Below are positions 1-64,000 of a stretch of DNA of 64,000 nt, one piece after another. How positions within the stretch are numbered: position 1 is the first letter of the stretch; every line of letters starts with the position of its first letter. The notes under the pieces are model-generated. The model saw nothing but the letters and a program-made list of their open reading frames with translations. It was not told the origin of the DNA and searched no databases. This DNA is from Gracilaria domingensis (Eukaryota > Rhodophyta > Florideophyceae > Gracilariales > Gracilariaceae), in contig VCMS01000285.1 of assembly GCA_022539475.1 (NCBI GenBank), positions 1 through 64,000 on the forward strand, given 5' to 3'. The translations under genes were made by a program, and so were the position numbers.

Positions 1-71
1 TAGTGCTGGTCGGTAGAACACATACGGCACTCGAGAGGAGAGGGCGGCGAAGCGCCTCATCCTCTCCGTTC

Positions 72-115
72 CTCATGTAGGGAACCAGCCCAGATGCATT
101 GGTTCCCTACTTGAG
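72..115. repeat. Imperfect hairpin with 16-bp arms
   Basis: The arms at 72-87 and 100-115 are inverted copies with one mismatch; the core GTAGGGAACCA pairs with TGGTTCCCTAC. It lies in non-coding DNA at the window edge and may be the end of a mobile element, but no partner end is visible. Confidence 0.6.
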
Positions 116-168
116 AACCTGCACCTGCAACTCTGAGCTACCTCCGCATCAAAAATCATTTAACCGTT

Positions 169-510
169 ACGCAAGCAAGAAAGTATCCATAAGTTAGCAT
201 GATCCGTGGATACATTTGAAATGCGGATGGAAGACCCCCCCCACTGACCATTGAAACAGAACTTGCGCTAGAGAAAGTCGAGGGGACCTGGTAACTCGCA
301 AAACGGAAGGAAGAAGCAGGAAAGGGATCGGTAGATTACCAAGCCCACCATATCATCGTAAACCGCGAAAGGTGTCGAAGCGAGAACTCACAAGCTAAGG
401 ACACCGTAGAGATGCCCATGCAGCAAACATACCGCAAGACGCGATAAACGAGAATCTAGCCTATATCCCAAACAAGTACCAGAATCGCCTATCCCGAACA
501 GTCAGGCAGT
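169..510. repeat. Degraded, indel-rich copy of the 593-905 sequence
   Basis: This stretch follows 593-905 almost word for word but carries a single-base insertion, deletion or substitution every 10-20 bases, including an expanded C run near 235. No reading frame survives. The density of one-base indels is unlike normal neutral decay and resembles uncorrected long-read sequence, though an old pseudogenised tandem copy is also possible. Confidence 0.7.
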
Positions 511-582
511 AAAACGACCAATTTCATTTTTCTCTCAGATCGATGATGGATCTGGAGAGATGAAATGAAATTGGTCGTTTAC
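509..582. repeat. Long inverted repeat between the two tandem copies
   Basis: The arm beginning AACGACCAATTTCAT near 513 is matched by its reverse complement ending near 580, with an imperfectly paired loop around AGATC/GATCT. The hairpin sits exactly at the junction of the two direct copies, so it may be a fold-back read artefact or a real element junction. Confidence 0.65.
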
Positions 583-646
583 CTGTATACGCAAGCAGAA
601 AGTATCCATAAGTTAGTCAATGCTCCGTTGGAAACATTGAATTGCG

Positions 647-1018
647 ATGGAACGTACCATTGATAAAGCAAAACAGAAAGTTGCGCTAGAAAAGTCGAGG
701 GACCCTAGTAACTCGCAAAAGGAAGAAGAAGAAGGAAAGGGATCGGTTAGATTACCAGCCCACCATCATCGTAAAGCGCGAAAGGTCTCGAAGCAAAACT
801 CACAAGCAACGACACCCGAGAATGCCCATGCAGCAAACATACCGCAAGATGCGATAAACGAGACAGAAACTATTTCAACCAAGTACCAGAATCGCCTATC
901 CGAACAGGCAGAGCTAGAGCCTATGGCGCAACGAAATGAACTATTGTCGCGTACTTACAGTCGTCGGTTTGGGTTACCGGGTTCCCGTTTTCACCCTTCA
1001 ACTCGTTCTATATCTTGA
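647..1018 (+). CDS. Hypothetical charged low-complexity protein
   Basis: A 123-residue ATG-started frame, rich in Lys, Glu, Ser and Arg, with an acidic EEEE run near residue 26 and a HHH run near residue 39. No signal peptide, membrane segment or known domain is visible. The first two thirds of the frame are duplicated, in decayed form, at 169-510. It could be a small host gene, a transposon accessory ORF or a chance frame; the repeat context makes a mobile-element origin the more likely reading. Confidence 0.3.
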   Translation: MERTIDKAKQKVALEKSRDPSNSQKEEEEGKGSVRLPAHHHRKARKVSKQNSQATTPENAHAANIPQDAINETETISTKYQNRLSEQAELEPMAQRNELLSRTYSRRFGLPGSRFHPSTRSIS

Positions 1019-1184
1019 ACAAATAGAAGAAGTTGAGGGTGATTAGCTTATTTCCTGCCGTTTCCATGTCGCAGAGCGCGAAGAAACGCGGTGAGGATTG
1101 GTTAGTTTAGAGCAAAGATACGTGGAAGGATATGGGAGAACGTACGAAAAGACTGCACGGAATACATCCCTGAGATACGGATGA

Positions 1185-1259
1185 CTCCGTCCTACTTTCT
1201 TCCGCCCTCTACTTTATGGAGCCTCCATAAAGTGGAGGGCGGGAAAACGTACGACGGAG
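1185..1259. repeat. Inverted repeat with 21-bp inner arms
   Basis: The inner arms near 1201-1221 and 1223-1243 are reverse complements with one or two mismatches (core CTTTATGGAG). Imperfect pairing continues outward to CTCCGTC at 1185 and GACGGAG at 1253. It lies about 370 bp before the transposase relic and could be its terminal inverted repeat, although the matching distal end was not found. Confidence 0.6.
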
Positions 1260-1624
1260 CGGAGTATAACGCGATGATATCAATGGCATGGCTCACGACG
1301 GTAACGGAAGTTCGGACGTCGGAGGCGCGGCGGCGGCGGCGAAGGATTAGATTTATTTTCTGTGCGAGATTGGACAAGTGTACAGCGTACAACGTTGGGA
1401 AACCACAGGTTTATACCAGTGGTAGATAATACGAGAAGTACACCCTTGTGTTGAGGTCGACGTGTACCTACGTTCCTTTTTGAACGAAAGCACGTGATTT
1501 AAACTCAAATATATTCTCCGTTCTGAGCAACACGTCGATATTGACTGTCGCTCGACCTCCTTCTCCCTTCGGACTCCCTTCCCTTGCAGTCTTTGTCGTC
1601 GTTTCTCGTTCATTTCTTCTTCCC

Positions 1625-3275
1625 ATGGTCTACTACTGTACACATAAGAAGCGTGGGTGCCCCTTCGTTACTCGCCGAGGAGTCTTATCTCTTCAACAGC
1701 ATGTCAACCATTGCCCGTTTCGTCTGAAAGCAGCGCTGGAAGACGACAATAGCCGGCCCATTCGGAGAAGCAAGCGTCTCAAGCTTTCCGCGCCCGCGCC
1801 CGCATCTTCCGAAACGGTCACTGCCCTTTGTCGCCTTCCCGAGCCTCCAGTGTCCGAGGACATCGTCGACCCCACTCCGTGCGCCCCTCCCATTCCGGAC
1901 ACTTCGCATTGTGTTTCTCCTTCCCCGGGTCCCGTGGCATTAGAGCGAGAACACGGAAGCAGTTCCCGCCCAGTGCCTTCTGAGGAGGCCCTTGGTGATT
2001 TGCATATGGATTATCTCACGGTTTGTCTGGCTTCAGTAGCTTCCAACCTTGGTCATCGTGAGGCGGACGAGCTAATTGGGCTACTTCGGGACCCGCGATT
2101 CTCGCAAAAGCGATTCAACGAGACCATAACCAGTTCCAAGCGCTGTACAGAACTGAAGAACGCCATTTTCGAACGATACGCCTCAAAGGACGGTTTCAAT
2201 CGCAGAACTGTCTCGCCAGAAGGATGTAAGTTCAGCGCCACCCTCTACACGAGAGACCCCGTTCAGACACTTGTGAAACAGCTCCAGTTGGCTAACAACG
2301 AAAACACATTCTTCCACCCTATACCTCAGACCCACTCCACGAAAATATCTCACCCCATGTCCGGCTCTCTCGCAAGAGACGCCACCTCAAAACTTAAGGA
2401 AATGGTCATGGGCTCTTTGGATAGTAGAATAGTGTGGTACTCCCAAGAAATAAGTTACAGTGAATCTTTCGTAGGTCTTCTGCAGGTATACACCGATAAG
2501 TCTTCAACAACTCTAAAGCAAACATCGGTTACCGCCTATCCTCTTCACCTCATATTTCCCAACTTCTCCGACGAGCTTCGCCGTAAGTGTATCCGTGATG
2601 ACCTCACAGTAGTGGCATACTTCCCTACCACACTGATCGAGGTTTCCGCATCTGAAGCAGGCGCAATGCCATTTGTTTCTAGCAAGTCTCTAGGCGAGTC
2701 CAGGATGCAAATCCTTCAAGAATCTCTCGTCAAGTCCTGGAGCCCATTCTAAATCTCACGCAGAAAGGTTTTCAGTTCATCGGGAAGACAAACTAAGTCG
2801 AGTGTGCCATCCTCTGCTTGCAAGTTATTGTGCGGATATTCCTGAGGCTAAGGACATTCTGTCCATTCTTCATGGGACCAAAACGGAAAGCCCGTGTCAT
2901 AGATGCAAAGCCCCTCGCTCATCTTTATGCAGTCCTATTCCCACCTCATTCAACGGACGTTCTCAAAAGCAAACGAAAAGTATCCGAAAGGCACACACAG
3001 CTATCCTACAACATGCACAAAAAGACGAGGCGGAAAGACGTCCCCGTCGTGCGAAAGGATATCTCAGGCGGATACTCTCAAGCGTTCTGATTACATATCT
3101 CATATTCTGTCGTTCATCGAAACCCTCTCTCGAAACCCTCTTGACCGTAGGATTGATCCAGAGGTTGTTTTTATGCAGTCTGTTGGAAACAATGAGACCT
3201 CTATTCGAAAAGTTACGCAACTTGCATCTCGGCATATTGAAGCTGATTAATACTCCAGTAATCGAGAACCTGTAG
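1625..3275 (+). pseudogene. KDZ-superfamily (Plavaka-like) transposase relic, frameshifted
   Basis: The first open segment (1625-2752; I use ATG 1625 rather than the upstream TTG) begins with a Cys/His zinc-finger-like motif (YYC...KKRGCPF...HVNHCPF) and a basic tract (RRSKRLK). It then has a region whose style (TAYPLHLIFPNF, VVAYFPT) matches Plavaka-type KDZ transposases. After a stop at 2752 a second frame (2802-3275) resumes with LASYCADIPEAKDIL and a CHRCKA zinc-knuckle-like motif, also typical of that family. The break into at least two frames, and the interrupted frames beyond 3275, mean the gene is dead. Family assignment is by pattern memory, not search. No catalytic core could be located with confidence. 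Confidence 0.55.
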
Positions 3276-4860
3276 TCAGAGCCTCTAATCCCTGCAATAG
3301 AATCATCCGCGTCACGTTCATCTCAAACGATACGTACTCAAATCCGCAACTTTACAAACGCTAATCTGTCCCCCATGCATTGCAACTTTTCTCCCAGAGG
3401 TTTACATATAGAATTTTCCACGCCGAAGAAAGGCAGGTCACTGAATGAAACCATCACCGAGGCAGATCGCCTTTGAATGATGGAGGCCAAAGCATACAAA
3501 GACCTTGACATGGTTTTCCTTTCATGAAGGAATTCTTTGAAATCTGACGGGGAGCGCACGACAGGGCCCCAATCAGAACAATTTTCTCTCAGTACTCGGA
3601 CGTCGCTTTGACTAATTATAGGTGCAATCGTGGCGCATGATGTAATAAAAGTTCTATTTCGTCTCTTCGGTGGCAGATTGGAGCCTTTAAACGCTCCTCG
3701 ACAAAGTCGTGGGCAGCAATTCATAGCTCTGGAAGTGGGACTCTGAAGTTTTATCACGGCTCTTAACGGAAGAAAAACGAACACCATTGGCAGCATTTTA
3801 CGGTATCTCCACAACACGTCGATTAATATCTTCTTGTGTATTGTTGGTGACAGGCCTTGTTAACGGGAGGTAGAGCGATACGATTTCAACATTGGAACTA
3901 TTGTCATGTGGTACCAGCTCAAGCACGCCGGGCTGAAGGATTTTCATGCCTACCATCTGTTTTGCTTTCCGCTACGACTCTCGTCGCCCCCTTGTTTCAT
4001 ACACTTTTGTAATGAATGAATGTAGCACATACGAGCTGCTACAGCCCCCGTTCTCTAATCCTGTGAGACTCATGTAGTAGTTAGCCTATCAGAACTCCAT
4101 ATAGTTATTTATAGTATTCCGTAGAGAGCTCTCTTACCCCTATAAATACGGTATTCTATGGTCGTTGCCGGCCTCCATCGTTGTTTGCCAGACCGTCACA
4201 ACGAACGAATTAAATTCAGATATATACATTGAACGCCAGAGCGAGAGCGCTCATGCTATTAGGTAATACCTTACCTTCATCATCAAAACCGATGATCGAT
4301 AGAATTTGTATCTTCACCGGAAAAAATGGTGGCCAGTATTTACGTAGCTACATACTGCCGTCACTCTGTGTCTCTGTATTTCAACCCGGCGCATTACCGC
4401 TTTCGTGCGTGCGGGTGTTGACGGGCTTCCATGGTACGTCTCTTCGCCGCTTTCAGCAGTTTAAACAGTGTAGTCTGTCAATAACTACACAAATTGTACC
4501 AAGGTCGCGTATTGTGTTAATAGTTGAGGATCAATTGGATGCAAAAATTAGTTGATTCTTCTCTGATAGATTTATACTGAGCTCGCAACAAATTATTTGC
4601 GAGAAATGCAGCCGATTGTGTTTCGGGAGGTGTGGGAACGCTACAACATGCCTCAAAATGTTTCTGTTGGAGAGGGGTTTTAGTGACGTAGACTTATGCG
4701 AGCAATCGTAGCGCTCTCCAGTCGTGCGTTTTGAAGCGCTCCTAATACTCAAGATACACCCTGATGAACGTACAGCTTTCTGCCCTCCCGCCAATCCACG
4801 TGGACAGCGGCGCAACGTGTTGGCGGGCGGGGGCATCGTACTGAGTGCGGGAAGTGTCGA
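3276..4860. other. Non-coding or decayed transposon DNA
   Basis: Both strands hold only short frames. The plus strand from 3300 to about 3830 reads as coding-like segments broken by several stops, consistent with the decayed 3' part of the transposase at 1625-3275. Nothing specific is seen from 3850 to 4860. Confidence 0.4.
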
Positions 4861-4865
4861 AGAAG

Positions 4866-5351
4866 GTGTTCTGGGAGGTCTCGGCATGGTGCCAAAATGT
4901 GACCACAACGTGCCCACGGGCGCGGGGGGGGGGTCGGTTGTGTTAGGGTGGCTACCCTAACACAACCGGACCCCCCTGTCCGCGGCCACGTTTTGGCCGG
5001 TTTTTTAAAAAATGTGCTTTTTTATGCCCGCGGACGGGGGGGTCAGGTTGTGTTAGGGTAGCTACCCTAACACGACCGGACCCCCCCACCCGCGGGCACA
5101 TTTCGGCCGATTTTTTGAAAAATGTGCGATTTTATGCCCGCGGGCGGGGGGGTCCGGTCGTGTTAGGGTAGCTACCCTAACACAACCGGACCCCCCCGCC
5201 CGCGGGCACGTTTTTGCCTCGTTCTGGTAGCGTCAACAGACCTCCCAAAACACGCAACGCAGGCAACGCCAGCCAAAACGTAACGTGCCCGCGGGCAGGG
5301 TAGTCAAGTTGTGTTAAGGTAGCGACCGTAACACAACTTGTCCTCGCCCGC
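4866..5351. repeat. Foldback array of four large palindromes (110-bp tandem unit)
   Basis: Three near-perfect palindromes have centres at about 4950, 5060 and 5170, exactly 110 bp apart. A fourth, degenerate one occupies 5291-5351. Each contains GTTAGGGTAGCTACCCTAAC flanked by GTGT/ACAC, a CCGGACC-type block and C/G tracts. The spacer repeats a GCCCGCGGGC-like block and an AT-rich stretch. An outer inverted pair, 4866-4881 and 5238-5253 (GTGTT.TGGGAGGTCT and its complement, one mismatch), encloses the first three, so the unit looks like a foldback element. The palindromes contain head-to-head TTAGGG/CCCTAA words. No protein-coding frame is involved. Confidence 0.85.
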
Positions 5352-5360
5352 TGCCAGTAC

Positions 5361-7200
5361 GACAGAATGACATTATGACATGTCTGACGATGTCCTTCTG
5401 CAACAACCTGTCCGGCCATCTTCGATGCAAGTGGATCTGCAACACGTGCTCTGGATGGGTGAAGCAGTACGGCCGTCTTCTTTTCCAAAAACGGAAAGAA
5501 CCGTTGCAAATCCAGATTAGGCGTGTAAGTCTTCAACATCTTTTGACCATTCAGGTGAACTATTCACCCGTATCGGCAACACTCAGGATTTCCTTGACTG
5601 TAGATCTTTGAAAGAAGATAGACTGCAGGCGAATGTCTGCCGTGACTAAATGCGGCGTTGTTGCGAACTGCAGAGCTTTATGCCAGTCTCTTGGTCTTCA
5701 ACTCGCGGTCGACGGCATGGCTGACGCAAACTATGCGGGGTAAGGGTTCACCCATGTATGAAGTACCCTTCATACACCCCCCCCGCTCTGCGGAGCAAGG
5801 AGCACATTGATATTAATGACTTCGCCAATATAATGAGACGTCTCGAACTTTTCGAGCTGGAAGACCGCTCATCGTCAGCAACAGAGTGAATCCATCGCGC
5901 CAGTCAGCTCCCCTGCCTACTCTCACTCTATCTCGCTGTATCAATACCTGTTATGCATCTTCCATTCACAAGTTCTATCATAAACATCCAAGTTTACTAT
6001 CCACGAAAATATTCACACAAGTCTTTGAAACCTCGGCTCCGAAACGCCACAAACGCAAATCGCTGGTGTGCAATCCCCCTGCACACATCTATCCTTACAA
6101 TATACAATAGTCAGCTATACAAATCCTATCCTTATACACCGTCCCATATACGCGTTCACAGTTCTTTGCTTCCCTAAGTCTGTTGTCTGTCCGAACACGT
6201 TCAGGATTGCGAACAAATGCCCCCTACCCCAAGCGCACTTGTCGTACTCCCAGTCTTCAAGCCTTCGGGTGTATGCTCATCATCTGACCCCCACAACGGA
6301 CCGCCATAAAAGCCTGTGCATCAGAGCGATTTCATTATTGACCTCCACGAACCTGACACAGATTATCGACCGCTGCACCTGACCGCAGCTATTCTCTTAT
6401 GCTTGAAAAGCTTCAACTATTACTGGTTCGGAAGGGATTTCGCAAAGGGTTTCAGCAATGGAGGTTTCACCACTTCGCAGTTATGCCTTATATGTCAAGA
6501 TTCATATGCAGCGCCAGTAAGTGAAGCCTCGATGTAGTACTCCTGTTCTCACATGCAAACTTCTGACGGATCATAGAAGCGTAGAATGCCACCCAGTCGC
6601 ACCGCGCCAAATCAGAGCTATCCGGTGGTCATCATATGATCGCAATGCTCCTTCCAGAGAAGCGCAATCCATTCAGAACCCGGCACGCTCAGACCCCAGA
6701 ACGAGTTTAGACAGAAAGAACATCTCGTGACACAATTAGAACTTTCGGTCGCGACAATACTCTTCATCCCCTCAAGTCGTGGCCCTGAATACCTTCCAAT
6801 CTCGAATACTACATCTCTCACATCATAGGAAACATAGCGGTCAAGTCGGTGAATTGATTCCAGGTTGGAATCAAGCTCTCCGTTGTTCCCAGATTCTGCA
6901 ATACCACCCGGTAGCACATACTGTTGTTGCAATCTTGATGCAGGTACCTGCGACATCAGCGATAGGTCAACGTTGTCCCACTCATTCGTGAGCTATAAAA
7001 CGGCAACTCACAAGCAGTCGTACGCCGCAACAGTGTGCAATTCCCAGATCGACTGTGTACTTCCATTGTACCAAAAGAACTCATACTGGCGGCTGCGAAG
7101 CTCCAGTGCAGTTGGATACAATCGACTTCCATGCTACCGGTAATCCTTTGCCAAGATTCGAAAGAACACATATGGGATCGAGTTCAACGCCATCAGCAGG
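5361..7200. other. Intergenic region without a supported gene
   Basis: Only short overlapping frames on both strands. A small hairpin (GTATGAAG/CTTCATAC) lies at 5756-5775. On the minus strand, frames at 6618-6956 and 7081-7296 look mildly coding and lie just downstream of the telobox gene's stop. They could be a missed 3' exon of that gene or decayed sequence; I cannot decide. Confidence 0.35.
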
Positions 7201-7204
7201 CACT

Positions 7205-10200
7205 TCATTTTCCCCGGACATGTGCTTCTTTTCCCCCTTCTTCTCCTTCTCCTTCCTGTCTTCGATTGTAAGCACTTCTTCGAGGACCGCTGTCAAACGA
7301 CGTCGGGTTTAGAAGATTTGCCAAACTTGCAACTGCCTCAACGCGATGTCGCCCTCCTCCTCCTGTGGTCGAGTTATCTTCATAACTCTCCTGATGAATT
7401 TCTGCCTTCCTATTCCGCATTACTCCTTTATCGCATCCAATCGGAACACTATGGCCATTTCTCATGGAAGCTTGTAACTTGCATTCAGTAGCGCCTTGAC
7501 TCTCGATGACCATTTTCTCCTGTCTCTGTGTGGATGATTTGATTCTCATCACCTTAAAGCTATTCGCTGAATGTACAAGAGGGATCATCTCTCTTGAGCT
7601 GTCACTGCTGGACGTGTTCACTGGATCGTTTTGCCCTTCAAATGATGCCCGATTGGGCATGTCCAACGTGGGATCCTCCTCGTTGCCACTGTGTGCTCTC
7701 GAAACAGCACTGGAGGGTTGTAATATCGGTGAACCTCTTCTCACCCCGTCCCTGCCATTCACAATAGTTCCAGTTTCGAGCATTCCCCGAGTAGCCTTTC
7801 CTTGATGCGCTTCGCTTCCGTTCTCGTCGTTCTCCTCTTTGAAATCGCCCTTTCGCGTAATCTCGCTTTCATTTGAGTGCATACCGCCTGCAGACATTTC
7901 GTTAATCTCTCCTACAATACTTCGCACACGACTATTTGAGTCAAGCTGTTGAACATCAGAATCTTTCTCATATAGACCAGTAAGCACCCGGCGTTCCGGG
8001 TGTCCACTGTCATCGTCACGACCGCCATAAACCGCACCATGCCCTGTGCTATTTTCAGGACTCTGATGCTCAGTGAAGTTTTCTACTGACCTTTTCAAAT
8101 TGGTGGTATGTTGATTCTCTTCCTTCGTGCGTTGCATACCACTAGGTGCCCCACGGTCTCTACTCGCACCCAGTAAATGTCCCCCGCTCTCGCTTTCTAT
8201 AATATCGCCAAGCTGACCGCTCTTAATCTTTTCATCGCGCGTAGAAAAGGTACCGAAATGCTGTCCTTGATGCTGATGTTCCTGATCCGTTGAGGGTGAT
8301 CGGAGGCGCTCCGGCGCGTAACAATCCTGTGATTCTTCCTCCAGTCGAACTTGCAACTCAATTCCCTGCTGAGGCTCTGAAAGTGCCAACGTATGACTAT
8401 CGTCACGTGCTTCGCCATCGTCCGAATGACCAACATCGGGATTGACCAGGCCGAAAGGATGATGTGAAGCCAACTGATCATCGTCAACATCATTTCCATG
8501 ATACAAATTTGACGGGTTGGGGTCAGTGTGGGGATGACTGATATGTTCGTCATCCGCGTCATCTCCATCATTGTCCAACACCTCACGAGGCACTTCTACT
8601 TGGTGCATTGAGTCTTCATTATGGATGCACTCCCCTGTGTGAACAGGGGCCGATTGTTGATCTCCCATGCCAATGTGACTGTGTTCCACACTGTTGCGAT
8701 TCATATCCTCTACTTCTGCATCTTCTTCTTCTTCCTGGCTAAAACGGCTATGCGGAGGAGAACTGGTGCGCTGATGCACATCACTATCGCCCTGTCTTGA
8801 ACTAAATTGCCCATCATGTCCAGGTGCGCGCAAATAATGATCCTGGTCATCCTCAGTCTGGTGATGGGTAAAACGGTTTTCTGAGTTTGACGACCGCAGA
8901 TTCATTTCGTCATCAAGAGATTGACCCATACCATTTCGCGGGTTCCCGCGAGAGCCTAATTCATTCTCTCGCAAATTGCGTTGTTCGGACTGCTGTGGAT
9001 GATTGGCGTTACCTCTGTGGTTTCGAACCACCTCTTCCAGTGAATGACGATTAGGCCTCGGGACATGAACTTCTCGCTGGCTCTCTGAACCGCTTTCCCT
9101 TGAGACAAAGCGAGAGTAGCGAGAATTCATATCCTGTGCAGCGCTTTCCTCATTTGGAACAGGATACACCTCATTTGTAGGTTCACTGACACTGCGCTCC
9201 TTCAAGCCATGGAGAGAACGAAAATGGTTGGAATCGGTGACAACATGTTGTGCCACAGGCTGATGACGGTACGCATGTGTCGGATGAATCGGCGCTCCAA
9301 GAATCCTTACTGGCGGTGGTCTTTCTTCACGATGCATAGCGTAGGAGCGATGACCTCCTGCCGTTGTAACCGGTGGTTCGCGAGATATATGCAGTGCGGA
9401 GGATGAGTATGCCTGAGAAACGGTATCGAAATGCTGCGGGCTTGACATTGGTACAGGATGTACCGCGCTTCCATGATGCATGACTTCTGAAGCCCGATGA
9501 TCCGCTCGAGGGCCTAGGGTGTGGTGGACATGAGGTAAAGTCCTTTCTTCGAGAGATCTGGCAAACGCGGTGTCTTGTGGTGCAGCACCATTGCCAACAA
9601 GCAACGAAGCATTGCTAGGAGTGACCAAAGATCTATGTTCCAACCGAAGTGGCATAGACATAGGTCTTGATTCCGAAGGGGTGTGCTTGGTCATTGCGGG
9701 AGACGGGTGCAAATAAAAGCCGGACAGGTTTGAACCGCGGATAGCTTCGCTCGGCTCTTGAACAGGCCTAGATCGAAGCATCTGGTGATAGCCAAACACT
9801 GGGAGATTGTCGGAAGGGTGAGTTTGTGGAAGGCTATGGTTCCTCCTTACGTCACCCATTGGGGACACAAGCTCAGGGGTAACTCGCTTCGGATTCAACA
9901 GAGACCTGTGCACCTGAGGGCGGTGAACATGAAGGGCCGGCAAACTGGGAAAAGCGAGTTTCTCAGAAACACGAGGGGTATTACGCAAGGCGATTGGATG
10001 AGGTGGTTGTGAACGGACGCGCGGAGGTGAGGCTAAAGGAGTGGAAGGCGTCGGAGTAGATTGCAATGCAGGCGAAGAAGGAACACGGTTGTCCGGCTTG
10101 TCTGAAGTCTTGTGTGATTTGGACAGATTGCGCCATTTATCCTTGAGGTCTACGCTGATTCGTACCGGGTTGAAAAGGTTGGCATTCTCTCGCAGTATGA

Positions 10201-10351
10201 CGGCCCAGCGGCCCTCACCAAATTTCTGCACGCCACAGCGAAGCGCCTCGACTTCCTGCGGGGTCCACTTGATGCGCTTCTGACGCTTGGCTTTGTTCTG
10301 ACTGACATTGCCGACGCGGCGAGCAAGAGCGGCGCGGCGTCGGCAGATCAT
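7205..10351 (-). CDS. Large Myb/SANT protein with N-terminal telobox (telomere-repeat-binding-like)
   Basis: The protein has 1048 residues from an ATG at 10351. Residues about 27-78 form a single Myb/SANT domain (KWTPQEVEAL...GRWAVIL) ending in the telobox VDLKDKWRN (residues 67-75). That motif characterises TRF/TBP-type double-stranded telomere DNA-binding proteins, so a nuclear DNA-binding role at telomeric or telobox promoter sites is the natural inference. The remaining 970 residues are hydrophilic and low in complexity (His/Ser/Pro/Arg/Glu-rich, with acidic clusters around 530-650) and probably disordered. Myb at the N-terminus recalls plant single-Myb-histone proteins rather than animal TRFs, where it is C-terminal; I see no TRFH or H1-like domain. 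The last 40 residues are Gly/Glu/Arg-rich, and another frame stays open past the stop, so the 3' end of the model is uncertain. Confidence 0.7.
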   Translation of the reverse strand: MICRRRAALARRVGNVSQNKAKRQKRIKWTPQEVEALRCGVQKFGEGRWAVILRENANLFNPVRISVDLKDKWRNLSKSHKTSDKPDNRVPSSPALQSTPTPSTPLASPPRVRSQPPHPIALRNTPRVSEKLAFPSLPALHVHRPQVHRSLLNPKRVTPELVSPMGDVRRNHSLPQTHPSDNLPVFGYHQMLRSRPVQEPSEAIRGSNLSGFYLHPSPAMTKHTPSESRPMSMPLRLEHRSLVTPSNASLLVGNGAAPQDTAFARSLEERTLPHVHHTLGPRADHRASEVMHHGSAVHPVPMSSPQHFDTVSQAYSSSALHISREPPVTTAGGHRSYAMHREERPPPVRILGAPIHPTHAYRHQPVAQHVVTDSNHFRSLHGLKERSVSEPTNEVYPVPNEESAAQDMNSRYSRFVSRESGSESQREVHVPRPNRHSLEEVVRNHRGNANHPQQSEQRNLRENELGSRGNPRNGMGQSLDDEMNLRSSNSENRFTHHQTEDDQDHYLRAPGHDGQFSSRQGDSDVHQRTSSPPHSRFSQEEEEDAEVEDMNRNSVEHSHIGMGDQQSAPVHTGECIHNEDSMHQVEVPREVLDNDGDDADDEHISHPHTDPNPSNLYHGNDVDDDQLASHHPFGLVNPDVGHSDDGEARDDSHTLALSEPQQGIELQVRLEEESQDCYAPERLRSPSTDQEHQHQGQHFGTFSTRDEKIKSGQLGDIIESESGGHLLGASRDRGAPSGMQRTKEENQHTTNLKRSVENFTEHQSPENSTGHGAVYGGRDDDSGHPERRVLTGLYEKDSDVQQLDSNSRVRSIVGEINEMSAGGMHSNESEITRKGDFKEENDENGSEAHQGKATRGMLETGTIVNGRDGVRRGSPILQPSSAVSRAHSGNEEDPTLDMPNRASFEGQNDPVNTSSSDSSREMIPLVHSANSFKVMRIKSSTQRQEKMVIESQGATECKLQASMRNGHSVPIGCDKGVMRNRKAEIHQESYEDNSTTGGGGRHRVEAVASLANLLNPTSFDSGPRRSAYNRRQEGEGEEGGKEAHVRGK

Positions 10352-10454
10352 GAAGGACTGCGGAGATCAGCACCTGAGTCGGCAGCGGCGATCACCGCCA
10401 ATAGTCAGCCAGAGGAGGCGTGGCGAGACGCCTCCGCGGTATGCGGTCCAAATG

Positions 10455-11280
10455 CCAGCATTTGCTAGGATTGGAAGAATGGTTGACCAACTGCAATTCG
10501 AATGTTTTGCCATTCGTAGTACATCTTACAGTATATTCAAATGCGTTTAAAATAAAAAAATGCTTACGCCGGTCAAAGCAGTGGATGCATTCCAATGGAA
10601 ATGGTGCTTCACCATTCATACTTGCGAAACCATTTGAATAAACATATTGGATTATCAGTCAAACCATTCAAAGCATTCAAATAGAAACCATTTTTTTGGC
10701 AGCGGCTTGTGGCTGCGTTGATAGCACTGCCATCACCGCAGCCACAAGCCGGCAGTGGTCGCGCCGGACGCGGTGCGCCGTTGAGGCGGCCCGTATGTGT
10801 AGCGAAGGCGAGACGTGCTGCCTTACGGGGTGGCCCCTATGTAGTGCACGGCACTGAATTGAAGCAAGTATGCGCTCGTGCGCTCCGTTCAATCCCTCCA
10901 CGGAGCAGCGCACGCAGCTTAAAGGTGAGCGCCCCACCGCCGTGCCGTGTGCGCCGCGCCCCGCGAATTGTGGTTATTCTGATGACGCGCGACGGCGGTA
11001 TTATTAGTATGGGCATTCGAGGCATTGAAATGATTTTGCATTATAAGGATATATCATTCAGATGAAGAATGCACTCAAATAGTTTGCGGGCCACACTATT
11101 CAATGTAAGGAATCCAGTCGATTGTATTGTAGCGCTCATCCCTTGTTCAGTATGGACCATTCCAATGGTTCTGAAAGAGCGTTATTCAAATGGAGAAGAC
11201 CATTTTAATGATGTGCTGTTCATAGTATTCGTTGTTTGAATATAGTCAAGGAATCATTCTTCCAATGCTAGAAATGCTGG
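10455..11280. mobile_element. TIR element (826 bp, non-autonomous) upstream of the telobox gene
   Basis: The left end CCAGCATTTGCTAGGATTGG (continuing GAAGAATG) is matched by the reverse complement of the right end, CCAGCATTTCTAGCATTGG (continuing GAAGAATG). This gives terminal inverted repeats of about 27 bp with one indel and one mismatch. The outer thirds are AT-rich and full of short CCATT(C/T)(A/G)AAT-type words; the middle (about 10695-10985) is GC-rich. The middle contains an inner hairpin (CGGCTTGTGGCTGCG at 10703-10717, complement at 10737-10751). There is no transposase frame. No convincing target-site duplication flanks it, so the ends may be slightly off or eroded. It begins about 100 bp before the start codon of the telobox gene and may contain its promoter. 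Confidence 0.65.
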
Positions 11281-11626
11281 GGCCGCTACTGCTGTATATG
11301 CCTGCGCAAATACAGACGTCACGTCCCACTTCGCGGCGGCGTCTTCGTTGAGTCTTCCATAGCATGTAATCCATACCGCGTGCGCTTCTGCGCAGTCTTT
11401 TCGCCGAGTTAGGCGGCACGCGATGCGGGCAGATGGCGCCGATGCAGGCGGGGCGCGCACTCTCAAGCGCGCTTGTGCAGCTTTTCTCGCAAAAGGCTTT
11501 CTCAGTAAATGTTGTGTTTGACATGCTGCTGAGTTCCACGCCAAAGCTACTCTCGGAATTGCTCAAACACTTTCTGAGCAAGAACGCGCCGTTGCTGAAT
11601 GCATTCTTTCTGTGCTCTCCGCGCAA
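11281..11626 (-). pseudogene. Possible fragment of a Cys-containing protein gene
   Basis: Two overlapping minus-strand frames each look coding for part of their length. One gives CEKSC...PACIGAICP; the other continues with CAEAHAVWITCYGRLNEDAA. This suggests a one-base shift within a small Cys-rich protein like those at 20650 and 17960. The frames run into the right end of the TIR element at 11280, so the insertion may have truncated the gene. No family is recognised, and chance frames in GC-rich DNA are a serious alternative. Confidence 0.25.
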
Positions 11627-11639
11627 GCCGGTGAGCGAG

Positions 11640-13700
11640 AGCTTGGGACAACATTATGGCTACTGTTAAAAAGCATGACGCTACTAAGGATATACTTTTT
11701 TAAATACATACAAGAAAGAAGTAGTAAATGTCAAGAGTACTCCAGGTCGAGGCAACGTAGTTAAAAACACTATTTAATGATAATAAGGAGGATAATTAGT
11801 GAGAACAAACTAGTAAAAGATGGGAAGTTTCACGGAAGAGCGTCCCAGGAGAACTAGAATAAGAGCAAGAGGATGACCGTAGGTGAACAAAAGCGCGTGC
11901 GACAAGATTAGAAGTTCGAACAGCTCAGCACTCTTTGCTTGCAGTGTATCGTATTGACTTCTTCGATCTAGTGAGAGCACCATATTTCAATTACGCCCAG
12001 CGAACACAGAAGGGAATATATAGCAAGTGCCGGAAGATTTGTGGCACAGAAGAGGCCATGTTTGACAACGAAGGCGATATGTGGTAGGTTTAGGGACTAG
12101 AAGAGTCTTTTGGAGAAAAAGCGCAAGGAGAAAAGGAAGGTGCTGGAAAAGGTGTTGCAGGATGCAATCGAGGCTCCGGTATTGACTGGATTTCGGAGTA
12201 GGGCATGGCAATGCAAATGGCGGCCCAGATTTCAAAGTGCGAGAGGAGAGAAGGATGGGGAGGGATTTGAAGCCGTTTTGGGGCGAGACGGGTATACGAG
12301 AAGGGGAAGGGTTGCCTACCTGACTTCTAAAAAATGAGGTTTGCGGAGACGGAGAGAGAGGATGCGAACGTGTGATGGGCGAGAAATGGGTAAATAGCGG
12401 GGGTGGTGTGGACTGGGAAGAAGTGATGGGATGATTGAGGTGGGATGAGTTGCGATTGGCATTGCAACATGGGAGAAAATGGAAAGGCAAACTAGCACGA
12501 GTGCAGTTTTGGGAGAGGGTCGCGGAAAAGAGTGAATGGGGTGGTGCGGCGAAGTAGAACCTCTACAAAAACTAGGGGACCCAAGAACTAAACTGCTTGA
12601 AATGGAATTTAATATTCCAAAATTTCTTAATTTTTTGAGTGCCAGCCTCTGCTACCCGCTCGCGCGCCCCAAATAGCCCCAAAACTAGCTTAGTTTCCAA
12701 AGCGAACAGACTATATTCCACTTTGCAGAACACAGACGATGGAGGTTGGGTTGCATCGAGAAAAAGAGAGCAGATGACGAAGGGGCTCGGAAATGAAATG
12801 GTAAGGTTTCGGCACGCTCACGTACGTGTTGGTTTACAGTATTGCCCTCTTTGACCAAAGCGTATGTGAACATTCATCTCGGGGCTATGTGGCGGAGCTT
12901 CCATGCGTGTTACACAAGTGTAAGTTGGAAAATCCAGATTGTCACTTTCTGTGGCTAGGAGCAGGAGAGGTGCGCATTCTAGGAGATGACGAGAAGTAAT
13001 TCTACTTTCTTCGAGAAATTTTGTGTGTTTTCGCACAAAGTTAGTACAAATTCTGCGAAGGGAGAGAGGCATGTCTAGGCGTTGCCGCCAACGGCGCGAC
13101 GTTTTGTGCCCACCGACATTCCCACTCGACTGAACGCAAATCATGTAAACGCGCTGATTGCAGTTGGCTCGCCAGTTGGCAAACGATACACGGGCTCTGC
13201 GAAGATTGGAGACTGCGTGGCAAGGAGAGCTACAGAGGTGGGCGCCGCGGGAGACGGCTGGGCTCGAATCGGTGCGATGGCGGCGGTGAGGAAGGCGGGA
13301 AGCCGCGAAGCCTTCGTCGACCTGGCGTCGCCATCGCACGCTCACCGTCATGTCATGTCATGTCATGTCAAATGTCACGATGGCGCGCCGCAATTGAGCG
13401 GCTCACGTACAGCGCATCGTCGTGACATACGTGGCAAAGTGTGCGAGTTCTTGCCGCGCATGCGCTGCGACGAGGCTCGCGGGTGAACGTCCGCGTGGGC
13501 GCCGTGGCCACGTGCGTTGCCACGCTCTGCCCGCCGCTTTCTCGTCGATGTGCCGGTTGGTCGGTACAATCGTTGTGGGGCAAAGACGAGTGTTGCGTCT
13601 GAGAAGTAGAATAATCGTCCTTCGTTTGGGAGAAGAGCCATTTTGAGGCAGCAGGGCGGAAAATCTAGCGGCAGACCAACTAATGATGAAAGCATTTCAG
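11640..13700. other. Intergenic region with a GTCAT microsatellite
   Basis: No supported gene. The minus-strand frame at 11987-12490 is Pro/Ser/Leu low-complexity and unconvincing. A pentanucleotide GTCAT tandem (nearly five copies) lies at 13347-13370. The rest is mixed AT-rich (11660-12000) and GC-rich (13050-13560) sequence. Confidence 0.5.
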
Positions 13701-13710
13701 CATGTGTTAT

Positions 13711-15771
13711 TTATTCGAACTTTAGAAGTTTCCGCTCATCAACATACACACGATCTTCGTATGGAACTCTCACCATTCGTCCCACATCACCACGCTTTTC
13801 TATGCGAAATGCCCATCCCTGCAACAACCACAAACCATGGTCCTTATCAATGACACTGCAGAATTCCACATACCGTTCCGCGTTCTTCATGTCAAATGGC
13901 TCGGTGAAGATGATTGTGCCATACTTTCGAGCTGGGCAAAAGCTGGAGTTTACATCTGAGAGCCAGAACAGAAACGTCTTTTCGTATGTGCACGCCACTT
14001 TTATCTCTTCCACGCGCACACCGAGTGCCTGGGCCATTTGAATATCGTCTGTCACTTCGGTGAACCCGCTGAGCCAATCCAGTGTTGATGTAAGTGTTCC
14101 ATTTATGATGTAAACAATAGCCAGAACCAACCCAGCTACAAGCGACATCACCTGAGCACCATCAAATACGATTTCCAACCAGTTGTCTCTCTTTGCAAAG
14201 TTAAACACCACACTTACGACTCCCAGGACAAGGATAGCTGCCGCGAGCAAACGTCCACTGAGACCCCGTATTCCTTTTCGCTTCACTAACACACGGCCAG
14301 GTTTGTTGAGTACAGCATCCACGGTTTTAGGCTTGTACGAACAAGCTTCGAACCTGCTTGGGCGAACATCAACAGATGGTGGTGCAGCGTCCACAGAACC
14401 ATTTTCGTCAGGCTTTGAAGCTTTTTGCCATATAATCCACCAATACCAAGGGCGAGCGGGTACCTGACGGGAGTAACCTTGCACGGTACCATGCAAAAGC
14501 TTCTCATATGATTCGTATCGAACTGAAAGATCATTGGGTCGCCGCCACGGCCCTATGTGATCGACATAGAAAAGCACATCACCACGAGCATTTGTAGCGA
14601 CACGATTTACGAAATCCTGGTCCCGAGCGACAAAATCCGCAAGCGTCTGCCGTAAAAAGTCTTCTCTATTAATTGAAGTCCACTTCCCATACTGATGAAC
14701 ACTCTTAGTTTCATTCTGCATTTGGAGCCAGTCTTGTTCGCTTAGAAAGCACACGGCTTCTCCCATATCGCTTGAAGTTGTCAAGTTGAACTCAATGCGT
14801 CTGTGCTCATCCTCTGACGCTGGCGTACCTGCAATTGATTTAGCCAAAGACAATGTGGTAGAGGTCGGCGCGCTATAGCAGATTTTGCTATCAGCTGCTC
14901 GAAAGGCTATGCCAATCTCTGCCACGACATGGCACATGTCGATTTTGGACAGAGTATAGAAAGCTTGTAGGTCGAAATGGTGGTGGCCGCGTGCCTGTCT
15001 TACGCTCTGCAGGTATGAAAGACGAAAGTAGTGCATCAATTTCCATCGAATACCAGGATTGACGTGCTTGCTTTGAGAGGCTCGTAACAAGTGAATCATG
15101 ATGACGTCGATGATACACGTGAATATCATTTTTGTTAGCCTGTGGCCATCTCCAGTGCCAACAGGAAGATCTTGGTCAAGAACGCACGGGACGCCAGTTA
15201 TGGAGGTGATGAGAATATCGATCGTCTGTAGAGCAGATCGTGAAGACTGGGTTATAACGTCATGGATGACATCGGATACTGCTCCAAGCAAGTTAGGAGC
15301 AGAAGGATTAAACTCGAGACGCGATTGAGATGAGTATATCCACTGCACCAAACGGGGTATGCCCGAGTTGAAAACTTGATTGCTGCTCAGAAACTGCAAT
15401 GCCTTGCGTACAGCGAGGTAGAAGCAGAAAACCCTCTTGCGCCCAAAGCTATCGCTTTCTATCGGTTCCGTCGGCTCTGTATGGGAAGGGGTTCCCAGAG
15501 TTAAGGTTGAATGATAGAGCACTCGATAAGTGCGTGTGTTGTCATCATGATACTTGAAGCGGCCGCGCAAAATGGTGTCAGCAATGACTTCTTTGAGCGA
15601 GTCAGACCACTTGGTGTCCGTAGAATGGCCGATCAGAAACGTCTCAAGATTGTCAACGAGATAAGATTTGAACTCCTCCTCCTCCTGCAGCAGACCCGAT
15701 GCGTTTGACGGCACGATGTAGGGTAATTGTTGAGGCGCCCGTGGGGATATTGGGTCTCCCAACGACGCCAT
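13711..15771 (-). CDS. Hypothetical protein with two C-terminal membrane segments
   Basis: The protein has 686 residues from an ATG at 15771. The first 500 residues are soluble and mixed alpha/beta in look, with no recognised motif. Two hydrophobic helices follow at about 508-526 (LLAAAILVLGVVSVVFNFA) and 541-559 (VMSLVAGLVLAIVYIINGT), then a 125-residue charged C-terminal domain. There is no N-terminal signal peptide, so it is probably a tail-proximal hairpin membrane protein with both large domains on one side. A repeated ACGTCG tract lies about 50 bp before the start. I do not recognise the family. Confidence 0.6.
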   Translation of the reverse strand: MASLGDPISPRAPQQLPYIVPSNASGLLQEEEEFKSYLVDNLETFLIGHSTDTKWSDSLKEVIADTILRGRFKYHDDNTRTYRVLYHSTLTLGTPSHTEPTEPIESDSFGRKRVFCFYLAVRKALQFLSSNQVFNSGIPRLVQWIYSSQSRLEFNPSAPNLLGAVSDVIHDVITQSSRSALQTIDILITSITGVPCVLDQDLPVGTGDGHRLTKMIFTCIIDVIMIHLLRASQSKHVNPGIRWKLMHYFRLSYLQSVRQARGHHHFDLQAFYTLSKIDMCHVVAEIGIAFRAADSKICYSAPTSTTLSLAKSIAGTPASEDEHRRIEFNLTTSSDMGEAVCFLSEQDWLQMQNETKSVHQYGKWTSINREDFLRQTLADFVARDQDFVNRVATNARGDVLFYVDHIGPWRRPNDLSVRYESYEKLLHGTVQGYSRQVPARPWYWWIIWQKASKPDENGSVDAAPPSVDVRPSRFEACSYKPKTVDAVLNKPGRVLVKRKGIRGLSGRLLAAAILVLGVVSVVFNFAKRDNWLEIVFDGAQVMSLVAGLVLAIVYIINGTLTSTLDWLSGFTEVTDDIQMAQALGVRVEEIKVACTYEKTFLFWLSDVNSSFCPARKYGTIIFTEPFDMKNAERYVEFCSVIDKDHGLWLLQGWAFRIEKRGDVGRMVRVPYEDRVYVDERKLLKFE

Positions 15772-16438
15772 TGAAGATCAATACCTTCGGTACTGAAGGG
15801 CACTGTTAGCCGACCGCTCGACGTCGACGTCGACTTCGACAGAAATAGAGATCTTTACGTAGACGAGAAGTGCGCTAGGAACAACAATGTCTACATCTGT
15901 ACACACGTTACGTTCTTCTCAAACCGCGCCAGCGCGCACTTACAGCAGTGCAGCCAACTGTGCGCGTAGTGTCTGCGGCGCCACCAAAACCCCATTATCG
16001 CCATCAGCACACTCCACCCGAAACACCGCCAACCACGGCGTCGCCATCGCACATGCGTGCGCCGCCTGCTGCTCCACTACCCTCCGTCGCTGCTGCTGCA
16101 GCGCATCGCACGCATGGGGCGGCCTTCGCGCGCCGCGCGGTTCTCTTTCTCGCGCACCGCGCTGGTTTACCGAGATCCTGTAAACATCTTTTCGGCGCAG
16201 TGCCAAGTCTCAGAGACATAGACAACGCTTTGAATCCGCCACCATTCTGCGGAATGGTGGCGCATACGTATCCCGCATGAACAGCCTCCATATGTACCTT
16301 GGTATCCAGCAGGTAGCCTTCTACCTTGTCGGAACTTTAGGTTATCGCCCATATTCAAGTATCAGCGCAGCGAAATGCAGCACTGCGGGCACCTCATTTC
16401 CGCACTCCTCTTGTGCTGCTTTCGTGCTCTTCGCCGAG
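15772..16438. other. Divergent intergenic region
   Basis: This stretch lies between the minus-strand gene starting at 15771 and the plus-strand gene starting at 16439, so it probably holds both promoters. It contains GACGTC/CGTCGA repeats near 15820 and a GC-rich block at 15950-16150. No supported frame. Confidence 0.5.
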
Positions 16439-17485
16439 ATGAGCTCATATCATTTCCACGTTAGAAAGCTGTCCATTCTGTTTTTTCTCCTTGTGACCGT
16501 TCTCCCCCGTGCGAAAGCGCAAAACTGTTGCGAGCTAACGGAGGAGCAGCTGCAGGACATGCGCGGTCGAAAAGATTCCTGCCCTTCGACTGCTGTACAA
16601 GAGACAGTCACGAAATGCGAGGACTGTGCGCCCAACACGTGCCGCGTAGGACGTCGTTGTTACTGTCCGGGTTCTTTCCTCTTTTCTTTTCTGTCCCAAC
16701 TCGATTGTAAAGAAAGCTTTCTCGAGGTGTGGCCACAGTCCATCGGCAAGGAAGATCGATACTGGAGAAGTTGCAAGCCGACGTTTGAACCGCCCGAGCC
16801 ATCCACCAGGTCTTGCTGCGGAATGACTGCAGATGAATTGGACGCCATGGTCGGAAGAAGCAACAGCTGCCCGAGGTTTTCTATCTCGTTTCATCCAATT
16901 GAAACGCTGTCAGAAAAATGCCGCTCTTGTTCGCCTGGAACATGTCGCGTGAACTTTGGATGTTACTGTCCTTCAGATTTCCTCGAGTCTATTTTGCTTC
17001 CAATAGAATATAAAGACTCTTTTGGAGAAAAGTGGCCCGACTCCATTGGAGAAGTCGACAGAGATTGGCGCAGCTGCTACAACAGTAGCGAGCAATCTGT
17101 TTCGGCCGAGGATATCATGGCAAATGAAAGCTCTACCGCAGCTGAAGGTATCCCTGGAGCAGGAGACTCGTATGATAGTCAAGGCTCTTCGGAAGGTGCA
17201 TCTAGCTCTACAACATTTACGTCAAGCACTTCGTCGCCGCCCAATTCAAGCGGAGTCAAGAACGAAACGACAAACAATGGTGGTGGATCAAGTTCGCTAA
17301 CTGGAGGGGAGGCGAAGGACAGCTCATTAACGGTATTAGAAGTGGTCGGCATCATTGCAGGTGTGGTGAGCGCGATCGTGACGGTCGTTGGAGGATTGGC
17401 TGCGCTTCGGAAGCGGGAGGAACACAGACGGCAAGCAAGGGTCGGACAATTCGAACAACTGGATCCAATACCGAGCAAGCTGTAA
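16439..17485 (+). CDS. Type I membrane protein with two tandem Cys-rich ectodomains
   Basis: I start at ATG 16439 because it places a classic signal peptide (residues 1-27, hydrophobic core LSILFFLLVTVLP, AKA cleavage) directly before the first Cys pair; the frame is open further upstream. Residues 30-112 and 126-213 are two copies of the same roughly 85-residue domain: CC(E/G)(L/M)T, then SCP, C..C.P.TCRV, CYCP, W(P)(Q/D)SIG, and a final WRSC. A Ser/Thr/Gly/Asn-rich stalk (214-297) leads to a single membrane helix (298-322, EVVGIIAGVVSAIVTVVGGL) and a short basic tail. The architecture is that of a surface receptor or adhesin. I know no family with this Cys spacing. The neighbouring genes at 17960 and 20650 also encode secreted Cys-rich proteins. 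Confidence 0.75.
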   Translation: MSSYHFHVRKLSILFFLLVTVLPRAKAQNCCELTEEQLQDMRGRKDSCPSTAVQETVTKCEDCAPNTCRVGRRCYCPGSFLFSFLSQLDCKESFLEVWPQSIGKEDRYWRSCKPTFEPPEPSTRSCCGMTADELDAMVGRSNSCPRFSISFHPIETLSEKCRSCSPGTCRVNFGCYCPSDFLESILLPIEYKDSFGEKWPDSIGEVDRDWRSCYNSSEQSVSAEDIMANESSTAAEGIPGAGDSYDSQGSSEGASSSTTFTSSTSSPPNSSGVKNETTNNGGGSSSLTGGEAKDSSLTVLEVVGIIAGVVSAIVTVVGGLAALRKREEHRRQARVGQFEQLDPIPSKL

Positions 17486-17959
17486 TTCTGCTACGAAAAG
17501 CTCGAAGGTGTGAAGGAGCAACTGTTTTGATTCATGCATGCATCTCAGGTGTCAGGAGTTGTAAAACCACCAGTGTGAATTGAAAGCTAAAAGGCTGTTT
17601 GTGTGACTGCCTCTGAAAGTAAGGTGCCACCTTGGCTGACCACACAACAGGCTCCACTTGTTGTACTCAACCCCCTTACGATCGAACAACTCTTTGCGAT
17701 GAATCTTTCGCGTCCTGTAAAGGCCCATGAGCAGATATCTATATTTGGAACAAAACACGCCAAAACAGTTTCCTTTTCTGTCATGAAGGCGATCTTCTTT
17801 TCGCTCCGCCTCTTGGAGTAGATACATACTCGTGCACTCAAAACGGTTGTAAATCGCTTTGCCACTGGGCCAAGCTCCGTCGCCGTCGATCCCACACAGG
17901 CATCCTGCTTACACCCCCGACGCACCGTGAGGCGGGACTCGCTCCGATGGGGCGATCCC

Positions 17960-18715
17960 CTAAAGCTCATACTTGAGGTAGCTAAGATCGCCCGGAACCA
18001 CCACCGCGCACTCAAACTTGCGCGCCGACGCAGCCCTGACGCGTTTGCAGCACGTCTGCAGCAGCTGGAGCCCCAGCACGTCATAGTCGCCCGGCGCGCG
18101 GCGACAGAGCTCGCCCATGCGCTGCTCGCTCTCCAGCGCGCAGAGGCGCACCGCCTCCACCTCCGCGGCGGTGTCCGCCTGCGGCCCGTCCAGCAGGAAG
18201 CGCGCCCAGCCGGGGTTGACCTCGTAAAAGTCGTTCTGCGCGCACTCGCACACAAACGCCACGCTGGACTGCAGCTCGTTGGCCGACGACGCCACCTTGG
18301 ACGCGCAGCTGGCGCTGTCAAACGTGAACGCGCGCGTGTCGCGCGCGTCGGCCGCCGACAGCGGCGGGCGCTGCACGCACGCGCGCAGCACGGGGCGCGC
18401 GTGGCGCTGGAAGGACGTGGCGTTGAGGTACGTGCAGTTGCGCACGAGCGCGGGCAGCGCGCGCGCGATGCAGTGCGCCGTGGCGTTGGCGCGGCCCGCC
18501 GTGTCGAGCGCCGGCGGCGGCGCGTCCGTGAACACGAACGCCTTGGCCACGAGGAAGGAGCGCTTGCAGACGAGCGCGTACGCGCTGCGCTCGGCGGTGC
18601 CGAACACGCGCGAGAGCTCGACTTTGTGCGGCCAGTGGGTTCCGGCGTCGGCGAGCAGCAGCAGCGCGGCGAGGGCGGCGAGGGCGGCGGGGGCGGCGGG
18701 GACGTGGCGCGGCAT
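17960..18715 (-). CDS. Secreted Cys-rich hypothetical protein
   Basis: The frame extends back to 19039, but the ATG at 18715 gives a strong signal peptide (MPRHVPAAPAALAALAALLL, then ADAG), so I take a 251-residue product. The mature part has about twelve Cys residues in pairs typical of disulphides (CIAR...RNC, VCEC, LCRR, TCCKR) and NAT/NCT/NAT N-glycosylation sequons. Codon use is extremely GC-rich compared with the gene before it, which also opens long meaningless frames on the other strand. Function unknown; probably an extracellular or wall protein. It lies tail to tail with the gene at 16439. Confidence 0.6.
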   Translation of the reverse strand: MPRHVPAAPAALAALAALLLLADAGTHWPHKVELSRVFGTAERSAYALVCKRSFLVAKAFVFTDAPPPALDTAGRANATAHCIARALPALVRNCTYLNATSFQRHARPVLRACVQRPPLSAADARDTRAFTFDSASCASKVASSANELQSSVAFVCECAQNDFYEVNPGWARFLLDGPQADTAAEVEAVRLCALESEQRMGELCRRAPGDYDVLGLQLLQTCCKRVRAASARKFECAVVVPGDLSYLKYEL

Positions 18716-20649
18716 TTGGATGGGCGGGCGGTGGGGTTGGGCGGAGATGGCTTTTGCTTTCGGCGGCTTTTGGGTGCGGCAGTGTGTCGGATGGAGGTGC
18801 GGGCGCTGAGGGCGGCGCGGTACTTGTAGTGGGAGCGACGGTGCGAATGCGGCGACTGTTTGACGGCTTGCGGTATGATGATTCTTGCTGCGGAACGCAT
18901 GGCGGGGAAGGGCGGGCATGGCGGTGGTATCTTGCGGCGCGCACTCTCGCGACCGCGGCTGCTTCCGACGGCGATGTTCGCGCGCACTTGGAGGCGGCAC
19001 TTGCGCGCCGCAAGCAGCGGCGTCAATTGCAATTGACAAGATGTAATCGAGAAGCGCGTCGTGTCACCATGACATGGTGCCGTCTCTTGACATTGTCACG
19101 TGACTTGCCGTGTTGCGCAGCACGCGCATGGCGCGCGCCGTGCAGCTCTCTCCCCACTGCGCTGCCCGAAAGGCGCTCACTGCGCCCTTCATCATCGATG
19201 AACGACTGCCAACGACCAAGTTGGAAGAGCACTCGGGGTTGTGAGTTCGTGACACAGCGCCTGATGGTTCCAGTTGCAACCTGTTGCCTCCTCCCACGGG
19301 GCTGTTCTGCGACGGCAGCGTAGCGTTTACCGCCATTTATCGATATGCCGCGCCGACTGCATGCATCATGAATCTTGGTTTGCTCCGAGTGTGCTAATCA
19401 CACTGACGTTCTGATCTGTCTCAAGTTGCGGAACTCCCCACGCTTCGGTGCATCTCGTCACGTGAAGAGCGCACTCGCTCATTTAAAGCGGCTGTATGTG
19501 TGGCCCATCAGTTTGAGTACATGGCCCATACAGGTACCGCCTCCACGCGCACACTCCGCTCTGTCAGCTGCGCTCAATGCTGCATTGCTTGCGCAGTGCG
19601 CAAGTACGTCGTGGATTGACGTGGCGCTTGCCTGGTAAGTTACCATCTTCGTGAACGTGTTACCAGTGGTAACACGTTCACGGAGATAGCGAGAAAGCAC
19701 TTTTTGCAACGAATCCATCTCGACCCCACAGCACCCAGACCGCGTAGCTGCTGGGCGTTAAATTGATGTAGTACTTGACATACGCGGAGGAACCGAGTCA
19801 CAAGCCGCGCTCGGTGCGTCCGCCGCAACGCGCAGTATTGCTGCCGCAAGTCGCACACGCTGCCAAACGTGCTGCAAGCGAGCCTTCGCGGCAGCACCGA
19901 ACATTAGCGGCCCATTCTGTCTTTGGTCGCAAACGTTCAACATTGCAGCAGTACTGAGCCGGGATCGAGGAAACCAGAGCGCGAGCACAGCGTGCAGACC
20001 ACGGAGAACGGCTACACGGAGCGGGCAACCTTGTCCGCAAGGCCGCGAACAACCGGCGCGCAGCTCCTTGGCCCACTGTCCGCCCGCCAGAACGGCATGA
20101 CGGCCGTCCACGTCCTGAAACGACCGACATTTTGGCCATTGTCGACGTGGCGTCCGCGCTGAAAAACAACTCGGTCGCAATGCAGCTACCACCGCGCGCC
20201 TGCCTCCACGCGCTCCACCGTTCACCGCACGCCATGCAAACCGCGCAATGCGCACACAGCCTCATCACTCACACACGCCCTCCAGTAAAGGCGCTTCTGC
20301 TCCGCAGACGGCGTGGGAGCGGTTTGGGTGCACTCGGCGCCTGCCGGGGAGCCCAAATTCGGTCCCGCCCTCACGACATGAGGCTGCCTGTTTCTTTGCG
20401 AGCGAGACACAGTCTGTTGCCCATGCTTTCTGATTTTGCTCTGAAACGTAGAGACAACGTGGTTCACTCCAGGCTGAGCCGTGCGGTTTGCAGAAGAGCT
20501 CAACGAAATCCTGCTGCGTAGCTCATTTGCTCCAGTACTTAAAAGACGCTCGGCTGCGATCTCTGTCAGAAGAGCGAGCTTGATGCAACCCAGGGAACAG
20601 AAAAACCGCCGCTTCTTGCACAACTCCCAACGTACAGTGTTTGCTAATA
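18716..20649. other. GC-rich intergenic region
   Basis: Overlapping frames exist on both strands but none shows a signal peptide, motif or consistent start. It holds the palindrome at 19650-19682 and, near 20538-20546, an ACTTAAAAG word that could serve as a TATA-like element about 110 bp before the ATG at 20650. Confidence 0.4.
19650..19682. repeat. Perfect 33-bp palindrome (16-1-16)
   Basis: The arms CGTGAACGTGTTACCA and its exact reverse complement are separated by a single G. It lies in an intergenic region and resembles the palindrome at 37238-37270 in form but not in sequence. Confidence 0.9.
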
Positions 20650-21210
20650 ATGTTTTCCTTCTTGTTCATCGCGTTGCTGAGCGCCACCGCCGTGCTAGCC
20701 GCACCCGACTACGAACCCATCATCCCCGTGTCTCAGAGAATTGCCTCTCCCTGCTCGGAACAGTGCGAGCCAGCGTTCGTCTCCATGTACAGCTGCCTGC
20801 AGGGTCTGTACGACAACCAGTGCATCATAAAGAGCTGCGGCAGCCCGAGCGACCACCCGTGGACAAGATGCACGCGCAACCCGGACGCGCCCACGCCGTC
20901 GCCCACGCCGTCCAGCTGCGCCATCAGGGCGCTCGGCGACGAGCACGATCTGGAGCGCTTTGAGGTGCAGTGCAAGTGCCCCAGCTCCGGGCTGCGCAGC
21001 GTGTTCCGCTCGTCGCCGCTGGACGTGCACTACTGCATGAGGGCGTGCTACATGATGAGCGACGAGTACCGGCAGGCGTGCGATGCGTACGACCGCTCTG
21101 GCGACAGCAGCACCAGGCACATCGGGCCGGTGTTTGAGAGGGTCGGGCGCACGTGCTGCGAGCACAAGTGCGGCGGAGTGTATGGCCGGCGCACTTGCAA
21201 CCGCGCGTGA
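20650..21210 (+). CDS. Secreted Cys-rich protein
   Basis: The ATG at 20650 gives 186 residues; an upstream TTG in frame is ignored. Residues 1-17 form a signal peptide (MFSFLFIALLSATAVLA). The mature protein has about 16 Cys in a regular pattern (CSEQCEP...CIIKSC...CKCP...CMRAC...CCEHKC), a proline-rich linker (TPSPTPS), and ends CGGVYGRRTCNRA. The style suggests a compact disulphide-rich extracellular protein. A decayed copy of its last 40 codons lies at 24538-24661 as part of a tandem duplication. Its 3' end faces that of the ankyrin gene at 21923. The family is not recognised. Confidence 0.7.
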   Translation: MFSFLFIALLSATAVLAAPDYEPIIPVSQRIASPCSEQCEPAFVSMYSCLQGLYDNQCIIKSCGSPSDHPWTRCTRNPDAPTPSPTPSSCAIRALGDEHDLERFEVQCKCPSSGLRSVFRSSPLDVHYCMRACYMMSDEYRQACDAYDRSGDSSTRHIGPVFERVGRTCCEHKCGGVYGRRTCNRA

Positions 21211-22065
21211 CGTGGAGGACAAGTATCGAACAAAGGAAATGTGTGCAGCTGTAATTGTCAAACCGATTCCTCGCGCATCTTGCTCGCGCAGAGCGGGCAT
21301 CCTCGAGTCTCGGTGCGCTACACGGGAGTGGAAGAACGAGAGCGACTGCTTCTGCTTGATGTTCCACACCGACTTTCGAATCGAGAGCGAAGTGTGCAAC
21401 GTGAGTTTTGCAGTTCCGGGCCGGCCCGTCGACTTGGCATATGTATTGAGGACTATCAGGCTGATGGTATCAGCCGGAGAGCAAATTTTACTCTCGTATC
21501 TATTACTGTCAAGTGACAGGTTACTACCGTAAAGAAAACAACACCAGGGCCAGCATGCGGCCATGTAGCACCGAAACACCGACTCATGAAGGCCAGCGAT
21601 TTTGCACAACCCCTCTCGAGGGCTGGGCCAACCGGGTTGTTTGGCCCAGCCGACAGGTTGCCCACACTCATCGGAATATTGATGATAAATGCTGCACTCA
21701 CTCTCGATGCCAAGCCGTTCAGTCCCAGTGTCGGACAGCCCACATTGACCTTGTGTGCTCCGCCACCGGCCCACTGCCGTCGATGTCAATTACGTGATGC
21801 AGTCGCAGCTCATCATTTATGGCCTCGTACAAATCAGCGTGCTGATGGGCCTACAATACTGCTCATCAGTACTATTGTAGGCCCGTTGTTTGATGCCATT
21901 TTCTTGGGCCATGATCAATCCATTACACGAACAACACTTTCATTCCCACCTGAACAAAACCATCTTCGTCAATAAAGTTTTCCGTCGGGGCCAAATTCTG
22001 TAGCATAGTATCCACTTCCTGCCCGTTCCAGTCATTCTTTGTCCTCTTGAATGAGACCGTTTCTT
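21087..22065. repeat. Tandem duplication unit, intact copy
   Basis: This segment covers the 3' end of the Cys-rich gene at 20650, the convergent spacer and the 3' end of the ankyrin gene. It is about 85-95 percent identical over much of its length to 24538-25713. The spacer part is the best conserved; the first 300 bp are more diverged. Confidence 0.85.
21211..21922. other. Convergent 3' intergenic region with two conserved hairpins
   Basis: Between two convergent genes. It contains GGCTGGGCCAA/TTGGCCCAGCC (about 21624-21654) and GGGCCTACAATA/TATTGTAGGCCC (about 21848-21885). Both are retained in the duplicate at about 25262-25292 and 25488-25523, the second with changes. They may be 3'-end or transcript-structure signals, or remains of an inserted element. 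Confidence 0.5.
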
Positions 22066-23980
22066 GCGAGGAACTTGAATCACCGCCAGAAGCCTTAAAC
22101 AGCGCATGCAACAGAATCTTTGCAAGTTTGGTTTTCAGGACTTTCTTTGATCCGGCCGCCCTCCCAAATCGCTCTCGAAGCTCTGGCGGCTCGGGCTGAA
22201 GTTTAGCGATCGGGTACTTCTTCCGCAGCTCGTGATACGATTTAACAAACGCGTCCACATCAAGCAAACAGGTGGTGTGATCCATTTGTTCCATGACAAC
22301 CTCTTCTACATCATCGACGTCTACGGTTGCCCCCGTATCAGCTTTTCTCAGTTGGTGCTCTAGTGCGTGCCGCAGCTCGTCTACGGCCACGTCAACAGTG
22401 ATGGTTTGTTCGTCCGGGTGAGATCCAGACGCAACTGAACGAAATCTAAGGCGTAGCCTGGTGTCGAATTCGTCGTCTACAGCTTCGTCAGAGTGATGGG
22501 AATCCGTAAGCTCTTCTATCTCTACGGCAAGACGCTGCTGTAGATTCGGAAGCGTCTTGAAATCAGTCTGTTCCACCACAGCCTCCACGCGTTTGCGCGC
22601 AACCGGGTCCAGCTTGCTGATGTACTGGTCACTCGTGATCACGGAAACGGTTCGGAAGTCGCTGATGTCCACCGCCATGACTTCGTTGACGGCGGTAGAA
22701 GCGCCTGAGCTGAATTGTTCCACACTGAAGCCAAAGGCAACCTCAGTGGCGGCAAAAGAAGCGCCGGCAAGCATGCCGCCAACAATGGGGATCATAGAGA
22801 GACAGAAGCCCAGTACACCGGCAATGGTGCGGTTGCGCTGCTGCTTTTGAAGCAGCCCGTGCAGCTCCTGAAGACTGGCGGCCATGTTTTTCATATCAGA
22901 CAGCATTTGCTGCTGTCCGTTGCACAGTTGCTCGAATCGTGCGGCAGCTTGATTCGTCCACTGCTCCAGCGCACCGACGCGATGGTGCAGCACATTGATC
23001 TCGCGCGCGACGGAAACGAGCGCGGACTGCATCTCCAGGCGCAGGTCGCGGATCTCGGAGCGCAGGTCGGCGACCACCTTGACAAGCACGGCGTTTCCAT
23101 CGCGAATGAAACGCTGGCGCTCGGCGTACGACAGCAGCCCGGACAGCCAAAACTTGTGCTCGTTGCTGAGAGCGAATTTGGTGACGGGCAGGTACACGTT
23201 CTCGAGCAGATAGTCGCGGCTGCCGCCAAAGGTAGGGATTTGCGAGCGCGAGAGAACACGCTGGCGCACGGCGAGCAGCAGCAGGTGGTGCGCGAGCACA
23301 AAGTGGGAGAAGGAGGTGATGTGGTGGGCTTTGAGCGCGGCGAGCAGCTGCGGCGGAGTGATGTCGGCGGTTTTGGCGTGGAGCCAAAGCTGCTGCAGTG
23401 GAGACGGCGGGGGCGGGGGGGGGTTGAATTGCTGGATCAAGGGGCTGTCGCGCGGCAAGAGCGACAGCGGCGTCTCGCCGTCGTTGTTCTGTGCGCGCGG
23501 GTCGGCGCCGGCGCGCCACAGCGCCAGCGCGGCCGGCTCATGATTCTTTTTAGCAGCGGCGTGAAGCGGCGTGTCGCCCTTTGCTGTTGTGCGGTGCACA
23601 TCGGCGCCGCGCGCCAGCAGCGCGTCCACCACCGCCACGTGGCCATCAGATGCGGCCCAGTACAACGCAGTCTCGCCATCTGAGTCAGCCGCGTTCACAT
23701 CGGCGCCGCGCGCCAGCAGCGCTTCCACCACCGCCACGTGGCCAAAACCTGCGGCCCATTGTAACGCAGTGTAGCCATCTGAGTGGGCCGCGTTCACATC
23801 GGCGCCGCGCGCCAGCAGCGCCTCCACCACCGCCACGTGGCCACGAAGTGCGGCCCAGTACAACGCAGTCTCGCCATATGAGTTGGTCGCGTTCACATCG
23901 GCGCCGCGCGCCAGCAGCGTCTGCACGCGACCCAAATCGCCTTCTTTCGCCGCATCAAGCAGCTCGTCGTTGGCGCCCAT
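21923..23980 (-). CDS. Ankyrin-repeat protein with coiled-coil and hydrophobic Gly-rich module
   Basis: I choose ATG 23980 (685 residues); the frame continues upstream only to a GTG. Residues about 4-175 hold five to six ankyrin repeats (GETALYWAA..GHVAVVEALLARGADVNA). A proline run (186-193) follows, then a helical domain (about 197-300) and a predicted coiled coil (about 303-385). Next comes a hydrophobic glycine-rich segment at about 386-418 (RTIAGVLGF...IPIVGGMLAGASFAA). The C-terminal domain ends in FIDEDGFVQVGMKVLFV. The same module follows a much longer ankyrin array in the gene at 43063-46730, so it is a real family. The hydrophobic hairpin could insert in or touch a membrane; this is inference. 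A TATA box lies 50 bp upstream. I do not recognise the non-ankyrin part. Confidence 0.75.
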   Translation of the reverse strand: MGANDELLDAAKEGDLGRVQTLLARGADVNATNSYGETALYWAALRGHVAVVEALLARGADVNAAHSDGYTALQWAAGFGHVAVVEALLARGADVNAADSDGETALYWAASDGHVAVVDALLARGADVHRTTAKGDTPLHAAAKKNHEPAALALWRAGADPRAQNNDGETPLSLLPRDSPLIQQFNPPPPPPSPLQQLWLHAKTADITPPQLLAALKAHHITSFSHFVLAHHLLLLAVRQRVLSRSQIPTFGGSRDYLLENVYLPVTKFALSNEHKFWLSGLLSYAERQRFIRDGNAVLVKVVADLRSEIRDLRLEMQSALVSVAREINVLHHRVGALEQWTNQAAARFEQLCNGQQQMLSDMKNMAASLQELHGLLQKQQRNRTIAGVLGFCLSMIPIVGGMLAGASFAATEVAFGFSVEQFSSGASTAVNEVMAVDISDFRTVSVITSDQYISKLDPVARKRVEAVVEQTDFKTLPNLQQRLAVEIEELTDSHHSDEAVDDEFDTRLRLRFRSVASGSHPDEQTITVDVAVDELRHALEHQLRKADTGATVDVDDVEEVVMEQMDHTTCLLDVDAFVKSYHELRKKYPIAKLQPEPPELRERFGRAAGSKKVLKTKLAKILLHALFKASGGDSSSSQETVSFKRTKNDWNGQEVDTMLQNLAPTENFIDEDGFVQVGMKVLFV

Positions 23981-24027
23981 CGCGGCCGCCGCGCACGGTG
24001 CGCACGCTGCACTCCGGTGCAGCCGCA

Positions 24028-24035
24028 CTTTTATA
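24028..24035 (-). promoter_or_regulatory. TATA box of the ankyrin gene
   Basis: TATAAAAG on the minus strand, about 48-55 bp before the ATG at 23980. The close distance implies a very short 5' leader. Confidence 0.55.
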
Positions 24036-24537
24036 CCCACGCGCTGCTTCTTGTTGCGCAACTCGCTTGCGCGCGCTCCCACCGTTGATTGCGGCCACCA
24101 AAACGAGCCTCATTGCCCGCATTCGTTGGCACCAGTACAGCGTGCAAGCACAATGATAACGAGACAGCCGACGCGAATTGTGCGCTGCTCTCGCTCAATT
24201 TGCTCATTTCCCAATGCATTGGCACGCCCAACGGTTGCGGCGCAGTTTGCGGGCCATGGCTGTCATCATACTCTCCAAGGAATGCGGACACGACAAGTGA
24301 GCGCCCCGTCTCCGTTACTAACATTGCGGCACCACTTCACACTTACATACACGACGAGTTGGTGTACGCATGGTCAACTGTGCTATCAGCTTCCGTCGAT
24401 ATAATACATATTATATTTTATGTACTTCGGCAGTCATACGCTCACCACAAATTGGCCGCACCAAGTGCGTCGTCCGCACAACAGCAAGCTGCCAAAACAC
24501 CGAGCAATCCTCTCGTGGCTCCGTGGCTCTCGTGACC

Positions 24538-24661
24538 GTACGACCGCTCTGGCCACAGCAGCACGGCGCCGATCCGCCCGATGTTTGAACCAGTTGGCCA
24601 CGCTTGCTGCGAGCACGAGTGTGGCGGAGTGTATGGCTGGCACATTGGCACAACGGCATGA
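24538..24661 (+). pseudogene. 3' fragment of the Cys-rich gene (copy of 21087-21210)
   Basis: The frame aligns with the end of the protein at 20650: YDRSG.SST, then CCEHECGGVYG, ending in a stop at 24659-24661. The reading frame is preserved without a stop over the 40 codons, but nothing upstream matches, so the 5' part and signal peptide are gone. The retained frame suggests fairly recent duplication. Confidence 0.7.
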
Positions 24662-25713
24662 CGTGGAGCACTAATTGATCACTAATTGATTATACATATG
24701 CACTTGTAATTGAGAAATCAATGCTTCACACATCTTCCTCTCACAGAGCGAGCATCCCCACGTTTCGGTAGGCTACACAAGAGAGGAAAAACTACAGCGG
24801 CTGCTTGTGTTTGATGTTTCAAACTGACTTTAGAATCGAGAGCGAAGTGCTCCACAGTTTCCAGGACTGGGCTGCGCCGTCTTCCCGCACCACTCCTCTT
24901 CGTGACAAAAGTCGATACTCTTTCTCAACAGCTTTCTCTAACTCCCATCCCTACTGATACTTATCAACATCGACATCTTCGCACTCTTTACGCCCCACCT
25001 TCCTGCCAGCAACCATCATCTGTCGGAGAGAGCTGCGCACAAGCACACTACCAACGCGCGCCTCCACTGTCGGCTTGGCACATGTATTGAGGACTATCAG
25101 GCTGATGGTATCAGCCGGAGAGCAAATTTTACTCTCGCATCTATTACTCTCAAGTGACAGGTTACTACCGTAAACAAAACAACACCAGGGCCAGCATGCG
25201 GCCATGTAGCACCGAAACACGGACTCATGAAGGCCAGCGATTTTGCACAACCTCTCTCGAGGGCTGGGCCAACCGGGTTGTTTGGCCCAGCCGACAGGTT
25301 GCCCACACTCATCGGAATATTGATGATAAATGCTGCACTCACTCTCGATGCCAGGTCATTCAGTCCCAGTTCCGGACAGCCCACGCCGACCTCGTGTGCT
25401 CCGCCACCGGCCCACTGGCGTCGATGTCAATTACGTGATGCAGTCGCAGCTCATCATTTATGGCCTCGTGCAATTCAGCGTGCTCATGGGCCTACAATGG
25501 TGCGCATCAGCACTATTGTAGGTCCGTAGCTCGGTGCCATTTTCTTGGGCCATGCCCAATCCATTACACGAACAACACTTTCATTCCCCCGGCAACAAAA
25601 CCATCTTCGTCAATATAGTTTTGCGTTGCGGCCAACTCCTGTAGCATATCGTCCAATTGCTGCTCGTCCCAATCATTCCTCGTCCTCTTGAAGGATAATC
25701 CTTCTTGCGAGGA
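24538..25713. repeat. Tandem duplication unit, decayed copy
   Basis: The second copy of the 21087-22065 unit. It is longer because its first part has diverged and gained sequence. Both genes at its ends are truncated: only the last 40 codons of the Cys-rich gene and the last codons of the ankyrin-module gene remain. Confidence 0.85.
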
Positions 25714-25845
25714 TGTAGTGTCTTCGGTCTCCAGCTCGCTGACACTACACTCTAGTAGGCACAACAATCTACTGATTGTTAGGAGCAGACATGAAGTTTT
25801 TACAGAAGACCACGTATACCCGCGCACGCGACCGCCTCCGCGCAC
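25564..25845 (-). pseudogene. 3' fragment of an ankyrin-module gene
   Basis: The last about 55 residues (SFKRTRNDWDEQ...YIDEDGFVAGGMKVLFV) match the C-terminus of the protein at 21923-23980. Upstream of about 25735 the similarity ends and the frame runs into unrelated GC-rich DNA. It is therefore a truncated copy without ankyrin repeats or a normal start. It may still be transcribed, but I see no start that makes a sensible protein. Confidence 0.75.
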
Positions 25846-25934
25846 AGCCGCGCCCCCAGCGCGAGCTCAACGCAGCCGCCGCCGCACACGCGGCGCGCCA
25901 TCCGCCACCGCCGACGCCGCCGCCGTGCACGCGC

Positions 25935-27227
25935 TCAGCGCGCCGGCTGGTAGAGCGCGCCGCGCGCCGGCAGCCGCAGCGCCACCGCGCGCGCCGCGCC
26001 CGCGCCCGCGCCCGCCGTGCGCGCCCAGCTCGCCGACAGCCCGTCCAGCGTGTTGGCGGCGGGCGCGCGCGCGACGCCGCGCTTCCACGCGCGCGCCGCC
26101 AGCGCCAGCGCGGCCAGCGCCGCGACGTGCACGGCGGCGCCGCCCACCACGACGGCGTCCAGCACGGTGCGCTGCGCCACGGCGCCGGACGGCACTCGCA
26201 CGCTGACGTTCTCGGCGCGCGAGTATATGTAGCTCCCGAGCTCTTCGTAGAAGGCCGGCTCCGAGAGCCAGATTGACAGCCGCGCGTTTGCCACCATCTC
26301 CGCGTCCAGCAACACGTCGCTGTGGAACTCCACGCGCATGCCGCGCTCCAGCCGCGCGTCCAACACCTGCGGCTCGAAGCGCAAGTCGGGCGTTGACTGC
26401 TTTGCGCTGCGGTTCGTCACGTCCACGTTGTATATTTGCGCCGTTAGCAGCTCCATCGTACGTTCCTCTATTCTGTGGCATTTTAAACTCATCGTGCCCG
26501 AAGAGTCCCAGACCTCCCTGATTTCCGTGAAGCATTGCATATCCTTCTCATTCGCCACGCTCACGTTGATCGCCACGTTCACTCCGCTATCGAACACGCC
26601 GTACGTCCTGCGCGAAAAGTCCACGCTCACCACTTTCTCTGCGCTTTCGTCGCGCGGCAACACTCGCAGCAACGCTCGTTCACTGCTTTTGATGCACTTT
26701 GCTTCATGCAACAGCTCGGCGTGCAGCTCGCTCACCAAGCTAAACTCCGGCGCTTCGTCTCGTACGAAAGACACGTTCACCGTGCTGGCTACCAGCCATT
26801 CTGCTTCGTTCACGTACGAGCAAATCTCGAACGCTTGCTTGAACCCCTCCGGGTTGGCTTTTGAAAGATCCGGCAAACTGGGATCAATTCTTGTGGGGAT
26901 CACGAACGCGTCGCGCAGTTGACGGCTCACCATCACCACCTCTTCCTCGTAGATCAGTCTCGACTGCAGGTATACCGGTATGATGATGAATACCACTCGC
27001 AACAGAAGCAGTAATACGTGTGACCACTGGCTGCTTAGCAGACCTTCGTTCCACAGCGCATACCGGAAAGTCTTCACGTGTATGGCCTCGTCCCTCTTGG
27101 CGCGCCGCTCCACGAGGAACCATGCTGCTATTGTCGTAGAATCCATCAACATGGGAATCGCGACCAGTTCAAGCACCACGAACACTAGCGCCGCCGTTAC
27201 CCCGCTTCCGAACGGCAACTCGATCAT
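25935..27227 (-). CDS. Multi-TM protein with large ectodomain (family member 1)
   Basis: I start at ATG 27227, one codon past a TTG, giving 430 residues. It opens MIELPFG.G and has hydrophobic segments near residues 10-40 and 70-90 (VLLLLLRVVFIIIPVYLQ). A roughly 280-residue domain follows with several N-glycosylation sequons and scattered Cys. A C-terminal membrane helix (VVVGGAAVHVAALAALALAA) precedes a short tail containing NTLDGLSASWA. The layout and motifs match the gene at 28149, which is transcribed away from it (MIEIPFG.G...NTLNGLSEVWA), so the two are an inverted paralogue pair. The last 100 codons are very GC-rich while the first part is not, which suggests a different history or strong biased substitution at the 3' end. 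No known family recognised. Confidence 0.7.
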   Translation of the reverse strand: MIELPFGSGVTAALVFVVLELVAIPMLMDSTTIAAWFLVERRAKRDEAIHVKTFRYALWNEGLLSSQWSHVLLLLLRVVFIIIPVYLQSRLIYEEEVVMVSRQLRDAFVIPTRIDPSLPDLSKANPEGFKQAFEICSYVNEAEWLVASTVNVSFVRDEAPEFSLVSELHAELLHEAKCIKSSERALLRVLPRDESAEKVVSVDFSRRTYGVFDSGVNVAINVSVANEKDMQCFTEIREVWDSSGTMSLKCHRIEERTMELLTAQIYNVDVTNRSAKQSTPDLRFEPQVLDARLERGMRVEFHSDVLLDAEMVANARLSIWLSEPAFYEELGSYIYSRAENVSVRVPSGAVAQRTVLDAVVVGGAAVHVAALAALALAARAWKRGVARAPAANTLDGLSASWARTAGAGAGAARAVALRLPARGALYQPAR

Positions 27228-28148
27228 GGTCAATAATTCAACAGAGTCCAGCTGTCTGCCGTCGAGTGCGACAGCCAGCTATGAATGACGTTCTCTCTTC
27301 CAGAAGAGCGAGTTGACGAGAAAACAACGTAGCCGTCAAAGCAACCACCAAGCCCGCCAAGTTCGTGAACTTTCAACTTGGAGAACATCAAGGAAGCTTC
27401 TGCAGACATCCGGTAAGGGTCTAAAAATAGCAACTCGTTTTCTTCAACAAGGAACCAAAGTAAGTTACAGGTGTACCTTCGTACCTTAGAAGGTGGCCAT
27501 ACTCTTCGTGTCGTGTCACTTCTCTTCAACTTACAACAATCTCATCTGAGCTAAAAACTTACCGTCGTAAGTTGAGGTACAAAGGTAAGCTCAAAGGGCG
27601 ACGGGAGTCTGCCACCGATAATTTTTCTCGACAACAGAGCAAAATGGAAGAAAGAAAGCTTTGGCTGACTTCAAACTCTGACAATGCTTAAAATTAAGGA
27701 CTCCCGTGAGCCGGCAACAATACTTTATTTTAGGGCATTGCTGTGCTTAAAACAACAATGAGCGATTTTTTGCACACGAAATCAAAGTATTGTATCACAA
27801 GACGGAAATAAATGGTATTTACTGTAAACCGGGCAGAAATTGCTTTTTCCCGCATTTCCCAGAGAAAAACGAAGGCTGCGTAGGTCAGCCCTTATCCTCT
27901 GACCGTTCCAAAAAGACACTTGTTCGAAAAGGCTCCGACAAATCAACTCGAGCAACGGCGCAACAAATCTCCACGAAGATGAATCTGCTACCGTCGTACC
28001 TGGTCCCCGTGTGATGGCTTCCCCCAATGTAATTGTCTGTAACTTAACGCCCGAGTTGTGGTAATGCAAAGCGGCACCTTCACTCCCACACCTTGCTTCA
28101 TCTGCGAAGGTATCGCGCGCAACATCGACTCCTGAAGCTAAGAATGAG
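27228..28148. other. Divergent intergenic region of the paralogue pair
   Basis: About 920 bp between two genes transcribed outward. It is AT-rich, with several CTTAC/GTAAG inverted words (for example AACTTAC/GTAAGTT at 27557-27574). No supported gene. Confidence 0.5.
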
Positions 28149-29654
28149 ATGATCGAAATCCCGTTTGGACCCGGTGCCGTCGCTGGTTTCTTGTTTCTCA
28201 TCTTCGAACTTTTCGTCTTCCCCGCACTCGCGTTCTCCACCTCTGCCGTGGCGTCCCTCCTTGTTTACTGTCACGCGAAAAAGGGTAATGAGATACGCAT
28301 CGAGACACTGAAATTCCCCTACTGGAACGGAGGGCTCCTGTATCGTCAATGGTCACATTTGTCTCTTCTCGTATTGAGAGCCGTCCTCGTTGCCGTACCG
28401 GTTTACTTGGAGGCAGGCCTTGAGGCTCGTCGAAGCCTTGTACCTACAACTTTTCGCCACGCGTTTGCGGTCGCTCCGAAAGATAATTGGGTTCCATATG
28501 AAAGAAAGCTGAACGTGAGCATTGAATCATTAATCGAGCAGAGCCAAATGGTTTATGACCGATGTACAAGAGTGGATGCCGACGGGTGGCGCATAGCAAC
28601 CCTGGCTAACGTCTCATTTCTAGAAAACGGTCGTCAAAGAGTAGAATGCATCCCTGGTACAGAGAAGAAAGCTTTCCGAACAATAGGGAACAAGGACGCA
28701 TTACGCAACTATTCAAAGCACGAAAACGACGTCGTCATGACAATTTCCTGGGTCGAGGGGGCGGCTGAAGCCTTTCCCACCGATTCTTTTCTACGTAATC
28801 GCGATTATTCAGGCTCGGGGTATATGGTGACAAGCTTGGAATTGGATCATGACCGTGATTTGGAATGCTTTCCACAGATCTCTCTCGAAACCAACGAACT
28901 CTTCCCTGATTCTCTCTATCTGCCTTCGTTTCTCTGCCAGAAAGTGAATGGAACCTTGGTTCAATACTTCTTTGGTCTTCCTGCAACACTGGCGACAACA
29001 CTGACGACAATAAGTGAAGAGAAGATTAACCTGTTAACTAAGAAAAATGGAACAGTGGCAGTCACCATGCGCTATATAGAAACATTGCAGTTTGAGAAAG
29101 ATATGGTTATCAATGCCGGGCAAATTGCGAACTCCGAACCGCGAGCCAGCGAATGGGATTCATATGGAGAGTATTGTGACTCATGTTCAGGCCACCGGGG
29201 TGTTTCGGTACGCCAACATCTTCATTCGTTATTGGGCAGACTTTTGTACACAAGAGCCGATAATGTAACTTTAGAAGTCCCTTCCGCGCAATTCGACGTA
29301 ACGGTGATACCCAACAAATTGTTAATTATTGGGACCGTTGAGGTGGGTGGCGTGCTGTTGTTTGGCCTGTTCATGTACGTGTTGCTCGAATGGTGTGATC
29401 TTCAAATGCCCAACACGCTCAACGGTCTTTCCGAGGTTTGGGCCGTTTCGAACGACAGCTCGGAGCATTCGGGAAGACGCAAGCGGAGATTTGTCACGCT
29501 GCGGAGAAGGAAACCCGTAGGCGATGAGCAACACACCATATTGGAACCGTCAGCATTAGAAACACCGGACGGTGTCGAGGAGAAAGACATTCAGGCCGAA
29601 TTCGGTCCCCGAAACATGAGGCTTGAAGACGAAAGAGCAAGCAGTGACGTATGA
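28149..29654 (+). CDS. Multi-TM protein with large ectodomain (family member 2)
   Basis: The protein has 501 residues from ATG 28149 (MIEIPFGPGAVAGFLFLIFE). Two hydrophobic stretches near residues 10-42 and 73-94 are followed by a roughly 290-residue domain with many N-X-S/T sites and a few Cys, presumably lumenal or extracellular. A membrane helix follows at about 394-418 (LLIIGTVEVGGVLLFGLFMYVL), then a charged cytosolic tail that starts MPNTLNGLSEVWA. It is a clear paralogue of the gene at 25935-27227 and shares the layout and the post-membrane motif with the gene at 55652. Possible roles are surface receptor or channel-like protein; nothing proves either. Confidence 0.75.
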   Translation: MIEIPFGPGAVAGFLFLIFELFVFPALAFSTSAVASLLVYCHAKKGNEIRIETLKFPYWNGGLLYRQWSHLSLLVLRAVLVAVPVYLEAGLEARRSLVPTTFRHAFAVAPKDNWVPYERKLNVSIESLIEQSQMVYDRCTRVDADGWRIATLANVSFLENGRQRVECIPGTEKKAFRTIGNKDALRNYSKHENDVVMTISWVEGAAEAFPTDSFLRNRDYSGSGYMVTSLELDHDRDLECFPQISLETNELFPDSLYLPSFLCQKVNGTLVQYFFGLPATLATTLTTISEEKINLLTKKNGTVAVTMRYIETLQFEKDMVINAGQIANSEPRASEWDSYGEYCDSCSGHRGVSVRQHLHSLLGRLLYTRADNVTLEVPSAQFDVTVIPNKLLIIGTVEVGGVLLFGLFMYVLLEWCDLQMPNTLNGLSEVWAVSNDSSEHSGRRKRRFVTLRRRKPVGDEQHTILEPSALETPDGVEEKDIQAEFGPRNMRLEDERASSDV

Positions 29655-31089
29655 GGTGGAGCTTTGGTCAGCCCGTAGCCTAAGGATGTGCGTTGAGTGT
29701 CGAAAGAAAAGCGCCAATGACGTTGTTGGCAGGAGGCCACACTTTGTAGACGAGACAAATGCTGAGATTCTTGTAATCATAGTCGAATAGCACGAGCTCA
29801 CATTCTACATTCTCAATGTTGCTTGTTGCGCATGCGAGTACAATATGCTTACTCGTTCTGTTTTAGACGCCTACTTCATCAAAGCTCCCTATTTGACAGC
29901 CGGTTTTGTATGTGAAGTGAAGTCCGTTAAATCCACCGCCAATGAAAAGAACCAAATCGCAAACGATTTGAATACTTTTTCTGTACTGGATGCAATAATA
30001 GAGTACATTATGCTGCCACTTCGAGAACTTTGTCGTTTGCATCGTCAAACGTTCGCAGAAAGCATTCATGTATCGTATATTCGCTAGAACTTCGACTATA
30101 AGCAGCGAGATTCTTGAAGGCATTCCCATGTTGAAATTAAGTGCGGTAAGCCAAGTTCTCATCGCATGGAAGTGCGGTAAATAACATTTTATGCTAGAAA
30201 TGATTTCAAGTGGTGAGATTTATCAATTTTATGGATGAATGCAGATGGGGGTTTATTGGAGCTGCAGTTGGGAGTGAGACGATGACACTGATTTGTCACA
30301 TGTGTCAGGATAATTCTTGATATGGCTAAATCAGGTACAGAGGCTGAGCCACCTACGCAGGATGATTTGGTTTTCAAGCCGTTCAATTCAAAGAGACACT
30401 CAAGATGTCGACGGTTTGGGTTGCAACCCAGCATTTGGCGCCAATCAGCCAATTTATACAGCTCGAAGGAGGATTTAAACGCTTCTCCTGTTTTGTTCTG
30501 GCCGCGCACAACCAGCGGAATAATACATAAAAAAAAAGGTTTGCTAGAAAGAAGAATCAAATGTCTTCTGATTCTAGTTGTAATAGAATCACAACGTATA
30601 CATTACTTCTATCCTCAGTGTCAACTGCCCGTTCCGCGAGCTCCCCTCCGGGAGCTACCGCGAGCTCCCGCCAGCTCAGCGGATCAACGTGGCTCAAAGC
30701 AGACAGCGTCTGAAGCGAGCGAGCACTTGGGCCACGCGCCCATAAGTGCAACGTGGCACACTCTCACCCCAAGTGGACTTCATTCCAGACGTATTGATCG
30801 TGCCCTGGGTTCCGTATCTCGGTCTCTAACTGATCTGCTTGGGGTGGCTCTTGAGAGTCACATGTGAGGCACAGATGGCAAGAATTTCCGTTACAGTAGT
30901 CGCCAGGCGACCTGCTCCAGCGTGGCGTCCATCTCACTCGCCAATTGCTATGCCTAGAAAATCCAAGTACTTGCATGTCGTGAACGCTGCCCAGCTTCTT
31001 CCTCCAGTTGTGCAGATCACTGCAAAGCAGATTCGACGGCTGTCTACCAAGAAATTCTGGCACTCAAGCGTTCGCATTCGCACGCATCC
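29655..31089. other. Intergenic region
   Basis: No supported gene on either strand. A local repeat of GCGAGCTCCC with an inverted GGGAGCT occurs at 30636-30675. The frame at 30322-30867 has no recognisable feature. Confidence 0.45.
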
Positions 31090-34000
31090 ATGGCCACAAA
31101 CATGTCCGCTTTACAACTTTCGGACGCCACCAGGGAGGCCATTTGTGACCTCGTCGACAACAATTGTCCCCTGAATCCCTCGGAACAACCGAGGTTCATC
31201 ATTGCCGCATACATTGCCGTGTTTGTGCCATGGGGCTTTCTTGCGTTGTTCGACATGATCTCCGATCGATGGAAGACGATAAGGGCGATTGCGCTGCAGG
31301 GAGCCATTCAGATTATGATTGCTATCCCGACCGTCGCCTACACTGTATTATACATCGAGATTCAACGGAGGGGCCAAGACTACAAAGAAATGTGTGCTGC
31401 AATTGTGGCGGTGTGTTTGTCAATGTTCCACTTTTGTCGCACGGCTTGGGGTCTATGGCAGCTTTTCCACCTATGGACATGGGTGAAATGCAGCTTGAGG
31501 CACCTTCAACAGCATGGGTACTCACTCGAAGACATTGAAAAGGAATTCTACGACGACGAGAATAGGTTTTGGAGAGCAACAATTGCTAAACCCGTACAGA
31601 ATATACTGCGGAAATTGGGCGCATATCTGCATCGATCAAATGTCGATTCGTCTAATTCCGGTTCCACTTCTACTTCCACGTTCGATGATTCTGTTGATTC
31701 GTCTAATTCCGGTTCCACCTCTACTTCCACGTCCGATGATTCTGTAGAATCGTCTACTTCCGGTTCTACTTCTACTTCCACGTCCGATGATTCTGTAAAA
31801 TCGTCTAATTCGGGTTCCACTTCAGAATACTGCCGTAGTGAGCGCACAGTTTGGAGACTCGCTGGGAGGATGCTCGTCAACAACTCGGTTCTTGACAATG
31901 AGTTCTTTGAGTGTGATATCCCTTTCGAACTGAATGCTTCAGCATTGCGTCATCCGATCGAATGGTTTTCGTCGAAGAAGCGTTTGTTTGTGCCACGATA
32001 TTTTCCTGATTCATGTGTTCGATACATGGTGACGTTCCTGGCTCAGTATGGAAAGAAATGGCTTCAGGACTCTCGCAGAGTTAAGACGGAAGTGAAGAAG
32101 GAGAATGGTTTGCTGGTGGGGAACTTCTTACATCTTGCAAACCTATTAACATTTGAGAGTCATGTCAACCAGCAAGAAAAGAACTGGTCTCACACATGGT
32201 CGAGAATTCTGATGTCGCGAGAACTATATAAGTGTTACGTGGACGACGAAACTTCAGAACAACTACGGATGCCATTCGGATTTAATTCAGGGAAGGCGAC
32301 TGAGACTGGTGAAGAGTCTTCAGGTGATGTTCCTCGTAGATTGTTTGAAGTTTCGTTCGAACGGTACGAATCCAAGATCAAACGGCTCATCGACAGTTTA
32401 CCTCCAGGACTATTTGAGCAGGATGATCCGAAAGTCTTGGAGATTATTCAAAATATTTGTTCCTTGGACTTGGAGAACTTCCTGCTGTTCCTGCAAATTA
32501 ACCCCGTGGAGCCTCTGGATACAACGAGAGGTAGAAAACCAACGGCATCCGTTGTTGACGACGGTCCTGAGAGCAAGGAAATTGCGGAGAATACTTCAAC
32601 GCACGGCAACGTCATTACAACCCGCTATGTTCCTTGCCATGTTACGGATACAATTGGAGAGACACGGAATTGCGTTAATATTGAGCACGAAGATGTACTC
32701 GTGGAAAAAATTGGACCAGGTTTGAGTGAACTACCTTCGAAATGGTTTGAGACTGAGTTTCTGCTTCATTTGGAGAACCTGTCCGCTATTTCCCATTGTT
32801 TCTTCACCGGTGCAACTCGCAGTGAAAAGATAGACTGGCATGCTTATTTAAAACAGTTTCGCGTGGACCCGTCAGTGTCCAGTTTTTTCGAAACTGGGCT
32901 TTACAAACCAAATTGTCTTTCACAGTCGTACTACTGGGGTGAGTATTACTTACCGCGTTCCTCACCTCCTGCTTTAGGAGATTCAGAGCTGGTGCACTTA
33001 AAGCACAGTTCAAAAGCAGAGGAGGCTATGGAAGCAAAGAGTATCAGATTTATTGGATACATTATGGAGATTGTGCGAAACCGTCTGGCAAAATGGACGG
33101 CATCAGCTCATGTGAGCAAGCTTCGTAAGTACGGTTGGACTACAGAAATACCTTATGAGTGGTCTATGAAGTTCCGAGCAAAAAGCGACCTTTCACTGCT
33201 TTGCTATACATTCGAAAATCAAAAAGAAATTTCGAGCATTAGGATCCCAAAAAGAGAGGATGACGCACGGCTATACGGAAACCGTTTGTGGACATGTCAC
33301 GAGCAAGTTCTTTGGGAGTGTCAGCAACATCTCTTAGAGTTGTTAAGTGATGATGAGCGTGAGTATGGGCCGCAGAACGTGGAGCTTATACTGCTCTTTT
33401 TGTTGGGGTTTCCCGTTCTGAATTTCTCTCAAAGCACATATATAGGCCGGCAACCTTACCCTTGGGTTCTAGTTACACATCTGTGGCCTGTCGTGCCAGA
33501 TTCAAAGTTTCGATTAGACTTTTTCTTGAAAGGAAAAAGCCCCAATGATGTATACATCGAAATGAGGATTCACAGGAAATATTCTGCATTCGAATCTGAC
33601 GATCTCTCACACCGCAAGCGAGGAGTTGAATTTTGTTGGGAAGATTGGATACATTTGTTTGAAGGATGCATGAAAACTTTATCATTGGATTTCAATAAGA
33701 ATGACTTTAGGGAGGAACGCACCGTCGAAGAGCTGGACAGGGATGGAGATAATGACGACGAGGGACGCGGAGTAAGTGAAGATACGAAGACCAAGGTCGA
33801 AACTGTGAGAGCGAATAAATGCGGGAAAAGTGAGCACGTCGCGGATCAGGACTATAATAAGAAAGGCATTGAGGATGGCGGAAACGGTGGTTGGGAGTCT
33901 AACGATAAGGTGGGAGAAGAAAAACCCGCAGATATGGTCCGTTCGATGAGGGATGATGATACCTTTGTCTTTTGCGGCAATGCGCTGGAGGAAACTGATG

Positions 34001-34563
34001 AGATTGAAAGCGAAGGGAATGGTTCCGGTGCGTTGGAAGGGGAAAAGAAATGTGAGGATCAAATTTGGAACAAGAAAGAAGATGATGGAGACGACAGCGA
34101 ATCAAACGAACTCAATATGGTCTCGAGTGAGAGTGAGCGGAGTGGCGATGACAGAAGCGATCCGAGTATGAGTGGCGCAGAAAGCATGGGCAACGCGACG
34201 AGGAGGGGGACCAGCGCGTCGACTATCTCAGAAGCGGTTGGTTGGGATGATGTTAAGAGATGTGCGTGCGAGTACAGACTGGACAAGAGGGCTGAGAAAC
34301 GGATCATTGAAGGTAAGAACAAGTACTATTGGCATTGGGAGGGTTGGAAGCCCCAGCCTGCGTTCCAGAAGTTTCGCTTTCTGTACGAGCTGGAGCGGCC
34401 TGACAACGGGAATGAAACCTCTGCGGAAGAGAAGGATGAGGTCGACGTTGAAAGCTGTTTGCAAGCGACAGGGGGTGAAGAAGCGGAGGAAACAGCGTCG
34501 AACGAAGAGGGAAGCGAAGAAGAGAGTGTTTTGACTCTGACGGACGGGGAAGAAATGGTATAG
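31090..34563 (+). CDS. Large membrane protein with Ser/Thr repeat and acidic tail
   Basis: The protein has 1157 residues from ATG 31090. Three hydrophobic segments lie near the N-terminus (about 36-55, 66-91 and 100-126). A Ser/Thr/Asp tandem repeat follows (residues 185-247, 17-residue unit SSNSGSTSTSTSDDSV). A roughly 640-residue soluble region rich in Trp, Phe and Cys comes next, then a Glu/Asp/Asn/Ser-rich tail (from about 875) interrupted by one folded-looking block (residues 1055-1110, YYWHWEGWKPQP). No signal peptide precedes the first helix. The family is not recognised. The acidic tail and long soluble domain suggest a cytosolic scaffold anchored by the N-terminal helices. Confidence 0.7.
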   Translation: MATNMSALQLSDATREAICDLVDNNCPLNPSEQPRFIIAAYIAVFVPWGFLALFDMISDRWKTIRAIALQGAIQIMIAIPTVAYTVLYIEIQRRGQDYKEMCAAIVAVCLSMFHFCRTAWGLWQLFHLWTWVKCSLRHLQQHGYSLEDIEKEFYDDENRFWRATIAKPVQNILRKLGAYLHRSNVDSSNSGSTSTSTFDDSVDSSNSGSTSTSTSDDSVESSTSGSTSTSTSDDSVKSSNSGSTSEYCRSERTVWRLAGRMLVNNSVLDNEFFECDIPFELNASALRHPIEWFSSKKRLFVPRYFPDSCVRYMVTFLAQYGKKWLQDSRRVKTEVKKENGLLVGNFLHLANLLTFESHVNQQEKNWSHTWSRILMSRELYKCYVDDETSEQLRMPFGFNSGKATETGEESSGDVPRRLFEVSFERYESKIKRLIDSLPPGLFEQDDPKVLEIIQNICSLDLENFLLFLQINPVEPLDTTRGRKPTASVVDDGPESKEIAENTSTHGNVITTRYVPCHVTDTIGETRNCVNIEHEDVLVEKIGPGLSELPSKWFETEFLLHLENLSAISHCFFTGATRSEKIDWHAYLKQFRVDPSVSSFFETGLYKPNCLSQSYYWGEYYLPRSSPPALGDSELVHLKHSSKAEEAMEAKSIRFIGYIMEIVRNRLAKWTASAHVSKLRKYGWTTEIPYEWSMKFRAKSDLSLLCYTFENQKEISSIRIPKREDDARLYGNRLWTCHEQVLWECQQHLLELLSDDEREYGPQNVELILLFLLGFPVLNFSQSTYIGRQPYPWVLVTHLWPVVPDSKFRLDFFLKGKSPNDVYIEMRIHRKYSAFESDDLSHRKRGVEFCWEDWIHLFEGCMKTLSLDFNKNDFREERTVEELDRDGDNDDEGRGVSEDTKTKVETVRANKCGKSEHVADQDYNKKGIEDGGNGGWESNDKVGEEKPADMVRSMRDDDTFVFCGNALEETDEIESEGNGSGALEGEKKCEDQIWNKKEDDGDDSESNELNMVSSESERSGDDRSDPSMSGAESMGNATRRGTSASTISEAVGWDDVKRCACEYRLDKRAEKRIIEGKNKYYWHWEGWKPQPAFQKFRFLYELERPDNGNETSAEEKDEVDVESCLQATGGEEAEETASNEEGSEEESVLTLTDGEEMV
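31642..31830 (+). repeat. 51-bp coding minisatellite, 3.7 copies
   Basis: Copies start at 31642, 31693, 31744 and 31795, each encoding V(D/E/K)SS(N/T)SGSTSTST and then (F/S)DDS. The unit is a multiple of three, so copy-number change would keep the frame. Confidence 0.9.
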
Positions 34564-34646
34564 AGCCGTAAAGATTGCCAACGGCAGCCGTTCGCGCGAC
34601 CACATGCGCAGCGCATCTCCAAGCTCGCTAGCTGACAAAGACCGGC

Positions 34647-34970
34647 TCACTCTCCCTCCGCCCTCGCGAGCACAGCATCCAAAACGGCGTCCGGCGCGAC
34701 CCGCGTCGCCACGTGCGTGCGTTCGCCGAGAACGGGTAGCATTTCGCGCGCTTCAGCGCGGATGCGTTCGAAGCGACGCGCCCGACGGGGCTGCGCCAGC
34801 GACGGCGGCGTCACCTCGGCACGCGCGGCGCAGCTGAACGGGACGGGCGCGAGGGGGGAGCGTGTGCCGCGGGAGGGAGGCGGTTTGCCGAGGTGGCGCG
34901 TGCGCAGCGCGTGCGCACGGCGCGCCGTTTTTGGCGCGAGGTCCGCGGGGAGACGCGGGAATTCCAGCAT
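34647..34970 (-). CDS. Small basic hypothetical protein
   Basis: A 107-residue frame from ATG 34970, Arg/Ala/Pro-rich, without signal peptide or membrane segment. The DNA is strongly GC-rich, so chance openness is likely; the opposite strand is also open. It converges with the large gene ending at 34563. No function suggested. Confidence 0.25.
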   Translation of the reverse strand: MLEFPRLPADLAPKTARRAHALRTRHLGKPPPSRGTRSPLAPVPFSCAARAEVTPPSLAQPRRARRFERIRAEAREMLPVLGERTHVATRVAPDAVLDAVLARAEGE

Positions 34971-35320
34971 GATGCTTAGCGGGGCGCGGGCTCGTGGACG
35001 CGCACCTGATCCGAAATGGTGAGGTCGTTGTTTGACACGCATGTTGGGTGTACGACGTGGACACTGCCATCGTCGGCCTGTCGTCGGCCTGCTTCGTTGT
35101 GCCGTCACTCAAAAAAAAATGTTCTCAAAGCAAGTCAAAATTTATTTCCGATTGCTACATTGTGAGGTTCGTCGTATGACACGCGTGCTTGCGTGTCAGT
35201 CGTGCGTTGTTGCCTTGTTTTCATGCTCCGTTTCGAGGCCGTCGACATCGACGGCAATGAAGGGCAAAACTTGGCCACAACGCTATTGTTTCGCAGCCAC
35301 TCGAAAACAATTCTGCCCAA

Positions 35321-36028
35321 TCACCCACAATCGGCCGGTTTGGACACCGTCCAAGTTATCAAGTTATCTTTTGCCTGTCTACTGCTCCTCTTGGCGGGAT
35401 GCACCGTTCTCACTGGGCCCGCCGGTGCCTTCTCCCACTTATGGAAAGACAGCAGCACCTCTCTAACCAAGCGGATGCGACGATGCCCCTTCCAGTTCGG
35501 GTTCACCGCTTCAAAGCAAACCTCTCGCATCATCTGCACCACAAAGTCGTCCAAAACATTCTTGCTGGGCCTTCGGAACTCTATCAACTTTTGATAAACC
35601 TCATGCTCACCGTTTCGGATCATCGTTCTCGGGAACCCAGTGAAATGTGCCACCTCACTGCGAGTAAGGATCGAGGGCTCTAACTCTCTTAGCGACAGAG
35701 AGAGCGCGACAGTGAAGTACAGCGAAGCAACTCGCCCGTCAAAGTGATACCGGAACTCTGAATTCTGCGTCAGAATATAGATGTAGTACACCGCTTGAAC
35801 GTAAACTACACGGCCAAGTTGAGGCATGTCCTCGATAAACGAGATCCATTCGCTATTATATGGCCGTTCGCAGTTGTTCCCGTGTACTCGCACGAGAATT
35901 TCGACGTAATTCTCGATGAGCGCATGGAACTCTATCGTAGAGAGGTCACGGAGCATGGATGGGTGAAATATTTCGCCAAGACCGCTCATGTTCCTCGCTT
36001 GGACTAGGCTGGACGTGCGATGTCGCAT
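35321..36028 (-). CDS. Hypothetical protein, possibly cyclin-like fold
   Basis: The protein has 235 residues from ATG 36028 (a second ATG at 35989 is equally plausible). The middle (YVQAVYYIYILTQNSEFRYH, then the helix ASLYFTVALSLSLRELEP) looks all-helical. The order of a long helix, a short turn and (S)xxEVxxxTGFP is loosely reminiscent of the second half of a cyclin box. This is only a visual impression. No membrane segment or signal peptide. The C-terminal 40 residues are basic. Confidence 0.45.
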   Translation of the reverse strand: MRHRTSSLVQARNMSGLGEIFHPSMLRDLSTIEFHALIENYVEILVRVHGNNCERPYNSEWISFIEDMPQLGRVVYVQAVYYIYILTQNSEFRYHFDGRVASLYFTVALSLSLRELEPSILTRSEVAHFTGFPRTMIRNGEHEVYQKLIEFRRPSKNVLDDFVVQMMREVCFEAVNPNWKGHRRIRLVREVLLSFHKWEKAPAGPVRTVHPAKRSSRQAKDNLITWTVSKPADCG

Positions 36029-36267
36029 TTGCCAAACAAGTCATTGTCATTTATAGAATCACTTGCTGTGTTTTCGATTCGCAACCAACTCTGATATGCA
36101 ATGCACAACCTGGGGAACAAGTCTAAGAGTAATTCATGTCGCTTTAGAGCGGTGAAAATCATAACATTTCTTCCTACCGTTTGGCACAAACCTGCTTCGA
36201 ACTTTGAAAAAGAAGCATGATGTCAGTCATATGTACCAACGTTCTCGTTTTTATGACAAGGGCGAGA

Positions 36268-36312
36268 TCAAAGATTCGCTGGTCAAAGATTCGCTGGTCA
36301 AAGATTCGCTGG
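36268..36312. repeat. 15-bp tandem repeat, three copies
   Basis: Three head-to-tail copies of TCAAAGATTCGCTGG without mismatches, in non-coding DNA. Confidence 0.9.
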
Positions 36313-37237
36313 CGGTGTATGCTACGTGTAACTTTCCATTTTCAGCAATATTTTCTCTTGACTAAATAAAACTGCTCGTTTTTTCATTTTTGGAAAAAAA
36401 ATTACTCATAAATACGGGGTATGTACATATGATTCAATTGGTTTATTGGCAAAGATACCTAAATTTGTGGGAAGCAGCTCTTGTTTCTTCATCGTCATTG
36501 TTGAAGCTATTGCATTTATCAAACATCGAGCATTCTCGGCCAGATATTTCAAACGCTCTGCAAATACAGGCCCCCAGGTGAGCGACATAGCGTACTTAGT
36601 GCATTGTTGTCTACAAGTCTACAAGTTCATCTGCATTAAGTGAAACCTGTACCCACCTTATAACCCTAATATGAAACAAAATCCCTACCCCTGCAAAAGC
36701 CCCTAAAATCAGGGTTCTTTTTCAAATCTGTACCCACCCAAAACCCCCTAAAATCGCACCCCGCTAAAAAAACCTCTAAAATCTGGGTACCTTGATGCCT
36801 TCCAGAGGCAACATTTGCTGACACGTGTATTTGGATTTTTAGGCAAAAATCTATGCGAAGGGTACAGATCACCGATTAATATACCATTGTCGTATTGTCG
36901 ATGTGCCGGAAATTTAACACCATTTCGAATGCATGAAAAACTTAAATTTTGAAGTAAGTCTTACAGTATTCCTGAATTCAGATTTGGGATCTCGCACTTT
37001 GGGATCTTTTCAAAAACTACTAAGATTTTAACGAGTTTCAACTCCATTTGAAAACTAAAAACTAAAAACTAAGACTTCGAAGAAAGAAAGACTTCAGTTC
37101 TAACTTGTTCGTCTATTCACAAGAACAAGAGAGCTCAAAAGTGTGGCACCGAGATAAGAAACCCTTTCTTCAGGGTTGAGAAATATTCGTAGATCACGGG
37201 AACTTTCGTACATACTTAGATACGAACGGGGCTTGGA

Positions 37238-37270
37238 CAAAGACCAACCAAGCTGCTTGGTTGGTCTTTG
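37238..37270. repeat. Perfect 33-bp palindrome (16-1-16)
   Basis: CAAAGACCAACCAAGC and its exact reverse complement are separated by one T. It lies about 270 bp beyond the 3' end of the minus-strand SIMPL gene. Same 16-1-16 geometry as 19650-19682 but a different sequence. Confidence 0.9.
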
Positions 37271-37538
37271 ACTTAAAGGGCCTTTGGCGAGTCATACAGC
37301 TGTTCTAGGATACCCTTAGGAAAAGGTATGTGAGTTCTATGCTCGGAAACATGTGGTCAGGGCACTTACCTTGCTCGAGTTTCCGATTTATCTCAAAAGA
37401 GTACAGAAGGAGAATCTATACAAGGCGTTTTATGCTCACAGCCGTTGATCTGTACTGATTCGCTTCAAATGTATATTGAGCTTGCTCCACTTGTATGCAC
37501 TCAACCAGTGTATTGGTTCTGAATATTTATTGCTTGAG

Positions 37539-38234
37539 TTAGGTCTCGACTAATGCAAACTGAAGGAAAACGCTTTCCTGAATTTGGAGTTCTCCGCTTG
37601 CAATCGGTACGGAACCAGAAGATCCGAATGCGGCTAACGAACCCGCGGAGAACTGCGGTTGCGAAATTGTCTGTTCACTGATTGCAATTATATTTCCGAC
37701 GCTCACCCCAGCGGCTTCTGCGAGCACTTGAGCTTGACTGGTAGCATCCGCAACAGCAAGACCACGAGCACGATTGCGTGGTTCTGTGTCATCAGCAATT
37801 CCAAAGCTCACCCCAGAGATGCTATTGCTACCAGCTGCAACAAGAGCATCAAGGATCGTTCCCAAGTTGTCCAAATCTCGCACTGTAATCTGCACCTGAT
37901 TCGTCACTTGAAATCCCGAAATGCCTTGAGCTTCGCCGTTTGGTCCAAATTGCGTCTGTGGGAAAACATTGAACGATGTGGTCTGAATGTCTGCGCTTTC
38001 GATTCCTTGCTCAGCTAAGACGGCCAAAACTTGTTCAAACTGCTCGTTGTTGGCTGCTAGCGCAGCCTGCGGTGTGACCGCAGTGGTTTGCACGCCCGTG
38101 TTGACAGTGGCCAAGTCTGGGGATGTGGATACGCTTCCTTCGCCAGATACAGTGATCGTACGGGGTACTGCTTGAGCGTTTGATTGACAGAAGGCGAACG
38201 ATAACAGGACAGACGCGAAAAGGAGCCAATTCAT
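37539..38234 (-). CDS. Secreted SIMPL-domain (DUF541/YggE-like) protein
   Basis: I choose ATG 38234, giving 231 residues with a signal peptide (MNWLLFASVLLSFAFCQSNA). The mature part begins RTITVSGEGSVSTSPDLATV, the hallmark start of the SIMPL/DUF541 family, and continues with ALAANNEQ, IESADIQTTSFNVFPQT, GFQVTNQVQITVRDLDNLG and a SGVSFGI block. The length fits bacterial YggE (about 230-250). In bacteria such proteins are periplasmic or secreted and linked to oxidative-stress tolerance; here it would be extracellular or in the secretory lumen. A TATA box lies about 125 bp upstream. The family is mainly bacterial, so gene transfer is possible, but the eukaryotic-style promoter and flanks argue against contamination. 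Confidence 0.85.
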   Translation of the reverse strand: MNWLLFASVLLSFAFCQSNAQAVPRTITVSGEGSVSTSPDLATVNTGVQTTAVTPQAALAANNEQFEQVLAVLAEQGIESADIQTTSFNVFPQTQFGPNGEAQGISGFQVTNQVQITVRDLDNLGTILDALVAAGSNSISGVSFGIADDTEPRNRARGLAVADATSQAQVLAEAAGVSVGNIIAISEQTISQPQFSAGSLAAFGSSGSVPIASGELQIQESVFLQFALVET

Positions 38235-38356
38235 TGTATTTTTGAGCGCGAAGGAATTCACAGACGATTTTGTTGAGGTGTTCTCGAGTGAGAGGAAGAA
38301 GAAGGATGTATTGAGAGAAAAAGGTAAGTTGAACAACAGATACTTGGCTTCCTCCT

Positions 38357-38365
38357 CTTTTTATA
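38357..38365 (-). promoter_or_regulatory. TATA box of the SIMPL gene
   Basis: TATAAAAAG on the minus strand, about 123-131 bp before the ATG at 38234. This would give a leader of roughly 95 bases. Confidence 0.55.
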
Positions 38366-38554
38366 CACACACGCCATCTTTATTTTCTCCGTATTCCCGT
38401 CCATGCCTGTCGCTCTTTGAATATGCCGTGCATCATCGTTACTGGGGAACGACAAACCCTGGCCTCTCAACGAGTTGCGACAAGGGGGTACACAACTTGG
38501 GATGTGGAGATCCGCTGTCAACAATGAGTGCATTTGACAATAATTCTTTCGAAG

Positions 38555-38722
38555 ATGCCCTTATTGGCTGCCTTGGTTGTCCTTGTTTCAGCTCTGAATG
38601 CAAAGGAAGTGATTACTTGTAATAGTACAGATGGTCTCAATCCTGGCACTAAGAGAACGCGGAGGCACGTTGACACTCGCTCAAAAGCACCTTCCGTAAC
38701 ATGCCTGGCACCAAGACCATAA
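38555..38722 (+). CDS. Short secreted peptide or first exon
   Basis: A 55-residue frame from ATG 38555 with a convincing signal peptide (MPLLAALVVLVSALNAK) and a short basic mature part with two Cys and an NST glycosylation site. It is too short for a family call. It could be the first exon of a spliced gene, or a decayed copy of one of the secreted families in the window. Confidence 0.35.
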   Translation: MPLLAALVVLVSALNAKEVITCNSTDGLNPGTKRTRRHVDTRSKAPSVTCLAPRP

Positions 38723-40784
38723 TATCGTTCGACGAGTATAGATATCCCAACAGTTTCATGTGAACATGGAACACATAGTTCTAAGGAGGCGCATGGACTG
38801 AGATCCTGGAGTTTCTGGAAGCCATGAAATGGATTCATGTGCGCTAATCTGCCTCGCGGTGGGCGTTGCCGATAGCGATGGGAAGAGATGCTGTGCGCGG
38901 AGCATCTTGTCCATTTTGTACAGCGGTTACCAAGATTTGATCTCGTTACCCACCTGTCCAAAACATCAAAGATCTCGAGCGACACTATCTCTCTAGATCT
39001 ATAATGTTTCGGGCTCGGCTAGCTGGAGGAAACAGAGACAGTTTCTGCTCCTCTCTAGCTAGTAGAGGCATAGGTAGACAAGTCAATTCTGGCCTTTGTG
39101 CGAGCAAAGGCTGCCTGATGCTCGCCATGCAAAAGTCCGATGCTCTTCAAGATCGTGTATGACGTGGTTTCCGTGTATGACGATGTTCTTATGGCTCCCG
39201 TGTACTACCTGTACCGTTTCCCATGTAAGTCGTGGCAACATGTCATTCAGTACCATGCATCTTCCGAAGTTATTATGCATGGCATTCAATTATATGCATC
39301 ATGCCACCATACCTGCTGGTTGCTCAAGTATACTTCAAGTCGCCGTGCCATACGGGGTCCCGAGCCACGTCGTTGTCAGAGAGTAATAGAAGCAGATCGA
39401 GAAGCAAAGACATTACATTTCAGTTTGCCTCATTTGAAAATTGTTTTTCGAACAGGATGCTGCACTCACTGGCGTGTCTTGCACAGTGGCATTTCGCATT
39501 CAAACATTAGTAGGCACTGGTAAGAGCATACCAAGAAGACTTCCATTCAAGAGGTCTGCACATGAGCATGGGGCCGAAGCAACTCAAGACGCAACGAGAA
39601 GCTTTGCATTTTGTTCGTACCAAGGACTCTGGGATTTCTGAATTCATATTAAGGAAAACCGCTTCTCTCTTCGGCAGAGCTCGAAGAGACGAAACGTCAA
39701 TGAGGTTCTTCGGATCGGTCCCATGCGGAAGCAATTCGTTAGAAGCCGCCAATGGCTTTCCTTGCACGCACACGCGCTAAAAAAGATCAGATGGGGACGA
39801 TAGGATGCGCAGTTTTGTTGACCCTCCTTGCCGGTTCTGCAGAATTGATGCGCCATTGAACAAACGAGCGCATTCAACGGCTTCAGATTGGGTTCAAATT
39901 GGGGGCTGTAACGAGAGAAGTGCCAGAAAGTTGGGCGAGCAACGAGCTGGCTTTCATTCACGGAGCGGAAAAAATGAGGGACGGGTTTTGTGGTGAGAGA
40001 GGTGAGAGCTCTGTGTAGGCCAAGGATCAACGCCAGGAGTCGCTGATGGCGCAGCTTGCAAGCAGGGGGAAGATGTTGTGGCGTCGTCGAAGTTAATGTA
40101 TACGATGGCGACGCCGAAGGATTGCTGGTGGCAAGAGGAACCGCTGCCCTCTGAAATGTGTGATGGAGGCAGTGCGGCCGTGTGGGGGCGATCAGATGGG
40201 GGCATGACGGCGATGGGTGCCACAACCTGCACAAGTCCGAGAGTCAGCGCCCTGAGCTTGGAAGCATGGCGGCGGGACGGTTCTGGGCGGTGGCAGAATG
40301 TTTGCCATTTTCGCGAAATTTTGCGATATCGGATTAAATAAAGGGCAAAACAACAAATGAGATTGTGCCACGTCACCCACAAGAGCAACCGGTGTCCCGA
40401 AATTTTTTGCATTTAATACAGATGTACTTTTGATAAATCAACCGCAGCAGCTTTCTGTCGAAAACCAGGGATGGCGGACTCATAGAGGGGCGCATGTATG
40501 ATACGTTTTCAGCGACCCTGTTTTCTGACGTCGCCCACTGTGCAAGTGGCCCCGCCGGGCCGCTGGCCCGGTGGCCAACTGACGTGGAATGAATCATGAT
40601 CGCTTTCCCAACATGGAGCATGATGAGCGGCAGGTACCTTTGTTCCGAGAACAAATGTTCGAACGGCAACAATGAAATGGGAAAAAACGGACTACTGAAA
40701 GCAGTTGGGACAACTTCGGCTCAGTTGGCTTTACCCAGACTTTGTCTGTGGTGCGTACAATACGTGAAAGTTCCGAACAGATAA
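38723..40784. other. Intergenic region without a supported gene
   Basis: An imperfect inverted repeat at about 39016-39063 has CTAGCTGGAGGAAACAGA opposite TTTCTGCTCCTCTCTAGCTAG. Frames at 39140-39523 (+) and 39644-40412 (-) lack starts, signal peptides or motifs and are probably chance or decayed. Confidence 0.4.
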
Positions 40785-41222
40785 TCCAAGATACGGCGTA
40801 ACCCTGAGTATGCGGTTGTGCTTGAATCGGCGCTCACATTCACCATTCGAGAGAAGTATTGTGGGCACTTTGTGATTGTTGGGCAACCATTCTTCAGAGG
40901 TGGACTTCCAATGATACTTCCAAAAGGAAGAAATCTAACTGAACCGATGACTGAAGCCTCGCTTGACCAGCTTGAACAGCAGAAGATTCCAAATCTTAAC
41001 GTGTATTTCAACAATTTGCCTCAATGCGGAGCAGAAGTGAATATTACTTTGAGCTTCAATAAGCTTCGGCCTTTCTCTATCATAGTATATTCGTTCGGAG
41101 GGTTTTTGTTCTTGGTTATGGTGCTTGAACCTCATCCAGCTGTGAATAGAAGCGGCGACCGAACCGAGGGGAAAGTGTCAAAGTCTGCTGAATTGAGGAA
41201 CTCTTGCTCTACACATAGCTAG
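40785..41222 (+). pseudogene. Fragment of a membrane protein (ectodomain end plus TM helix)
   Basis: An open frame without an ATG at its left end (stop at 40782-40784). It reads like the end of an extracellular domain (VVLESALTFTIREKYCGHF...NITLSFNKL), then one membrane helix (IIVYSFGGFLFLVMVLEP) and a short tail. The layout resembles the C-terminal parts of the multi-TM ectodomain family in this window, but no shared motif is clear. It could be a last exon after an unseen intron or a truncated copy. Confidence 0.35.
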
Positions 41223-41627
41223 AGTGCCAGAGCAGCGAGGTTCACCGTCCTTGCGTTCGGTGGCTCTGTTCGACTGGACATATATCGGGAGCACGTAGCG
41301 GCCCCGGGCTGCATGCGCAGACGAGACTAACGGACACATGACTTTTAAATGTTTGAAGCCCTTGGAAAGCAGGCGATAGCTTGAGGAAAGTTGAACTACA
41401 GTTTAATTCTTTTTCCTGTTTTTATAGGCCTTTAGATTGAATCAGACAAATCAGATCTTTTACGAAGAGCACGAAGAGCACACCGCTCATGTTTCGAAAT
41501 ACGGCGAAACAAAGTAGAATAACACGTGAAGCAAAAGTTATACCCTGGGTGACAGCAACAACCACACAACAGACAAGCATATGTGACTATGTGAAACGCA
41601 CAACATCTATCCGTGCCAAAAGTTCCG

Positions 41628-42026
41628 TTAATCGCGTTCTCTTCCAAGACGACCGTTACTGCCACGCGGCCTCCTGATTCTGCCTCCTCGCCCACGAGTG
41701 GCCAAGGAGAGGATCACCTCGCACGCATCGGGGTACTCGAGACAGAAATCGACTACCTTTTCGAAACTTTCGCGAATATCTTCGAATGCGCTCTCCAGTC
41801 GGTCACCGATACCATCAAATACTTTTGAAGCATTGCGTAGAGAATCGGGGAAGTCGATGTCAAACAATGCTCGTTCTGCAAGCTGCAGTTCTCTGTGAGC
41901 GGGAGTATGATGGCGATGGTGAGGGGCGTGAAGACCCTTGGAGACAGGAGTTTCAGAGAGAGCGACAGCAGAGGTGGAATACTCAAAGCTGGCCAGTGCC
42001 AAAAAGAAGAGAATGAAACACTTCAT
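41628..42026 (-). CDS. Small secreted His/Arg-containing protein
   Basis: The protein has 132 residues from ATG 42026. Residues 1-20 are a signal peptide (MKCFILFFLALASFEYSTSA). A His-rich stretch (HAPHHRHHTPAHRE) and an amphipathic helical section with two Cys (FCLEYPDAC) follow, ending in an Arg/Gly-rich tail (RGRGGRIRRPRG). The helix and the tail may act together, as in small membrane-active or wall-binding secreted proteins, but no family is recognised. A TATA-like box lies about 110 bp upstream. Confidence 0.6.
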   Translation of the reverse strand: MKCFILFFLALASFEYSTSAVALSETPVSKGLHAPHHRHHTPAHRELQLAERALFDIDFPDSLRNASKVFDGIGDRLESAFEDIRESFEKVVDFCLEYPDACEVILSLATRGRGGRIRRPRGSNGRLGRERD

Positions 42027-42134
42027 TGGTTGATTGAAATTGATGCTATTTGGTTGTATTGAGATAGAAAGATTGTGCTAATGCGTTCAGCAGCGCTTTG
42101 ATTCGGTTGGGCAGAAAAGAGAGGAAGTCAGCCG

Positions 42135-42143
42135 CTTCTTATA
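42135..42143 (-). promoter_or_regulatory. TATA-like box of the small secreted gene
   Basis: TATAAGAAG on the minus strand, about 110 bp before the ATG at 42026. The distance is similar to that of the SIMPL gene. Confidence 0.45.
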
Positions 42144-43062
42144 GAGATGGCGAAGTGCAGATGTTGGCTTGTGAGAAAGGGGGCTTCAAGTCGCAAGACT
42201 GGCAATTGCTTTCGTTGGCGACCATCACCCTTCGCCATGTTCAATTCTGGCCAATAGGATGACGCAGCTCAGTCCAGCAATGCGAGGCAATCTGCCGCTG
42301 TCCAGCGATGTACGCTGGGAAAATCGGCTGAAAGTTGGCCACGTCTATGACGTAGACATACTGGAAACCGTTCCAGCTCAGTTTGTTCGTGTAGAATCTG
42401 CCACCCGTGCGGCGATGAAGACGGCGAAGATTTTCCCACGTCAGAAGCTAAAAATGGAGCTGCAATAACTTGGAGAGCGTGTACAAAAGTAAAGACCAGT
42501 TGTCCAATGCTTTCCACTCACATGAAATATGTCTGTACACAGCGAGGTGTGACGAAGTATGGGGGTGTTTGGTGAAAGCTGAGTTTCGATGCTCCCAATT
42601 TGCTTGGAGGGCGGAGAGAGATGTGCTAAGTACTACTCTGCTAGCTCGATGAGGCGGAGCGCCTGGGTGCTCCCTCCCTTCTCTAGCGGTTATGCCACCC
42701 AAGAATGCTACCCACGATGCGTGCGCACTCGTTCTGAGTTGTGGGTGCCGTGACCCCGATTAGGAAACGGCCAGAACTGGCTACGCGAGGACTGCATTTG
42801 CCCGGAATCGCATTCAGAAGTTATCCATAGGGACAAATTTCTTAGTACCAACTTTGAACACAAGAAACTCGAGCTCATTGAGCATACATCTGTACCCCCA
42901 TTCTGCTTGATAACGGAGAAGAGGTGGCCGGTTGAGATTATCTTCAATACCTCAAACGAGTAACCTTCTACCTTCGTAGGTTGTCTAGGAGTGAAGAGTA
43001 GGAAAACCATTTTTGCGTGTGCACGCGCACGACGTATACACAAAGCAACCTTAATTTATTCG
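42144..43062. other. Intergenic region
   Basis: No supported gene. Mixed composition; short frames only. Confidence 0.45.
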
Positions 43063-44646
43063 TTATTGCGGGTTGCATATAATTTGAAAAATGTTACCAT
43101 TTTTCTCAGACTTTTTGGGCCATTGGACATCAAAAAGTACGATCATTCCAACTTCTATGAAACCATCTTCTTCAATCATGGAATCATCTACTGCATGTTG
43201 CTTCATTAGCTCATCCACTTCTTCTTCAATCCATTCTTCTCTCTTTCGTTTGAACGATAATCTACTTTCTCCACCAGACTCTTCAAACAATACTTCCAGA
43301 ATAGCACGCGCAATGATTATTGGCAACTGCTTGTCTGGATGGGCTGCACTCAGAAAACGCTCCCCAAGTTCAATGGGAACTTTCTGCTGCTGCTCTTCAG
43401 GAAACAGTTTCTTAATCTCGGAGAAAGCCGTTAAGAATGCATCGAAGCTGAAACGTCCAGTCTTCTTGTTCATGTGCTGCACGACTGCTTTTTGCACCAA
43501 CACACGTTCCACAGATCTGTTCAACCGTTTCTCAAACATTTGATGCAACGCCACGGTTGCATCGTGTGCCGATATCGTTTCTGAATCTCTGGTCAAATAA
43601 ATGTTGAACCGCTGGAGCAATTCTGTTTCTTCACTGCTGGAGATTGGCAACGACTCTTCTTCTTCCTCGAGTTCGACAATCATCACTTGCAACTGTCGCT
43701 GGAGATCTGGCAGCGTCTTAAATTTGCTCTGTCTCACGGCACAAGCCACTCGTTCCTTGACAGCGGGATCGATTTTGTTGAGGAACTCGTCGCTAGTCAG
43801 GACACCTATCGCTCGATAGTTACTGAGATCAACCGAGAGCACTTCCGACACCCCCGTAGCTGCAGCTGAAAAGGCCGTTTCCACATTGATTCCCTGCACA
43901 ACTTCCACTGCAGCAATTGCCGCTCCAGAAAGAGCTCCACCAACGATTGGAATCATATTGAGACCAAAACCAATCACTCCAGCTATTTTCCGGTTCCGCT
44001 GATGCTTTCGCAATCTGTCATGCAGTTCATTCAAGCTACTGCTCATATCTTGCAGATCCTTTGCCATTTTCTGCTGACCGTCGCACACCTTTTTGAATTC
44101 TTTCTTCGCGTCCTCTGCAAATTGCTCCAAAGAACGCACGCGCCGATCAAGCCTATCTATCCTGCGGGTAACACCTTCCAAGAGCTCGTGTACCTTTAAG
44201 TCCACTTGCCGAATCTCTGATCGAAGTTCTGCAACAACTTTGACAAATATAGCATGTCCGTCACGAATGAAGCCCACTTTCTCCGCAAATGCCAATATTT
44301 GAGACACCAGATGCTTCTCTTCCTGAGAGAGGTCTAGTCTGGTAACAGGCAAATACACTTGTTCCAGAATATAATCTCGTTTGCCTGTCAAAAATCTCGA
44401 CTCCCTCCAACTGATGACGCGTTGTCTAACGGCGAGTAGGAGCAAATTGTGTGCGATTAGAAACCGTGAGAATGACGTGATATGGGTGCTTTTGAGTGCA
44501 GTAAGAAGATCGTTGCGGGAAATGAGAGAATTCTTTGCTTGCACCCATAACTTTTCCAAGGGACCTGAGGGATGAATGCGGTCTTCAATGTCTCGAAGTT
44601 GTTTGACAAGTTCGCTATCTCTTGAGAGCACCGTGAGCACACTCAC
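43063..44646 (-). CDS. C-terminal half of the long ankyrin gene (helical and Gly-rich module)
   Basis: This frame has 527 codons and begins without an ATG (GTG at 44646) exactly where the ankyrin frame stops. It is homologous over its whole length to residues about 170-685 of the protein at 21923. It has a helical domain (24-120), a coiled coil (about 137-218), a hydrophobic glycine-rich segment (220-250, IAGVIGFGLNMIPIVGGALS) and a C-terminal region with IEEDGFIEVGMIVLF. About 20 extra residues follow the end seen in the paralogue. Homology runs continuously across the junction (RDSPLI against RDSELV), so it belongs to the same gene as the frame at 44643-46730. A one-base shift in the GGGG at 44646-44649 separates them. 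Confidence 0.75.
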   Translation of the reverse strand: MSVLTVLSRDSELVKQLRDIEDRIHPSGPLEKLWVQAKNSLISRNDLLTALKSTHITSFSRFLIAHNLLLLAVRQRVISWRESRFLTGKRDYILEQVYLPVTRLDLSQEEKHLVSQILAFAEKVGFIRDGHAIFVKVVAELRSEIRQVDLKVHELLEGVTRRIDRLDRRVRSLEQFAEDAKKEFKKVCDGQQKMAKDLQDMSSSLNELHDRLRKHQRNRKIAGVIGFGLNMIPIVGGALSGAAIAAVEVVQGINVETAFSAAATGVSEVLSVDLSNYRAIGVLTSDEFLNKIDPAVKERVACAVRQSKFKTLPDLQRQLQVMIVELEEEEESLPISSSEETELLQRFNIYLTRDSETISAHDATVALHQMFEKRLNRSVERVLVQKAVVQHMNKKTGRFSFDAFLTAFSEIKKLFPEEQQQKVPIELGERFLSAAHPDKQLPIIIARAILEVLFEESGGESRLSFKRKREEWIEEEVDELMKQHAVDDSMIEEDGFIEVGMIVLFDVQWPKKSEKNGNIFQIICNPQ

Positions 44647-46730
44647 CCCGCGCTGTTATTCTTCTTGTTTATGTCCGCTCCTTCTTCACGCAGTGCTATC
44701 GCAATGTTCTCATGCATTCCCTGAACAGCAAAGATAATGGCGGTGTTTCCCTGCCTGTTGCTCAAATCGACATCTGCCTCATTATCGAGAAGTATCTCAA
44801 CGACTGCGAAATGTCCGTTCTGAGCTGCTTTCATCAGGGCTGTATTTCCCATGTTATCGGAATGATCGACTCGTGCACCGGCTTGCAGCAGACTTTCTAC
44901 CGCTAACGCATGTCCATTATTAGCTGCCAGAATCAACGCACTGTAGCCATTCTTATCTGCATGGTTTGCATCCACATCCCTGCTCAGGAGTTGTTCTATA
45001 ATTTTCAAATGTCCCTTGTAAGCTGCCACCATCAGAGCACTGATCCCGTTTTCGTTGGCGTGGCGAGGGTCCGCATTCGCGGCAAAGAGCTGTTCAACCA
45101 CAACGCCGTGTCCGTTTTGAGCTGCTTGAATGAGTGCGGTGTTTCCATTTTCATTCGCAAGGTGTACGTCGGCGCCGGCTTCCAAAAGCATTTCCACTAT
45201 AGCAGTGTGCCCATTGTTTGCTGCCAGAACCAATGCGGTGTCTCCATCTCTGTCGACAAAATTCACATCTGCTCCAGCTCTCAGCATCTGTTCCACGACA
45301 ACGGGATGTCCATTATAAGCTCCCAAGACCAACGACGTGACACCTTTACCGGTTACGTGATGGACATTAGCATTGGCGTTCAACAGCTCTTCGATCACCT
45401 CAACATGTCCTTGCTGAGCTGCCTGTGTCAGGGCAGTGCCACCATTCTTGTTCTTATGCTTGACGTCGGCCCCATCTTGCAATAGCTTCTTGACAATCGC
45501 AGCATGCCCGTTATTTGCTGCCAGAATCAAAGAAGTATCTCCGTCATTATCTTCGTGGCTCAAATCTGCTTCTGCTCGTAACAGTTGTTCTACCACTTTC
45601 AAATGTCCATTATGGGCAGCAAGAATCAAAGCGGTTGCACCTATGCCGGTTTCATGATGAATGTTTGCATTGGCCCTCATCAGCATTTCGACAACTGCAG
45701 TGTGACCATTCTGAGCAGCTTTCGTGAACGCTGTGCTTCCGTTCTTGTTCGATTCCTCCACGTTCGCGCCCGCTTGTAGCAGCTTCTCGACCACCGCTGC
45801 GTGCCCGTTTTGCGCAGCCAAGATGAAAGCAGTGTCTCCATCCTTGTCCGCATGTCGCGTGTCAGCATTAAATTGTAGCAGCTTCTCCACGGCTTGAACG
45901 TGTCCACTATACGCTGCCAGAATCAACGCAGTGACACCGATTCCGGTTGCATGATTGACGTCTGCATTGGCTCTGAATAGCTGTGCGAGCAACGCAGCAT
46001 GGCCGTTCTGAGCTGCTTTCGTGAACGCCGTGCTTCCATTTTTGCTTGGCAGGTCAACAATGGCGCCTGCTTCCAACAGCTTGTGGACGACTGCAGCATG
46101 GCCGTTTTGAGCAGCCAAAATTAACGCGGTGTCTCCATCATTGTCTTGGTGATTGGCATCTGCACCGGCAGCTAGCAGCTGTTCAACTACTCGAGCGTGG
46201 CCACTTTGAGCTGCGAGAATCAATGAATCGTGCCCGTTCGTGTCCGCATGACTTAAGTCGGCATTCATCGCAAGCATCTGTTCCACAACGTCAGCATGTC
46301 CATTGTAAGCTGCCAGAACCAACGCGTTGACGCCATTGCCAGTTTCGTGCGCGATATCCGCGTTCGCTGCCAGCAGCATTTCAACCACGGCCAAGTGTCC
46401 GTTCTGAGCGGCCTGCGTCAACGGACTGCTCCCGTTCTGGCTGGAATGATTAGCATCTGCGCCCCCTCCCAGAAGCTTTTCAACAACGGCATGGTGCCCT
46501 CTCTCGGAGGCGAAAATCAATGCTGTGACGCCGTTCTCCGTGGTATGATCGACGTTGGCATTCGCCGCCAACAAAACCTCGACGACGGCGGCGTGTCCCT
46601 TCTCGGCGGCCCAGGTAAGAGCAGTGCTCCCGAACTCACTGGCGCCGTTGACGTTGACGCCATTTTCAATGAGACGGGCGACGCTGGAGGCGTCGCCGTC
46701 GCGGGCGGCCTCAATCAGCGCGTCGGTCAT
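44643..46730 (-). CDS. N-terminal half of the long ankyrin gene (about 20 ankyrin repeats)
   Basis: The frame has 695 residues from ATG 46730. Almost the entire length is about 20 ankyrin repeats of 33 residues (G.TAL..AA..GHA.VVE.LL.AGAD), which should form a long curved protein-binding solenoid. There is no signal peptide, so it is cytosolic or nuclear. The repeats group into higher-order blocks of about 99 residues, pointing to expansion by multi-repeat duplication. The frame stops with NNSAG at 44643, in the middle of what should be the linker to the module encoded by 43063-44646. A missing G in the G run, a pseudogene lesion or a programmed -1 shift would each explain this. A TATA-like word (CATAAAGG, minus strand) lies about 75 bp upstream. 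Confidence 0.8.
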   Translation of the reverse strand: MTDALIEAARDGDASSVARLIENGVNVNGASEFGSTALTWAAEKGHAAVVEVLLAANANVDHTTENGVTALIFASERGHHAVVEKLLGGGADANHSSQNGSSPLTQAAQNGHLAVVEMLLAANADIAHETGNGVNALVLAAYNGHADVVEQMLAMNADLSHADTNGHDSLILAAQSGHARVVEQLLAAGADANHQDNDGDTALILAAQNGHAAVVHKLLEAGAIVDLPSKNGSTAFTKAAQNGHAALLAQLFRANADVNHATGIGVTALILAAYSGHVQAVEKLLQFNADTRHADKDGDTAFILAAQNGHAAVVEKLLQAGANVEESNKNGSTAFTKAAQNGHTAVVEMLMRANANIHHETGIGATALILAAHNGHLKVVEQLLRAEADLSHEDNDGDTSLILAANNGHAAIVKKLLQDGADVKHKNKNGGTALTQAAQQGHVEVIEELLNANANVHHVTGKGVTSLVLGAYNGHPVVVEQMLRAGADVNFVDRDGDTALVLAANNGHTAIVEMLLEAGADVHLANENGNTALIQAAQNGHGVVVEQLFAANADPRHANENGISALMVAAYKGHLKIIEQLLSRDVDANHADKNGYSALILAANNGHALAVESLLQAGARVDHSDNMGNTALMKAAQNGHFAVVEILLDNEADVDLSNRQGNTAIIFAVQGMHENIAIALREEGADINKKNNSAG

Positions 46731-46799
46731 GAGCTCTCAGCCGTGTCTCCGCAGCAAGGCGGATGACATGCACCAGATGGGAGAAGACGATGGTGCGTG

Positions 46800-48242
46800 A
46801 GACCTTTATGAGACCATCGCGATGCGGCGATGCTCCCGTTGGAGCAGGCTATTCTGTTTGTCTGTTGGGAGGCGCGAGGGCGGACGTGCCTGGCCCGACG
46901 CGCCGCAGCGTTGTTGGTCCACCCGCGCGCCCGACCGGCTGTTGTGCGCACGAATCGACGGACAGGCCCCGTTGACTTTGCGGCTGCGCCGGGCTGCTGC
47001 GCGAGGAATGAATTCGGGCGCGCCGCATTGCCCCGTGCTCGAAGTTTCGTGCGCCGCTCACGAGTTCGGCGTGGGACGCGCGGTGACGGCGAACGTGCGC
47101 ATCACAACAGCGGGCATGGCTGTGCGCGCTGTTCTCGTTGTGGCACCAAAAATTATGAAAAAAATTGACGAGTGAAGGATAGTCCCGGGCCCTAACTATC
47201 CGGGGCCGTAATTATCCGGGGCACCTGCGCAAACTCGGACTGGCTGTACGGGCTGCTTGCGAAAGGCTTGCTCGTGAATAACGAACATCTTAGCAGAATT
47301 CTTGCCACCTCGTTATAGGCGTACATCAGCTTTTGTCCTTTTACTTGGAAGGATTGAACCTTGCAGGAAGTTGCTTGCAAAGCATGAAAACAAGCATCAC
47401 CACCGAACAAGAACATTTTCAGCAGATGGCGCAGAATTGTTTGTGCGACATGAGGGAACACGATTCATCGATTTCCGACAAAAGACTCGTCCTTTTGCGA
47501 TCTGCGCTGTGTCTCAAGCCTTTTATATTGTGTGTAGTGTTTTCCCCTTTGCCCTCATGCTGACGCTCGTTCAACCTTGCTTTCTATCCGAGTTTGTTTT
47601 ATAGCAGTCCAGGGAGATCTACGATCATCCAATAGTCTTCCTATTATCGCGTGCTAACTTGTGGCACGAGAGCTCTGCGCCAAGCAGATGCGGCGTGGCA
47701 TTGGCTTCCTGTACAGTAAAGGAAGACTGATTAGGCCAACCAATCTTTCAACAGCTCGAAATGAACTCTTTAACAAGTATAGCCACTGTGTGTAGCTTTT
47801 CGCATTAACACAAATCTGCTCCCAGAGATCTCGGAGTGTCAAACAAATTACAAGGAAAAAGAGATTTTTTTTACGAAGGTGTAATAGCGTGAGATCCATC
47901 ACACTACGACAAAGCCGCAGCGGAGGTAACACCGCACCAATCTTGGCCAAAACAAATCTTCCTATTCTTACAATTCAAGTCCAACAACGACAGGATAGAC
48001 ACTCGCCCTTACCGTTCCTCCCATTCCAGGTCCACTCATCTAATATCCTGTCAACCAGTGAAAACATGTTGTCTACGTTGGCTCTGAACGAAAGCAAGTA
48101 ACTTTTCTGTGTTTGACATACAGAACGCACAACTAAATGAGAAACATGTGCATGTTTGGACCAATGTTGCTAAGCTGTCGTCTTGCTAACGTTTCATTAC
48201 GACGAGACCTAAGTGCATGACCAATTGTGTGTGCCTCCGTGT
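46800..48242. other. Intergenic region
   Basis: GC-rich up to about 47170, then mixed. The plus-strand frame at 47333-47563 (SFYLEGLNLAGSCLQSMKTS, with CLCD) has Cys-rich secreted-protein flavour but no start or signal peptide and may be a decayed piece. Near 47185-47225 the word ATCCGGGGCC is repeated. Confidence 0.35.
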
Positions 48243-48932
48243 TCAGCATGAGCGACAGCACGAAAGAAGAGGCGGAACACTCAGAGCCACAGCGCCGCTC
48301 GCAAACGAGCATGCACGACAGCAAGTGCCAAACGGATTTCCTATTCCCGTGTTCAAGGCAGCAAATATGGTTCCTGAAAGATCAGGGGTTTGAATTTGCA
48401 CGCACGTCGTCTGTTCCACATCGTTCATCGTTGATACCCATGGAATCGACGATATGGGATCATCAGAGTTGATGGATGCAAGGGGCAGTCTTGCCCTGTA
48501 TGTGATTCGTGACGCACCAAGCTCGTCGACTTCGGAAAGCAGCAGAACGGCCGACTCGGAGTCCGGGAGAATGTCAATTTGAGAATTGGTGCATTCGAAA
48601 CCGCGACTTGCGAATACGTTGCAACCCCTGGGGGTGCAAGTTATGATTTGGAAGTCTGGAGTGTCGATCAAAAGCGGCTGGTCAGCAAAGAGGGCTGGAC
48701 CGAACGTGGGTGGGAATGGTGCCGAGAACGTTGCTGGGACCGGTGGCTGGGCTGAAGGCAAAGGCAAAGCATCTTCAACAAATAGCTCTTCGGAAGGAAA
48801 GGGGTCTTCCGAAATGGGCTCAGCGGCAGGGATCGTAGAGGGGGACGACTGAGGGTTTGTCAGCGGGCCAGACAGCGTGGCGGAAGACACGAGCGATGAA
48901 AGAGCAAGTACAGCGGTGAAAAGCAGCTTCAT
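48243..48932 (-). CDS. Secreted protein with conserved Cys-rich tail (paralogue A)
   Basis: The protein has 229 residues from ATG 48932 with a signal peptide (MKLLFTAVLALSSLVSSA). A Pro/Ser/Phe/Glu low-complexity region (20-85) is followed by a roughly 140-residue conserved domain. This starts FQIITC, passes SAVLLLSE.DELG.SRITYRA, IPW(V/I)ST and TCV, and ends NPFGTCCRACSF, then PPLLSCCRSC. The gene at 52605-53318 encodes the same domain in the same orientation. The closing CC..C and CCR.C Cys clusters make a disulphide-capped extracellular role likely. A GTATTAAAC word about 95 bp upstream could be the TATA element. The family is not recognised. Confidence 0.7.
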   Translation of the reverse strand: MKLLFTAVLALSSLVSSATLSGPLTNPQSSPSTIPAAEPISEDPFPSEELFVEDALPLPSAQPPVPATFSAPFPPTFGPALFADQPLLIDTPDFQIITCTPRGCNVFASRGFECTNSQIDILPDSESAVLLLSEVDELGASRITYRARLPLASINSDDPISSIPWVSTMNDVEQTTCVQIQTPDLSGTIFAALNTGIGNPFGTCCRACSFASGAVALSVPPLLSCCRSC

Positions 48933-49930
48933 CGTGTTGTCGGAGGCCTAGTGACGGGCGGTTCGACGCGAAAGATTTCGAGGAGCAGCCTCATTCTGAT
49001 TTGAAGTGGAGGGGAAGTGCACGTTTAATACTGTGGGGAACTGGAAGGCGGGGAGGCCGAACGTTGGCGCAGCACGAAAGAAGGCAACGGATACCGGAAG
49101 GTGTTTTCGAAGAAACCGGCGAAGGTAGAAAGGTCACACGGCTTCGGTAGCGAGGTGCACGTTGTGACGTGAGCGTTTCGTGCTTCGTATGTGGAGAAGG
49201 AGGTGCAGTGGTACGTGGTTCGCAGCAAGGTTGACGTTTTGGCAGCAGCATGCGGCGCTGCAGGGGATGCATCGTGTTCGTTGAACGCCAACGGGGTTGA
49301 ACAGCGGTTATCGTCGACAATCAGGCACGCCGCCGTGTCGCAGATACGGCGCTTTATGTGGCAACGTGACGTTGGTCGTCAACATAATGAGCGCGATCGA
49401 GACATGATTGCCACGGGATGTGCAAACAGCCCATTGGCGTGAAGTGGAGCTGCGGGAGTTGCATTGCTGCCGCTGGCCCATTCGCCATTGAGCCAAATCA
49501 ATTCAACCGCCTCCCTTGGCCACCGCATCCCCCCGCCACAGCCAGAACGTCGAACATGTCGCGTCACACGTTGTTGGAGCGTCGTTGTAAGAAAAAAGCT
49601 TTCCCCGTGATGCACAGGTTTTGAAAAAGAAATCACAAATGATACGATACAAAAACGTTGCGACCAATTAGGTGTAGCACTTTAATAAATCTATCATAAT
49701 ATAATGTTGGGGTTGACGTGCCGATTGGAGAGCATGGTGGATTGTCCAAATATTTCGAACATTTTGTGGCTCATCGTCTTCCGTCAAATAAATCCAATCT
49801 TTTTCGCCACCCCAACGCCGCCGTGTACACGTACGCTATGCATGAGTCAGAATCTGAACTGGAAGTGGTGCACACGTGCGAAGCGGATCATGAAAAAGGG
49901 CACCCACGCGCATGCGCCGACGACGACGGC
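48933..49930. other. Intergenic region
   Basis: No supported gene. It probably includes the promoter of the gene at 48243 (right side of that gene) and the 3' untranslated region of the GT23-like gene. Confidence 0.5.
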
Positions 49931-51449
49931 CTACCGCATAACTTGGCTGCCTATACTGAAGTTGAGGTCCTTCCATGGGCCGAGCGGGAACGTCTCATGT
50001 CGCCTCTTGCCGGGCGTCGTGTTCGCAATTGCCGCAATCAACGAGTGAAACGTCGACCTCGGCGTCAGCACGTGAATCTCCCTGTCGCAGCGCACAAAGT
50101 CATCCTCTCTCGTCGGTCAGTCAGCTGATCCCCCCCGCCGCCCTGGAAAACGCCAAGTGGATTTTCAATACGTACGCCAGAGCCTGTAGATGCAGCACAA
50201 CCAGCATGGAGTCGAGCAAGCGCGCCTGCTTCACCCCCAGCTTCTTCAGAACGCGATTGGTGTTGCCCGTCCCGGGCCGAACGTCCTCGCCATACCTCAC
50301 GACGTGCAGACCTTTGCGGAACGGAAAGTGCCCGAAGGCCTTCTCCACCTTGTCTTCGCTGATCGCGCTGGCGTCCTCCGAGGTGACGATCACGTGCGTC
50401 AGCTCCGGCTGCATCAGAACCAATCGCATCACCGCATCGCCCATGTCTTCCAGCGCGATGCATGCCATTTCCCCGGGGCCCGGATGGTCGCCTCCAAAGC
50501 ACTTGTCGGACGCGCGTACGGGCACCCCGATGAGACGCGGCGGCCCCGGTCGATCGCTTTCTTGCAACGCTTTCTCCACTCCAGAACGAACGCGATCTGC
50601 AGAGCGTTTGTTCAACCTCGTGATGTAAAACGTCGCTGCGGACAGCCAAAGTCGTCTCGCATGCGCCTCCGGTTTCAAATCGTCCTCGGACGCGGAGGGC
50701 AGCAACCTGTTCACCTGTTTCACGAAGTCACCTTGGTGAGGGAAGCCGTGCAAGAAAGAACGAAACTCTTGTTGACCCATCTTCTTCGGCGAGAAACGCA
50801 TCGCCGTTCGCGCAGCGTTCCCAGCGTTGCTTTTCGAGAACGGATCAGCAGAGCTGTAGTCGGCATCGAAAGCTTTGATCTTTCCCTTCCGTATGAGCTT
50901 GTCCACTGTAGAATAAGGGCACGTCTCTGAGAGTGGACGGAAGTGACAGGTGAAAAGCTTGTTGTTTTCGCTGTCCTGGCAGCCTGTACCCCAGTAGAAC
51001 GGCAGATCGTCGTTAAGAACGAAGACGCGATGGGTTCGCAAGGCAGTGTAAAAGGCGGTGCTGATGATGCGGATTTGTGCGCCGAAGCCGAGCGGAGTTC
51101 TGTAATCGAAGATCAGGTAGCTGGCGTTCGCGCAATCAACAGGGTTTTGGTGTCGATGTAGAGCGTCGACCAAGTCGGCAAGCGCATCGCCCAGCGGAGC
51201 ATCTCGGAGCGCGGTGTAGTCGTTCCATGCCGAGGCCCAGTGAGTAATGAAGTCGGGAGTTGTGTTGAATCGTGGCGGAACGCGTGTGGCCACAACATGC
51301 GTTGAGATATTCGAGTGACGGAGAACGCGGGAATCGCGGTTAACGCGCGGCGCGTCGTCCGGAAGGCCAGTGATGTAGAACAAAGAGAAAAATATCAAGA
51401 GGGTGGCGAGCGCTATCGCCGCAAACAGCTGGGTGAAGCGTTTAGTCAT
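49931..51449 (-). CDS. GT23-type (FUT8-like) fucosyltransferase, Golgi type II membrane protein, one intron
   Basis: The start is ATG 51449; the frame is open to 51650, but this ATG gives a type II anchor at residues about 8-27 (LFAAIALATLLIFFSLFYI). Residues 111-180 (YLIFDYRTPLGFGAQIRI... HFRPLSETCPYS) parallel the W-G-C-Q-L-H-H to F-P-V-S-C region of FUT8. VPVRASDK (309-316) matches the H-x-R-R-T-D-K nucleotide-sugar motif of alpha-1,6-fucosyltransferases. The protein should therefore transfer fucose, or a related sugar from a nucleotide donor, in the Golgi. The simple frame ends in nonsense (YVLKIHLAF...). Splicing 50105-50171 continues it as YDDFVRCDREIHVLTPRS and ends at 49931, giving 483 residues in two exons (49931-50104 and 50172-51449). 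The fucose specificity is inferred from family only. Confidence 0.75.
50105..50171 (-). other. 67-nt GT-AG intron in the GT23-like gene
   Basis: On the minus strand the donor is GTATTG directly after a TAC codon. A CTGAC branch-point-like word (twice, as CTGACTGAC) lies about 15-20 nt before the acceptor, which is GAGAG followed by GAT. The intron is phase 0. Its removal replaces an implausible tail with a coherent 57-residue C-terminus. Confidence 0.65.
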
Positions 51450-52604
51450 GATGCCGAGAGTGACGCCCGGATGGAACTCAGCTTCCGCTCCCCGACTGGG
51501 CTCATCTCCCCTTGAGGTGGATGCATACCCTGGCACGGAGTCGAACTGATGAGTTGCTGGGTGGTATGATTGGCTGCCTGTCACTAGGCAACTTCTTGTA
51601 GCTTTGTAAGCGAAGCTCTTCGCTCTTTCAGCCACAGTGTTGCATGGCATGCGCTGCTGACTGGAATGGGTCTATCGATAAATGTATCATTTGTGTTGCG
51701 TAAGACTTAGGAGTAGAAGTCTGTGGTGTACGTCGCTCTGACTCGTAAACAGTCAAACATGTAATCAGTATCAATTTGTTCTTGCCAAGTCAGGGTGAAA
51801 CTGGCTTGGCAAGGGACCGCTGGAAAAGCCTCCCAGCTTCTAGTAGGCCAACTTGACTGGAGCAGCAAGCTCCACGGCAAAGTGTGTCCAGTTGGGCGCT
51901 CCGACAGTGCCCTACACAGAGAAGGCACTGTACCTTCAGCACCATATGATCAATTGTTTCAGGCTTGTGCGCGGCTGTAGCACTAATCAACAAACCAACG
52001 ACATTGGTTGTCATCAGAAATCAGGAAGAATGTAAATTTGAAAGGTCGTGAAGCCATCGGAGATGATTGTGAACAAAACTCACACATGTTGCTTTTACCC
52101 CCGTAAGCCAAACAACAGACAACTGATCGACTTCGACAGGAATCTAGACAGGATTTGTCTCAGCTTTCTGCCGCGCGCCCCCTGTCCTTATTCTCAACTT
52201 TATGGCTTTGGTGCGGCTCGAGTTTCCTGGAGTTGATTGTATCAGTGAATATCGATTGCTTATGATGGTGCCTTTTGTGCGCTCTTGCCAGCGACATCTT
52301 TTCCCGACGCAGTACGACGGTACCGGTGTTGTCAAATCGGGCCCCGTCTGCACGGTGTTTTTACCAGAACAGCTCTAGATCGGATTAGATTTGCAAAACG
52401 CTCTGCATCATCAGAGCTTTTCTATCATCGGTCATAGAAACATCTTACTGTAATTTTAGAATATCTGCGTAGCGCCAATCCATCACACGTATGTGAAAGA
52501 TGTATTCTTATACCTTACATGCGAATGCTAACATTCTTCCTTCTATCGGCCGCGTCCACATCGATGAAGCTAGCAGCATTGCAGCACAATCCTAATATCC
52601 ATGC
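51450..52604. other. Intergenic region
   Basis: No supported gene. A hairpin (CTTGCCAAG at 51781-51789 with its complement at 51804-51812) and an AGTGCC/GGCACT pair near 51908-51930 are visible. Confidence 0.5.
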
Positions 52605-53318
52605 TCAACACGGTCGACAGCACGAAAGAGGAGGTGGAATAATGCGAGCCGCGGCACCAGTTAAAAACGAACAGGCTCCACAGCAAGTGCCAAACGGATT
52701 CCCGATGATGAAGAACACGCGAATTACTTCTTCCACACAAACTGTCAGCTCTAAATCGTCCGCCGTTGAAATCCACGGAATTGGAAAGACGGGATCACCA
52801 CAACTGGTAGCGTTAGCTGGTATGGTTGCCCTGTACGTAATTCGCGAGCCAAGAAGCTCGTCGAATTCCGAAAGCAGCAGAACGGCAGAATCGATATCGG
52901 GACGGATTTCGCCTTGAGCATTGGTGCAGTTTAAAGGAGGCCTCCCGTCTGCATTACACCCGCCAGGGTTAACACAGGTTATGATCTGGAATGATGGAGG
53001 TTCAGTCGACTGCTCATGTTCATCAAACAGGGAGTCGTCGGAAGGTGCCGGGAACAGGGGCTCTCCGGAAGGGAACAGATCGATGTCCAATTGAGATTCT
53101 GCGGAAGCAAACAGACCGTCCTGCAGCGGCTCAAGGGAGGGAAACGGAGCGTCCAACACCGGCTCTGACAAAAGGAACAGATCGCCCGACAGCGGCCTAC
53201 TGGAAGGTGTTGCACATGGGGGCGGAAATGGGATGGTGGACGTGGCTGGGCGAGAGAGCGTATCTGCGAACGCAAGTGAAAAGATGGAAAGGATAGTGAC
53301 GGTGCCCAGCGTCATCAT
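52605..53318 (-). CDS. Secreted protein with conserved Cys-rich tail (paralogue B)
   Basis: The protein has 237 residues; ATG 53318 and 53315 are adjacent. The signal peptide is at 1-18 (MMTLGTVTILSIFSLAFA). A Pro/Ser/Leu/Glu linker to about residue 105 carries short imperfect repeats of the type (F/L)(P)S.EPL.D. The conserved domain follows: FQIITC, SAVLLLSEFDELLGSRITYRA, PWISTADD, NPFGTCCGACSF and PPPLSCCRPC at the end. It is about half identical to the gene at 48243 over the last 140 residues, while the linkers differ freely. A TTTAAAACG word about 100 bp upstream may be the TATA element. The GT23-like gene lies between the two paralogues. Confidence 0.7.
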   Translation of the reverse strand: MMTLGTVTILSIFSLAFADTLSRPATSTIPFPPPCATPSSRPLSGDLFLLSEPVLDAPFPSLEPLQDGLFASAESQLDIDLFPSGEPLFPAPSDDSLFDEHEQSTEPPSFQIITCVNPGGCNADGRPPLNCTNAQGEIRPDIDSAVLLLSEFDELLGSRITYRATIPANATSCGDPVFPIPWISTADDLELTVCVEEVIRVFFIIGNPFGTCCGACSFLTGAAARIIPPPLSCCRPC

Positions 53319-55651
53319 TATGTTGGAGAAATGCGGTCGATGGATTGGACGTTGAAGACGTCAATAACACACCCTTTCTGGTTCCAAGATGAGATGAGAT
53401 AGAGAGAATTGCGTTTTAAAGCTGTTGAGCATTGGGGGTTAGTGACATTTGCAACAGTACCGTCGGTACAGTATACCGTGGTATTGGACCCTTCTCAACG
53501 CTGCAAGGCTGCATTCGGCACGAAACTTTCTCGCCGATGCAACCTGTTCGGCTATCTCTAGATTCTGTGACACGGGGGTTGGCTCCCCTCGTCTTGAACT
53601 CGCACCGGATTTGGACTTGACGTCAGTCACCGCTGATCTTCTTTGTGGAGGGCAGGCAGCTGTTCGCAGTTGTATACGTTTGTAGCATTACAGTTATTGC
53701 CTTCGTGTATTCTTCTGTAAAGTTGCTTCGTCACGTAGTTCGGAAATACACGTACATGTGGAAGTCACGCGGTGTTACAAATATCTTCTCACAATCACAA
53801 CTTTCGCCTTTCCTAGTACACGTGTAGTGCATCGATTTGGCAAGGAATGTGCTGCCGTCCATGACTGCTGTCCAAAGCAGTTTGGTTGGGGAAAGAGGGC
53901 ATCTTACCGGTAGATAGGGCGCCTAGCTACAGGTAGCGTTATAAATTCTAATTTTGGAACATACCAAATCAATGCCGTGTCACGGCGGCAAGGATGCCAA
54001 AGCCAAAGGAAGTGCTGCCTGTCTGCTTTTTTAGTTTGCATTGCGCTCGCAGAACAAGGTTGAAAATGTGTAATTCTAGATTCGGATTTTCCGTCCCAAC
54101 CCGATTCGATCGAAATTGCTTGGGCAATTACAAGGAGATCCAGATTGATTTGATTGTTTTTTGTTTTAGCAAACAAACTCTCATACATCGGGGTTTGCCG
54201 AACCTTTCCTTGAGGAAAATACACCAATTTCGCCATTTACTGCTCTCTCCGGTACAGCAATGCGACTGCGAGTGCGCATGTGGAAATTCGAGCCATCGCA
54301 ACACGTGGAGCGCATGGTGGCGGATCAAACACTTCCTTGGCGGCCATTGATTGGCGTACAATCGGGCGCAAATGTACGATGCTCGCGTTGTTTTCGTGCC
54401 GGCGCGACAAGTGTGCCTATAATTTCTTCGGGATACGAGCAACCGCCTTCCGTTGCACCCGTTGCACTCCAGTGAATCACTCTTCCGCGTTCTTTCTGCG
54501 CTTGCGCCAGAAGCGCCTCGGCCGTCATCTTCGCGAATTGCGTGAAGTTTGTCCAGTTCCTATCGCATTTGCTCGGCAAAGAGCACGGCCCTCTCTGCTG
54601 TTTTCCATCTCCCGCTCTGACGCCTGTATCGCCCCCCTGGCCGTTCTCTGCGTGTGCGCCGTCTTGGTCGCCGCATGCTTTGCCAACTGCTACTCAGCTA
54701 GGTTCAATACAGTGTGCTAAAATCGAAGTATATCGGTCGCCCGGCGGACGATGATCACAACAAACTGTTCAGCAAATACTCCGGAGTTATTCAGATTGAA
54801 AATGGCTGTTCTGAATGGCAGCACGCTTGCCGTCACTGTCAGGTAGCTTGTCTGTCTGTAAGCGTACCGGTGTCGCGGCATCTCGTGACCACGTACGACG
54901 TGTGAAATGTCGATAAAAGGTGGGAAAGCTGATGGTAGCGTTCAAAGACGTTTCATTTGTTTGGTTGAGATTCTCAACTTGAGAAGTAGGATTGGGTGTG
55001 TGCACGTTAAAAAGATACGTGCCGGCAGCCACGTAGTGCTTGCGTACTTCAAGAGGCACAAAAGCCCGGTGTACGTAAGCGTTACGTGACCCCTGCCCTT
55101 GGCACATTTGGCAACTTGTTCCTGGCGATGCCAACTGTACCTGGAAAACGAAATGGCCGAATTCTGTCAATCACGGACAGATACCTCTACTAGCGCAGCA
55201 TGAGATGCTTCCAGCACAAAATTACGTATCAGCAGAATGCTAACATAGCGGTTCAAGTTCTTATTGACCATGAAAAACGGAGGGAAGGTAACCCTTACCA
55301 CCAAGACGTTCTCTCAACCTCGGAACAGAGGGCTCCAGCATTTTCGATCCAGGGCATTTCGAGCTCCGCTGCCCTCACGTCCGGTGGGTTCCTGCAGCTT
55401 CAAGTGAATGATGTTCTAGGGTATTTCGAGGTCGGTAATTGGTCGCATGTTGAGCGTTAGACAAAGAATTAGTTCTCTAACATTTTCACAACTATGGAGA
55501 AAACTGGGTGACAAGATATACACGAATATTTCTTACGGTACCTTGACGAGCTCTCTGCTATACAATCTTAATATCAGAACGGCCCTCAGCAAGCTCGCGC
55601 CTCCGGTCTCATTCACCGCATGAATTTTCTTTTGCTTCATGACTCAACCTT
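53319..55651. other. Intergenic region without a supported gene
   Basis: A 2.3 kb stretch. The minus-strand frame at 54325-54579 (CDRNWTNFTQFAKMTAEALL) looks moderately coding but has no ATG, and neighbouring frames suggest shifts, so it may be a decayed exon. The plus-strand frame ending at 54720 finishes in a hydrophobic Cys-rich stretch. Nothing else is seen. Confidence 0.35.
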
Positions 55652-57103
55652 ATGGCAATTCGCACCAACATAAGCGTGAGCGTCTTCAACATTATCCGAT
55701 ACCTCATATTGACAATTGTACTGGACGTCATCGTGCGAAAGAATCTTGACAGTTTTGAACACTTCCGTCGTCGCTTAAGCCTTTATCGCGGACATTCGGT
55801 CTCCGTCGCAGGCCATCGTATAGACAGGTATAATGCGCTCAGGAAACTAAAGCCTGGCCGACTTCTATCAGGCTCGGTGCTCCTGTTGGTTACTGGCCTG
55901 GCATATACTGCGGAGCTTGCTCTCGAATACGCAGTAGACTCAATGGCCACTCGCTACGCCATTCCGGGTACTGTGACCCGTGTGGAACAAAAGCCCGGCA
56001 TTTGCTTTCGGGATGAGCATCTCACAAGTGGAAACGCTCTGGACATAGCATTCATCGCCGAACAATGTGTCATATTGGAAGGCAGCACATACCGGCTGTA
56101 CCGCCCCCTCTGGGTGCAATCAACCAGTGAGAACGATAGAGTCAATGACGATGGATTTCGGGTGTTGTGCGAAGCAGTCGAAGACAACTTATTGTTTGAA
56201 GGCGACGGTATCTACAGTCCTTTTACCACAAGCAAGACATCTCCAGAAGCGCTCGAGCTAATTCAGAAGCTCAGCGAGAACTCGTACAAGACAGTTGGAG
56301 ATATATGGCTCGCGCTGATCGTGGTGAATGTCAGTTCCAGAGACACATTTCGGACATTCTCCTTTTCGACGCCGTCGGAGCAGTTTTCTGCATCATTCTT
56401 CTTTGTGAATATCTCCGGAAGCTCTGTGCAATGCATGGGCTTCACAGCCGGCCTTCAAAGCCAAGACACGTTGATGGTGCAAGTGGTGGGCTGCTTGAAT
56501 GGTTTCGATGAAAACAGTTCGCTCGTGCTCACTTACGGTTCGAGCTTTGTTGAGCTGTCATCTGACCTCGATGCTGGTGGTCTCAGAGATGAGTGGAGCA
56601 CGCTAGTGTCGTTTGAGATTCGCACTCGCGTTCCGATGTACTTCAAGGGAATAAGAATAGAGGGATCCAACTCTCGAGCGAACGCGGAAGGGTATTTCGC
56701 GCTTCTTGCGCGTGCCTTTCCGCAAGACGTGATCAACCTCAACAAATACGCCATTCTTTATCGATTTTGCGACGAAATTACCTTGCCCGTTAAGAATGGC
56801 ACATCGTGGAAGGAGGATTACGAATTCGCGAGCTCTGAAGCTCGAGTGACGGCGACAGTGGAAGAATGGGCGATCGTGTTAGCGGCTTGCTGGGTGGTGG
56901 TGATGACGGCGGCACACTTTTTAGTCACGTTTGTGGCAGCTTGGAAGAACATGCCCGACCACGTGCTCGGAGAACAAAATATTTTGCAACGATGGGCAGA
57001 AGAGAAAGATCCGGACCACACGAAAGGAAAGTCGGAGGCGTTCTTGTCAGTCGAAGGAGGATCAAAGTGTGGGCGTATTACTGCAACTCTGAAGCGAATA
57101 TGA
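55652..57103 (+). CDS. Multi-TM protein with large ectodomain (family member 3)
   Basis: The protein has 483 residues from ATG 55652. Hydrophobic segments occur near residues 9-27 (FNIIRYLILTIVLDVIV) and 70-95 (LLSGSVLLLVTGLAYTAELAL). A roughly 300-residue domain follows with about seven Cys and several N-glycosylation sites, then a strong membrane helix at about 408-432 (WAIVLAACWVVVMTAAHFLV) and a charged tail that begins MPDHVLGEQNILQRWAEE. The order of segments and the post-membrane MP(N/D)...L...WA motif match the pair at 25935 and 28149, but overall identity is low. It is probably a distant member of the same surface protein family. Confidence 0.7.
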   Translation: MAIRTNISVSVFNIIRYLILTIVLDVIVRKNLDSFEHFRRRLSLYRGHSVSVAGHRIDRYNALRKLKPGRLLSGSVLLLVTGLAYTAELALEYAVDSMATRYAIPGTVTRVEQKPGICFRDEHLTSGNALDIAFIAEQCVILEGSTYRLYRPLWVQSTSENDRVNDDGFRVLCEAVEDNLLFEGDGIYSPFTTSKTSPEALELIQKLSENSYKTVGDIWLALIVVNVSSRDTFRTFSFSTPSEQFSASFFFVNISGSSVQCMGFTAGLQSQDTLMVQVVGCLNGFDENSSLVLTYGSSFVELSSDLDAGGLRDEWSTLVSFEIRTRVPMYFKGIRIEGSNSRANAEGYFALLARAFPQDVINLNKYAILYRFCDEITLPVKNGTSWKEDYEFASSEARVTATVEEWAIVLAACWVVVMTAAHFLVTFVAAWKNMPDHVLGEQNILQRWAEEKDPDHTKGKSEAFLSVEGGSKCGRITATLKRI

Positions 57104-57329
57104 GATCAGAGCGATCCCGAGACTGAATTGCATTTGTAATTGCTTGGTGCTCATCACGGGACTGTGAGTAGACATAGACTAGACCGAAGTAAGTATTATG
57201 ACTTTTTGCTCTTAAGATACAGTTATGTATAAAAATGCACTTTTTTGCTGGATGATATATGTATATGTAATGGTAGAAATCTTTTTATTTGTAGATAAAT
57301 GCTCCCACAAAATTATATACAACAAGTAC

Positions 57330-58249
57330 CAGGGCCGTATTTGTGACTATATTTTTGACCAAGTCGAAAAGTCAAAGTCACTCAATAAAATTCGTAGTCA
57401 GTCATATTTAGTCACATATTTTTTGCCCTTTTTCTAAGAGTGATTGCCTAGAAATTAAACTGCACTGCTCTTGATTTGAGATATATAAGTATTATTGTTT
57501 CACTTGGGTACAGCTCCATGAGCGATCTTTACTGTTTTGATGTCGGTGAGAGTGTCTCAGTAAACACTAAAAAACACCAGCTCGACTACAAAGTAATCTA
57601 GCTACACGAGCATCTAGAAGATGCGTCATGTCCCTTTTAAAGAGCTACAGGCGATAGTGGGTGGGAAAAAAGACAGATCTCTGAAAGACCCTTCGTCGTA
57701 GTCGCAAAAGGTTGTGATGAATTGATGCTGGTTAGAATTAACTGCCCGCTGCCGATTCGACGACTTCCATAAGTACAGAACTGGCAGCGGGCAGAAAAAG
57801 CAAAGATTCAGTCACAGATCCCAAATTTTCCAATAAATCTACTTCCTCGTCCGGAAAATCGATACATATCAGCTTGTTTTGGCTCTAACGACGTATAGGC
57901 GTTCTAAAGAATGTTAATTCAAACTTCAAAGTTCTTAAAAACTTTCAAAAAATGAGCAAGAAATTGAAAACGAAGGCAAATGTAATCAGAAAAAGGGATA
58001 ACTTACCGACTAGTTAACTAGGAAAATTATTTTCAGTGAAAACAAAACCAAAACTTAACTTGAAAACCATTTAAGCTATTACGTTGCACAGCTGTAAGAT
58101 TATGAGAGGATATGAGTACGACACGTGTCTTCGTAGCTCAGTGTACTGTAAATAACTAAATATGACTAAAGGTTTGTTGCATATGCTACTCAATCAGTCA
58201 TTAGTTATTTGTATTTCTATAAAGTCAGACAGTCACAAATACGGACCTG
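57330..58249. mobile_element. hAT-like non-autonomous element with 8-bp target duplication
   Basis: The left end CAGGGCCGTATTTGTGACT and the reverse complement of the right end CAGGTCCGTATTTGTGACT form 19-bp terminal inverted repeats with one mismatch. The flanking octamers are ACAAGTAC (57322-57329) and ACAAGCAC (58250-58257), an 8-bp duplication with one change. CAGGG-type ends with 8-bp duplications are the signature of hAT elements. The 920-bp interior is AT-rich, has no long frame, and contains an inner hairpin (CTGCCCGCTGCC at 57742, complement ending 57794). It is thus a deletion derivative or MITE mobilised in trans. Confidence 0.8.
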
Positions 58250-60833
58250 ACAAGCACAATCACTATATTATAGCTCGCCGAAACAACGGTAGCTCTACAA
58301 GACCAAATGGTGACGTTTCGGTCCTCTGGCCACGTGTGTCTACTGTGCCACGTGAGACGCTCAAGCAAAGGCATGGCAAGGACTAATTAGTTTATTTTCG
58401 TTAATTTAGAATTAATATTTACTAGGTAGTGTAGATATGTGACCGGGGTGGTGCACCACAAATGCACCTCCCGGTGGCCCACGTGGCACTAGGTCCGTGA
58501 GAGCCGGAGGGGCGCTCAGGTGTACTCAACCCCCGAGACGCCAACCTCCCACACCAAATTGTAGTGCAACGCGATTGCGGGACTCCTTCGCTGATGCGAT
58601 TCATAACATGCACAGCGATGCCGGGAGATGGTGACACACAGTATGAGTAACTGGTGAGATCAGCCCATTCTTGGGTATACTTCATATTAGGATTAGTGTT
58701 ATGAGGCGCACGGCTTAGCCGGTGGGTCACACACGTGTGGGAAGTTTGCACCCATTAGTTGGGGTATTTTAGATGTTTATTCTAGATATTTTCGCTACAC
58801 CGCTTGACAGTAGGTTGGCACTCTACACTACTTAGTAGGTTGAGCTGCACCCATTGTCAGGGAAGTAAACGGACCAACCGAGTGTTCGGCTCTGATGTTT
58901 CACCCTTGGTGACCGATATCCTCCTCCCGGAGAGTCGACACCTTGTGCAGGGTTCATCATCCGCCTCGCGGCATCATTAACACCACTACCGCTTTCGCGT
59001 GTTTACTTTGTGTGTGTTTTCTTTATTTCGGTCCCTGTTATACAGGTAGCACTACTTGGTGTACCGGTGCATACCGTTCGTGGCTCGACACACTCGCGTG
59101 GGTTACTACCGCTCTCGCGTGTCATCGCCACACTCGTGGGTACCGTGTGCTACACACGTGACGCTACTGCCGACTTGTGTCGTGTGCTCTCTACCGCTGG
59201 ACGCGTCTCCTTCGCCGCTTCGCTCCCTCCATTACTTGGGAAGGGTCGACCCCGGTCTTACACCCGGCATTGCCGTGTCGTACCTGTGGGAGCGCTCTAC
59301 TGCTGTGCTCGCCTCTTGAGAAAGGGTCTGAACCGCTTTTGCGTGTCTTTCCCCATCGCTGGGTTTTGCACAACACAAATGGTAAAAGCAAGCACCAACT
59401 AGGCTAATTCGACACCAGTTCGGTTCTACAGTCACCAATTGGTAAGTCTAGTAGTCCTCTAATAGTTTTGCTGACCTCGAGGGTTAAACGTGTTTGCTGC
59501 ACACCAGTGCAGACGTATGTACCACTTGGTCACCGTGCAATATAGACAACTGCGGGTGCTGCCGACCTATTAGGTGTCACGCGTTTCACTCCTCCGCAGG
59601 GTCGAGCCCACGCAGGGCTCCCTACAAGCAGCTCGCACCGATCTGTTTTACCACAAATTTTGGTCTCCCGACTTAGACTTTGTGAATTACCAAGTGGTTT
59701 TGGAAAGGGAGGATTTGGAAGTCACGAGATACCTGAGTGGTTTGGTTCTCGTTGCTGAAGCAATTTACGTCGACACCAGTTATTTAAATGGAGAAACGAG
59801 GCGTGCGTCACCCGAAAAAGGCGCCGAGCGCTCCACCAAGTGACCACTCCGTACGAGGTTCAGTGTCCTATCCGGTGTTGGATAACCCGGAGGACCTGAT
59901 TCGGAAGGAACGCCCACCGAGGGGAAAGAAGGTAGATCGAGAGGCTGGGGGCTTCTCGTGTAGTGCAATGACCCCGGGAACTCCAGCCTCGCTCGTGCTG
60001 CTAATCGCAGATGTGCCGGTATGCCGGAATGGTGCCTCAGATGGTGGGGATAGGGTAGCCTTTCGTGGGAGAATGTTTATTTGTTGGCCTGGTTGTGGGC
60101 ACATCAGGTGTCCACGTGGTGGATATTGCCGCTTTCGCGGATTGCCCCTTTGAGCCGACGGGGCACGGTACACGTGTGTGGCTGTGGCCGGATGTGTGCC
60201 GGGATATTTGTTTGATTAGATACTGTAGTGATCCCTACTTAAGGGCCGGCCGACTGGCCATCCTTCTGGGAAGTAAAGTCAACCGAGTGTTCGGCTCTAA
60301 GTCTATCGCCCGCACGCGACCGCGACTCTTCGGAGAGCGTCCGTGTCGAATACGGCAGTGCTTATCCGCCTCGCGTCTCTGAGGAGCCACCGTTTACATA
60401 CGGACATTGTCGTTTATTTTGGTGTCTTGTTTTGTTCTTGTTTTTCCCGTTCTTACGGCTGTTCTCCGCCCGGTTATCAGGTTATTATTTCTTTTGCTTT
60501 GTTTCTCCTTTTCTTTTCCCTTCTATTACAGGGCCTGTGTCCGTATACACGGCTCTTTTCCTTCGTTTGCCCCTACATTTGCCCGCACTGCTGTCTCGGA
60601 TCTTCCACATCTGTGGCTGGTCTTTCCCCCCGACCTCCGTCTGTAAGTCAGGAACGGGTCGCCCGGAGTTACGCCCGGCACGTGTCGACCCCATCGGAGG
60701 GCTCTTCCGCTGCGCCACCCCTCACAGGGAGCAAGGCTGAACTCCTTGAGTGCTTCCGCGTATGCGGCTGGTTTTTGTCCGTTCGCGTCACGGTTTTGCA
60801 CTACACCTCGACCCTTTCCTGGGCTGACCAAGT

Positions 60834-62321
60834 GGACGGAGAAGCAAGCTCCGCAACGGAGGAGCCCGCTCCTGTAACAACCCCAGTGGTAGACCAAATA
60901 GATGTGCCAGTCGGGCCGCGACTGGACCTGGACGAGGTCACCCGAGTGGTAGTTGAGCGAGCCTCCCAGGAGGTCCTCGACAAGGTACCCGTGGTGGTGT
61001 TACAGTACCTAGAGAACGAGGTACGAGGACACATTGACCGATTGGTTATGCTGGCTCTGCAGAGGCAGGGGGCCAAGCTTCAACCTGAGATGGTAGCCCA
61101 GGCCGCCTTCATGAAGCATGCTTCCTTGCCAGCTGTAGATCCACGAAACCACTTGGTACTCTCCATCCTACCCTTCGTACACAACCGATTGGTGAAGGAT
61201 TTATCGACCGCATGGGGAAAGAAGCAGAGCCTCCGGGCATGGAGGGCCCGAGGTACGTATACCTCCCTCAACCCACTGGTGTAGCTCCGTCAGGACCACG
61301 TGGTGGAGACCCTGATGGAGATTCGTCGAGCTCAGGAGACGAGCGTCGACGTAAACCAAATGGTGAGAAGAAGAAAACCAAAAGGGGAAAGAGAAAGAGT
61401 CGCCGGTCGGACTCGGACTCTTCGTCCTCAGACACCGATTCGGATTCGTCAGGAGACGACCGTAAAGGTTCACGACGCAAGAGGAAGGACTCTGGCCAGA
61501 AGAAAGGAAAGAATGCCCGCAAGGGTAAGACCGAAAGATACAATGATTCGGACTCAACTTCCGACGAAGAGACTGACCTAGAGGTGCTTACACCGCTCAA
61601 CAATTTATTCACCAAAGCGGTTGACTATCGTACCTATAGATTGGAGAACAGACAGGCTGAGTATACCAAAGAGGTAGCTCAGAAGATAATGAAGCATCAT
61701 AGGAAGCTTCGTTTCCAACTGGGTGAGACTCGCTTTAGCGGGGATGACCCTATTGCTATCATTGATTTCCTTCAAAGGTTCAAGATCGCTTGTGACCAGA
61801 ATGGGTTTTCAGAGGCAGCTGCCATGTGGTTGTTTCAATTCTAGCTAACTGGTCAAGCTGGAGCGTTGCTCCATAGCCGCCTCCAAGCGAACACCATGGC
61901 GGTGGACGAAGACCAAACGGAAATGTTGACGACATACCCACAGGTAGTCAACTTCATACTGGAAACCTATGCAACCGATGAGGGTATTCAGGAGGCGTAC
62001 GCAGAGGTGCTTGCGTACCGTCAGCGCGCGGGACCAACCGAATTGGAATTCGCTCGCTCCCTATGGGCATTAGCCTCCAGCTGTGGAAGCGTCTTTACTA
62101 CCAAAAGGTTGAAATCGATGTACGCCGACAACGTGGCGAAGTCTATCCAATTACAGGTTCGCAACTACCTAGCTACCAACCGCACGGTCGACTACAACGC
62201 ACTAGCCCGCCATGCACAGGGACTAGGCGACACCGTTCGGTCAGGGGCAGGAAAGACTCCGCACCACTTGGCAAACCATCGAAGGAGAAAGGAAAAACCA
62301 GGCGGTCAGTGTTTGACGTAG
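60834..62321 (+). pseudogene. gag-like region of the retroelement
   Basis: A first frame (to 61284) encodes an acidic N-terminus and a helical stretch (RVVVERASQEVLDKVP). A shifted frame (61212-62321) carries a long Lys/Arg/Ser/Asp tract (KKKTKRGKRKSRR...DSDSSSS). It then has the capsid-type block FSGDDPIAIIDFLQRFKIAC, typical of Ty3 gag. This frame is cut by one in-frame TAG at 61842-61844 but continues sensibly afterwards (LTGQAGALLHSRL). Lesions: a frameshift near 61212-61284 and the nonsense codon. Confidence 0.65.
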
Positions 62322-62902
62322 AGGAAGAGGAGACCACTACGGATGAGGCATCCACACAATATGCCTCCCACGGTCACCCAGTCCACTTGGTGCACGCACA
62401 ACCGACAACTCGATCGCACGGTAACATCTCCTGGTCCAGCTCGCTATCCAGCGAGCCCCCCTCGAGGCAAACCTCAGCTCCCCCATCACAGGTATCCGTA
62501 CCGGTCAGCCCGGTTCTAGCGGTGCCATTCAACCAATATGGTGATAGAGGACCACCCCCGCAACAACGGAGTGCAGTACCCACGGGAGGTCGTCCCCAAT
62601 CGCGCGCGTCGTCGCTCGCGATGAAGGACCCCACCACCGGTAATCTCCTCTGTTGGTTCTGTTTGTCGCCTCATCACTTGGAAACAGCGTGCCCAAACGT
62701 GGCTCCACAGAACAGGAACGCTCTCCTCACTGCTCGCCAGCAGAACCACCAGGATATATTTGGGCCCACGGCGCGGAGCGCAGACAGGGGACACGCAAAT
62801 GCGCGACCCAACGCAGCCACACCTCATCAGGTACACATCATTACGGAGCAGGACCAAACGGATCCCGCCCCGCAGGCGGAAAACGCCGAACAGTTGGGAT
62901 AG
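62280..62902 (+). pseudogene. Nucleocapsid-like region with CCHC zinc knuckle
   Basis: After a shift near 62280 a new frame carries a Ser/Pro/Gln-rich linker and the knuckle CWFCLSPHHLETAC, a correct C-x2-C-x4-H-x4-C arrangement (62653-62694). The frame ends at 62902. Confidence 0.7.
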
Positions 62903-62943
62903 AGGCCTTCCCCAAATGTCCGGAGACGGAAGGCCTTCCAGAA

Positions 62944-63778
62944 CCAAGTGGTGCAAGTATGGACAATTACTCATTGGTTACAGGGGAGGAGAGCCTCATG
63001 GACTACACCAAACCGACATGCTTTCTCAAGCATAGTAACTATAAGGTAAACGTCACCCTCGTGTTTACTTCCAACCACCTGGTACGATGCGCCACTGTCC
63101 TGGACACCGAGGCAGGATCTAATCTGGTGAATGCCAAACTACTAACTAACAGACAACTTAACAAGCTTCAGCCATGTACATTAACTAACCCACTGGTTGA
63201 CGCCAACAACAGACCACTAACCGTCATGGAGCGCTTACCCTAATGGTATTGATTGACACCATGAAGGTCCGAGTTCGCTTCATAGTCGTAACCAACTGGC
63301 AACAGACTGTATCCTCGGAACAACCTTTTTAGACCAGCACGTCAGGGCAATTTTCCCACGCTCTAAGACAGTTCTGTTCCATAATGGACCCCGGATCGCC
63401 ATTATTGGTAACCACAAGGGTGCCTCTCCAAGAGAGAACCGCACCCGACACCAACCGGTACCAGAAAATACACTCTCCAACAAGGTGCGACTGGCGAAGG
63501 CGGTAACAATACCGCCTATGAACCACTTGGTAGTGAAGGTGACATGCCAACAACCAGGCCTGTTATCTATTCAGAACCATTCACGGTTGGCCGAACGACA
63601 TATGACCTTAATGGCGAATGGTATAGTCGACAACATACCGACGAAACCGTTTGAGGTCTACCTGAATAACTTCAGCAACCGCCCGGTCAAGCTGCCAAAG
63701 CACACCGTAATTGGTCTTGCCCTACCGGCTCCCCGTACGATCTTACGATCACACCACAATGGTCGCACGAGGTCGTGA
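62944..63778 (+). pseudogene. Retropepsin and linker of Ty3-type pol
   Basis: One frame to 63243 contains the protease active-site block TVLDTEAGSNLV, where the usual catalytic D-T/S-G triad reads D-T-E, so it is probably inactive. After a further shift the flap and C-terminal part follow (RFIVVTNW; ILGTTFLDQHVRAIFPRS). A linker with IPPMNHLVVKV and VYLNNFSNRPVKLPKHTVIG is a recognisable feature between protease and reverse transcriptase in Ty3/gypsy elements. The active-site change and the shifts mark a dead copy. Confidence 0.7.
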
Positions 63779-63788
63779 ACGCTAAGAA

Positions 63789-63840
63789 GGGGGGGGGGGG
63801 GGCAGTGCCAATTCGTCAAATTCGTCGAATTCGTCGCGGA
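63789..63840. repeat. G14 homopolymer followed by AATTCGTC repeats
   Basis: Fourteen G residues at 63789-63802, then three imperfect copies of AATTCGTC, between the protease linker and the expected reverse transcriptase. The G run may be of uncertain length in the assembly and could create an apparent frameshift. Confidence 0.8.
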
Positions 63841-64000
63841 CAGACCATATGGTGCAGCGACTAGCTGAGCGAGAAGACCAGAAACTGAAGCTCGACCCAG
63901 TGACCAATTGGAGACGGAGTGAATATAGGACTTGAAGGGGAAAGCTCAGAGCTCGGATCCTCGGACTCTTGGAGCCATTCAGTACCATGTGGTCTGTAAG

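Follow-up and report, generated by a model that had tools for sequence, protein, structure and literature searches.

Why should a short palindrome recur along a transposable element, inside the very sequence that encodes its proteins? The question arises at positions 58478–63993 of the window, the 64,000-nucleotide stretch of DNA that was analysed, where a red algal Ty3/gypsy element, now decayed, carries 20 copies of the core CCANNTGG and 11 of the full palindrome ACCANNTGGT, counted along the window sequence. The earlier note had listed 19 core starts, 18 of which are correct (63533 should read 63523, and 61715 was overlooked); its count of eleven full palindromes was exact. One further CCANNTGG lies at 58303, just beyond the boundary of this interval. 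In the whole window, CCANNTGG occurs 34 times, against a mean of 15.0 and a largest count of 27 in 100 dinucleotide shuffles, and ACCANNTGGT 13 times (shuffle mean 0.7, largest 3), with 11 copies in 58478–63993, one at 58302 and one at 15606. Positions 1–58262 hold 13 copies of CCANNTGG against 13.0 in shuffles, which is chance level. These counts confirm that the motif is over-represented in the Ty3/gypsy element.

A younger copy of the same family (F1) lies at C4:147824–159208. Its two 576-bp LTRs show 1 difference and its domains follow the Ty3 order (RVT_1, RT_RNaseH, Integrase_H2C2, rve). It also contains an extra gene, antisense to gag-pol and located between pol and the 3' LTR, with a frame open at C4:148955–151780 and convergent with pol. 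Set against this C4 copy, the window copy comprises the following features.

58263–58563, plus strand: first piece of the LTR; CCANNTGG at 58303 and 58479, one ACCANNTGGT; 89% by blastn to both C4-copy LTRs
58564–59372: insertion splitting the LTR, 809 bp without C4-copy counterpart; motif absent
59373–59655, plus strand: second piece of the LTR; CCANNTGG at 59435 and 59522, both ACCANNTGGT
59656–59952, plus strand: leader and first gag codons, the gag start mapping to 59788; CCANNTGG at 59690, also ACCANNTGGT
59953–60805: insertion splitting gag, 853 bp without C4-copy counterpart; CCANNTGG at 60112, no ACCANNTGGT
60806–62899, plus strand: remaining gag remnant, frames broken, in pieces 60808–61140, 61140–62297 and 62249–62899 (tblastn with C4-copy gag)
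62653–63995, plus strand: pol remnant, N-terminal part, frames broken (tblastn)
60828–63992: span of the 15 CCANNTGG of the gag-pol remnant (60828, 61149, 61296, 61356, 61715, 61822, 62264, 62383, 62944, 63075, 63292, 63523, 63845, 63904, 63985), 8 of them full ACCANNTGGT
C285:64045–67126: continuation of pol beyond the window end (tblastn)
about C285:67487–68990, minus strand: decayed antisense gene past pol (tblastn)

Twenty of the 21 CCANNTGG sites of the window copy fall inside the 4,076 bp alignable with the C4 copy, and the two stretches lacking a counterpart (58564–59372 and 59953–60805, together 1,662 bp) contain none and one, respectively. Of the sites that the earlier note listed, 60112 probably lies outside the element, because it sits in such a stretch.

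Codon-preserving tests in the younger copy

Because the frames of the window copy are broken, codon-preserving shuffles were done on the C4 copy, which contains 50 CCANNTGG. In an unbiased scan of all 4+4 dyads with gaps of 0–6, ACCANNTGGT was the top-scoring dyad (50 strand-counts, or 25 places, against about 1 expected); the scan background initially held L008 and L017, both with Ty3 pieces, which were removed from the background in later analyses. The full palindrome occurs 4 times in F1 gag against 0.14 expected and 10 times in F1 pol against 2.1 expected, each count being reached by 0 of 1000 codon-preserving shuffles, and both genes carry motif sites in all three reading frames. With these shuffles set beforehand as the refutation test, the claim that codon or peptide constraint is insufficient as a cause holds. 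Among seven pol segments from other loci with the antisense gene, the observed count was reached by 0–7 of 1000 codon shuffles (pol segments without L025, L034, L035 and L037). Within the antisense gene, the motif is not above codon shuffles in four of nine segments (without L025, L035, L037 and L038). In LTR, leader, gag and pol the motif greatly exceeds chance expectation, and in the antisense gene it does so in part.

It is extremely unlikely that the sites arose by chance, from base composition, from constraint on codons or peptides, or by tandem duplication, and as a full account such an origin is refuted by the shuffles and the tandem-repeat search. Dinucleotide and codon-preserving shuffles, reversed-arm controls and the use of three reading frames all speak against it, even with the reversed core TGGNNCCA mildly elevated in F1 pol (5 against 2.25, reached by 42 of 1000 codon shuffles) and with other palindromes (GCG/CGC, TAC/GTA) also exceeding dinucleotide shuffles in four of six control segments. 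Tandem repeats are absent from L007 and L028, and a short array in the window copy (61353–61396; 22-bp unit, 2.1 copies) holds a single motif site. Two other candidates were rejected. Nucleosome phasing would call for regular site spacing, which was not seen (gap coefficient of variation 0.94 over 50 sites). CpG deamination, turning CCG into CCA, faces a CpG observed/expected ratio of 0.85–1.26 in 13 sequence sets and a genome with no match to PF00145, so that mutation alone is a poor reason for the CCG/CCA shift.

Site density peaks in the LTR at 10.4 per kb, against 0.25 per kb in background DNA, and ACCANNTGGT is found at 4164 places genome-wide, against 1620 for a backwards control pattern. 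In gag and pol, F1 elements combine CCA-N2-TGG with CCG-N2-CGG and mixed sites, and their LTRs hold almost only CCA-N2-TGG. Sites are retained between copies only slightly more often than matched positions (50 of 77 against about 39, summed over six comparisons).

The antisense gene and its co-variation with the motif

The antisense open frame spans 941 codons, 908 of them counted from the first ATG, and the genome contains 80 matches to a 592-aa part of its product, many of them open. Two F1 copies gave dN/dS values of 0.09–0.18 over three pieces, with 0.10 for pol, at a dS that is high (up to 1.8 between F1 copies) and with one dN/dS not computable. The gene is conserved as a protein. Antisense frames are broken at L029 and L036, the open pieces of which were analysed separately. 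A recognisable DNA-binding domain was absent in an hmmscan of nine alignment rows (pieces from seven copies), where four weak Pfam families appeared at E <= 1, the best being Prominin (E 0.009); DUF1985, DUF287, TRP28 (PF04195) and Zn2Cys6 were not among these four. Matches to PDB were likewise weak (best E 0.06), mostly to helical or coiled-coil chains, and the F4 protein as sole query found no relatives in plasmids or viral contigs.

Turning to divergent families with an antisense homologue, we found other palindromes: CCG-N4-CGG, CCG-N2-CGG, CCA-N1-TGG and CCC-N3/4-GGG. In these palindromes the half-site is CC[A/G/C] and the spacer 1–4 bases long; they are alike inside a clade and different between clades. 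In a matrix of 21 CCX-N(k)-X'GG patterns, all 14 antisense-gene segments (including two halves of the window copy) were marked, with five motif types, against none of five controls, and four Ty3 loci without a detected antisense homologue show no such palindrome. Since the control pieces are 6 kb long (L017, 10 kb), an antisense gene farther out would escape detection. In a tree of nine antisense proteins over 154 columns (without L035, L037, L038 and L005), loci cluster by motif. Pol identity is 34–55% across the antisense-gene families and 24–32% to L026, L027 and L030; all compared antisense-gene families fall in one pol clade, so the presence of gene and motif amounts to one evolutionary contrast. 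The repeated evolutionary event is motif switching, within the pol clade only.

The window-copy segment in the palindrome shuffle test and the pattern matrix was 59953–64000, including the 853-bp stretch 59953–60805 that is probably not element, and both analyses omitted L028 bases 1–1199, L007 after 9208, the terminal Ns of L031, and L034 after 2900. The matrix further omitted L005 after 5584. L005 was used in the motif comparison and the matrix and is absent from the shuffle test; L017 served as a background row in the shuffle test and as a control in the matrix.

We propose, with a probability of about 0.6, that the motif is recognised by a DNA-binding protein which the element itself encodes, in the antisense gene that separates pol from the 3' LTR. 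The earlier note had suggested looking for an extra element-encoded protein and for co-variation of motif and protein between families; both were found, and together they lend good support to its suggestion of a dispersed site for a protein, the DNA binding itself being a prediction. Its other suggestion, an RNA-pairing motif, is not supported, as arms of 3–4 bp around spacers of 1–4 bases would make a poor hairpin.

It is quite unlikely that another product of the element, such as the Gag nucleocapsid or integrase, binds the sites, or that they serve RNA packaging, with the antisense gene a fellow traveller. Symmetric palindromes suit a dimer on double-stranded DNA more than RNA, and the four Ty3 loci lacking a detected antisense homologue lack the palindrome too; what this explanation has in its favour is a zinc-knuckle-like stretch visible in the translation of the C4-copy Gag, and a motif that also follows the pol clade. 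Recognition by a host protein, either an exploited transcription factor or a host silencer, is very improbable: related families of one genome carry five motif types with a largely free centre, and other DNA stays at background (0.25 per kb), despite CCACGTGG forms that resemble plant G-box sites.

Somewhat unlikely, finally, is that the antisense protein binds the motif but represses, as copy-number control, or marks copies for or against integration of new cDNA (self-nesting or safe havens). Such roles would predict the same motif–protein co-variation, and the site density in the LTR fits repression as much as activation. The C4-copy integrase ends in a chromodomain-like stretch (PF00385, E 5.8e-5, 23.4 bits, slightly below the cut-off of 25.1), which makes targeting to chromatin plausible; however, the C4 copy is inserted in a LINE-like ORF rather than in an own-family element, one case only, and a gain in expression would explain selection for numerous sites more readily than self-repression would.

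A possible self-recognition code and known systems

If the antisense protein reads the motif, the palindrome and possibly a helical stretch within the protein's C-terminal half suggest that it would bind own-family copies as a homodimer. Half-site and dimer geometry (the spacer) would evolve jointly with the sites, and selection may have used synonymous and tolerated changes to place sites in coding sequence. The F1 protein would be expected to prefer ACCANNTGGT over CCGNNNNCGG, and the F4 protein its own motif. More tentatively, many sites per copy could let the protein find and coat own-family copies, and coated copies might withstand host silencing and stay transcribed, which is the role of VANC for VANDAL.

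We lean, by a little, towards a broader reading, in which a red algal Ty3 clade possesses a code for self-recognition. Its reader would be a dimeric DNA-binding protein, encoded antisense and belonging to a new family, the specificity of which moved through half-site (CCA, CCG, CCC) and spacer (1, 2, 3–4), with sites rewritten element-wide, coding sequence included, in a host without a detectable C5 DNA methyltransferase. The mixed sites of F1 would then be a code in mid-change.

Several known systems share parts of this arrangement. TnpA of En/Spm (CACTA) binds a short motif that is present many times in the element encoding it; its sites lie in the subterminal regions of a DNA transposon, whereas the algal sites span the whole retrotransposon body. 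Fungal zinc-cluster factors such as Leu3 (CCG-N4-CGG) use a triplet half-site with a spacer that varies among family members, a likeness of logic and not of descent, as a Zn2Cys6 domain was not found in the algal protein.

The earlier note's analogy with VANC holds for the manner of working, namely an extra element protein and a short own-family motif that switches between related families; shared descent does not hold. VANC proteins have DUF1985/DUF287, to which the antisense protein has no match and is unrelated, and VANDAL is a Mutator-like DNA transposon of Arabidopsis, not a Ty3 retrotransposon. According to the sections cited here, the VANC motif accumulates in copies of its own family and differs between related families along with the protein (PMC5735166; PMC10398659), and its targets form tandem arrays of one orientation within non-coding DNA (PMC5735166), whereas the algal sites are dispersed palindromes, also in gag and pol, and L007 and L028 contain no tandem repeats. 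DNA methylation is what VANC acts on, in contrast to a genome with no PF00145 match. Plant Retand, a non-chromovirus lineage with a TRP28 domain, has an extra gene of the same position and orientation, an antisense ORF between pol and the 3' LTR for which the cited sections of PMC11963269 give function as unknown and DNA binding as predicted. The algal protein, however, lacks a TRP28 match, and family-specific palindromes are not among the Retand features described in those sections.

Plant antisense genes of LTR retrotransposons are thus described there as of unknown function, and the algal gene comes with a readable target. This target, with a natural series of protein–motif pairs across families, makes a protein–DNA code and its evolution directly testable. 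The case also shows that the coding sequences of gag and pol can carry a dispersed DNA signal. If correct, our reading would mean that sequence-specific self-recognition encoded by the element itself arose once more besides VANC, apparently independently and in a retrotransposon, as a system new for Ty3-type elements. It would also place self-recognition in a genome seemingly without DNA methylation, so that silencing arms races would take such a form outside DNA methylation.

A search of the genome for a C5 DNA methyltransferase gave no PF00145 match, and opposed silencing would for this reason be histone- or small-RNA-based. The same genome has eight strong SET-domain matches and four Piwi matches. 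As a separate observation, contig C680 encodes phycobiliproteins.

Palindrome excess in the window copy and in a younger copy

The core palindrome CCANNTGG (CCA-N2-TGG type) occurs 34 times in the whole window (shuffle mean 15.0, maximum 27 in 100 shuffles), and 13 of its full 10-bp form ACCANNTGGT were counted, against 0.7 on average in shuffles. These counts bear out the over-representation that an earlier note had described across a Ty3/gypsy stretch at 58478–63993: 20 core sites lie within it, with one further at 58303, and the eleven full sites claimed there were all recovered. The 19 core positions listed in that note stand, save that one was ten bases off (63523, not 63533) and that a site at 61715 had been overlooked. 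Outside the element (window 1–58262), the core shows no excess (13 versus 13.0 in shuffles).

The window copy is decayed, begins at about 58263, has broken gag and pol genes, and extends along its contig beyond the window. Two of its stretches lack a counterpart in a younger element of the same family (F1) on contig C4 and look like later insertions; the 4,076 bp alignable to the younger copy contain 20 of the 21 core sites.

Features of the window copy and its younger relative
58564–59372: 809 bp that find no match in the C4 copy, splits the LTR, 0 CCANNTGG
59953–60805: 853 bp that find no match in the C4 copy, splits gag, 1 CCANNTGG (at 60112)
C4:147824–159208, minus strand: younger F1 element, same family as the window copy

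The C4 copy is 88–93% identical to the window copy over pieces, and its LTRs (576 bp by alignment) differ by one base. It encodes a 755-aa gag and a 1516-aa pol that has RT, RNase H and integrase and a terminus resembling a chromodomain. This F1 copy lies inside a LINE-like ORF (L006:4542–7949; C4:144542–147949) that encodes an endonuclease domain and a reverse transcriptase domain.

Among all 4+4 dyads with gaps of 0–6, one LTR being counted, ACCANNTGGT scored highest in the C4 copy, with 50 strand-counts where 228 kb of other DNA predicts 1.0. The codon-preserving shuffles proposed earlier were run on this copy, and none of 1000 reached the observed number of ACCANNTGGT in gag (4 versus 0.14), in pol (10 versus 2.1) or, for the antisense gene described below, in its second part (3 versus 0.05); the first part of that gene showed no excess (1 versus 0.45; reached in 447/1000). 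Sites had been reported in more than one reading frame, and they occupy all three in C4 gag and likewise in pol. The reversed 10-base pattern TGGTNNACCA is not enriched in the C4 copy (gag 1, pol 0), and the reversed core TGGNNCCA is slightly raised in pol (5 versus 2.25; 42/1000 shuffles). Core density is 10.4/kb in the LTR, 4.0–4.5/kb in pol and gag and 2.2/kb in the antisense gene, with a background of 0.25/kb (208 kb). No tandem repeats were found in the genomic piece L007, and no regular spacing of sites was seen. Mixed CCANNCGG/CCGNNTGG sites and CCGNNCGG exceed background in C4 gag and pol, and each LTR holds 0 and 1 of them, respectively; from their near absence in the LTR, our guess is that the F1 motif has been caught changing from CCG to CCA.

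An antisense gene next to pol

A test of intact copies for an extra protein gene had been proposed, and the C4 copy has one: a 941-codon open frame (908 codons if counted from the first ATG) that lies between the pol gene and the 3' LTR, runs on the opposite strand and converges on pol. Neither part of this frame matches Pfam at E ≤ 0.1. The genome (77.9 Mb, 680 contigs) holds at least 80 matches to a 592-aa part of the protein and at least 33 to pol, both lower bounds, with some copies yielding two matches; many are open for both. Between two F1 copies, dN/dS of the antisense gene is 0.09–0.18 over three pieces, comparable to pol (0.10), and it is 0.15 between loci L032 and L033; dS is high in these comparisons, and L028 versus L031 gave no value. 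These low ratios, near that of pol, show that the gene is maintained as a protein.

Aligned antisense proteins are 26–51% identical to the first row. Pfam searches over nine rows returned four weak matches (best E 0.009), and the profile's matches to solved structures were weak as well, most of them linking the C-terminal half to helical or coiled-coil chains, which is at most compatible with a dimer.

Co-variation of palindrome and antisense gene

Integrase matches divide into several families. The segments examined were six pieces of 6 kb and, around homologues of the antisense gene, eight of 4.5 kb. The top palindrome has the form CC..GG in 13/13 antisense-gene segments (scored as ACC-N4-GGT in F1), always outscoring the highest of 200 shuffles, most narrowly in L033 (15 versus 14.1) and L032 (10 versus 8.5). 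In three Ty3 pieces without a homologue, the top palindrome did not exceed its own shuffles. Whether motif and protein co-vary between families had been posed as a test, and the antisense-gene loci carry five motif types.

Palindrome counts by family or locus (observed/shuffled)
F1: CCA-N2-TGG, 39/3.6
Window copy (F1): CCA-N2-TGG, 16/1.4
L005 (F1, continuation of window copy): CCA-N2-TGG, 10/1.9
L025 (F1, diverged): CCA-N2-TGG, 13/1.9
F4: CCG-N4-CGG, 33/2.4
L031 (F4 relative): CCG-N4-CGG, 19/1.9
F5 (L029, L036, L037, L034): CCG-N2-CGG, 26/5.9, 34/3.2, 14/2.6, 10/0.9
L032, L033, L038: CCA-N1-TGG, 10/1.6, 13/1.3, 12/1.3
L035: CCC-N3-GGG, 14/3.0; CCC-N4-GGG, 15/3.0

Adjacent spacers are also marked (CCG-N3-CGG in L028, L031 and L037; CCA-N3-TGG in L025), as is CCG-N2-CGG in the C4 copy (14/3.7). 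None of 21 patterns is marked in the rest of the window or in L026, L027, L030 and L017, Ty3 loci with no antisense homologue found in the piece examined. In L034 (C26:170001–174500), CCA-N2-CTA, CAC-N1-CTA and ACA-N0-CTA occur together, perhaps as a short repeat.

In four of six background-labelled segments (L009, L010, L012, L017), GCG/CGC or TAC/GTA palindromes are more frequent than in dinucleotide shuffles, probably reflecting local composition; the evidential weight therefore rests on the common CC..GG form and the clade pattern. Under codon-preserving shuffles, the other antisense-gene families stood at 0–7 of 1000 in 7/7 pol segments and at 0/1000 in 4/7 antisense segments, the remainder being L029 (129/1000), L033 (84/1000) and L032 (760/1000). 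Three families without the gene were non-significant in 12/12 tests (lowest 128/1000).

Pol identity is 34–55% between antisense-gene families and 24–32% to L026, L027 and L030; between L017 and F1 it is 41% for the RT part and 23% for the integrase part. Since the antisense-gene families form one pol clade, co-occurrence of gene and motif amounts to about one contrast, and the five motif types inside that clade are the stronger evidence. In a tree of nine antisense proteins (154 columns), grouping follows motif, with F1 adjoining the CCG-N2-CGG group (support 0.85). Sites kept between F1 copies (6/15, 17/20 and 7/11 versus base rates of 0.33, 0.67 and 0.59) and between copies of other families (11/15, 5/7 and 4/9 versus 0.57, 0.33 and 0.39) are only modestly in excess of matched positions.

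Proposed function of the pair and the host genome

Motif and antisense gene are thus a co-varying pair, which goes beyond the original observation. The antisense protein probably reads its own family's motif, and we put the whole explanation, in which it would also keep its own copies active, at about 0.6. A repressive or targeting role for the protein instead appears unlikely. Among published systems, anti-silencing VANC proteins are closest in working (PMC5735166, PMC10398659), and the antisense ORFs of Retand are closest in anatomy (PMC11963269). Among the papers listed, mostly outside subscription journals, no title or abstract opening describes dispersed palindromes that are family-specific and go with an antisense protein of a retrotransposon, or such an antisense gene in red algae.

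Regarding the host, phycobiliprotein genes are present, contig C680 carrying 10 of the 12 PF00502 matches, which points to a red alga. No PF00145 DNA methylase match was found in the genome by a search that was positive in 10/14 control genomes, although intron-split genes could escape it. The genome has four Piwi matches and, among the 150 of 311 candidates scored, eight strong SET (PF00856) matches. Another 142 weaker SET matches over the family cut-off, also among those scored, fall in many cases into recurring frame sizes (253, 304 and 1055 aa); possibly the alga has a high-copy mobile element with a SET-domain protein among its products.
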